A stretch of 33,946 nucleotides of DNA. It comes from a virus. Every line of letters starts with the position of its first letter. Position 1 is the first letter of the stretch. The notes beneath the pieces are model-generated. The model ran no database searches and was not told the DNA's origin. It worked only from the letters and a program-made list of their open reading frames with translations. The translations under genes were made by a program, and so were the position numbers. The stretch is taken from positions 1 through 33,946 of IMG/VR virus record IMGVR_UViG_3300025102_000127. One strand, written 5' to 3'. Positions 1 through 33,946 of this stretch are shown one piece after another.

Positions 1-297
1 GGAGATATAGTAGGGGCCGTCTTCTTAGGGTCAAGTTGTGAATGTGAAGTTATTGAAATCACAGACAAGAAGAGTAAACTGTATAAATTAAGAATGAAAT
101 CAGGAACAATACTACCTGGAGTAACCTGGTTTAAAAATTTAGATGCAAAACAAAAGAAAAATAAGCCATGGCATATAGTAAAATACTTAGGACATAAAGA
201 ACCTAAAGTCATTGAGAAGGATAGTATTCAGAAAGCAGACTTAGACAAAGCTATAGCTAAACAAAAGAAATTCTTACGAGGTGAAATCAAGGACTAG
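1..297 (+). CDS. 3' part of a hypothetical protein gene, start outside window
   Basis: The reading frame is open from base 1 to the TAG at 295-297, so at least 98 residues of a longer protein are present. The first ATG (94) lies inside the frame and has no ribosome binding site, so I treat it as internal. The visible part starts hydrophobic (GDIVGAVFLGS) and ends in a lysine-rich helical tail (KADLDKAIAKQKKFLRGEIKD). I do not recognise the family. It ends just before the late-promoter-like motif at 300-314, so it belongs to the preceding transcription unit. Confidence 0.7.
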   Translation, partial: GDIVGAVFLGSSCECEVIEITDKKSKLYKLRMKSGTILPGVTWFKNLDAKQKKNKPWHIVKYLGHKEPKVIEKDSIQKADLDKAIAKQKKFLRGEIKD

Positions 298-299
298 TG

Positions 300-314
300 C
301 ATATTTATTATAAA
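300..314 (+). promoter_or_regulatory. late-type promoter motif (copy 1)
   Basis: CATATTTATTATAAA begins three bases after the preceding stop codon and 27 bases before the ATG at 342. It is one of six copies of a CATATTTATWTTAAA motif found only in front of probable virion genes. There is no TTG element 20 bases upstream, consistent with a phage late promoter that uses only an extended -10 region. Confidence 0.55.
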
Positions 315-341
315 ATTATTAGAGAATATTAGGGAACAACT

Positions 342-1292
342 ATGAAGATATCAAAGTTAAAAGAAATAATAAAAGAAGAATACTATAATATTCTTAATGA
401 AGCATTTGCAGACCCAATTATTAGAAAAGTATCAAAGATGGGTGGTATCAAAGCAAGTAGATATAATAACTGGTTCAAGCGTTTTGCACATACACATAGT
501 ATAGCATGGGATAAACTTCCTGCAGGAACATTAAATAAATCAACTAACATGAATGATCCTATGATCAAGACAGGATTGGTATTCTGGGTTAATACACAAA
601 GAAAACAAAATCCATATGGTGGAGGTAGATATTGGGATACAACTATACCGGAAGGTGTTATGGCTGTGACATTAATGGGTAAAGTTCAATATGATGGCCG
701 TGAAGGAGTTGGACCAAAAGGTGTAAGTAAATACGGTGATGCATCAGGACATGGTAAACGTGGAACATTACAACTTAAAAAATTAAAAGAAATAGCTGAT
801 GAAATTTATGTAATGGATTTTGAATCATTCAGAGGTGGAACTAAAGCATTGAAAGCTAAAAGAGCTGAATTAAAATTAGGTAAAGATAAATTCAAAGATG
901 CGCCATCATGGAGGCGTGCAAATCTTAAAAGATATAAAGATATTCTAAATGCAAGAGTAGGAACAAGAGATAATGTAGATGCAATGGTTGCTAAGATAGT
1001 TAAGTTTGCAAATGATGCAGTTGCAGAAGGAATGGCGGTAATTAAAGTAGGTAGATATGATGAATTAGTAACTCATATTAATGGGAATGAAGTTGCAATG
1101 AAAGATGTTACATCTGCAATGTCAAGATCATTGAGATACTATGGTGAATATATAAGACAAGATAATGCTGCAGAAAGAGAAAAGGAATCAGGATATGGAT
1201 CTTATAACCAAGATGCATCAAAAGAGACTGCAGGATATATTAAACAAATATTAAAAGCATTTGAAACAGGTAAAGGAGTTGATAGATTTTAA
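342..1292 (+). CDS. probable virion protein with shared N-terminal helix
   Basis: This 316-residue basic protein has no family I recognise. Residues 6-21 (LKEIIKEEYYNILNEA) form an amphipathic helix that matches, in the same register, residues 6-21 of the 4382-4681 protein, and in a shifted register the N termini of the proteins at 3981 and 19780. After the helix there is a mixed region with a basic stretch at about 165-205 and a helical C terminus. T4 internal head proteins carry a short N-terminal capsid-targeting helix removed by the prohead protease, and this resembles that arrangement; that role is inference. The gene has a late-type motif upstream and no strong Shine-Dalgarno sequence (GGGAAC ten bases before ATG). 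Confidence 0.75.
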   Translation: MKISKLKEIIKEEYYNILNEAFADPIIRKVSKMGGIKASRYNNWFKRFAHTHSIAWDKLPAGTLNKSTNMNDPMIKTGLVFWVNTQRKQNPYGGGRYWDTTIPEGVMAVTLMGKVQYDGREGVGPKGVSKYGDASGHGKRGTLQLKKLKEIADEIYVMDFESFRGGTKALKAKRAELKLGKDKFKDAPSWRRANLKRYKDILNARVGTRDNVDAMVAKIVKFANDAVAEGMAVIKVGRYDELVTHINGNEVAMKDVTSAMSRSLRYYGEYIRQDNAAEREKESGYGSYNQDASKETAGYIKQILKAFETGKGVDRF

Positions 1293-1309
1293 TATAAAGG
1301 GTTATAATC

Positions 1310-1444
1310 ATGGCAGTTAGAAATTCATTCACTCATATTCAGAAGAAGCATAAGAAAAGACCTGGTGTACATTCCAAGTCTAAAACATCTAACTGTAAAA
1401 ATTCTAGACATTATAAGAAAAAATATAGAGGTCAAGGTAGATAA
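1310..1444 (+). CDS. 44-residue very basic protein
   Basis: A short frame from ATG 1310 to TAA 1442-1444 encodes 44 residues, about 40 percent of them Lys, Arg or His. The C-terminal part is dominated by K/R/S/N (HSKSKTSNCKNS...YKKKYRGQGR). It lies 17 bases after the previous stop, with an A/G-rich AAAGGG upstream, and 21 bases before the next gene, so it fits the operon. The composition suggests binding to nucleic acid, perhaps packaged DNA or ribosomes, but I cannot assign a function. I believe similar short basic proteins occur in other marine T4-like phages, but this is from memory. Confidence 0.7.
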   Translation: MAVRNSFTHIQKKHKKRPGVHSKSKTSNCKNSRHYKKKYRGQGR

Positions 1445-1465
1445 TATAAAATTAGGGTCAATATT

Positions 1466-1678
1466 ATGGGTCATTGGGAAGATTTTTGGTGGGAAATCAC
1501 CGAATCAATAAATTCAAAAGGTTTAAAAAAAGAATTTGATGCACAATTGAAAAAAATGAATCATCAAGAAGAACATAGATACAAAGAAACTCGTGAAAAG
1601 TGGAGATACGCTCACGATAAAGTTATAAAAACAGAAAAAAATGAAAGCAATACTAGGAAACTTCAAAAAAATATCTGA
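1466..1678 (+). CDS. small charged helical protein
   Basis: This 70-residue protein is rich in Lys and Glu with a Trp-rich start (MGHWEDFWWEI), and is probably one long helix or coiled coil. It has AGGGTC about 13 bases before ATG. Its 3' end overlaps the next gene by 38 bases in another frame (next ATG at 1641), which is unusual for this compact but mostly non-overlapping region. It ends in TGA, so TGA is a normal stop in this genome. No family recognised. Confidence 0.6.
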   Translation: MGHWEDFWWEITESINSKGLKKEFDAQLKKMNHQEEHRYKETREKWRYAHDKVIKTEKNESNTRKLQKNI

Positions 1679-2147
1679 AACAGAATTTCATCTTAAGAAA
1701 ACATTACAATTTGCTAAAGTAGGACTGGATACAGATGGAAACGTACGTACAATTGACTACGAAGATAAACAAAATATTGAAATAGGTGATATTTTAACTC
1801 ATTTAGATCAAGATTATGAGATAAAAAATATTAATACTGATAAATTTGATTATTTACAGGTAGAAGTAGCAGCTGTTGTACAAGAACAAGACGTACCTGA
1901 TAAATCAAACTTTGTTCCTAGAAAAATGTCTCCTAGAAAACCTAAAAAACGACCTGTAGTTGTAGAACCAATACCATTACCAGAAGATAAAGTAGAAAAA
2001 ATTCTAGAAAAATTAGAAGAATCTAAAACAGAGTTTACAAAAACTGTTAAACCAACGCCTATGGTTACTAAAACCCATAAACGTGGTGTAATTAAACGGT
2101 TAGCTGGATGGATTTCCTCTAAACTATCATCATATTCCAATAGTTAA
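1641..2147 (+). CDS. hypothetical protein with beta-rich N-terminal domain
   Basis: The 168-residue protein has an N-terminal half (about 1-80) that looks like a small beta-rich domain (GNFKKISETEFHL, GDILTHLDQDYEIKNI, LQVEVAAVVQ). A proline- and lysine-rich linker follows (about 92-115, PRKMSPRKPKKRPVV), then a helical basic tail. The ATG at 1641 lies within the end of the preceding gene with no Shine-Dalgarno sequence, so translation is probably coupled. No later ATG would retain the N-terminal domain. Function unknown; a small virion or head accessory protein is plausible from the neighbours. Confidence 0.65.
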   Translation: MKAILGNFKKISETEFHLKKTLQFAKVGLDTDGNVRTIDYEDKQNIEIGDILTHLDQDYEIKNINTDKFDYLQVEVAAVVQEQDVPDKSNFVPRKMSPRKPKKRPVVVEPIPLPEDKVEKILEKLEESKTEFTKTVKPTPMVTKTHKRGVIKRLAGWISSKLSSYSNS

Positions 2148-2160
2148 TTCCTTCCTTCTC

Positions 2161-2175
2161 CATATTTATATTAAA
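2161..2175 (+). promoter_or_regulatory. late-type promoter motif (copy 2)
   Basis: CATATTTATATTAAA lies 13 bases after a stop codon and 20 bases before ATG 2196, followed by a strong AGGAGA ribosome site. This copy matches the consensus exactly. Confidence 0.6.
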
Positions 2176-2195
2176 ATAATAATAGGAGATTTAGT

Positions 2196-2915
2196 ATGTG
2201 GCCAATAGTAGTAGGTGCAGCACTTTTAGCAAGAAGAAGGAGAAAAAGACGTAGACCAAAAGTAACGGTTAATCGTCCACCTTCACCTGGAACATCAGGT
2301 CCTATTGATGCGGCATATGATAATTTAATATCTGCATTTAAAAGACCTCCAGTTAAAGGAATTCCTCCTGGTAATGGATATGTTATGATTACTAATAGAG
2401 ATGATCATGAAAAACAATTTTTAGGTCGTGTATTAGATTTTGATGTTAATAGAGGATTTATGGGTAGAGGTGAATCTGAAAAAGTTTTATTAGATGGTCA
2501 TGTTATATATGAAACTCAAATACGTGGAGCATCATTACGTAAATTACAAGAACGTTTTATGGAACTATTTGAAGTAGAACAATTATCTGGATCGCAAGTT
2601 GCAAATATATTAGCAGAAGATGAAGATGATCCAATGATGTTTGGAGATACAGCTGATATGGATTCTGCTATAGAAGATAGGATTGATGCTGAATTAGATG
2701 AGTTAAGAGAACAAATGGAGGAGGAATATGCAGAACGATTTGAACGTGAATATCAAGCTAGATTCAAACAAGAATATCCTGGTAAGTTTAGTGATGATTA
2801 TCAAGAACATTATACTGATATGGTTCAAGAAGAATTAGATGATGTGGTAGATGACCATGAAGATCTTTATCATGAATATATTGTAACTCCTAAACATATA
2901 AGATATAAAAGGTAA
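2196..2915 (+). CDS. probable virion protein, hydrophobic-polybasic N terminus; paralogue of next gene
   Basis: This 239-residue protein opens with a short hydrophobic run (WPIVVGAALLA), then a polybasic cluster (RRRRKRRRPK, about 13-22) and a proline-rich linker. Residues about 62-128 form a domain repeated in the next protein: NRD..., GR.LDF, VLLDGHVIYE and LQERFMELFE line up with NRE..., GRDLEF, VYLDGNLIFQ and LQRSFKDAFE. The C-terminal 100 residues are a highly acidic, probably coiled-coil region. A late-type motif and AGGAGA precede the ATG. The basic N terminus could bind DNA or membrane. I do not recognise a named family. Confidence 0.75.
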   Translation: MWPIVVGAALLARRRRKRRRPKVTVNRPPSPGTSGPIDAAYDNLISAFKRPPVKGIPPGNGYVMITNRDDHEKQFLGRVLDFDVNRGFMGRGESEKVLLDGHVIYETQIRGASLRKLQERFMELFEVEQLSGSQVANILAEDEDDPMMFGDTADMDSAIEDRIDAELDELREQMEEEYAERFEREYQARFKQEYPGKFSDDYQEHYTDMVQEELDDVVDDHEDLYHEYIVTPKHIRYKR

Positions 2916-2918
2916 GTT

Positions 2919-3530
2919 ATGGCATACGGATATGAATTTCAAAATAGAGAAAATGATACCCTATATAAAGGAAGGGATTTAGAATTTGTTATAGATGATG
3001 AAAACGATCTAGGAGAAGTATACTTAGATGGTAATTTAATATTCCAACAAACAGAAGTATATTCTGATCAAGACTTGCAACGTAGTTTTAAAGATGCATT
3101 TGAAACTGTACAATCTGAAGATGGTACTTTAGACCGAGATTCGTTTGATACAGATGAAATAGGAATGGATAAAGAACCTGTATTTGTATCTGATGATGAA
3201 ATAGACGTTGATGATGAATTAGAGGCTATTGGAGAAGATGATGATATAGATTATGACGATCCAGGATTACAAGAAGGTATGTATACTGCAGGTGGTGAAT
3301 ATGCAACTGTAGATGGAAGAGAATTTATAGGAGATTATCATCTACACCCAAAATATGGTGCAATGATAGGAAAGTTCCATTCAGATAGACCACATGGAAG
3401 ATTGGTAGAATTAGATATCACAGATGTTCAAGCAATTCGTGATATGGGAAGAGACCCATTTACAGCGATTGATTATACAACAGATATGGATGAAGAAGAA
3501 TTTGGTGATTTAGATGATGGAAATTACTAG
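2919..3530 (+). CDS. acidic paralogue with His-rich motif
   Basis: The 203-residue, strongly acidic protein begins three bases after the preceding stop. Residues about 5-65 are the same domain as residues 62-128 of the upstream protein. Residues 70-118 are almost all Asp/Glu and small residues. Residues 132-162 carry a compact histidine motif: GREFIGDYHLHPKYGAM then GKFHSDRPHG, with H141, H143, H154 and H159. Such a spacing could bind a metal. I have an impression of similar YHxHP segments in other marine phage proteins but cannot verify it. Probably a structural protein. Confidence 0.72.
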   Translation: MAYGYEFQNRENDTLYKGRDLEFVIDDENDLGEVYLDGNLIFQQTEVYSDQDLQRSFKDAFETVQSEDGTLDRDSFDTDEIGMDKEPVFVSDDEIDVDDELEAIGEDDDIDYDDPGLQEGMYTAGGEYATVDGREFIGDYHLHPKYGAMIGKFHSDRPHGRLVELDITDVQAIRDMGRDPFTAIDYTTDMDEEEFGDLDDGNY

Positions 3531-3536
3531 CTTCAG

Positions 3537-3551
3537 CATATTTATTTTAAA
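3537..3551 (+). promoter_or_regulatory. late-type promoter motif (copy 3)
   Basis: CATATTTATTTTAAA begins six bases after a stop codon and ends 23 bases before ATG 3575. AAAGGAGAAA sits at the normal ribosome-site distance. Confidence 0.6.
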
Positions 3552-3574
3552 GAATAACTAAAAGGAGAAACGTT

Positions 3575-3760
3575 ATGAGTACAACTCAGTTATATGATAC
3601 ATTGAATAACCTTTGGGAAGAGTTTCAAGAAAATCATAGAAAATTTACCGATAAAGGTAATAAGGCAGCAGCAACAAGAGCAAGAAAGTCAATTGGTGAA
3701 ATAAAAAAATTAGTAACCGATTATAGAAAGCAATCAGTATTAGAAAGTAAAAGATCATAA
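3575..3760 (+). CDS. histone H1-like DNA-binding protein (Hc1-like)
   Basis: This 61-residue helical protein contains the segment DKGNKAAATRARKSIGEIKK at about 26-45, preceded by an acidic amphipathic helix and followed by LVTDYRKQSVLESK. This layout and the KGNKAA-TRxRKxxxEIKKL core match the small histone H1-like (Hc1-type) proteins of Bacteroidota and Chlamydia, which compact DNA. In the phage it could coat packaged DNA or remodel the host nucleoid. It has the best ribosome site of the region (AAGGAG) and its own late-type promoter, suggesting abundant late synthesis. Family assignment is from motif recognition, not a search. Confidence 0.78.
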   Translation: MSTTQLYDTLNNLWEEFQENHRKFTDKGNKAAATRARKSIGEIKKLVTDYRKQSVLESKRS

Positions 3761-3764
3761 TAAT

Positions 3765-3977
3765 ATGGCACGATTAACAAATCAACAACTGCATGATGAA
3801 CTTTTATCAATTAAAGCAGATGTAAAGGAAATTAAAATTAGATTATTAGATCCAGATGATGGAACTATATCTAGAGTTAATCGTAACACCGATTTTAGAA
3901 AAAAAGCTAATGGCGCATTATGGTCTGTATGGATCGCGGTATTAGGTATTTTAGGCAAACTAATATTTTGGAATTAA
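3765..3977 (+). CDS. small membrane protein, coiled coil plus C-terminal helix (XhlA/holin-like layout)
   Basis: The 70-residue protein has an N-terminal coiled coil (about 5-28, LTNQQLHDELLSIKADVKEIKIRLL, hydrophobic heptads), a polar hinge, and one membrane segment at about 51-68 (ALWSVWIAVLGILGKLIF). That order, coiled coil then C-terminal transmembrane helix, is the layout of the hemolysin XhlA family of lysis accessory proteins. A lysis role is therefore possible but unproven. Translation starts five bases after the previous stop (TAATAATATG) without a Shine-Dalgarno sequence. Confidence 0.72.
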   Translation: MARLTNQQLHDELLSIKADVKEIKIRLLDPDDGTISRVNRNTDFRKKANGALWSVWIAVLGILGKLIFWN

Positions 3978-3980
3978 ACA

Positions 3981-4376
3981 ATGGACGGAAAAGATTTAAA
4001 GAATAGAATTAAACAAATAATACGAGAAGAAGTTAATCAATTGATTAAAGAAGAATCGTATAAATTTGGAACACTAGCAGATCCTAAAGATATGGACCCA
4101 AACGACCCAATGGTAAAAGTATCTGGATTTGCAACTTTAAATCGATCGTCTATTAGAGGTCAGGTGGTAGATAGGTTATCTGGAGCATTAGCTACTGCAA
4201 AGGATGCAGCAAAAGGTGGACCTAATTCTTATCAAGCGTATAAACAATTACAAGATTTAATAAGTGACGCAGGTATATTATATAAATTAATTGGAGCAGA
4301 ATTAGATATAGCTAATCAATTAGAGTCAAAACGATTGAAAGGTGGTAGAAGGTCAATTCCAATTCCAAAACAATAA
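3981..4376 (+). CDS. probable virion protein with shared N-terminal helix
   Basis: The 131-residue protein starts with the helix IKQIIREEVNQLIKEE (about 10-25), closely similar to residues 10-25 of the 19780 protein and to the leaders at 342 and 4382. A short acidic, proline-containing segment (DPKDMDPNDPM) follows, then a helical domain with Ala/Gly-rich stretches and a basic C terminus (RLKGGRRSIPIPKQ). The leader suggests targeting to the same place as the other three proteins, probably the head; that is inference. The gene follows the previous stop by three bases (TAAACAATG). Confidence 0.7.
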   Translation: MDGKDLKNRIKQIIREEVNQLIKEESYKFGTLADPKDMDPNDPMVKVSGFATLNRSSIRGQVVDRLSGALATAKDAAKGGPNSYQAYKQLQDLISDAGILYKLIGAELDIANQLESKRLKGGRRSIPIPKQ

Positions 4377-4381
4377 TTATT

Positions 4382-4681
4382 ATGAAACGATCATATATTA
4401 AAGAATTAGTAAAAGAAGAATTACAAAAAATAAAAAACGAAGCTGCCGGAAGAGCAGTTTCAAGAGGTACGGTTACAGACAACACACGACTAGCAATGGT
4501 ATTATCCAGTCTAGGGAAACGTGCAAAAGGATCTTTCCAAAAAAGGAAAGTGGTTTCACAGGTGATATTGAAATTAGCTGCGGCATTGGAAATAACACCT
4601 AACGAAGTTTTAAGAGCTTACATAGATTATAAAAAAGATGCAAAAGGTGAAGCATCAACTAAGGTAAAAAAAGATGACTAA
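4382..4681 (+). CDS. small basic protein with shared N-terminal helix
   Basis: The 99-residue protein begins with IKELVKEELQKIKNEA at residues 6-21, in exact register with the 342 protein (both end the helix with NEA). The rest is basic and helical: AAGRAVSRGTV, LGKRAKGSFQKRK, then a helix QVILKLAAALEITPNEVLRAYIDYKK and a Lys-rich tail. If the leader is a cleaved targeting peptide, the remaining protein would be a roughly 78-residue basic helical protein, similar in character to T4 internal head proteins. It is the last gene before the promoter of the outer-membrane protein unit. Confidence 0.7.
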   Translation: MKRSYIKELVKEELQKIKNEAAGRAVSRGTVTDNTRLAMVLSSLGKRAKGSFQKRKVVSQVILKLAAALEITPNEVLRAYIDYKKDAKGEASTKVKKDD

Positions 4682-4684
4682 AGA

Positions 4685-4716
4685 TTTGGTACTTTGAATA
4701 ATATTTTATATATTAT
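4685..4716 (+). promoter_or_regulatory. host-type promoter TTTG-N20-TATATTAT
   Basis: TTTG (4685-4688) and TATATTAT (4709-4716) are separated by exactly 20 bases, the -33/-7 layout of Bacteroidota housekeeping promoters (consensus TTTG and TAnnTTTG). It starts four bases after the upstream stop codon and would give a leader of about 105 bases in front of the beta-barrel gene. Confidence 0.55.
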
Positions 4717-4733
4717 ACATAGTATTATGATTT

Positions 4734-4782
4734 AGGAGAAATTTACTCTACTCACGTGGAGTACATAAATTAGAGAGCTCCT
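4734..4782 (+). promoter_or_regulatory. folded 5' leader of the outer-membrane protein gene
   Basis: Three nested stems can form: AGGAG (4734-4738) with CTCCT (4778-4782), AATTTA (4740-4745) with TAAATT (4766-4771), and TACTC (4749-4753) with GAGTA (4759-4763), closing an ACGTG loop. An AGAGAG bulge lies on the 3' side. The AGGAG strand is not followed by a start codon, so this is not a sequestered ribosome site for a visible gene. It may stabilise or regulate the mRNA. Confidence 0.45.
4768..4780 (+). repeat. left arm of 13-bp inverted repeat around the outer-membrane protein gene
   Basis: AATTAGAGAGCTC is the exact reverse complement of GAGCTCTCTAATT at 5253-5265. The two arms bracket a single gene (4829-5236). 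This arm also overlaps the folded leader, so it could switch between the local hairpin and a long-range stem. Confidence 0.7.
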
Positions 4783-4792
4783 TACATAAAAA

Positions 4793-4804
4793 GCCAATAT
4801 TGGC
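4793..4804. repeat. 12-bp palindrome GCCAATATTGGC
   Basis: This is a perfect palindrome 24 bases before the ATG at 4829, just upstream of the AAAGGAG ribosome site. The same 12 bases recur at 11330-11341 at the end of uvsE. It could be a protein-binding site or a small hairpin. Confidence 0.6.
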
Positions 4805-4828
4805 ATAATAAAACAAAGGAGAAATTTT

Positions 4829-5236
4829 ATGAAAAATTTGATTTTAACATTAGCATTAGTTTTCGGTTTTACCGCAGCTAACGCTCAAACAGCAGGAGAC
4901 TGGTACGTAGGAACAGGTGATGTAGCAAATACAGCTTGGACTGAATGGTCAGTATCTCCAACAATTGGATATGGTGTAATGGAAAACCTAATGGTAGGTG
5001 CTTCAGTAAGCCAAGTAGATTCAACAGCAGATATGGATATAGACTTCCATGCAAGATATTTTGTAAAAGGATATTTTGCTTATTTAGCAACTGACGGTCT
5101 TTCTACGGAAGGAATGTCAATCGGAGCTGGTAAATTATTTACTTTAAGAAGTAATATTTACGTAGATCCTAAAATCGTTTATAATACAGGAACTAAGACT
5201 ACAAACCTTACATTAGGGTTTGGGTTTAAGTTTTAA
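4829..5236 (+). CDS. outer-membrane beta-barrel protein with signal peptide
   Basis: The 135-residue protein has a textbook Sec signal peptide (MKNLILTLALVFGFTAANA, predicted cleavage after ANA at 19/20), of the kind common in Flavobacteriia. The mature 116 residues consist of alternating polar/hydrophobic strands: WYVGTGDV, TEWSVSPTIGYGV, NLMVGASVSQV, MDIDFHARYFV, YFAYLATD, MSIGAGKLFTL, NIYVDPKIVYN and NLTLGFGFKF. The chain ends in a terminal Phe, the usual signal for outer-membrane insertion by BAM. Eight strands fit a small OmpX/OmpA-type barrel. It has AAAGGAG before the ATG, its own promoter and structured leader. A phage-made outer-membrane protein could block superinfection or alter host surface traffic. 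Exact family unknown. Confidence 0.82.
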   Translation: MKNLILTLALVFGFTAANAQTAGDWYVGTGDVANTAWTEWSVSPTIGYGVMENLMVGASVSQVDSTADMDIDFHARYFVKGYFAYLATDGLSTEGMSIGAGKLFTLRSNIYVDPKIVYNTGTKTTNLTLGFGFKF

Positions 5237-5252
5237 TTAAGTAACAGTAAAC

Positions 5253-5265
5253 GAGCTCTCTAATT
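5253..5265 (-). repeat. right arm of 13-bp inverted repeat
   Basis: GAGCTCTCTAATT pairs perfectly with 4768-4780. It lies 17 bases after the barrel gene's stop codon. Confidence 0.7.
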
Positions 5266-5266
5266 A

Positions 5267-5278
5267 GGCAATTTTGCC
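5267..5278 (+). repeat. small hairpin GGCAATTTTGCC
   Basis: GGCAA and TTGCC flank a TT loop directly after the right inverted-repeat arm. No T-run follows, so it is not an obvious terminator. Its position mirrors the palindrome at 4793-4804 that follows the left arm. Confidence 0.4.
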
Positions 5279-5310
5279 ACAAAACAATTAAATAAAAAAG
5301 AGGATAAATT

Positions 5311-5535
5311 ATGGATTCAGTAATTAAGTATGTAACCGGATTTTTCGGTGGATTGTTATCTATCATGATGGCAGTTATACCTGTATCAATCTTATGGTAT
5401 GTATTAACAGGTGGTGCTATATTTAACATGGATGTAGTAGCAAATCTTACAGCTTTAATCAATTCAATTGGTCAAGGTGGATTTGTTGGACTAGTAGTAT
5501 TAGTTATCTTAGTATCATTTTTTACTAAAAAATAA
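5311..5535 (+). CDS. small two-helix inner-membrane protein
   Basis: The 74-residue protein has two hydrophobic segments, about 8-34 (VTGFFGGLLSIMMAVIPVSI...) and about 55-71 (GGFVGLVVLVILVSFF), joined by a short loop with one Asp, and ends FFTKK. AGAGGATAAATT precedes the ATG. It shares the promoter and terminator of the outer-membrane protein gene, so the two are made together. Size and topology would also fit a class II holin, but holins normally sit with lysis genes and no endolysin is adjacent. A partner of the barrel protein is equally possible. Confidence 0.7.
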   Translation: MDSVIKYVTGFFGGLLSIMMAVIPVSILWYVLTGGAIFNMDVVANLTALINSIGQGGFVGLVVLVILVSFFTKK

Positions 5536-5558
5536 TTAGTTTAATTTGTTATATAATT

Positions 5559-5586
5559 AGAGAGGTGCACTTTTGTGCACCTTTCT
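5559..5586 (+). terminator. intrinsic terminator
   Basis: AGAGAGGTGCAC (5559-5570) pairs with GTGCACCTTTCT (5575-5586) as a 12-bp stem with one G-T pair and a TTTT loop, followed by a short pyrimidine-rich tail. It closes the transcription unit that starts at 4685. Confidence 0.8.
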
Positions 5587-5621
5587 TACTATAAACTTTT
5601 TCAAAAAAAGCTGGTAAAAGA

Positions 5622-5653
5622 TTTGGTTAATTGAGATTTTTTTCTTATCTTTA
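5622..5653 (+). promoter_or_regulatory. host-type promoter TTTG-N20-TATCTTTA
   Basis: TTTG (5622-5625) and TATCTTTA (5646-5653) are 20 bases apart, matching the Bacteroidota -33/-7 layout with one mismatch in the last base of the -7 box. It follows directly after the terminator and precedes the 5712 gene cluster. Confidence 0.6.
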
Positions 5654-5672
5654 TATAAATAAAAAAGGTAAG

Positions 5673-5694
5673 AGGTCTAGCCAGAAGTAGACCT
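5673..5694 (+). promoter_or_regulatory. leader hairpin
   Basis: AGGTCTA (5673-5679) pairs with TAGACCT (5688-5694) around an eight-base loop in the 5' leader of the 5712 gene. It is followed by TTAAAAATTAAAAA and the ATG rather than by a Shine-Dalgarno sequence. It may protect the mRNA end. Confidence 0.45.
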
Positions 5695-5711
5695 AAATTA
5701 AAAATTAAAAA

Positions 5712-5999
5712 ATGATAGTAAAAAGAAATTCAGTTCATGAAATGGTAGATGCCTTAAAAAATGTAGGGCCAATGACCGAAACAGAAATATTTAAAGCAGC
5801 ATTTGGATATGATAGAAATAATTCAATGCAATCAAATAAGAAATATGCAGATATGTTACGAAGAGGCATGAAGAAAGGTCTTATTGAAAGAGTAGAATGT
5901 GAAGGTCTTGGAAGAGCAAAGTTTGCATATTATGCTCCTAGAATAGAAGTACCTTGTTCTGCAACATTAGATAATGAATGGGCTAACGAATCTATATAA
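5712..5999 (+). CDS. winged-helix-like small protein
   Basis: The 95-residue protein has the helix pattern of a winged helix-turn-helix domain. Helix 1 is HEMVDALKNV, helix 2 is TETEIFKAAFG, and the recognition-like helix is NKKYADMLRRGMKKGLIERV. A short beta-wing (GLGRAKFAYYAPRI) follows. A DNA-binding regulator of early or middle genes is plausible. It is the first gene of the unit from the 5622 promoter, consistent with early expression. The start has no Shine-Dalgarno sequence but is preceded by A-rich TTAAAAATTAAAAA, as is usual for Bacteroidota translation starts. Confidence 0.68.
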   Translation: MIVKRNSVHEMVDALKNVGPMTETEIFKAAFGYDRNNSMQSNKKYADMLRRGMKKGLIERVECEGLGRAKFAYYAPRIEVPCSATLDNEWANESI

Positions 6000-6000
6000 T

Positions 6001-6480
6001 ATGAGTAAAGATAAATGGGTAATATTCGATTTAGATGGCACGTTAGCCAACATCGAAGTACGTAGAAAATTAGCATCTAAGTCTGGTAAAATGGATTGGG
6101 ATATATTTTTTTCAGATAAACTTGTTGCGTCTGATGAACCAAATCAACCAGTAATTATGATGGCTCAAGCGCTAAAAGCTTTTGGATATAAAATAGCAAT
6201 ATTTTCAGGTAGAAGTGCATCATCAGAACAAATTACTAAAGACTGGTTAAAAGAATATGAAGTTGAATATGATATATTAAAAATGCGTCCTATTAAACAT
6301 CCATTCAAATTTATGCCTGACGAAAAATTAAAATTAGGTTGGTTTGAAGAAGTATTTGTTAATCCTGAAGATATGGACGAAGTAGAAGTAGTAGCAGTAT
6401 TTGATGATAGAGATAAAGTAGTTAAGATGTGGAGAGAGATAGGTTTAACATGTATGCAAGTAGCACCAGGAAACTTTTAA
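6001..6480 (+). CDS. polynucleotide 3'-phosphatase, HAD family (T4 Pnkp C-terminal domain)
   Basis: I start the gene at ATG 6001, two bases after the previous stop (TAATATG), rather than at an upstream ATG at 5974 inside that gene. The 159-residue product has the HAD motifs: FDLDGTLA with nucleophile D10 and D12, FSGR (S69) as motif II, a Lys at about 111 as motif III, and DDRDKV (135-140) as motif IV. The C-terminal segment VVKMWREIGLTCMQVAPGNF is very close to the end of the T4 polynucleotide kinase/phosphatase. The 5'-kinase domain is absent, so this is a stand-alone 3'-end-healing phosphatase, likely for repair of nicked RNA or DNA. Confidence 0.85.
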   Translation: MSKDKWVIFDLDGTLANIEVRRKLASKSGKMDWDIFFSDKLVASDEPNQPVIMMAQALKAFGYKIAIFSGRSASSEQITKDWLKEYEVEYDILKMRPIKHPFKFMPDEKLKLGWFEEVFVNPEDMDEVEVVAVFDDRDKVVKMWREIGLTCMQVAPGNF

Positions 6481-6482
6481 AA

Positions 6483-6498
6483 ACTTTTCATGAAAAGT
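6483..6498. repeat. 16-bp perfect palindrome
   Basis: ACTTTTCATGAAAAGT lies three bases after the phosphatase stop codon and two bases before the weak promoter candidate at 6500. No T-run follows, so it is more like an operator or a small mRNA-end hairpin than an intrinsic terminator. Confidence 0.6.
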
Positions 6499-6499
6499 A

Positions 6500-6531
6500 T
6501 TAGGACTTACGAGAAAAAGTTTTTATATTTA
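6500..6531 (+). promoter_or_regulatory. possible host-type promoter (weak)
   Basis: TTAG (6500-6503) and TATATTTA (6524-6531) are 20 bases apart, one mismatch from the -33 box of the other four candidates. It lies upstream of the 6563 gene. Confidence 0.35.
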
Positions 6532-6562
6532 TATATTATTAATCATAAAAAAAAATTAAGAA

Positions 6563-6766
6563 ATGGCATATTATACAGCTAAGGTTAGAATCGCAGTAGA
6601 TTCATCGAAAGGAGTAAAAAGAGTAACAGAAATGTATTTAGTAAATGCAAATTCTGTAACCCATGCGGAAGCAATGGTAACAAAAGACTTTGAAGGTTCA
6701 GGAATTGACTTTGAAGTTAAAGCAGTATCTAATTCTAAGATTATTAAGGTAATCGAAAATAATTAA
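6563..6766 (+). CDS. DUF4494-like small protein
   Basis: The 67-residue protein starts MAYYTAKVRIAVDSSKGVKRVTEMYLVNANS and continues VTHAEAMVTKDF...DFEVKAVSNSKIIKVIE. This matches one half of the DUF4494 pattern: a strand pair, a VTEPYLVDA-like strand, an AEA helix, then strands ending in an I-x-x-V segment. DUF4494 is known mainly from Bacteroidota and their phages. Full-length members have two such units and this has one. Function unknown. The start is preceded by AAAAAAAAATTAAGAA with no Shine-Dalgarno sequence. Confidence 0.72.
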   Translation: MAYYTAKVRIAVDSSKGVKRVTEMYLVNANSVTHAEAMVTKDFEGSGIDFEVKAVSNSKIIKVIENN

Positions 6767-6798
6767 AAAATAATAAATTAAAAATTAAAAATTAAAAA

Positions 6799-7239
6799 AT
6801 GGCAAGAAAAAGTAAAGTAGCAGTACCAAAGTATCAGATAGGTGATAAGGTAATAGTTCAAACTAAAGATTGGGATGGACAAAATTCAAAACTTCAAGTT
6901 GGACTTATTACAAATGTGCATGTAGCTGGTAAGAAATTAAATAGTAAAAGATCTTATGATATAAGAACGGAAGCAGGTTCAGGATTAATATATACATCAG
7001 TTGATGAACCTAAATCTAGACAATCAATTATATCTAGTATTACAAATGCATGGATTGAAAATGGAGGAACTAATAATATGTTTATTCATAAGAAACATGG
7101 TCATACAAGAGGTAATTATATTGCAGGAACAAAATTGAGAGCTGATGGAGAAGAAATGTCAAGTGAGTCATCTACTCTAGGACATTTTGAAAAGTATAAT
7201 GACTTTGTATTTCCAACTCAAGGACCAAGATCGTTTTAA
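6799..7239 (+). CDS. hypothetical beta-rich protein
   Basis: The 146-residue protein begins with a small barrel-like segment (YQIGDKVIVQTKDWDG..., VGLITNVHVAGKK, YDIRTEAGSG) resembling SH3/KOW-type folds. A Ser/Ile-rich region and a His/Lys/Gly-rich stretch (HKKHGHTRGNY) follow. No named family is recognised. The start is preceded by the same 14 bases (TTAAAAATTAAAAA) as the 5712 gene. It is followed by the next gene at a TAATATG junction. Confidence 0.65.
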   Translation: MARKSKVAVPKYQIGDKVIVQTKDWDGQNSKLQVGLITNVHVAGKKLNSKRSYDIRTEAGSGLIYTSVDEPKSRQSIISSITNAWIENGGTNNMFIHKKHGHTRGNYIAGTKLRADGEEMSSESSTLGHFEKYNDFVFPTQGPRSF

Positions 7240-7240
7240 T

Positions 7241-7531
7241 ATGAAAGTAACAAATAAATTTCAGAGAAAGGTCTTAAAAAGACATCCAGATGCATCATTA
7301 ACGTATACCGAAACAGGTGTACGTGTAATGGTCGGTGATACATACTTAGCAGAAGAATTCTATTTACCTGAAACACATGATGTGGAGAAGGCTTGGGAAT
7401 ATGCTGCATTAGCATGTAGAACAAAACAGCAATTTAATAGAACACATCCTATGCGGATGGATTTATCTGACATTGAGAGTAAGATAAATAGAATTAATAA
7501 ACGTCGAGGAGCTCGACATAAACGTAAATAA
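7241..7531 (+). CDS. small basic hypothetical protein
   Basis: I choose ATG 7241, directly after the upstream stop (TAATATG), rather than an ATG at 7187 inside that gene. The 96-residue product has a beta-rich middle (DASLTYTETGVRVMVGDTYLAEEF), a helix (DVEKAWEYAALACRTKQQF) and a strongly basic tail (NKRRGARHKRK). The tail suggests nucleic-acid binding. No family recognised. Confidence 0.65.
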   Translation: MKVTNKFQRKVLKRHPDASLTYTETGVRVMVGDTYLAEEFYLPETHDVEKAWEYAALACRTKQQFNRTHPMRMDLSDIESKINRINKRRGARHKRK

Positions 7532-7535
7532 TATT

Positions 7536-8369
7536 ATGATGGAAAATAGAAATCCAGAAGGATATGACGGAGCATTAGATGAAAACTTTGATGGCCGTGA
7601 AGAAGTAAGTACCCAAGAGGTATTTGAAGAACAAGTAAAGGCTCGAGAAGAGTCAGAAGCAGCTGCTGATAATATAGATGCAGTTCCAGAACCTAAAAGT
7701 GAACCAGTTCAAGAAGAACCAATTGATTTAGATTCAATTGATGGTCAACCATTAACTCCAGAAGGATTTGCTGACCTAGATGATAATTATCTTAAATCAG
7801 ATCCTCAAGTAGTAGGTTATAGATCATTAGAAGAACAAGAAGTTATGTATGATTTTATTGCTTCTAATTTTGATTGTACACAAGAATCAATTCTTGATAT
7901 TGGTTGTGGTAGAGGTGACTTTTTAAGACACGTACAAGAATTATATCAAGCAGATATTAAATATCATGGTATTGATATGAACAAGATATTAATACAAACA
8001 GCAAAAGAAATGAGCCCAGGCGCAACATTTACTGCTAGTAATTTATTTAAATTAGATGGAAACTTTGCATCTGATTGGGTAATTAATATTGGAGGATTAT
8101 CTATAATGTACGAACCAGTTAAAGAAGACTTTGACATTATGGATGCATTAAAAAATACTGTTACAAAGATGATGGAATTAGCTGATACAGGAATAGTAAT
8201 CTCATTATTAAGTATGAATACATCAGAAGATTATGATGAATCATACATGGTATATGATCCAGTTGAAGTTCTAGATTGGGCTTTAAATGAGTATGGACAA
8301 TTAGGAGGAAATGTAAGACTAGATCATAGTGTTGCAGATTCAATATTTACATTAACAATTTTTAAATAA
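7536..8369 (+). CDS. SAM-dependent methyltransferase with acidic N-terminal extension
   Basis: The 277-residue protein has class I methyltransferase motif I at about 119-129 (ILDIGCGRGDF) and motif II at about 143-149 (YHGIDMN). Later strands follow (WVINIGGLSIMY, GIVISLLSMN, FTLTIF), so the Rossmann fold appears complete. The first roughly 85 residues are acidic, low in order and unlike the catalytic domain. No NPPY or DPPY motif is seen, so it is not an obvious N6-adenine DNA methylase, and the substrate is unknown. Two consecutive ATG codons (7536, 7539) are available. It sits in the middle of a cluster of small unknown genes. Confidence 0.8.
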   Translation: MMENRNPEGYDGALDENFDGREEVSTQEVFEEQVKAREESEAAADNIDAVPEPKSEPVQEEPIDLDSIDGQPLTPEGFADLDDNYLKSDPQVVGYRSLEEQEVMYDFIASNFDCTQESILDIGCGRGDFLRHVQELYQADIKYHGIDMNKILIQTAKEMSPGATFTASNLFKLDGNFASDWVINIGGLSIMYEPVKEDFDIMDALKNTVTKMMELADTGIVISLLSMNTSEDYDESYMVYDPVEVLDWALNEYGQLGGNVRLDHSVADSIFTLTIFK

Positions 8370-8375
8370 TATAAG

Positions 8376-8654
8376 ATGAGTATAAACTTAACTTCGGCGC
8401 ATGATAAAAAGAAGACTCGCCACCTTGGAAAACTTTGGTCAACAATTGACTTTGAATTAAAAGAAAGCGTTAACGCTACAGATTTTAAATATGCAAAAAT
8501 GAAACCAGTTATTGGTAAAATAGAAATAGGAGGAAGGTCATTTGATGTGACATATTCTGAACTTAATCAATTGATGCGTACATGTAGTGCAGCAATGGAT
8601 GTTGCTGAAAAAGCATATCGTATGGGTAAATGGGGACAACCACAGAATAGGTAA
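8376..8654 (+). CDS. hypothetical protein
   Basis: The 92-residue basic protein starts six bases after the methyltransferase stop (TAATATAAGATG). It has a beta-strand pair in the middle (VIGKIEIGGRSFDVTY), followed by a helix (SELNQLMRTCSAAMDVAEKAYRMG) and a Trp/Gly end. Its stop overlaps the start of the next gene (TAATG), so the two are translationally coupled. No family recognised. Confidence 0.65.
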   Translation: MSINLTSAHDKKKTRHLGKLWSTIDFELKESVNATDFKYAKMKPVIGKIEIGGRSFDVTYSELNQLMRTCSAAMDVAEKAYRMGKWGQPQNR

Positions 8655-8893
8655 TGGGATTTCATAAACGGTATATTGATGACGAGCAGATAATTGACAT
8701 CTATAGAAATAATGGATGTCAAGCTGTTATCGATTGGTATCAAAAAGGAGTTGATGCCATAATATTGTCAGGAGAGTTATCAGAAACCGTTCATACGTTA
8801 TTAAATATATTAGAAGTAGATAAAATAAGAGGCTTTAATAGAATTTCTGAAGTAATTTCTGAAGCTTCTTTATTAAAAGGTAACAAAAATTGA
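8654..8893 (+). CDS. hypothetical protein
   Basis: The 79-residue helical protein begins MGFHKRYIDDEQIIDIYRNNG and contains AVIDWYQKGVDAIILSGELSE. The ATG overlaps the preceding stop codon. It resembles small conserved T4-type phage proteins in size and helix content, but I cannot name a family. Confidence 0.62.
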   Translation: MGFHKRYIDDEQIIDIYRNNGCQAVIDWYQKGVDAIILSGELSETVHTLLNILEVDKIRGFNRISEVISEASLLKGNKN

Positions 8894-8905
8894 TATTTAT
8901 ATAAA

Positions 8906-9109
8906 ATGAGCAAATTTGGATTATATACAAAGAATAGTAATGAGTCAAATCAACATATCAACGTATGTGACATGCCATCTATTAATCAAGCAGAAGCATA
9001 CTTTGCAGGTGTTAAACAATTGACTTTAGAACAATTTCGTAATCTATTTATTGTAAAAGAAATAGGAAGTGGAACTACAAATAAAGGATTGTTATATGCA
9101 AATAGATAG
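8906..9109 (+). CDS. hypothetical protein
   Basis: The 67-residue protein (LYTKNSNESNQHINVC..., INQAEAYFAGVKQLTLEQFRNLFIVKEI) is an alpha/beta mini-protein. The sequence GATATTTATATAAA ends one base before the ATG, resembling the late motif but placed too close to be its promoter in the usual sense. Its end overlaps the next gene by 14 bases if that gene starts at 9096. Function unknown. Confidence 0.6.
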   Translation: MSKFGLYTKNSNESNQHINVCDMPSINQAEAYFAGVKQLTLEQFRNLFIVKEIGSGTTNKGLLYANR

Positions 9110-9581
9110 TATACATATAGATGAACAAGAATTTGATATATTTCTAAGCCTGAAAAAGAAAGATAAAATAGCTTTCTTATCAGATACAATTTCATATGGT
9201 ATAGATACTGCAATGTCTAGACTCACAATATTTCAAGAAGATGCAGATGAAATTGAATTTGAAGCAGACTTTGAATTAGATCAAGAACCTACACGTGGAA
9301 CCAAAGAATCAAAAGAAATCATTAATGCATTGTTTCAAGATACATTCTATGAAGAACAAACTTGGAATAAGAATAAATTAAATATATTGCTAATTAATAA
9401 TTCGGTTCATTTGAATTCGAATAGTTTAGCATGGATTCGTAAAGTAGTTTTAAAACTCTTTATGGATGGACATGTTATTGTAAAAAATACACATGCAAAA
9501 AAAATTCCTGGAATTGATAAGTATAGATATTACAGGTGCTATGATATAGTTGGCCAAGTACCGCCAATTTGTCTTAGCTAA
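9096..9581 (+). CDS. hypothetical protein, C-terminal winged-helix-like
   Basis: I prefer ATG 9096 (AAAGGA eight bases upstream) to a GTG at 9069 deeper in the previous gene. The 161-residue product has an acidic N-terminal half (EEDADEIEFEADFELDQE-like composition). Its C-terminal half, INNSVHLNSNSLAWIRKVVLKLFMDGHV followed by IPGIDKYRYYRCYDIV, has the helix-helix-wing order of a winged helix. Function unknown; a transcription or replication accessory protein would fit. Confidence 0.6.
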   Translation: MQIDSIHIDEQEFDIFLSLKKKDKIAFLSDTISYGIDTAMSRLTIFQEDADEIEFEADFELDQEPTRGTKESKEIINALFQDTFYEEQTWNKNKLNILLINNSVHLNSNSLAWIRKVVLKLFMDGHVIVKNTHAKKIPGIDKYRYYRCYDIVGQVPPICLS

Positions 9582-9608
9582 CATATATATTAATAATCGG
9601 ACAATACT

Positions 9609-9620
9609 TTGCGGGTTGGC
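9609..9620 (+). repeat. left arm of 12-bp inverted repeat around hsp20
   Basis: TTGCGGGTTGGC is the exact reverse complement of GCCAACCCGCAA at 10097-10108. The GC-rich arms stand out from their AT-rich surroundings and bracket exactly the hsp20 gene. Confidence 0.72.
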
Positions 9621-9626
9621 TGGTTA

Positions 9627-9646
9627 TGTTAAAACATTGTTTAACA
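9627..9646 (+). promoter_or_regulatory. leader hairpin upstream of hsp20
   Basis: TGTTAAA (9627-9633) and TTTAACA (9640-9646) form a 7-bp stem with a six-base loop, 15 bases before the AAGGAG ribosome site. It could be an operator or a weak temperature-sensitive RNA hairpin. Confidence 0.4.
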
Positions 9647-9674
9647 AAAATAAAATTATTTAAGGAGATTTATT

Positions 9675-10088
9675 ATGACACAATTAACACATTTTGGCAC
9701 ATCGCCATTCGACATCCTGTTTAGGGATTTTTTCAAATCGGAGGAAGAATTTGCTCCGTTCAACCAAATCAGAGTTAACCATCCAGTAGATATATATGAG
9801 GCCAAAGATGGTCTTAATATTGATATTGCATGTGTTGGACTTACAAAAAAAGATATTGATCTTACTATAGAGGGAGATATCCTGCGAGTAGAGTATAAGA
9901 AAGATAAAGGCTCTAATGATGCAGAATACATTCAAAGAAATATTGCAAAGCGATCATTTAACTTTGGATGGAGAATTAGTAGAAGGTTCGAATTAGGTAA
10001 CCTAGAAGCTAAATTACAAAACGGTTTACTACATCTTTATGCACCGCTTGCTGAAGATCAAAAACCAAAATCAGTTACAATTAAGTAA
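9675..10088 (+). CDS. hsp20: small heat-shock protein Hsp20 (alpha-crystallin)
   Basis: The 137-residue protein is a small holding chaperone. The alpha-crystallin domain spans about 34-125: HPVDIYEAKDGLNIDIACVG, then DIDLTIEGDILRVEYKKD, the RSFNFGWRISRRFELG segment, and the signature AKLQNGLLHLYAP (112-124). The C-terminal VTI (134-136) is the IxI-type motif used for oligomer assembly. Hsp20 genes are common in marine T4-like phages, where a role in folding or assembly is supposed but not established. It has a good AAGGAG site and is bracketed by an inverted repeat. Confidence 0.92.
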   Translation: MTQLTHFGTSPFDILFRDFFKSEEEFAPFNQIRVNHPVDIYEAKDGLNIDIACVGLTKKDIDLTIEGDILRVEYKKDKGSNDAEYIQRNIAKRSFNFGWRISRRFELGNLEAKLQNGLLHLYAPLAEDQKPKSVTIK

Positions 10089-10096
10089 ATAATTAT

Positions 10097-10108
10097 GCCA
10101 ACCCGCAA
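10097..10108 (-). repeat. right arm of 12-bp inverted repeat
   Basis: GCCAACCCGCAA pairs perfectly with 9609-9620, starting eight bases after the hsp20 stop. It is followed by the palindrome GGTTTAAACC (10115-10124), then CTGGTTAT (10124-10131), which is also a direct repeat of 9620-9627. Confidence 0.72.
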
Positions 10109-10146
10109 TTGGCCGGTTTAAACCTGGTTATAAGAACTAATAACAT

Positions 10147-10356
10147 ATGCTACAAGTAGGACATTATATAGATTTCAATGGTAAGAAACTTATGGTAAAA
10201 CGAGCCTTTAGATTAGATCGTTTAAACCCAAATTTTGATACCAATATTATGAAACAATGGACCATGACTGATATCTTATTAAAGAAAGAAGGTTGGTTAT
10301 ATTGTTGTGAAACTCTCCAAGATGCAGAAATCATTTCTGAAGAATCACTTGGATAA
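10147..10356 (+). CDS. small hypothetical protein
   Basis: The 69-residue protein (VGHYIDFNGKKLMVKRAFRL..., WTMTDILLKKEGWLYCCETLQDAEIISEE) looks like a small beta-barrel-like or alpha/beta domain with a single CC pair. It sits between hsp20 and uvsE. No Shine-Dalgarno sequence is seen. Function unknown. Confidence 0.6.
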   Translation: MLQVGHYIDFNGKKLMVKRAFRLDRLNPNFDTNIMKQWTMTDILLKKEGWLYCCETLQDAEIISEESLG

Positions 10357-10379
10357 TTGAAAAATTTTTCTTATATTTA
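10349..10379 (+). promoter_or_regulatory. host-type promoter TTG-N20-TATATTTA
   Basis: TTG (10349-10351) and TATATTTA (10372-10379) are 20 bases apart. The -7 box ends only three bases before the ATG at 10383, so transcription from it would give an essentially leaderless uvsE mRNA. Confidence 0.5.
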
Positions 10380-10382
10380 AAT

Positions 10383-11354
10383 ATGAATAAAAAGGTAAGA
10401 CTAGGTTATGCTTGCGTTAATATGACATTAACGAATAGACCTAAAAAAGCAGGAGGTAGAGTAACTACTTCTAGGACGGCACGAAAAGCAACGTGGTATC
10501 CCGATCGTAATTATGAACTAATAGGTGAACGTGCCTTAAAGAATGCAACTGATTTATTACACTATTTACAATGGAATATTGAACATGATATAACATTGTT
10601 TAGAATAGGTTCTGAATTATTTCCATGGCATGATCATTATGAACTAAATCAATTACCTCAAATCAAAGAAATCTCTGATAGATTATATGAAGCCGGCGAA
10701 TATGCTCGTAAACATAATATGAGGTTAACTACACATCCAGGACCATTCCATGTATTAGGTTCTCCAAGACCAGATGTTGTAGAAAAATCTATTATAGGTT
10801 TAGAACGTCATTCAGAAATGTTTGACCTAATGGGTTATAAACCTTCTTTTGAAAATAAAATAAATATTCATGTAGGAGGTGCATATGGTGACCATAAATC
10901 AACGGCCGAACGATGGATTAAGACGTGGCATAGATTATCAGACAATCTTAAGTCTAGATTAGTTTTAGAAAATGATGATAAGGCTAGTATGTGGTCAACA
11001 AAAATGATATATGATTATTTCTATAAAGAAATTGGAATTCCAATTACATTTGATTATCATCATCATACATTCCATCCAGATGAGTTATCAGAAGAAGAAG
11101 CTTTACGGTTAGCAGCTAGTACATGGCCAGAAGATGTTAGACAATGTTGTCATTATTCGGAAAGTAGAGCTCGTGAATACCAAGATGATAAGATTAGAAA
11201 ACAAGCACATTCAGATTATATCCGCGATGAGATTAGAACATATGGATTAGATTTAGATATAGTAGTTGAAGCAAAAGCCAAAGAATTGGCAGTTTTAGAA
11301 CATAGAAGTTTATATAGACAAAAAAATAGGCCAATATTGGCCGGAGTTAGTTAA
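10383..11354 (+). CDS. uvsE: UV damage endonuclease UvsE/UvdE
   Basis: The 323-residue protein is a TIM-barrel, metal-dependent nuclease that nicks DNA 5' to UV photoproducts. Family motifs appear in order: VRLGYACVN (5-13), LFRIGSELFPW (72-82), RLTTHPG (114-120, H118), INIHVGGAYGDH (160-171, H163), LVLENDDK (193-200, E196), ITFDYHHHTFHP (221-232, D224, H226-H228) and CHYSESR (256-262, H257), with H276 further on. These supply the expected three-metal cluster of His, Glu and Asp ligands. Length is normal for the family. Phages of surface-water bacteria often carry photolesion repair genes, so the context fits a marine phage. Confidence 0.93.
   Translation: MNKKVRLGYACVNMTLTNRPKKAGGRVTTSRTARKATWYPDRNYELIGERALKNATDLLHYLQWNIEHDITLFRIGSELFPWHDHYELNQLPQIKEISDRLYEAGEYARKHNMRLTTHPGPFHVLGSPRPDVVEKSIIGLERHSEMFDLMGYKPSFENKINIHVGGAYGDHKSTAERWIKTWHRLSDNLKSRLVLENDDKASMWSTKMIYDYFYKEIGIPITFDYHHHTFHPDELSEEEALRLAASTWPEDVRQCCHYSESRAREYQDDKIRKQAHSDYIRDEIRTYGLDLDIVVEAKAKELAVLEHRSLYRQKNRPILAGVS
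11330..11341. repeat. 12-bp palindrome GCCAATATTGGC (second copy)
   Basis: This is identical to 4793-4804. Here it is extended to GGCCAATATTGGCC (11329-11342) and lies in the last codons of uvsE. Confidence 0.6.
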
Positions 11355-11391
11355 AATATAATATATTAATCTATTAATAATATTAATAATA

Positions 11392-11406
11392 TATATTTAT
11401 AATAAA
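11392..11406 (+). promoter_or_regulatory. weak late-type promoter-like sequence
   Basis: TATATTTATAATAAA resembles the late motif CATATTTATWTTAAA with a few mismatches, 62 bases before ATG 11469. The 114-base gap 11355-11468 is almost entirely A and T, so this match is weak. I see nothing else definite in the gap apart from the AAAGGAG ribosome site. Confidence 0.3.
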
Positions 11407-11468
11407 TAATAATTTAAAAATAATTATGCATAAGCATAGTCAAACCACCTAAAAAAAGGAGAAAAGTT

Positions 11469-11648
11469 ATGAGTACAGTAAAAAATGCACCACAAGTGAA
11501 GATCCAATTGGATGAAGCTGATAATATGATACAAATCTTACAAGATGTAATTAGACGCGGAATGAAAATTGATCCATCTGAAGCACAACGTAGATTTAAA
11601 GTTATACGTGACAAAATAAAATACGCTCAAGATAATATACAAAACTAA
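11469..11648 (+). CDS. small helical protein
   Basis: A short frame of 59 residues runs from ATG 11469 to TAA 11646-11648. It has the strong ribosome site AAAAAAAGGAG 7-8 bases upstream. The product (QLDEADNMIQILQDVIRRGM, then SEAQRRFKVIRDKIKYAQDNI) is two amphipathic helices separated by a KIDP turn, which suggests a helical hairpin. The next gene starts one base after the stop. Function unknown. Confidence 0.72.
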   Translation: MSTVKNAPQVKIQLDEADNMIQILQDVIRRGMKIDPSEAQRRFKVIRDKIKYAQDNIQN

Positions 11649-11649
11649 A

Positions 11650-12678
11650 ATGAAAAAACGATTCTTTCCATTTTTAATAGGACTTGCGGCACTAGCCGTC
11701 TCTGGTTCTGCAGCATTTTATTCAGTTTTTGGACTAAGTAAATTGTTTGCAGGAGCTAGTCTACAAGTTATTATAATGGCCGGATCGTTAGAATTTGCAA
11801 AATTAATAACCGCTTCTTTATTATATCAATATTGGGGTACAATAAACAAATGGTTACGAGCTTATTTATCTATAGCAGTATTTGTTTTGATGATAATAAC
11901 ATCTGGTGGTATATATGGATTCTTATCTGGAGCTTATCAAGAAACAGCAACTAAGTCAGAATTTCTAGATAAATCATTAATTGTATTACAGACTAAACAA
12001 AATAGATTCGAAGAACAAAAAACAGATCTTAATTTAGAAAAGACACAATTAAATACAACTATTTCTGATTTAAGAACATCGCTCTCAAATCCTGCCCAGG
12101 TATCATATTATGATGCTGAAGCTGAAAAAGTTATAACAACAACTTCTAGTTCGACAAGAAGAGCATTACAATCAGAATTAAAAAGTACTATTGCAGATAG
12201 AGATACTATTAATGTAAGATTGGAAGCTGTAATGGATTCTGTAATGAGAATTGATACAGAACTATTAGAGTTAGAAATTGGTAATGAAGAACAAAGAGAA
12301 TTAGGACCACTTAAATATCTTGCAGAAACAACTGGTAAAGATATGGGACAAGTAGTTAATTGGTTTTTATTATTAATTGTATTTGTATTTGATCCATTAG
12401 CAATTGCAATGGTAGTAGCAGCTAATTTTGCATTTGCTCAAATAAAACCAGAAGAAAAAATAAAAGTTCCTTCACCTAAACCTATTATTCCTAAAGAACC
12501 TGAAGAACCTAAGGAACCTGAAGAAACACCATCTGTAACAGAAAAGGTAATACAGATAGATAGTACCGGAGGACATAAAGTTCTTCAAATAAAAAAAGAA
12601 GATATCTACCAAGAACAATCTGATCAAGGAATGACAGCTGGAGGAGGAAGAATACCTAAACAACCTAAAAATTTATAA
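11650..12678 (+). CDS. multi-pass membrane protein with central coiled coil
   Basis: The 342-residue protein has membrane segments at about 7-28, 36-60, 71-95 and 236-264. Between the third and fourth lies a roughly 130-residue coiled-coil region (KQNRFEEQKTDLNLEKTQLNTTI..., RRALQSELKSTIADRDTINVRLEAV). The C-terminal tail is soluble, with PKEPEEPKEPEETP-type repeats at about 281-295. The topology resembles DUF4407-type proteins, and coil-containing membrane proteins of this kind are frequent in marine T4-like phages. The function is unknown; it may organise the host membrane or affect injection or exclusion. Confidence 0.78.
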   Translation: MKKRFFPFLIGLAALAVSGSAAFYSVFGLSKLFAGASLQVIIMAGSLEFAKLITASLLYQYWGTINKWLRAYLSIAVFVLMIITSGGIYGFLSGAYQETATKSEFLDKSLIVLQTKQNRFEEQKTDLNLEKTQLNTTISDLRTSLSNPAQVSYYDAEAEKVITTTSSSTRRALQSELKSTIADRDTINVRLEAVMDSVMRIDTELLELEIGNEEQRELGPLKYLAETTGKDMGQVVNWFLLLIVFVFDPLAIAMVVAANFAFAQIKPEEKIKVPSPKPIIPKEPEEPKEPEETPSVTEKVIQIDSTGGHKVLQIKKEDIYQEQSDQGMTAGGGRIPKQPKNL

Positions 12679-12679
12679 T

Positions 12680-13204
12680 ATGGCAAAAAAGAAACAAGTT
12701 ACAAAATTTAAAACAAAAAAGAAAGGTAGAACAACTTATATGATATGCAGAAACAGCATTGAAGATAAATCATATTGGGGTTGGCAAATCTTAGCTAAAC
12801 ATCCTAGATGTAATGAATGGTCAGAAGTAGGAGAAGGAGCAACTGCAGTATTATGTTATAAATGTGTTAATAAAACAGTAGGACCTCCAGATATTAGAGG
12901 AGGATATAAATCATCTGGTAGATTAAGAGGCTGGCAGTTCATGAAAGAATTTGTTGATAAAGAAGGTAATGTATTTCATAAAGGAGTAGAACAACCTAAA
13001 CTCAAAGGTACATTAGAACCTACAAAAGCAAAACCAGAAAAGAAAAAACTTACCAAGCGTGAAAAAGAAACATTACGTACCAAAGTCCTGGAACAAATGA
13101 ATATGGTCAGAGGCAATATTAAAACAGCCAAGTATAAAAAGGATATCAGAGCCAATGCTGTTAAAATGAGGAAGTTAGAACGTCAGTTAAAAAAGCTTTA
13201 TTAA
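12680..13204 (+). CDS. Cys4 (zinc-ribbon-like) basic protein
   Basis: The 174-residue protein starts at a TAATATG junction. It has four cysteines, C23, C44 and the CYKC pair C59/C62, which could form a zinc-binding site. A conserved-looking segment, GGYKSSGRLRGWQFMKEFVD, follows. The C-terminal third (about 118-172) is a highly basic helix or coiled coil (KKKLTKREKETLRTKV, RKLERQLKKL). Nucleic-acid binding is plausible. It is the last gene before the promoter at 13206. No named family. Confidence 0.7.
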   Translation: MAKKKQVTKFKTKKKGRTTYMICRNSIEDKSYWGWQILAKHPRCNEWSEVGEGATAVLCYKCVNKTVGPPDIRGGYKSSGRLRGWQFMKEFVDKEGNVFHKGVEQPKLKGTLEPTKAKPEKKKLTKREKETLRTKVLEQMNMVRGNIKTAKYKKDIRANAVKMRKLERQLKKLY

Positions 13205-13205
13205 A

Positions 13206-13237
13206 TTTGTTTTTACGAGAATAATTTATTATATTAA
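13206..13237 (+). promoter_or_regulatory. host-type promoter TTTG-N20-TATATTAA
   Basis: TTTG (13206-13209) and TATATTAA (13230-13237) are exactly 20 bases apart, right after the preceding stop codon and six bases before the ATG at 13244. It would drive clpP, the HD-domain gene, the small membrane protein and the late sigma factor gene. Confidence 0.55.
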
Positions 13238-13243
13238 AGTATT

Positions 13244-13885
13244 ATGAGTGATTTATATAACGAGCGACCAATCAAACCAAAACAACAAGAAGAATTAATT
13301 CAGCCAACTCAAGAGGTATCACCATACCAAGAATTGAATGATATATTAGCTAATCAAATTGAATTAGATGATTCTGTCATTTATCTTAATGATGAAATAG
13401 AAAGTCATTCTTTATTTGATTTGATGATTCGTGTTAGGCGTATATTAAAATATAGACAAACACCAGCATATAAAGGAGATCCAAATGCCCCAGTTAATTT
13501 AATGATAAATAGTCCAGGAGGAGATATTCATGAAATGATGGGAATTATTGATTACTTAAAATCATTAGATGTAAAAGTAAATACTATATGCAGAGGCAAA
13601 GCCTTTTCAGCCGCATCTGTTATATTAACATGTGGTACAGGAATGAGAATGGTTAGTAAAAACTCAACCATAATGTTTCATCAAGCATCTTCAATGATAT
13701 CAGGTAAGTTGACAGACGTAACAGCAACTGTAGATTTTGTTAAACAAGTTGAACAAGATATATATGATTTGTTAGCAGATAAAACAAAAAAAGATGCAGC
13801 ATGGTGGAAAGATCAAATGAGAACGGATATGTATTTAACTTCAGGCCAAGCATTAGACTTAGGCGTAATTGACCAAATAATTTAA
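13244..13885 (+). CDS. clpP: ClpP-type serine protease
   Basis: The 213-residue protein is a complete S14-family protease. VNLMINSPGGDIHEMMGI (84-101) forms the oxyanion strand, GKAFSAAS (118-125) contains nucleophile S122, MFHQAS (144-149) contains H146, and RTDMYLTSGQALDLGVID has D195 as the third triad member. The N-terminal extension of about 45 residues is longer than in host ClpP. ClpP-fold enzymes serve as prohead maturation proteases in several phages, but this copy is far from any visible capsid gene and could instead work with host ClpX-like unfoldases. Its operon partners are an HD hydrolase and the late sigma factor. Confidence 0.9.
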   Translation: MSDLYNERPIKPKQQEELIQPTQEVSPYQELNDILANQIELDDSVIYLNDEIESHSLFDLMIRVRRILKYRQTPAYKGDPNAPVNLMINSPGGDIHEMMGIIDYLKSLDVKVNTICRGKAFSAASVILTCGTGMRMVSKNSTIMFHQASSMISGKLTDVTATVDFVKQVEQDIYDLLADKTKKDAAWWKDQMRTDMYLTSGQALDLGVIDQII

Positions 13886-13889
13886 AGAT

Positions 13890-14693
13890 ATGAAATTAAC
13901 AGCAGAACAAATAGTAGAAAATTGGGAGTCCTTAATTAAGGTTATCGAAGATAACTTTAAAGGTGAAAGAAAAGAAAAACTTTTAGCAATGTATACAGAC
14001 TTAGAAGATAGAATGTCAATGCAACCAGCTTCAAGTATTGACCATTATCATAATGCAATTGAAGGCGGATATGTAGATCATGTATTGCGAGTAATTAAAT
14101 GTGCAAAAGAGGTTCATGCATTATGGACTAAAATGGGAGCGGATATGTCTGGCTATACAAAAGAAGAATTAATCTTTACAGCATTAAATCATGATATTGG
14201 TAAAATGGGATTTCCTGGAGAAGGTAATGAAACATATATTCCTAATGATTCTGAATGGCATAGAAAAAATATGGGAAGGATGTATAAGGTTAATCCTAAC
14301 AACCAATTTACCCTTGTAAACGACCTATCTATTTGGTTATTGCAGCATTATGGTATTGAGATCACTTGGAATGAAATGTTAGGTATTAAATTAACTGATG
14401 GATTATATGATGAACATAATAAACCTTATTTCATGTCTAGAACAGCAGATTCAAAATTAAAAACTAACTTAGGTTTTGTAATGCATCAAGCAGATTGTAT
14501 GGCAGCAAGAATAGAATATGAGATGTGGGCAAAGACAAAATCATCTCAAACAACTGCTAAAAAAGCTTCACTTGCAGGATTTAATAAAAACAATAAAAAG
14601 GCCAATTTTAAAAAATTAGGTAACATTGCAGCAAAAGGAGAAGCTGGAGCAGCAATGAAAATGTTTGATGACTTATTCGGAGATAATAAATGA
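13890..14693 (+). CDS. HD-domain metal-dependent phosphohydrolase
   Basis: The 267-residue protein has the HD superfamily signature: H64 in GGYVDHV, H101-D102 in ALNHDIGKMG, and D202 in VMHQADCMA, which together form the metal site. Such enzymes hydrolyse nucleotides or cyclic/alarmone signals, but nothing here fixes the substrate. No RelA/SpoT synthetase or GYP motif is seen. The C-terminal 50 residues are basic and low-complexity (Lys/Ala/Asn). The gene starts four bases after clpP and overlaps the next gene by four bases (ATGA). Confidence 0.82.
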   Translation: MKLTAEQIVENWESLIKVIEDNFKGERKEKLLAMYTDLEDRMSMQPASSIDHYHNAIEGGYVDHVLRVIKCAKEVHALWTKMGADMSGYTKEELIFTALNHDIGKMGFPGEGNETYIPNDSEWHRKNMGRMYKVNPNNQFTLVNDLSIWLLQHYGIEITWNEMLGIKLTDGLYDEHNKPYFMSRTADSKLKTNLGFVMHQADCMAARIEYEMWAKTKSSQTTAKKASLAGFNKNNKKANFKKLGNIAAKGEAGAAMKMFDDLFGDNK

Positions 14694-14977
14694 TAACAAC
14701 AATAATAATATTAGCGGTTGCATTAACAATATCACTATTTGTTAATATAAACCAATTAAAAAAACAAGAAGATCAATCAGATTATATTGAGGATCTAGAA
14801 AAATCAAATCTAGATTACTATAACTTTTTTGATGGATTAAAAACAAAAATTAATGAAGCCAACTCTGAAATACGAAATGCTGATAGACAAGGAGCATTTG
14901 AAGCATCAGACGAAGTAGGCACTTCCTTTAAGTTAATCAAAGAAGTAATGGAAGACCTAAATCGTGGAGTTAACTAA
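14690..14977 (+). CDS. small single-pass membrane protein
   Basis: The 95-residue protein has one N-terminal membrane segment (ITTIIILAVALTISLFVNI, 2-20) followed by a soluble helical domain (about 22-95) with coiled-coil character. It overlaps the HD gene by four bases and the sigma-factor gene by one base (TAATG), so all three are coupled in translation. A membrane-anchored accessory role is possible; the function is unknown. Confidence 0.7.
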   Translation: MITTIIILAVALTISLFVNINQLKKQEDQSDYIEDLEKSNLDYYNFFDGLKTKINEANSEIRNADRQGAFEASDEVGTSFKLIKEVMEDLNRGVN

Positions 14978-15780
14978 TGAATGAACAAACAGAACTATCA
15001 GCAGTAGACAAATTTTATATCTGGTTAGAAGAAGATAAGGCTCGTATTGAAGAAGAAGCATTACTTCCAAAGAAAAAGAAACGAGGCCGAAAGCCAACTA
15101 AAAAACAATATTTTACATATATAACCGATCATGCAATAGTTGCATATAATAGTGAAGATGATGAATTAAAACGTAATAAAGTTTACAGAGAACATATACA
15201 TTATGCATTTGATAAACTAGCTGAAAATATTATACATACTTTTAAGTTTTATTATTTTGATGTACCTTATATAGATGTTAAATGTGAAACAGTTGCATTC
15301 TTAAATGAAAAAATACATAAGTATGTTTTAGGAAAAGGTAAAGCATTTTCATATTTTAGTATTGTAGCAAAAAATTATCTTATTATTGCAAATAATGCAA
15401 ATTATGCAAAAATGAAAGCAAGGACAGATTTAACAGTAATAGATGATAGTAGAGATCTTGGAGGTGAGGCATCATATAATGATTACCAAGAAGGCCTAAA
15501 AGATTTTACAAACCAATTTGTAGATTACTATACAACAAATTTAAATACTATATTTTCAAACAAACGAGATATTATTGTAGCCGATACATTATTAGAATTA
15601 TTTCGAATTAGAGATAATATAGAAAATTTCAATAAGAAAGCTCTTTATATTCTTATAAGAGAAAGGACAGGTCTTAAAACACAAAACATTACCAAAGTAG
15701 TTAATATAATGAAAAGACATTATGCTTCTATGTATGAAAATTATTCACATAGAGGGTATATTGGCACCCATAAATCATAG
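14977..15780 (+). CDS. 55: late transcription sigma factor, T4 gp55-like
   Basis: The 267-residue protein matches the sigma-region-2-like core of T4 gp55 and its marine relatives: HIHYAFDKLAENIIHTF, YIDVKCETVAFLNEKIHKY, and the GKAFSYFSIVAKNYLI helix (about 121-136) used for core polymerase and -10 recognition. An AT-hook-like element, KKKKRGRKPTKK (32-43), lies in a Lys-rich N-terminal extension. The C-terminal part is helical (LFRIRDNIENFN, TKVVNIMKRHYASM). Phage sigma factors of this type recognise only an extended -10 box; the CATATTTATWTTAAA motif, which has no upstream partner, is the natural candidate target. The first such motif after it follows the stop codon by five bases. Confidence 0.85.
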   Translation: MNEQTELSAVDKFYIWLEEDKARIEEEALLPKKKKRGRKPTKKQYFTYITDHAIVAYNSEDDELKRNKVYREHIHYAFDKLAENIIHTFKFYYFDVPYIDVKCETVAFLNEKIHKYVLGKGKAFSYFSIVAKNYLIIANNANYAKMKARTDLTVIDDSRDLGGEASYNDYQEGLKDFTNQFVDYYTTNLNTIFSNKRDIIVADTLLELFRIRDNIENFNKKALYILIRERTGLKTQNITKVVNIMKRHYASMYENYSHRGYIGTHKS

Positions 15781-15785
15781 TTGTA

Positions 15786-15800
15786 CATATTTATTTTAAA
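15786..15800 (+). promoter_or_regulatory. late-type promoter motif (copy 4)
   Basis: CATATTTATTTTAAA starts five bases after the sigma-factor stop codon and ends 11 bases before ATG 15812, with GGGAAT between. It heads the baseplate hub operon. Confidence 0.62.
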
Positions 15801-15811
15801 GGGAATAAACT

Positions 15812-16189
15812 ATGCATGATGAATTTGAATTATTCAAAGGAACTACATTTTCTGATTTAATGAAAGATATCTATCATAATTCTAAAAAGAAAGATAGACA
15901 AATTAATACATTGATTCAAGAGCTACAACCTTTAATTAAAAATATAGGTGATGCAACTGTGATAGTTCCATTAATAAAAGAATACCTAGATGTATCCGTT
16001 AAGAATGATGAACATCTAGTTAAATTAGCTGCAGTTGTTCAACGATTAGTTGGAAGTGGAAATAAGGAAGGTGGAGATGAATTTGGAATGTCTGAAGAAG
16101 AAAAACAAAGATTATTACAAACAGCTCAGGAAGAATTAGATGCAATCCAACAACAACAAGATGAAATTGATTTAGGAGATTCTAAATGA
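15812..16189 (+). CDS. small helical protein upstream of baseplate hub
   Basis: The 125-residue protein is mostly helical: LMKDIYHNSKKKDRQINTLIQELQPLI, PLIKEYLDVSVKNDEHLVKLAAVVQRLV and a Glu/Gln-rich C-terminal coiled coil (EEEKQRLLQTAQEELDAIQQQQDEID). It overlaps the hub gene by four bases (ATGA), so the two products are probably needed together, perhaps as a chaperone or minor baseplate part. AAGGGAATAAAC is the ribosome site. No named family. Confidence 0.72.
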   Translation: MHDEFELFKGTTFSDLMKDIYHNSKKKDRQINTLIQELQPLIKNIGDATVIVPLIKEYLDVSVKNDEHLVKLAAVVQRLVGSGNKEGGDEFGMSEEEKQRLLQTAQEELDAIQQQQDEIDLGDSK

Positions 16190-18429
16190 GTCAAGCAGGA
16201 TTAACATGGGCATATGGAGAAGTAGTTGACATAACCCATGCATTTAAAAATACAACAGCATCGGAATCAAAAAAGAAGCAAGGTGGTTCTGGTGATGAAG
16301 CTATGGATAATGTTCGTGGTGAAGTAACAATTCAATTACAAGGAAACCAAGCAGGAGCTGGTTCTGGACCAGGTAAACAAGTTACAGCATATCCAGCTGA
16401 TATTAATACAACTCGTATACCTCTAGTAGGAGAACATGTTGTATGCTTCCAAGGACCTGGACCTGAAATGGGAGCAGCCTCTCCAGATGGCGCAACAGGT
16501 AAAAAAGCTGCAGGAATGCAGTATGATTTAGATTGGTATTATCTTGCTCCAGTATCATTAGGAGGAAGTATTCATACAAATTTGAATCCTGCTTCAAATG
16601 CAAAAGGAGTAAAAAGTCCAACTAGAGTATTACAAGATGGTAATAAGACTAATAAAGTAGATGCATATGCAAATGCAGAAGCTGGTAATCCTACTACATC
16701 AAATAAAAAGCAAGATGCAAAAGAAGGTGTTCCAGCAGAAGAGCCACCAACTACCGATCAATTATCTAGTAAGATGATTTCAAAATTCCAAAAATTAGAA
16801 GAAGCAGTTCTTCAATATCAACAAGCAATGGAATCTGGTGATACTCGAAAAACTCCAGAAGGTTTAAAGGATAGAGAAAATAAAATTGAAGAGTATAAAG
16901 AGAGATTGGTACGAGAAGGGTATACCGGAGAATTCAAAGAATCTGAAGAAAAATTTGGATATAACACTGTAACAGGATATTTAGAATTATCAACATTAAC
17001 AGCTGATAATTACGAATTTAATAATATGCCAGTTGGTAAAGGTGGAACATATAAATCAATTGCAGAATTACATGAATTAGATAGAGGATATGAAAATAAT
17101 AGTTTTTATACAAAAGAAGAATCATCTAAATTTGTAGAACAATTTAAAGAACCAACAGAACGTAAACCTGAAGTTGATCAAAACTATTCTCCTAATCCTA
17201 AAGATTCTAATCCTACCGCAGGACCAAACCCTAATACATCAGATAATAAAACTAATCCAGCTCCAGGTAATGATTTTGTAGAACAAACAGAACTAAATAA
17301 TTTACAGCCATATGAAGGTGATATTTTAATACAAGGTCGTTTTGGAAATTCTATACGATTTGGATCAACAGTTAATCCAAAAGAACCAGAACGATATATA
17401 AAAATGCCATCATGGGGCGAGGGGCAAGCAGGTCCAGGAGCTCCAATTAATATATTAAGAGCAGGGCAAGCACCTTCTCAGAAAAATTCTAGAAATGAAT
17501 ATATCATCGAAGATATTAATGGAGACAAAGCTTCAATCTATATGTGTTCAGGACAAAAAATTGCAGTTTCATTAGCACATAACCAATATGATGCAATTGA
17601 ACAGCCATTTAGTAATTCATCAGATGAAGCCCATTATAGTTCTAATGGATATGCTATTCCATCTAAAGATTGTAATGGTATTAGTGCACCAATATTTCCT
17701 GCAGAACCATTAGAACCAATTCCAGATGATGTAGAAGATTTAGAATTATTAGATGGTGAATATGAATATTTTGATACTGAAAGAGGATCACCAACTAGAG
17801 GGCGAGTTGTTGGTACAGATAGAATACGATTAATACAAGGACAACCTGTATTAGAAAAAATGTGTGGCAAAGTGCTTACATTATTTAAGGCAGCAAAAGC
17901 TGATGGAGTAGAAATAAAATTAAATAGTAGCTTCAGAGGTCTTTGGCAAATCAATCATCCAAGAACAGGAAAGAAATTAGCATCAGGACAAGTAAATTGT
18001 AGATATGCAAATGCAATTAATAAAGGTTGGAAAACAGAAGCCAATAAAAAAGATAGATCAAGTCCGTTATGGACAGCAAGTTCAACTAAATTTTCATGTT
18101 ACGTAGCAATACCAGGTTATAGTAGACACCAAAGTGGTACTGCAATTGATTTAGATTATAAACGATATCTAGTAAATAAAGATGGTAGTCGATCAAAAAC
18201 TAGTACTACTAATACAAAAGGAGTTTATGCATGGTTGGTAGCTAATTCATATAAATATGGATTTGTAAGAACTGTGACAACAGAAGAATGGCATTTTGAA
18301 TATAACACTGCACTTGCAAGCAAAGGACCGTTTTCAAAATTAAGAGCAGGTAAATCAAGTAATTCATGGCATGGATTAGATGCAGCATTTGAACAAGGAA
18401 AGTTAGGACCTTGGCCAGGACAAAGTTAA
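16186..18429 (+). CDS. 5: baseplate hub / tail lysozyme gp5-like protein with VanY (M15) peptidase domain
   Basis: The 747-residue protein begins with a gp5-type OB domain (about 1-130: AYGEVVDITHAF, GEVTIQLQGNQ, ADINTTRIPLVGEHVVCF). In the middle it has the GDILIQGRFGNSIRFGST and EDINGDKASIYM segments (about 375-470) found in gp5 relatives. The C-terminal region (about 550-715) is a D-Ala-D-Ala carboxypeptidase-type M15 domain, with SSFRG (R584), SRHQSGTAIDLD (H648, D655) and EEWHFEY (H703) as the zinc ligands. T4 gp5 has a glycoside hydrolase in the middle; here a peptidase at the end replaces it, so the tail tip would cut peptide cross-links. Overlaps the upstream gene by four bases. Confidence 0.88.
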   Translation: MSQAGLTWAYGEVVDITHAFKNTTASESKKKQGGSGDEAMDNVRGEVTIQLQGNQAGAGSGPGKQVTAYPADINTTRIPLVGEHVVCFQGPGPEMGAASPDGATGKKAAGMQYDLDWYYLAPVSLGGSIHTNLNPASNAKGVKSPTRVLQDGNKTNKVDAYANAEAGNPTTSNKKQDAKEGVPAEEPPTTDQLSSKMISKFQKLEEAVLQYQQAMESGDTRKTPEGLKDRENKIEEYKERLVREGYTGEFKESEEKFGYNTVTGYLELSTLTADNYEFNNMPVGKGGTYKSIAELHELDRGYENNSFYTKEESSKFVEQFKEPTERKPEVDQNYSPNPKDSNPTAGPNPNTSDNKTNPAPGNDFVEQTELNNLQPYEGDILIQGRFGNSIRFGSTVNPKEPERYIKMPSWGEGQAGPGAPINILRAGQAPSQKNSRNEYIIEDINGDKASIYMCSGQKIAVSLAHNQYDAIEQPFSNSSDEAHYSSNGYAIPSKDCNGISAPIFPAEPLEPIPDDVEDLELLDGEYEYFDTERGSPTRGRVVGTDRIRLIQGQPVLEKMCGKVLTLFKAAKADGVEIKLNSSFRGLWQINHPRTGKKLASGQVNCRYANAINKGWKTEANKKDRSSPLWTASSTKFSCYVAIPGYSRHQSGTAIDLDYKRYLVNKDGSRSKTSTTNTKGVYAWLVANSYKYGFVRTVTTEEWHFEYNTALASKGPFSKLRAGKSSNSWHGLDAAFEQGKLGPWPGQS

Positions 18430-18442
18430 ACGGAAAAAAATT

Positions 18443-19723
18443 ATGGCAAAAAGAGAATCTTACGAAAATTTAAAAGTACCAAAAGGACATGTAGTAGATA
18501 GAACCGAAACTATATACGAAGGTGAAATATGGGGAATGGAAAATGTATACATTTTTCCAGGAGATATGAAACGAGATGTGCGTGGAATATTATGGGTAAT
18601 ACCACCTACATCAACTGCAGCAATAGAATATTCAGATGATCCTGGATTTGTAGGACAACATTATGCATATGACTTGATTAAGCAATCTATCCAAGAAGGC
18701 CATATACCACAAGATGACTGGGTTATTGTTGTAGCAGCAAACCATAGATGGAGTTTAGAACAATGTTCATCTAATGCAAAAGATGTATTTAGAGAGCAAG
18801 GACTAAGTTACGCAAAACATATTGATTTATGTGGATGTTGTACAACCCCAGATGGAAAACAATATTTAAATGCCATATATGCAATTGGTGAAGGAGCAAA
18901 TGCAATAGACTTTACTGATACAGAACTTACAAATGTAATAATGTCAGATCCAATATTATATCCTCCATTAAAGATTCCAGAAGATATAGCATCAAATATT
19001 ACGTTGGCAATGAACCCAAATAACTATGATCCAACAACACCATCAGGAGAAGCTTCTTTAAATGCATTTGAAGAACTAAAAGAAATTATACCTGCTGATA
19101 ATGTAGTAGAATCCAACCAAGATGCATTTAATACAGCAGCAATTGCGGCAGGTATATTAGCTTTAATAAATTTTGGTGCTGATTTAATAGACATGTTTGG
19201 ACCTCAAGGAGGAGATTTAGGAGATGCACCTGGAGACCTAGACGAAGATTTAGAAGAAATAGGAGTAATGGATGATCCAGCTGGTACACCAGAATCAAAA
19301 CAAAAAGATCAAGGTACACCAACACCATCTCCAGTTGCAGGCTGTGCAGATTATGAAAGCCCTCAAGTTATTATTACATCAGATAGATTAGTATTTAATG
19401 CACGACAAGATGTAATTTTATTATCTGCAGGAACAAAAATAGGATTATCAGCAACTGAAGCGGTAGGAATAGATGTAGGAGGGGCAGGCCATTTCACAGT
19501 AAATGCACCAGAAATTCATTTAGGATTAGATTCAGTCGAACCATTAATACTTGGCCAACAAATGCATGATTGGTGTGTTGAATTAATAGATAAGATTCAA
19601 ATGTTAACATATACAAATTCTGGAGGTCCAACAGGTCCAGCAATTAACGCTGCAATTTTAGATACATTAAAGACAGATTTTGTTTGGAACTATATAAAAA
19701 GCGATCAGAATTATACTTTATAA
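18443..19723 (+). CDS. baseplate protein with C-terminal beta-helical spike-like domain
   Basis: The 426-residue protein starts 13 bases after the hub gene. Residues about 308-372 contain regular beta segments (SPQVIITSDRLVFNARQDVI, LLSAGTKIGLSATEAVGIDV, GHFTVNAPEIHLGLDSVEPL), similar to membrane-piercing spike or gp5 C-terminal repeats. The N-terminal 170 residues form an alpha/beta region with a CGCC motif (130-133) that I cannot assign. A hydrophobic alanine/isoleucine segment (231-250) and an acidic Gly/Asp linker join the two. It probably forms part of the central spike with the hub; that role is inference. Confidence 0.72.
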   Translation: MAKRESYENLKVPKGHVVDRTETIYEGEIWGMENVYIFPGDMKRDVRGILWVIPPTSTAAIEYSDDPGFVGQHYAYDLIKQSIQEGHIPQDDWVIVVAANHRWSLEQCSSNAKDVFREQGLSYAKHIDLCGCCTTPDGKQYLNAIYAIGEGANAIDFTDTELTNVIMSDPILYPPLKIPEDIASNITLAMNPNNYDPTTPSGEASLNAFEELKEIIPADNVVESNQDAFNTAAIAAGILALINFGADLIDMFGPQGGDLGDAPGDLDEDLEEIGVMDDPAGTPESKQKDQGTPTPSPVAGCADYESPQVIITSDRLVFNARQDVILLSAGTKIGLSATEAVGIDVGGAGHFTVNAPEIHLGLDSVEPLILGQQMHDWCVELIDKIQMLTYTNSGGPTGPAINAAILDTLKTDFVWNYIKSDQNYTL

Positions 19724-19747
19724 CAACCACCATAATTCTAGTATCTT

Positions 19748-19762
19748 CATATTTATATTAAA
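19748..19762 (+). promoter_or_regulatory. late-type promoter motif (copy 5)
   Basis: CATATTTATATTAAA matches the consensus exactly, 17 bases before ATG 19780, with TTGGAGAAG as ribosome site. It heads the gp25-gp6 unit. Confidence 0.62.
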
Positions 19763-19779
19763 ATAAATTGGAGAAGACT

Positions 19780-20253
19780 ATGGATACGAAGAGTTTCGTT
19801 AAAATTTTAAGAAAAGTTATAAGAGAAGAAGTTGGTAAAGCTGTTAAACAGGCTATCAATGAACAACAGGTTAACACTAATCAAGTTATTGAACATGGTA
19901 TGAATTTATCAGAAATTGCAGAAAATCCTATGCCAAGGAGGCCTATTGCAAGAAAAAAGAAATTTACAAAAAATTCAATGTTAAATGATTTATTAAATGA
20001 GACAGCACAAACAGGTGATTTTGCATCAATGGTAGATGGACCACCAGTTAGTATGATGGAAGATTATCCACAAATGGGTCCAACAAGAACATCTACTATG
20101 GCAAGACCAAATCAAGTAATGACAGGTATAGATGGAGAATCTGTAAAACCAAAGACCCCAGAATTACAAGCTGTGCAAGATGCGTTAATGAAAGATTATA
20201 GTGGAATCATTAAAGCAATAGATAAGAAAAATGGTAAAATGGGAACTAGATAG
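19780..20253 (+). CDS. probable virion protein with shared N-terminal helix, upstream of gp25
   Basis: The start is ATG 19780 with GGAG nine bases upstream; an in-frame TTG 12 bases earlier overlaps that site and is unlikely. The 157-residue protein begins with a helix LRKVIREEVGKAVKQA (10-25), nearly superposable on residues 10-25 of the 3981 protein. The rest is low-complexity and Met/Pro-rich (ENPMPRRPIARKKK, MLNDLLNETAQ, PPVSMMEDYPQMGPTR), so it is probably extended or disordered. It overlaps the gp25 gene by one base. A tail or head accessory role is likely. Confidence 0.72.
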   Translation: MDTKSFVKILRKVIREEVGKAVKQAINEQQVNTNQVIEHGMNLSEIAENPMPRRPIARKKKFTKNSMLNDLLNETAQTGDFASMVDGPPVSMMEDYPQMGPTRTSTMARPNQVMTGIDGESVKPKTPELQAVQDALMKDYSGIIKAIDKKNGKMGTR

Positions 20254-20855
20254 TGGCAGATAAATACTTCAAAAGCAAAAAAGAATCAGCTTACTTAAAA
20301 GGTGGTGGTCGACCGATATATCGTTACAATGTTAATGATATGGAAGCTGACAAGGCTATTGGAGTAATGCTTCCGTTTAATGGAGCAGCTGCTGGCGTAA
20401 CATCAAAACCAAATTTAGCATATGGAGAAGTATCTGGTTCAACTGGTGCAAATGAATTAGCAGAAAAATTAGCTGGTAAATTTCCGTTATCATATACAAC
20501 AGAACAGCAAGCATTAACAAATCTTAAAAACCTGTTATTAACATATCCAGGTGAGAGATATATGCAACCAAAGTTTGGAGTAAGAATTAAAGATAGAGTA
20601 TTTGAACCAAATACACCAGAACTAATAATTAGTTTAAATAAAGAAATACAAGATGCTATAAAATTTTGGTTACCTTATATTATTATCAAAAATATTAATA
20701 TAGATAACCGAGATGATAAAAACCATCTTACAAATTATTTATTTATTAAACTTACATTTAGAGTGACCGAACAAGGAGCAAACCAAGAGATAACATTAGT
20801 GAGTAACGGTGAAAGTACTACAACAGTTGACGCAGGATCAATGGCATCATATTAA
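20253..20855 (+). CDS. 25: baseplate wedge protein gp25-like
   Basis: The 200-residue protein starts at GTG 20253, which shares its first base with the previous stop (TAGTG); GGGAAC lies upstream. Residues about 80-175 are the gp25/GPW domain: QQALTNLKNLLLTYPGER, YMQPKFGVRIKDRVFEPNTP, then the helix LIISLNKEIQDAIKFWLPYI and strands ending FIKLTFRV. The GER segment corresponds to the conserved EPR loop that contacts the sheath. The roughly 60-residue N-terminal arm is longer than in T4 gp25. It is immediately followed by gp6, the normal order for contractile tails. Confidence 0.9.
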   Translation: MADKYFKSKKESAYLKGGGRPIYRYNVNDMEADKAIGVMLPFNGAAAGVTSKPNLAYGEVSGSTGANELAEKLAGKFPLSYTTEQQALTNLKNLLLTYPGERYMQPKFGVRIKDRVFEPNTPELIISLNKEIQDAIKFWLPYIIIKNINIDNRDDKNHLTNYLFIKLTFRVTEQGANQEITLVSNGESTTTVDAGSMASY

Positions 20856-20866
20856 GGGAATAACCA

Positions 20867-22747
20867 ATGGCAGAATTAGTTAAAAAAGATATAAAATATT
20901 TAAGTAGGGATTTTGGTGAATTTAGACAAAATTTAGTTAACTTCGCAAAAAATTATTTTCCAAATACTTATAATGATTTTAATGAATCATCACCAGGAAT
21001 GATGTTCATGGAAATGTCGGCTTATATAGGCGATGTATTATCATATTATTCAGATAGTAATCTTAAAGAATCATTACTGGGATATGCAGAAGAAAGAGCA
21101 AATATTAATTCTATTGCAGCGGCATTAGGATATAAAACAAAAAATATGATATCATCATTAGTAGAATTGGATGTATATCAAACAGTGCCAGCAACTGGTA
21201 CAGGTGTTAATGCAAAACCAGATTGGAGATATGCATTAAATATTGAAGCAGGAATGATTGCAAAATCAAATACAGGTGTTGAATTTAGATCAGTTGATCC
21301 AGTAGATTTTGGCGCAACAGGTTCAGCAACTAATCCTAGAACAGTAACTGTATATCAAATTGATGAAGCAACTGGAACACCAACATATTTCTTAATCAAG
21401 AAAAAAGTTGCAGCTGTATCAGGAGGAATAACACAAGAAGATTTCAGATTTCAAGAACCTAAAATATATGATAAGATAGTATTGAAAGATACAGATATAA
21501 TTGATGTAGTTGATATTATTGATGAACAAGGTAATAAGTGGTATGAGGTTCCGTATTTAGCTCAGGATACAATTCAAGAAGGTATTAGAAATACACCAAT
21601 GATAGATCCAGAACTAAGTTCTTATAATAGTAGTGTACCATATATCTTAAAATTAAGACGAACAGCTAAAAGATTTGTAACAAGATTTAGAGCAGATAAA
21701 CAATTAGAAATTCAATTTGGTGCAGGTATATCTGAAGAACATGATAGAGATTTAATACCAAATCCAGAAAATGTTGGATTAGGAATAAAAGGATTAAATA
21801 GAGAAGTTGATGTATCAATTGATCCTGCAAACTTTTTATATTCAAGTACATATGGACAAGCACCTTCACAAACTACCTTAACAGTTCGTTACTCAAGAGG
21901 TAAAGGACTTTCAGATAATGTACCGGCTAATTCAATACAAGAAGTTTCATTTGCATCTTATGCAAATTCAATCCAAAATTTAGATACATCAATATTAAAT
22001 CAAGCAAAAGGATCGGTAGCAGTAAATAATCCATTACCTTCTAGAGGAGGAGCTTCTGCAGAGTCAGTAGAAACTACAAGACAAAAAGCATTAAGTGTAT
22101 TTGCAGCACAAAATAGAGCAGTAACAAAAGAAGATTATATCTTAAGATGTTATACCATGCCACCAAAATTTGGACATGTAGCTAAAGCATATATTATTCA
22201 AGATGAACAAGTAGATTCAACAGATCCTGAAGCTAAAATACCTAATCCATTAGCAATGAACATATATGCAATGGGATATAATTCTACCAAACAATTGGTA
22301 GCTCTGAATCCTGCTATTAAACAAAATCTTAAAACATATATATCACAGTTTAGATTAATGACGGATGCAATTAATATTAAGAATTGTTTTATTGTTAATT
22401 TAGGTATTGATTTTGAAGTAATACCAAAACCAACCTTTAATGGTTCTGAAGTAGTATTAAGATGTGTAAATAAACTTAAAGAATTATTACATGTAGATAA
22501 TATGCAGATTAATGCACCTATTGTAATTTCCGATGTTTATACAAAGTTAGATAATGTCGAAGGAGTACAAACGGTTGCAGATGTAACGATAAAAAATCTA
22601 TATGATTTAAACTCAGGATATTCAGGAAATGTATATGATATCAAAGCTGCAACATTAAATAATATAATTTATCCATCATTAGATCCATGTATATTTGAAA
22701 TTAGATATCCTAATTCAGATATCAAAGGTAGAATTGTAGGAATATAA
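20867..22747 (+). CDS. 6: baseplate wedge protein gp6-like (baseplate J family)
   Basis: The 626-residue protein matches T4 gp6/baseplate-J. The N-terminal KKDIKYLSRDFGEFRQNLVNF and the helical SSPGMMFMEMSAYIGDVLSY / LLGYAEERANINSIAAALGY region (about 40-95) are characteristic. The J-type motif NRAVTKEDYILRC lies at about 416-428. The C-terminal half (FIVNLGIDFEVIPKP, VLRCVNKLKELLHVDN, NAPIVISDVYTKLDNVEGVQ) matches the dimerisation part that closes the wedge ring. TAAGGGAATAACC supplies the ribosome site. Length is close to T4 gp6. Confidence 0.92.
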   Translation: MAELVKKDIKYLSRDFGEFRQNLVNFAKNYFPNTYNDFNESSPGMMFMEMSAYIGDVLSYYSDSNLKESLLGYAEERANINSIAAALGYKTKNMISSLVELDVYQTVPATGTGVNAKPDWRYALNIEAGMIAKSNTGVEFRSVDPVDFGATGSATNPRTVTVYQIDEATGTPTYFLIKKKVAAVSGGITQEDFRFQEPKIYDKIVLKDTDIIDVVDIIDEQGNKWYEVPYLAQDTIQEGIRNTPMIDPELSSYNSSVPYILKLRRTAKRFVTRFRADKQLEIQFGAGISEEHDRDLIPNPENVGLGIKGLNREVDVSIDPANFLYSSTYGQAPSQTTLTVRYSRGKGLSDNVPANSIQEVSFASYANSIQNLDTSILNQAKGSVAVNNPLPSRGGASAESVETTRQKALSVFAAQNRAVTKEDYILRCYTMPPKFGHVAKAYIIQDEQVDSTDPEAKIPNPLAMNIYAMGYNSTKQLVALNPAIKQNLKTYISQFRLMTDAINIKNCFIVNLGIDFEVIPKPTFNGSEVVLRCVNKLKELLHVDNMQINAPIVISDVYTKLDNVEGVQTVADVTIKNLYDLNSGYSGNVYDIKAATLNNIIYPSLDPCIFEIRYPNSDIKGRIVGI

Positions 22748-22759
22748 GGGAAATAGAAT

Positions 22760-23896
22760 ATGCAATATCAAATATATGCCAATAAAGATACAACATTATA
22801 TGAAAAATTTCCAAGTAAGAATACTGGAATTGATCAGATACTTGAGTTAATAAAAACAACTTCTGGTTCTCGATTAGATGACTTATTTCAAATTGGAACA
22901 TATAATAGTCGTATATTATTAGATTTTTCAGGACCAGAATTTACTGCATTATCTCAATCTATAGTTGATGGAACTGTAGGAAGTACGCTTCGTAAGTTTT
23001 ATTTAAACATGAAAAGTATTTATGCATCTGATATGCCAATAGATTTTACATTGTATGCATATCCAGTTTCTGAATCCTGGAATAATGGAAACGGAAATTA
23101 TGCAGATATACCTGAAACTCGTAACGGATCTTCATGGTATTATTCTGATGATTATGATTCTGCAACAAGATGGAACACAGGATCTGCTCATAGTGCACAT
23201 CAATTAGGAATACAAGAACCATTAGGAGGAGGAACTTGGATAACAGGTTCTGGATATGAAGCATCTCAATCATTCGCATATGAATCTGCAGATGTTAGAA
23301 TGGATATTACTACCATTGTTAATAAATGGTTAGATGGAACTATACCAAATTATGGATTAATATTAAAACAATCATATTCAGCCGAATCAAGTAATAGTGA
23401 TTCTCTTAATATAAAATATTTTGCAAAAGATACTCATACAATATATGCACCAAAATTAGAAGTGGTTTGGAGAGATCATACCGTGACAGATGCTACTTTA
23501 ACTGAAGTTCATCAAACTAATAACGGAGGACCAATTGCATTCTTTAAAAATATAGAAGAAAAATATCCTGAAGGAAGTAGAGTAACATTTAGAGTCGGAA
23601 CTAGATCAAAATATCCAACTAAGACATATACAACATCATCATTCTACTTAAATGAAACACAAAGATTAAGTTATACAAGTTCATATGCGGTATATGATGC
23701 AAATACAGATGAGATTATATTAGATTATGATGATACATATACAAAATTAAGTGTTGATTCAAACGGAAGTTATTTTACTTATTGGATGAATTCATTAGCA
23801 CCCGAACGATATTATAAATTTAAAATCAAATCAAAATATCCAGATGGAACAATTAAATATTTTGATAATGGTTATTATTTCAAAGTGGTAAGATAA
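22760..23896 (+). CDS. baseplate/tail structural protein with DNRLRE-like domain
   Basis: The 378-residue protein starts QIYANKDTTLYEKFPSKNTG and has the fold pattern of DNRLRE/CBM96-type beta-sandwiches. A dot-typical segment ADVRMDITTIVNKWLDGTIP then NYGLILK lies at about 175-205, followed by IYAPKLEVVW. The C-terminal 130 residues are a second beta-rich domain (SRVTFRVGTRSKYPTKTY..., RYYKFKIKSKYPDG). Such domains often bind polysaccharide or stabilise extracellular structures. Position right after gp6 suggests a wedge or fibre-attachment protein. AAGGGAAATAG is the ribosome site. Confidence 0.78.
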   Translation: MQYQIYANKDTTLYEKFPSKNTGIDQILELIKTTSGSRLDDLFQIGTYNSRILLDFSGPEFTALSQSIVDGTVGSTLRKFYLNMKSIYASDMPIDFTLYAYPVSESWNNGNGNYADIPETRNGSSWYYSDDYDSATRWNTGSAHSAHQLGIQEPLGGGTWITGSGYEASQSFAYESADVRMDITTIVNKWLDGTIPNYGLILKQSYSAESSNSDSLNIKYFAKDTHTIYAPKLEVVWRDHTVTDATLTEVHQTNNGGPIAFFKNIEEKYPEGSRVTFRVGTRSKYPTKTYTTSSFYLNETQRLSYTSSYAVYDANTDEIILDYDDTYTKLSVDSNGSYFTYWMNSLAPERYYKFKIKSKYPDGTIKYFDNGYYFKVVR

Positions 23897-23897
23897 A

Positions 23898-25775
23898 ATG
23901 GAAGACTATCAAGCACATAATGTTGGAGGAAAGTCTGCAGTAGATGTTCAGCAAGCTACTGATGATCATATATTAAAACGATTAAATAAAAAAGTTAATG
24001 GTTTAGATAGATTGATAGGCCAAACTCCTACTATTCAAAATCAAGGAGACCTTATAAAACCAGATGGTACGATTGCAAAGGATAATGAAGATATTAGATT
24101 AGTAGAACAAAGACCTTTACGTACTCCTCGTGGTGTTATTGAATATAAAGAAGCTACTCCTAATGAAAACTTTCCAATTAAAATACCATTACAATCTGTA
24201 AAATATGATATAGAATCATTTATGGAAGCTGTAGATACAACTTTTAATAGTTATCTTAAAGGATTTGAACAAACTGATTTACCTGAAGAAGTTACAATAA
24301 ATGTTTTAGATAACCCATCTGAACCACAAATTGAAGTTGAGACTCGTTTTGTTGATTCTAGAGATAATGAAACCGACGAAGAAGAAGTAGAAGATCCGCC
24401 AACAGCAACCGAACAATTTGGTGATAAATTTGAATTGAAAACAGAATTTAATTCTGCAGGAGACTTAACAGGAGTTGCAGGAATGATATTTATTGTTTGG
24501 AAAGGTGTACGATATAGATGTAATAATGGTTCTACTCAAGGAGATGATAATTCAATTGGAGGATCACCTGTACATCATTTTGATGGAGGTGTCAATCCAC
24601 CACCAGTTAAAGGATTAACAAATACAAGAGAAGGTAGAAATTTAGAAGTGTTCATGAAAGATCGAGACATGACATATGATGATATAGATATAGTACCAAA
24701 AGCTGAAATCACAACAGAAACTACAGCAATAGAGCGATTAGTAGTAAGTAATGATTTAGATGATGTAGAATGGGGCCCAGCTGAAAAAGATGGTTGTCAA
24801 TATAATACTAATGAGGTTGATCTTAATTTAGGAGATGGTAGAGTAACATTTGAAAAAGGAGATCTTATAAGACCAGCTGGTTTTGATGATGATGATTTAA
24901 GTGATTATGATAAAGCATTTTTACCAGACATGTCATCTAGATGGACAGAATACCATCCAGAAGAAACACAAAAGCCTGCTAAACGTTCTCAAATATATAC
25001 TCCTACTGGAAATGAGTTTACAACTAAACAATGGGAAGGTGAACTTATTAGAGGATATACTGGAGGTCTAAAAGGTGGTTACTTTATGGTATGTAGAGGA
25101 GAGGTGAGAAAGTATACTGGTGGACTTGCTTTTTACGCAACAGTAAAAAAATTACCATCATCTGTTGAAGCAAACACAGCAGAGAATAATTACGATGAAT
25201 ATCATAATAGAACATATACAGCAATGGATTGGAGCCAGATAAGATATTTAGGATATCCTGCATCTTCGATGGTAACTAAAGCAACGCTAGACGGATCAGA
25301 ACGAGTAAAAATATCTCAACATAGTGACGGAGCTGGTTGGAATTATGAACTTGAGGTTGGTAAGAAATATCATGCAAATGCTAGAAGATCGCATAGGCAT
25401 GGTAATAGTACCCATAGTCACTATGCACGGGCGGCTGGTCATATTAGGTTAAGTAACTGGACAGAAAATTCTTTAACTTCTATTTTTATTCCAAAAGGGA
25501 TAAAGGTTAGGCTCAGAACAGGAATTCCTGATTCACCATTCTTTTCACCTGGTAGAGAAAAATGGATAATAGGTGATGATTATAGAATCAATTTTGGTAG
25601 AGGGGACAATGATGATTATGATACAATTGAAGTTTATGAACATAATGGCGGAACAAGAGGATTAAGAGCTGGAGGTGCAGAGTTAACTAGAGATAGGTAT
25701 AAAAAATATATAGCTGAGGATAGTTTCTATAGAAAATCACATTTAGCACCATATAACAAATTATTTGAAGGATAG
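23898..25775 (+). CDS. hypothetical baseplate/tail structural protein
   Basis: The 625-residue acidic protein starts two bases after the previous stop. It has a helical N-terminal segment (VDVQQATDDHILKRLNKKVN), an acidic linker (DETDEEEVEDPP, about 155-170), and beta-rich domains with many Gly/Asp/Tyr turns in the second half, including a His-rich stretch HANARRSHRHGNSTHSHYAR at about 490-510. No named family is recognised. Its place between gp6 and the very large wedge/fibre protein indicates a virion role; the His cluster might bind metal. Confidence 0.7.
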   Translation: MEDYQAHNVGGKSAVDVQQATDDHILKRLNKKVNGLDRLIGQTPTIQNQGDLIKPDGTIAKDNEDIRLVEQRPLRTPRGVIEYKEATPNENFPIKIPLQSVKYDIESFMEAVDTTFNSYLKGFEQTDLPEEVTINVLDNPSEPQIEVETRFVDSRDNETDEEEVEDPPTATEQFGDKFELKTEFNSAGDLTGVAGMIFIVWKGVRYRCNNGSTQGDDNSIGGSPVHHFDGGVNPPPVKGLTNTREGRNLEVFMKDRDMTYDDIDIVPKAEITTETTAIERLVVSNDLDDVEWGPAEKDGCQYNTNEVDLNLGDGRVTFEKGDLIRPAGFDDDDLSDYDKAFLPDMSSRWTEYHPEETQKPAKRSQIYTPTGNEFTTKQWEGELIRGYTGGLKGGYFMVCRGEVRKYTGGLAFYATVKKLPSSVEANTAENNYDEYHNRTYTAMDWSQIRYLGYPASSMVTKATLDGSERVKISQHSDGAGWNYELEVGKKYHANARRSHRHGNSTHSHYARAAGHIRLSNWTENSLTSIFIPKGIKVRLRTGIPDSPFFSPGREKWIIGDDYRINFGRGDNDDYDTIEVYEHNGGTRGLRAGGAELTRDRYKKYIAEDSFYRKSHLAPYNKLFEG

Positions 25776-25783
25776 AAAGACTA

Positions 25784-28700
25784 ATGGCAATAGAACAATA
25801 TCTAAATAGTGAAAACATAAAAGCATCAAATAAACCAATTGATGCATTACAACTCACAGCTGATGATCAAGAAGTAATTGCAAGTGAAGTAGTTGAAATA
25901 CGTAAATTTGATGATCCTGCTTTAGATGAAACAGTAGAGTTACATGTTTATGATATGATGAGTAATTATATCACAAGTGAACATACAGCTGATCACTGGA
26001 AAGCATTTAATACTGAAGACAGTCTTGTTCAATTTGATTTATATAAAAACTTTGATGACTTAGGAATCAAGCAAGGAACATATAAATTTGTTCTTAACTT
26101 TTTTAGACCAATTGTAGGTGATGATGCAAATCCATCATTATACATAAAAGAAATATCTGCAGATCGTACAGAATTAAAAGTATATATTGGTGACGAAAAT
26201 ATAAAACAAAAGAAAAAGGCCATTAAAACATTAGATATATCTGATTTAACAACATCAGAACAGCTATCAATGTTCCATACAAGAAGAAATGAGTTATGTG
26301 GTGATAATGGGTTTATGAACTTATTATTCTTGAATTTTGGTAGAAATAGATTAGCACAATTTGTAAATTATAGATGGTTAAGTGATTCTAGAGAATTATA
26401 TATTAAGTTATATCAACCATTACAGGAAAATTACAAAGAAAAACAACGACTATGGATAGTTCAACAAGTAAGACAACCATATACAGATAATGTAGTACTT
26501 TACAGAAAGCCAATTGAATCTCCAACCAATGCAATGAGAGGTCCAAATTTTGAAGTGGATGCAAAATGGTCAAAAATTAACGAAACAAATTTCCAAAACT
26601 GGAACGATTTATTAGGATCTGCGACATCGACTTCACAGCAAATTATAGATAAAATGTTTTCTGGATCTTTACAAGGAGTAGAGTTAGGAATTGATTATTC
26701 TGGATTCCAAAACTTTGTTCATTACTCATCAGCTAAAGAAAGAGTTGCAAACTTTAAACATAAAATAGAATTAGTTGAATACTATGATGATCAAGTTAAA
26801 ACATTAAATTCAGTATCAGAATCTAACGAAGTAAATGCAAATAAATCTTTATACGAAAAATATAAAGATAATATTTTAGGCGGTTTTGATGGTTTTGAAA
26901 AATATCTTTATCAATATAATACAGGAAGTATTTATACAAATGCAACCTCAGGTTCCAATATTGGACATGAAACGTTTGTTGTTGAGCCATGGCCAAAAGA
27001 AGGATACGGAGTAACAACTTCAGATAAACAATTTACAGCTAACCAATGGACATTATGTCATTCAACATCATCTCAAGCAGAAGTATGGTATAATGCATTA
27101 GAAGCATCTGCTTCATTATGGGATTTCCATAACGATCATGCATTAGTAAAAACAGTACCAGAACATATTAGAGAAGATAATAATAATTCTGAGTTTGAAA
27201 CATTTGTACATATGATTGGCCATCATTATGATATTATGTATTCATATGTTAAACATCAAACGGATGTATACAATAGAGATGAACATCATAGACATGGTTT
27301 ATCAAAAGACTTATTATATGAAACTGCAAAATCATTTGGTTGGCATTTAGAAAATGGAAATCAACATGAACGTTTATTTGAATATTTATTAGGTACAGAT
27401 GAATTAGGATCATTTGGAAATATCAATGATAGAAGAATAGATGATAATTTAATATTATATGTTCCATTTGATGAAGGTAGGCCTGACTTTGCAAGACAAA
27501 ATTTTATAGATTATGGTATAGTAAAAGATCAAGCATTAGAAGCATTTGATAAACCAATATTTGAAGAAGGCGCACATGGTTGGGGCGGAAAATTTGATGG
27601 AACAAATTATCTAAAATATAATAAACCATATGACTATGGAACAGATGATTATGCAGTATCATTCTGGATAAAAGATGCAGACCTTACAAATGCAACCGGA
27701 TATGTATTTAGCGCATTATCAGGATCTGGAAATGATGCAGGATGGGGAATTTATGCAAATGCTCCATATGGAACGCTGAGATGGGTACAAAACTATTCAG
27801 GCTCTCATGGAGAACATACAGTTACTCTTGATAAACATACTACAAAGATATTTTCATCATCATATCTTGATACAACGTCATTAGAAGGAACATCAACTGG
27901 GGGTGTATCAAATGGCTGGCATCACATAGTATTTAATGTTAATAGACAAGAAAGTGCATCTGCATACCTTAATGGAACATTTGTAGAAGGCACAGATATT
28001 TCAGTTAGTGGATCTCATGATATAGGACCTGAATCAACAGGTGATTATCCAAAACCAATTCTTGGTGCAAGAGATACTAATAATACAGGAGTCCCTTATA
28101 GTAACTTTACTGGTTCATTAGATGAGTTTAGAATATATAACAGAACATTAACAGATGCAGAAATATCAGATTTATATACAAATAAATCACAATATATAAC
28201 TCAATCATCAGCCGTATCATTTGCAACTCCAAAAGAAGATTTAACAAAGCAGGTATGGAGAAGAGTAGTTAATAATTTACCTCACCTATTAAAAACAAAA
28301 GGAACATCTAGATCAGTTAAAGCTTTATTATCATGTTACGGTATTCCAGAATCTTTATTATCTATTAGAGAATATGGTGGACCTAAAATGCCAAAATCTG
28401 AACCAGCAGGAATATATGATCAATTCTCATATGCATTGCAAATACAATCTGGTTCATATGTAGAATTTACTCATGATCATTATAAAACAGATTTATATGA
28501 TTGGGGATTCCAAAGAGAGTATTTATCTGCAGGAGATACAATACCTGATCAAACAAGAGAGTGGAGATTCAAACCAGCAATAACAGCAAGTATGATAATT
28601 TACTCTGCAGGTCTTGTAGGTGCCATACCAGTGCCTATATCACATATTGCAATTGAATATACAGGTTCATATTCAGGTAGTGCAAATTATGGTAGAGTGC

Positions 28701-31585
28701 ATTATGTGCATGGACAAGGTGCTGGATCAACAACACCAATGACAGCATCATCAGATTGGGCTCCTTTATATGATGGTAATTTTTGGAACTTGAGATATTA
28801 TTGGGAAGCAACCGGATCTGACTCAGGAATATATAATATAGCTGCTAGTACCAATGTCACTTACCATGTACAGGTACAACAAGCTTCAGATTATGTTAAA
28901 GGAAAATTAATCCATTCAGCAAGTTTATCTGTTACTCCAACTTATAATGCACATAACAATGCATGGAGTACAGCAACAGGAGCAACAGCTGGATATCTAG
29001 GAGGCCAAACTGGATCAACTGGTGGAAATACCTTCAAAGTAAATCAATACTTAAATCATGCAATTGGAAATGGATCAACATCAGGTGGTGCATCTGATCC
29101 TGCAGGAATAGGAACATTTACAGGTTCATTCCAAGAATATCGCGAATGGTTAGAAAATATAGGTCAAAATGCATTTGATAAACATACATTGAATCCAAAA
29201 TCATATGTATCATCAATTAGCGCAACTTCATCATTTGATACATTGGTAAGGCATTATACTTTTGGAACAAATCAAAAAGGATATAATCATGCAGCGACAA
29301 TTTATATTTCATCATCACATCCAAATCAAGCTATTCAAGACTTTTCTGATCCAGTAAATGATGGAACAACATCATGGGCAACCGCAAGTAATTTCCAAAC
29401 ACCATGGGATACTGTTAATAATGATCATTATGAGCGAGTAGAAGAAACATATTATATTCATGGACCAAGTATTGGAGGAAAGAATTTAAAATCAGAAAAA
29501 ATAAGAATTGAAGATAATAAATTAGTTCATCCATTGAATAGAGAAACTAGAGGAGAAATAAGTCAGTATGATACAGTATCAAATGATTCTGCTAAACTAG
29601 GAATATATTTCTCTCCTCAGGATATGATAAACAAAGATATTTTCAATCAAATAGGTAACGTTGCATTAGATGATTTCTTTGGTTCTGCAGAAGATCAATA
29701 CAAAGAATTGTATCCAAAACTAAAAACATTTGCTCATAGATATTGGAGAAAATATGAAAATGATAATGATATAAATGCATATATAAGAATATTTGCATTA
29801 TTTGATTTTTCATTCTTCTCGCAACTAAAACAGTTAATACCAGTTAGGACAAATGCAGATTTAGGGCTGATAGTTGAACCAAGTGTGCTAGAAAGGTCTA
29901 AAGTAATGGTAGAGGCAGAACCTTCAAGAGAAGAACTGCATTATGAAGATTTTATACCAGATCCTTTCCCTGATCCAATCATGGACATATTACCATTAAC
30001 AGCATCTGTAGATGCATTAGAACCTTTAGAAGCTGAACCAATGCATTATACTGCATCTATTTCAGATATACAAACAATGGAAGGTGAGCCAATGCATTAT
30101 ACAGGTTCTTTAAATTTTGAAGTTCCTGTTCATTCTAATTTATCAGGTTCATTGACAAGATCAATTGTTACAGTAAATGATGTTATTAATGGAACTAATT
30201 TAGGAGTATATAAAATAGCAACCGGATCAGTTGACGGAGATGATTACACAGATCCAGGAATAGATTTATTTAGAATAGGAGATGGATATCCTGGAGCAAC
30301 ATATAGGTATATAGGCGTAAGATATGATACAACAAATGGTGGTTGGATAACGCAGTCAAGACATGAATTAGAATGGTCACCAACCGGCTCTGTAGTAATG
30401 GAACAACGTAAATCTCCGATGTTTAGTAAAAAGGTATTTTATTATGGACCTGAAAATGCTGCATCACATCACTTTAGATTGGATAACTTTAATGGTTCAA
30501 GAATGTTAGATTCTAGACCAACTTATAACCATTCATCAGGCTCCGGATTTGAATCAGTAAATACTTCAGGAACTGCAACTCAGAAAGCTGCATCAACTGC
30601 TAGATTTGAAACGATAACTCATAATAATTGGACCGGCCAAGCCATGTTATTTGATCTTCAAGGACCACAGTTATCTGCGACACATAATAGAGGAGGTACT
30701 AGAATCAAATTAACAGATGATATAATGCTTCCAAAATCTGATAACACAGGAAAGTTTAGTATATCAGTAATATTGAAACCTGCTTCTGGATCAGGTGAAG
30801 GGGATATTGCATTTCTTGGTAGAGGAGATGCAACAAATCCTGGATTCTGGATTAATAATTATGGTAATTTGGTTGCAAGATCTGAAGATGCAACTTATTG
30901 GGGTACATTAGGATCAGGCTTCCAAACAGCTGAATGGAACTCAAGATGGGACGGAGGACAAGCCTGGCCAGTAACAAATGATGCTGCAAGAGATACAAAT
31001 CATCTAGCATATACATATGACGGTACAGATCCAGAAAATGCAACTATGAAGTTTTACTTAAACGGAAGATTGCAAAACACAGTTACCAAAGATGTAACTG
31101 GTGATGTAGGTTTAGGAAGATGGAGAATTAGACATATTGGTATGGGATATAAATCATCAGCAAATACATATGCATATTCAGGATCAATGGCACAGCTTCA
31201 GATATTTGATGATTATTGTTTATCAGCCCAAGAAGTTAAAACATTAAACAAATATCCAGATATGCAAGCAAATAGAGATTGGGGAGATGAAAGAGGTAGA
31301 AAAGGTAGAATATATATGACTAGAGCAAGACGAAGTAATGGATATGGTACATTTACAGATCTAGGAACATTTTCTACCAGCCATTCATTACAACCAGCAG
31401 ATTATAGAGATGATGCATTAGATTCATCATATTATGAAGGATCAAAATTAACGGCACCAGGGATAAATGAATTCTCAAATCAGACAACAGATGGGGAAGA
31501 AGTAGTAAAAATAACATTAAGAAACAGATATAGTTTAGTATATAAGAAAGATTTACCATCTGGAGGTAATTTAGATGTTAGATAA
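25784..31585 (+). CDS. giant baseplate wedge/fibre-type protein with two LamG-like domains
   Basis: The 1933-residue protein is the largest in the window. A helical tail-protein segment at about 480-530 (FVHMIGHHYDIMYSYVKHQT) and a motif at about 825-865 (VWRRVVNNLPHLLKTKGTSR, then ALLSCYGIPESLLSIREYGG) resemble tail-protein-I/gp7-like wedge proteins of marine T4-like phages. The first LamG/concanavalin-like jellyroll is at about 590-800 (FDGTNYLKYNKPYDYG, GWHHIVFNV, SLDEFRIYNRTLTDAEI). The second is at about 1640-1815 (KFSISVILKP, LAYTYDG, KFYLNGRLQ, MAQLQIFDDYCLS). LamG domains commonly bind glycans, so it may contribute to receptor contact. A short EPMHYT repeat lies between them. Confidence 0.82.
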   Translation: MAIEQYLNSENIKASNKPIDALQLTADDQEVIASEVVEIRKFDDPALDETVELHVYDMMSNYITSEHTADHWKAFNTEDSLVQFDLYKNFDDLGIKQGTYKFVLNFFRPIVGDDANPSLYIKEISADRTELKVYIGDENIKQKKKAIKTLDISDLTTSEQLSMFHTRRNELCGDNGFMNLLFLNFGRNRLAQFVNYRWLSDSRELYIKLYQPLQENYKEKQRLWIVQQVRQPYTDNVVLYRKPIESPTNAMRGPNFEVDAKWSKINETNFQNWNDLLGSATSTSQQIIDKMFSGSLQGVELGIDYSGFQNFVHYSSAKERVANFKHKIELVEYYDDQVKTLNSVSESNEVNANKSLYEKYKDNILGGFDGFEKYLYQYNTGSIYTNATSGSNIGHETFVVEPWPKEGYGVTTSDKQFTANQWTLCHSTSSQAEVWYNALEASASLWDFHNDHALVKTVPEHIREDNNNSEFETFVHMIGHHYDIMYSYVKHQTDVYNRDEHHRHGLSKDLLYETAKSFGWHLENGNQHERLFEYLLGTDELGSFGNINDRRIDDNLILYVPFDEGRPDFARQNFIDYGIVKDQALEAFDKPIFEEGAHGWGGKFDGTNYLKYNKPYDYGTDDYAVSFWIKDADLTNATGYVFSALSGSGNDAGWGIYANAPYGTLRWVQNYSGSHGEHTVTLDKHTTKIFSSSYLDTTSLEGTSTGGVSNGWHHIVFNVNRQESASAYLNGTFVEGTDISVSGSHDIGPESTGDYPKPILGARDTNNTGVPYSNFTGSLDEFRIYNRTLTDAEISDLYTNKSQYITQSSAVSFATPKEDLTKQVWRRVVNNLPHLLKTKGTSRSVKALLSCYGIPESLLSIREYGGPKMPKSEPAGIYDQFSYALQIQSGSYVEFTHDHYKTDLYDWGFQREYLSAGDTIPDQTREWRFKPAITASMIIYSAGLVGAIPVPISHIAIEYTGSYSGSANYGRVHYVHGQGAGSTTPMTASSDWAPLYDGNFWNLRYYWEATGSDSGIYNIAASTNVTYHVQVQQASDYVKGKLIHSASLSVTPTYNAHNNAWSTATGATAGYLGGQTGSTGGNTFKVNQYLNHAIGNGSTSGGASDPAGIGTFTGSFQEYREWLENIGQNAFDKHTLNPKSYVSSISATSSFDTLVRHYTFGTNQKGYNHAATIYISSSHPNQAIQDFSDPVNDGTTSWATASNFQTPWDTVNNDHYERVEETYYIHGPSIGGKNLKSEKIRIEDNKLVHPLNRETRGEISQYDTVSNDSAKLGIYFSPQDMINKDIFNQIGNVALDDFFGSAEDQYKELYPKLKTFAHRYWRKYENDNDINAYIRIFALFDFSFFSQLKQLIPVRTNADLGLIVEPSVLERSKVMVEAEPSREELHYEDFIPDPFPDPIMDILPLTASVDALEPLEAEPMHYTASISDIQTMEGEPMHYTGSLNFEVPVHSNLSGSLTRSIVTVNDVINGTNLGVYKIATGSVDGDDYTDPGIDLFRIGDGYPGATYRYIGVRYDTTNGGWITQSRHELEWSPTGSVVMEQRKSPMFSKKVFYYGPENAASHHFRLDNFNGSRMLDSRPTYNHSSGSGFESVNTSGTATQKAASTARFETITHNNWTGQAMLFDLQGPQLSATHNRGGTRIKLTDDIMLPKSDNTGKFSISVILKPASGSGEGDIAFLGRGDATNPGFWINNYGNLVARSEDATYWGTLGSGFQTAEWNSRWDGGQAWPVTNDAARDTNHLAYTYDGTDPENATMKFYLNGRLQNTVTKDVTGDVGLGRWRIRHIGMGYKSSANTYAYSGSMAQLQIFDDYCLSAQEVKTLNKYPDMQANRDWGDERGRKGRIYMTRARRSNGYGTFTDLGTFSTSHSLQPADYRDDALDSSYYEGSKLTAPGINEFSNQTTDGEEVVKITLRNRYSLVYKKDLPSGGNLDVR

Positions 31586-31608
31586 ATGGTATACTTTTCT
31601 ATGATAAA

Positions 31609-31623
31609 CATATTTATTTAAAA
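31609..31623 (+). promoter_or_regulatory. late-type promoter motif (copy 6)
   Basis: CATATTTATTTAAAA lies 17 bases before ATG 31641, followed by AAAAAGGGAAAC. It differs from the consensus only in the A-run. Confidence 0.58.
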
Positions 31624-31640
31624 ATAAAAAGGGAAACACT

Positions 31641-32315
31641 ATGGGATATTTAGATAATAGTTCAATTACAGTAGATGCTATCCTGACCAAGAAGGGAAGA
31701 CAATTGTTGGCAAGGGGTAGAGATGAATTCAAAATAACACAATACGCTTTAGCAGATGATGAGGTAGATTACGATTTATGGAATAATGATCATCCATTAG
31801 GAACTTCATTCTATGGAGTAGTAATTGAGAACATGCCGGTAATCGAAGCATTACCAGACGAAACTCAAATGATGAAATATAAACTTGTAACACTTCCATC
31901 TAGGTCAACTAGAATTCCAGTGATTTCCGTACAAAACAAGAACATTACATTATCGAGTGGTGGTACAGCTTCAATTAGACCATATACTAGAAACTTCAAT
32001 AGAGGTAACCAAACATTTGGTTATACTGCAGTATTATCTGATTCAGATGCAGCTTATTTAAGAGTAACAAGAGGAACAGGTAGAGCAGGAAGAGGTGCTA
32101 CGGTTCCTGCATTTATTGGTGATAATGAAGCGGCACAAACAGTAACTGTACAAGGATTGTCATTTGAAGTAATTGCAAAAGCTCAACCAGTAGAAGATAA
32201 GACAGCAACTATTACAGTTGTAGGTAATGAAACTGGTGGAAGTGTAACAATTAACTTAACAGTAGAAAAACAAGAATTAGAAACGACACCAGGAGTAGCT
32301 TTACAAGCTATGTAA
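31641..32315 (+). CDS. conserved tail structural protein with Ig-like C-terminal half
   Basis: The 224-residue protein has an N-terminal segment SSITVDAILTKKGRQLLA followed by FKITQYALADDEVDYDLW, a pattern I associate with conserved tail proteins of large marine phages. Residues about 100-210 are beta-rich with repeated strand motifs (KNITLSSGGTASIRPYT, AAQTVTVQGLSFEVIAK, TATITVVGNETGGSVTINLTV), consistent with an immunoglobulin-like or BACON-like domain. It probably decorates tail or baseplate. It heads the last late-promoter unit. Confidence 0.75.
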   Translation: MGYLDNSSITVDAILTKKGRQLLARGRDEFKITQYALADDEVDYDLWNNDHPLGTSFYGVVIENMPVIEALPDETQMMKYKLVTLPSRSTRIPVISVQNKNITLSSGGTASIRPYTRNFNRGNQTFGYTAVLSDSDAAYLRVTRGTGRAGRGATVPAFIGDNEAAQTVTVQGLSFEVIAKAQPVEDKTATITVVGNETGGSVTINLTVEKQELETTPGVALQAM

Positions 32316-32340
32316 GATTATAAATAAGGGATAAAATAAT

Positions 32341-33756
32341 ATGGCATCAATAAAAAGAAATAAGTCAGGATATAATGGTTCATCCATGGCAGCATCAAGA
32401 GGAAGATTTGCAGGTAGGTTTAGATCAAGAGGTCCAATGCGAAATATGGCAAGACCAAGACCTAGACCAAGAGCAGAATCACCAGTTCTCCAACAAGATA
32501 CTGTTAGAGATATTGCGAACCAAGCTCGTATAAGAAATATTGAAATTGAAAGAAGAGCAAGACAGATTGCAAATCAATTAATTGCACAAAGAGAGCGTGC
32601 AAGATTAGCAGCAAGGAATGGAAGAATATTTACTGAGTTCGATCTTGATACTGATGTTATCCCAAATCAGCAAGAGGTTGTAACAAGAGGATTATTTCCA
32701 CCAAATGTTGGTAATCAATTAGATTTTTATACATCATCTTTATTATCTGCAACTCAAAAAAGATATTATTACGAAATATGGAACGGAGATAATAGAACTG
32801 CAAATTCATCATATGATGCAACAGGTTCTGCATTAATGAGTATTGCATATGGACATAGATTAGGTTCTGGTTCTGCAGATGAAGGTGGCCAAGTAAATGA
32901 TACACCATCAAGAGCAATTTATTCTCAATATAGATTATTATGTTTAGAACCAGATGATACTAAGTTTACATTTAACGGCGTTGATTCAGATTCTATATAT
33001 GTAATGAACTTTAACCGTGCATTGATGAGAGAAAGATTAGATGAAGGAAATATAGAACTTAACTTATCTCACTTATCTGGTTCGGTTTATGGAGCAACAG
33101 GAAATAACAATACACATACAGGTTCAAATGTAAAACCTTCATTTGGTGATAGTAGTCCTGAAAATAATCATGTTTTACGTATTACTGATGATTCAAAAAT
33201 AACTTCTGCAATATCAGTTAGAAGAGGACATTTTGGAAGAAGATATAATATGGTATCTGGATCAATTGAACAAGGAGTTTATAATTCAGTAACACCTTAC
33301 CATTATGGTTTATTATATCCAGATTTAGGAATTATAATACTTAATGCAGATGTATTAAACGTGTCAGGAGGATTTAATACTGTAACAGGTTCAGAAATAG
33401 CAGGTAATAATGCATTTAAATTATTTACATCAATATCGCATTCAGGAGCATATCTATCTGATGCATCTGGTGATAAATTAGGAATACAAGCAAGGTCATC
33501 TGAAAAAGTAACATCAACTCATTATTTTGTTAGAGCAACAAATGCGGAATATAATTTTACAAATAATCCAACATTTGTTACCGGTTCAAATGGTAGATTT
33601 GCTCAATCATCATTTATTGGAGATCCTAAAGTTTATATTACTACAGTAGGTATGTATAATGATAGAAGAGAATTATTAGCAGTTGCAAAATTAAGTAAGC
33701 CTTTATTGAAATCATTTACAAGAGAGGCATTAATTAAAGTAAAATTAGACTTCTAA
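32341..33756 (+). CDS. tail structural protein with Arg-rich N terminus
   Basis: The 471-residue protein starts after AAGGGATAAAATAAT. The first 45 residues are Arg/Gly/Pro-rich (RGRFAGRFRSRGPMRNMARP), followed by a basic helix (about 50-95) and then a beta-rich domain. The last 60 residues (DPKVYITTVGMYNDRRELLA, VAKLSKPLLKSFTREALIKV) form a conserved-looking terminal domain seen, from memory, in other marine T4-like tail proteins. The Arg-rich arm is unusual and may touch packaged DNA or another acidic virion component. Terminator follows at 33792. Confidence 0.75.
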   Translation: MASIKRNKSGYNGSSMAASRGRFAGRFRSRGPMRNMARPRPRPRAESPVLQQDTVRDIANQARIRNIEIERRARQIANQLIAQRERARLAARNGRIFTEFDLDTDVIPNQQEVVTRGLFPPNVGNQLDFYTSSLLSATQKRYYYEIWNGDNRTANSSYDATGSALMSIAYGHRLGSGSADEGGQVNDTPSRAIYSQYRLLCLEPDDTKFTFNGVDSDSIYVMNFNRALMRERLDEGNIELNLSHLSGSVYGATGNNNTHTGSNVKPSFGDSSPENNHVLRITDDSKITSAISVRRGHFGRRYNMVSGSIEQGVYNSVTPYHYGLLYPDLGIIILNADVLNVSGGFNTVTGSEIAGNNAFKLFTSISHSGAYLSDASGDKLGIQARSSEKVTSTHYFVRATNAEYNFTNNPTFVTGSNGRFAQSSFIGDPKVYITTVGMYNDRRELLAVAKLSKPLLKSFTREALIKVKLDF

Positions 33757-33791
33757 TAGATTCTAATCGTTATAATTCATCATATTTAAAG

Positions 33792-33819
33792 CTCTCTTAT
33801 ATTTATAAGTATAAGAGAG
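33792..33819 (+). terminator. intrinsic terminator
   Basis: CTCTCTTATA (33792-33801) pairs perfectly with TATAAGAGAG (33810-33819) around an eight-base loop, followed by TTTTT (33820-33824). It ends the 31641-33756 unit. A partial CATATTTAAA sequence at 33781 precedes it. Confidence 0.78.
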
Positions 33820-33842
33820 TTTTTACTATAAAGGGAATATAA

Positions 33843-33946
33843 ATGGCTTCAAGAGCAGTAGTCTTCAGACCAATTAATAAAGATGATGTATCAATTACAC
33901 CGTTTGAAGCAAATACAGTATTTAGAACAGATGAAACATCATATCT
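33843..33946 (+). CDS. 5' part of a hypothetical protein gene, runs off the window
   Basis: ATG 33843 follows AAAGGGAATATAA, the same ribosome-site type as the baseplate genes upstream. The frame stays open to the end of the window and encodes at least 34 residues (MASRAVVFRPINKDDVSITP...). It probably continues the tail gene series, but too little is visible to assign a function. Confidence 0.65.
   Translation, partial: MASRAVVFRPINKDDVSITPFEANTVFRTDETSY

Follow-up and report, generated by a model that had tools for sequence, protein, structure and literature searches.

Complementary arms enclose an outer-membrane barrel gene and a small heat-shock protein gene in a group of related phages

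Introduction

What does a marine phage gain from placing a gene for a predicted outer-membrane protein between two complementary sequences? The locus that raises this question lies on a 33.9-kb virus fragment from IMG/VR, the whole of which we analysed and refer to as the window. It contains omp, which encodes the predicted barrel, and a gene for a small membrane protein (Table 1). The initial annotation read this locus as an independently expressed moron and mentioned inverted repeats in passing; that reading did not include the gene-enclosing stem, nor the further example of it at hsp20. We regard the conserved RNA stem, which encloses two gene families of one phage group, as a more interesting feature than the barrel. 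Long-range 5'-3' pairing over a bacterial ORF is known from few single cases; in these phages compensatory changes have preserved one and the same architecture, at two unrelated genes, across many genomes. The stem ties a chaperone gene and an outer-membrane protein gene, whose products probably act on host physiology, through one expression mode. A literature search reaching few subscription journals found no earlier description of gene-enclosing stems in phages.

Results and discussion

Source of the DNA

The window carries a baseplate-wedge gene at 20867 (PHROG 219). In this gene it is closest, among named phages, to Microcystis phage Mel-JY01 (48% identity), followed by the Flavobacterium immuto phages (42%). 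Both omp and hsp20 are absent from the two nearest named phages. A sister IMG/VR contig of 103 kb is identical in sequence to the window over the compared region (L002, L107). By Pfam, the window also encodes a UvdE-type UV endonuclease (10383-11354), a Clp-type protease (13244-13885) and a PNKP-type phosphatase (6013-6480). A GTDB metagenome-assembled genome labelled Candidatus Nitrosopelagicus includes a contig syntenic to the window phage (L067), which is probably a misbinned phage contig.

Table 1. Features of the omp and hsp20 loci and of the second omp site, in window coordinates.
Feature	Position	Strand	Basis
Promoter-like motif TTTGGTACTTTGAATAATATTTTATATAT, phage class, site I only	4685..4713	+	Recurs in window and sister contig
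5' leader hairpin	4744..4763	+	RNA fold; hairpin of different sequence here in other site I relatives
5' arm of omp closing stem, AATTAGAGAGCTC	4768..4780	+	13/13 complementary to 5253-5265; covariation; fold
Small hairpin GCCAATATTGGC upstream of ribosome-binding site	4793..4804	+	Sequence, fold
Shine-Dalgarno-like AAAGGAG of omp	4815..4821	+	Sequence; most window genes lack one
omp, secreted predicted 8-stranded outer-membrane barrel, 135 aa	4829..5236	+	ORF, homologue alignment, structure prediction, Foldseek
3' arm of omp closing stem, GAGCTCTCTAATT	5253..5265	+	Complement of 4768-4780
Hairpin GGCAATTTTGCC before 74-aa gene	5267..5278	+	Near-invariant in relatives with the stem
Shine-Dalgarno-like AGAGGA of 74-aa gene	5299..5304	+	Sequence
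Small membrane protein, 74 aa, constant partner of omp	5311..5535	+	ORF, hydrophobic helices
Terminator-like hairpin AGGTGCAC-TTTT-GTGCACCT, T-rich tail	5563..5582	+	Repeat search; equivalents behind unit in relatives
5' arm of hsp20 closing stem, TTGCGGGTTGGC	9609..9620	+	12/12 complementary to 10097-10108; z -4.0; covariation
hsp20 (small heat-shock protein)	9675..10088	+	Pfam HSP20, E 1.4e-9
3' arm of hsp20 closing stem, GCCAACCCGCAA	10097..10108	+	As for 9609-9620 arm
Site II, empty in window phage	15781..15811	+	omp unit at equivalent position in many relatives

The barrel protein

The initial annotation had called the omp product an outer-membrane beta-barrel and proposed a structure prediction and a comparison with OmpX-type proteins; both bore the identification out. 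The signal peptide ends in A-N-A before a Gln and the C-terminal residue is Phe, and these two residues (Q20 and F135) are invariant among 43 homologues. With the same homologues as input, AlphaFold2 gave a model with eight strands (pLDDT 77, pTM 0.68), within most of which hydrophobicity alternates, and with predicted loops that are short, the longest about 8 residues. The best solved-structure matches of this model in Foldseek were de novo designed transmembrane barrels, OmpX, the OprF N-domain and Ail. As modelled, the protein thus combines the signal peptide, eight amphipathic strands and C-terminal aromatic residue of OmpX/OMP_b-brl type barrels. It shares the eight-stranded fold with OmpX, the OprF N-domain and the designed barrels but is shorter (mature length about 115 residues), with short loops. 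By sequence it matched no PDB chain, and it scored 14.3 bits against Pfam PF13505, below the curated cutoff of 28.7, so that it is PF13505-like yet not filed as a member. Matches to the model in BFVD are widespread and are phage proteins already annotated as outer-membrane barrels; phage barrels are therefore a kind already known. The most likely destination of the protein is the outer membrane of the host, where it would change surface or permeability.

A single-protein scan found relatives of omp on 65 IMG/VR contigs and on none of 50,697 GenBank phage records; its 74-aa partner likewise had no match in GenBank phages. GTDB genomes gave two matches, one of them probably a misbinned phage because it is filed under Nitrosopelagicus. 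An omp profile matched in 58 of 198 genomes sampled from the order to which a Flavobacteriales metagenome-assembled genome belongs. Six of the Flavobacteriales matches (L132-L137) are proteins of 132-142 aa whose signal end and C-terminus are like those of omp. They align over most of omp with profile E values of about 1e-8 to 1e-11 and share the A-Q signal end, a Y[VI]EPNY motif and a C-terminal RF. They differ from phage omp in that identity is low and in that their genes have no GC-bearing flanking stem, the best helices being A/T-run matches. From these sequence likenesses, the phage barrel and a small outer-membrane protein of Flavobacteriales-type hosts probably share common descent.

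A two-gene unit at two genome sites

The 74-aa gene lies downstream of omp in nearly all loci, and its product is helical in a low-confidence structure model. Relatives of the unit that we read carry an equivalent hairpin and T-run at its 3' end, a terminator being usual and not constant; the window hairpin at 5563-5582 was not among the hits of a consensus terminator scan. Most omp loci lie at one of two places. The window represents site I; site II, the commonest, lies between homologues of the window genes at 14977 and 15812. The annotated two-gene unit with a terminator is supported, as a transplantable module that occurs at no fewer than two unrelated genome sites. The term moron holds in part. 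The unit separates genes that are direct neighbours in phages without it there (site II is empty in the window and occupied in relatives) and has a terminator, but at site II a promoter is not part of it. Its wide occurrence across the phage group of the window also makes it a poor match for a moron understood as sporadic cargo.

As a separate observation, 5256-5266, overlapping the omp 3' arm, could also pair over 11 bp with TAATTAGAGAG at 5554-5564, just upstream of the terminator, to give an alternative stem around the 74-aa gene in the window.

Promoter and leader

A host-type promoter at 4685-4716 had been proposed for the unit. The Bacteroidota -7 element is TAnnTTTG, and this box does not occur within 4600-4829; sigma-70-like sites in the omp region numbered 16, against 17.6 expected from shuffles. 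The sequence at 4685 belongs instead to a motif class, TT[AT]GG...GA...TTATATAT, with copies at 4685, 5622 and 6500 and seven more in the sister contig of 103 kb. Its copies always precede ORFs, which makes it resemble a class of phage promoters, and for these reasons we rejected the host-type promoter; the motif was derived from its own sites, which makes a shuffle count no independent test of it. A similar motif stands at site I of relatives. At site II the 5' arm either overlaps the upstream stop codon or starts no more than a few bases from it. This leaves no room for a promoter, which is the situation in most relatives; the unit must there be read through from the upstream gene, and the promoter is not part of the unit. 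Expression independent of phage timing from a host-type promoter of its own, as first annotated, is not supported. The leader does fold, as had been noted.

A second sequence class, the box ATATTTAT[AT][AT][AT]A, occurs shortly upstream of many starts (window 301, 2162, 3538, 15787, 19749 and 31610), at 11-32 copies per long contig and mostly before ORFs. To judge from this placement it looks like a phage late promoter. Known RNA families gave no hit over the gathering cutoff in 4300-6000.

A stem encloses omp and hsp20

The inverted repeats named in the initial annotation are far above chance. We computed the duplex energy between the 100 nt upstream and the 70 nt downstream of each of 42 window genes and compared it with shuffles. 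The flanking duplex was significant for only two of them, omp (z -3.6) and hsp20 (z -4.0), the next gene scoring -2.1. The hsp20 repeat is GC-rich, 12 bp long and of the same architecture as that around omp. In whole-region folds the omp arms paired with probabilities of 0.83-1.0, and 11 of the 12 hsp20 pairs formed with probabilities of 0.99-1.0.

Relatives keep the pairing while the arms change. The omp arms fall into several unrelated sequence classes (GAGAGCTC, CGAAAGCATG, GCGCGATG, ATGAGAG and AATGAAGAGC), and each complements its own 3' partner. Cognate arms pair far better than arms of different classes. Once same-class combinations were excluded, the cognate helix score was attained by 36 of 2308 non-cognate pairings, and in 32 of the 43 omp units the cognate pair outscored every non-cognate one. 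We examined 28 hsp20 units of related phages, and every one had complementary arms, again of several unrelated classes; those in four long contigs are mutually unrelated and pair over 12-16 bp, and hsp20 homologues of 45% identity (L089, L090) also have paired arms. In units with a DUF2061 gene after hsp20, it is the DUF2061 gene that the 3' arm follows. The four long contigs hold few further repeats around ORFs, and none of these recur between genomes. We also tried cyanophage hsp20 genes as stem carriers and rejected them, none of the five phages tested having a stem (helix p 0.28-0.74).

In the units, about 20-70 nt separate the 5' arm from the start, and the 3' arm follows the last stop after 3 to about 30 nt. 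The two small hairpins of the omp unit cross-pair. In other phage lineages a dozen omp loci have no stem, a point against the model set out below. Some lineages carry omp with neither a Shine-Dalgarno (SD) sequence nor the stem, which suggests that the stem is there for expression and not for the protein itself.

The pairing appears to be maintained in the sense RNA

In alignments of homologous arms, cells in which both partners had changed and the pair was kept numbered 12 for hsp20 and 8 for omp, counts that none of 500 shuffles reached in either family and that shared ancestry inflates; shifting the alignment register destroyed the signal. The number of pairs with double changes was a weaker measure, 18 of 500 shuffles reaching the observed value for hsp20 and 185 of 500 for omp. 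Departures from Watson-Crick pairing among 50 distinct arm pairs were G.U in 17 cases and A.C in one (P about 7e-5 under symmetry, a value that ignores shared ancestry and is inflated by it). This ratio points to selection on the coding-strand RNA rather than to DNA symmetry. The computations support arms that are free to vary in sequence while pairing is kept and the SD stays outside the helix, and the pairing appears to be under selection in the sense RNA.

The same ratio weighs on a reading at the level of DNA, in which the arms would be the ends of a mobile cassette or of an invertible element. In favour of it, the genome position of the unit varies, and copies from site I and site II become homologous near the 5' arm. 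DNA symmetry does not predict a G.U to A.C ratio of 17:1, however, the omp 3' arm is internal to the unit that moves, upstream of its second gene, the arm sequences differ freely among relatives, and the omp copies read all have a single orientation relative to neighbouring homologues. We disfavour this reading, chiefly for the ratio and the position of the 3' arm, and consider it highly improbable.

That the repeats are conserved through compensation also tells against taking them as incidental to an independently expressed moron whose barrel would exclude superinfecting phages or mask receptors. The barrel, the partner gene and the terminator of that model are real, and phage barrels are common in BFVD, but it lacks its host-type promoter, site II leaves no space for one, and the loops of the modelled barrel are short. 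We think it very unlikely.

What the stem may do

The closing stem is well supported, and its function is what we infer from it. In the omp mRNA the 5' UTR would pair with sequence just past the stop codon and close the ORF in a loop; hsp20, with or without the DUF2061 gene, would be closed in an identical manner. The stem could then seal the ends of the ORF-bearing RNA, shield it from end-dependent decay and insulate the unit from the neighbouring transcript, and the sealed message might give strong or lasting expression during infection. With slightly better than even confidence, we favour a transplantable unit with an mRNA-closing stem around omp, and the same stem around hsp20, that seals or insulates the message and slows its decay. 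A more general version, that the arms are a portable, sequence-independent device that turns cargo placed between them into a sealed, long-lived and possibly re-initiating message, with two unrelated cargo families so far, we hold tentatively, at somewhat less than even confidence. If it stabilises messages, the stem is a compact natural expression element. Since the architecture is kept by compensatory change in many phages, its function is directly testable with arm-swap and compensatory mutants.

Protection is suggested by the hbs mRNA of Bacillus subtilis, in which pairing of about 14 nt between 5' and 3' UTR across a short ORF guards the mRNA from RNase Y (Braun et al. 2017, as described in PMC7821165). 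By this analogy stability would be the most likely function of the phage stem. The likeness is that two UTRs of one mRNA pair over a short ORF, here with omp and hsp20 arms found computationally to be complementary in cis. The differences are that protection of the mRNA is described for hbs and would be presumed for the phage stem, and that hbs is a single host gene, whereas the phage stem occurs in many phages around two unrelated gene families, its arms remade and its pairing kept. According to the same review, close relatives do not conserve the hbs 3' UTR, and conservation of such 3' UTRs is poor (PMC7821165).

The icaR mRNA of Staphylococcus aureus is a second case of long-range cis pairing over an ORF. 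Its 5'-3' UTR pairing sets a UCCCC motif against the Shine-Dalgarno sequence and represses, and RNase III cuts the duplex (PMC3868564). The icaR helix covers the SD; in the phage stem the SD lies outside, and the helix is longer and free in sequence. In the window the 5' arms stop at least 35 (omp) and 54 (hsp20) nt short of the SD-containing start regions or ATG, and the SD is unpaired with the arms in both units.

A duplex open to RNase III, as in icaR, raises the alternative that the enzyme cuts both arms of the phage stem and frees a one- or two-gene mRNA from a polycistronic phage transcript. Precursors of rRNA are excised in a comparable way from stems that bracket 16S and 23S RNA. There, as in the phages, inverted repeats bracket one functional RNA segment and are conserved as pairing over sequence; the phage segment differs in being protein-coding, and its cleavage is hypothetical. 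The extended arm duplexes, at about 17-30 pairs with internal loops included, suit the enzyme, as does the read-through at site II. Many of the perfect helices, in contrast, are no longer than 10-16 bp. Many hsp20 5' arms, moreover, start 7-21 nt after a late-promoter-like A/T box, so that they may lie near the RNA 5' end, leaving little to trim. We rate processing by RNase III as unlikely.

The arms are placed so that ribosomes at initiation and termination would be expected not quite to cover them. This would suit another role, in which the stem holds the stop codon close to the ribosome-binding site and terminating ribosomes re-initiate on their own message. Both omp and hsp20 have an SD, unlike most window genes, as this would favour; we know of no demonstrated bacterial case of closed-loop re-initiation by such a stem, and we consider this role quite unlikely. 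Two points count against the stem model itself: translating ribosomes may open the 3' arm, and some arms have only 8-10 bp without mismatch. A long-range intrinsic terminator was rejected, T-runs following some hsp20 3' arms (L018, L051, L120) and not the two in the window.

Two minor observations concern the closed units. SD-like sequences (4815-4821, 5299-5304 and upstream of 9675) belong to a minority of window genes but to all genes of closed units; SD use is thought rare in flavobacterial hosts, and its presence here may matter in such a host. On contig G002 (L101:9825-10564), away from hsp20, an inverted repeat GGGTTCCTTGTGA/TCACAAGGAGTTC surrounds a DUF2061-like gene and another ORF, and by its sequence this is possibly a third closed unit.
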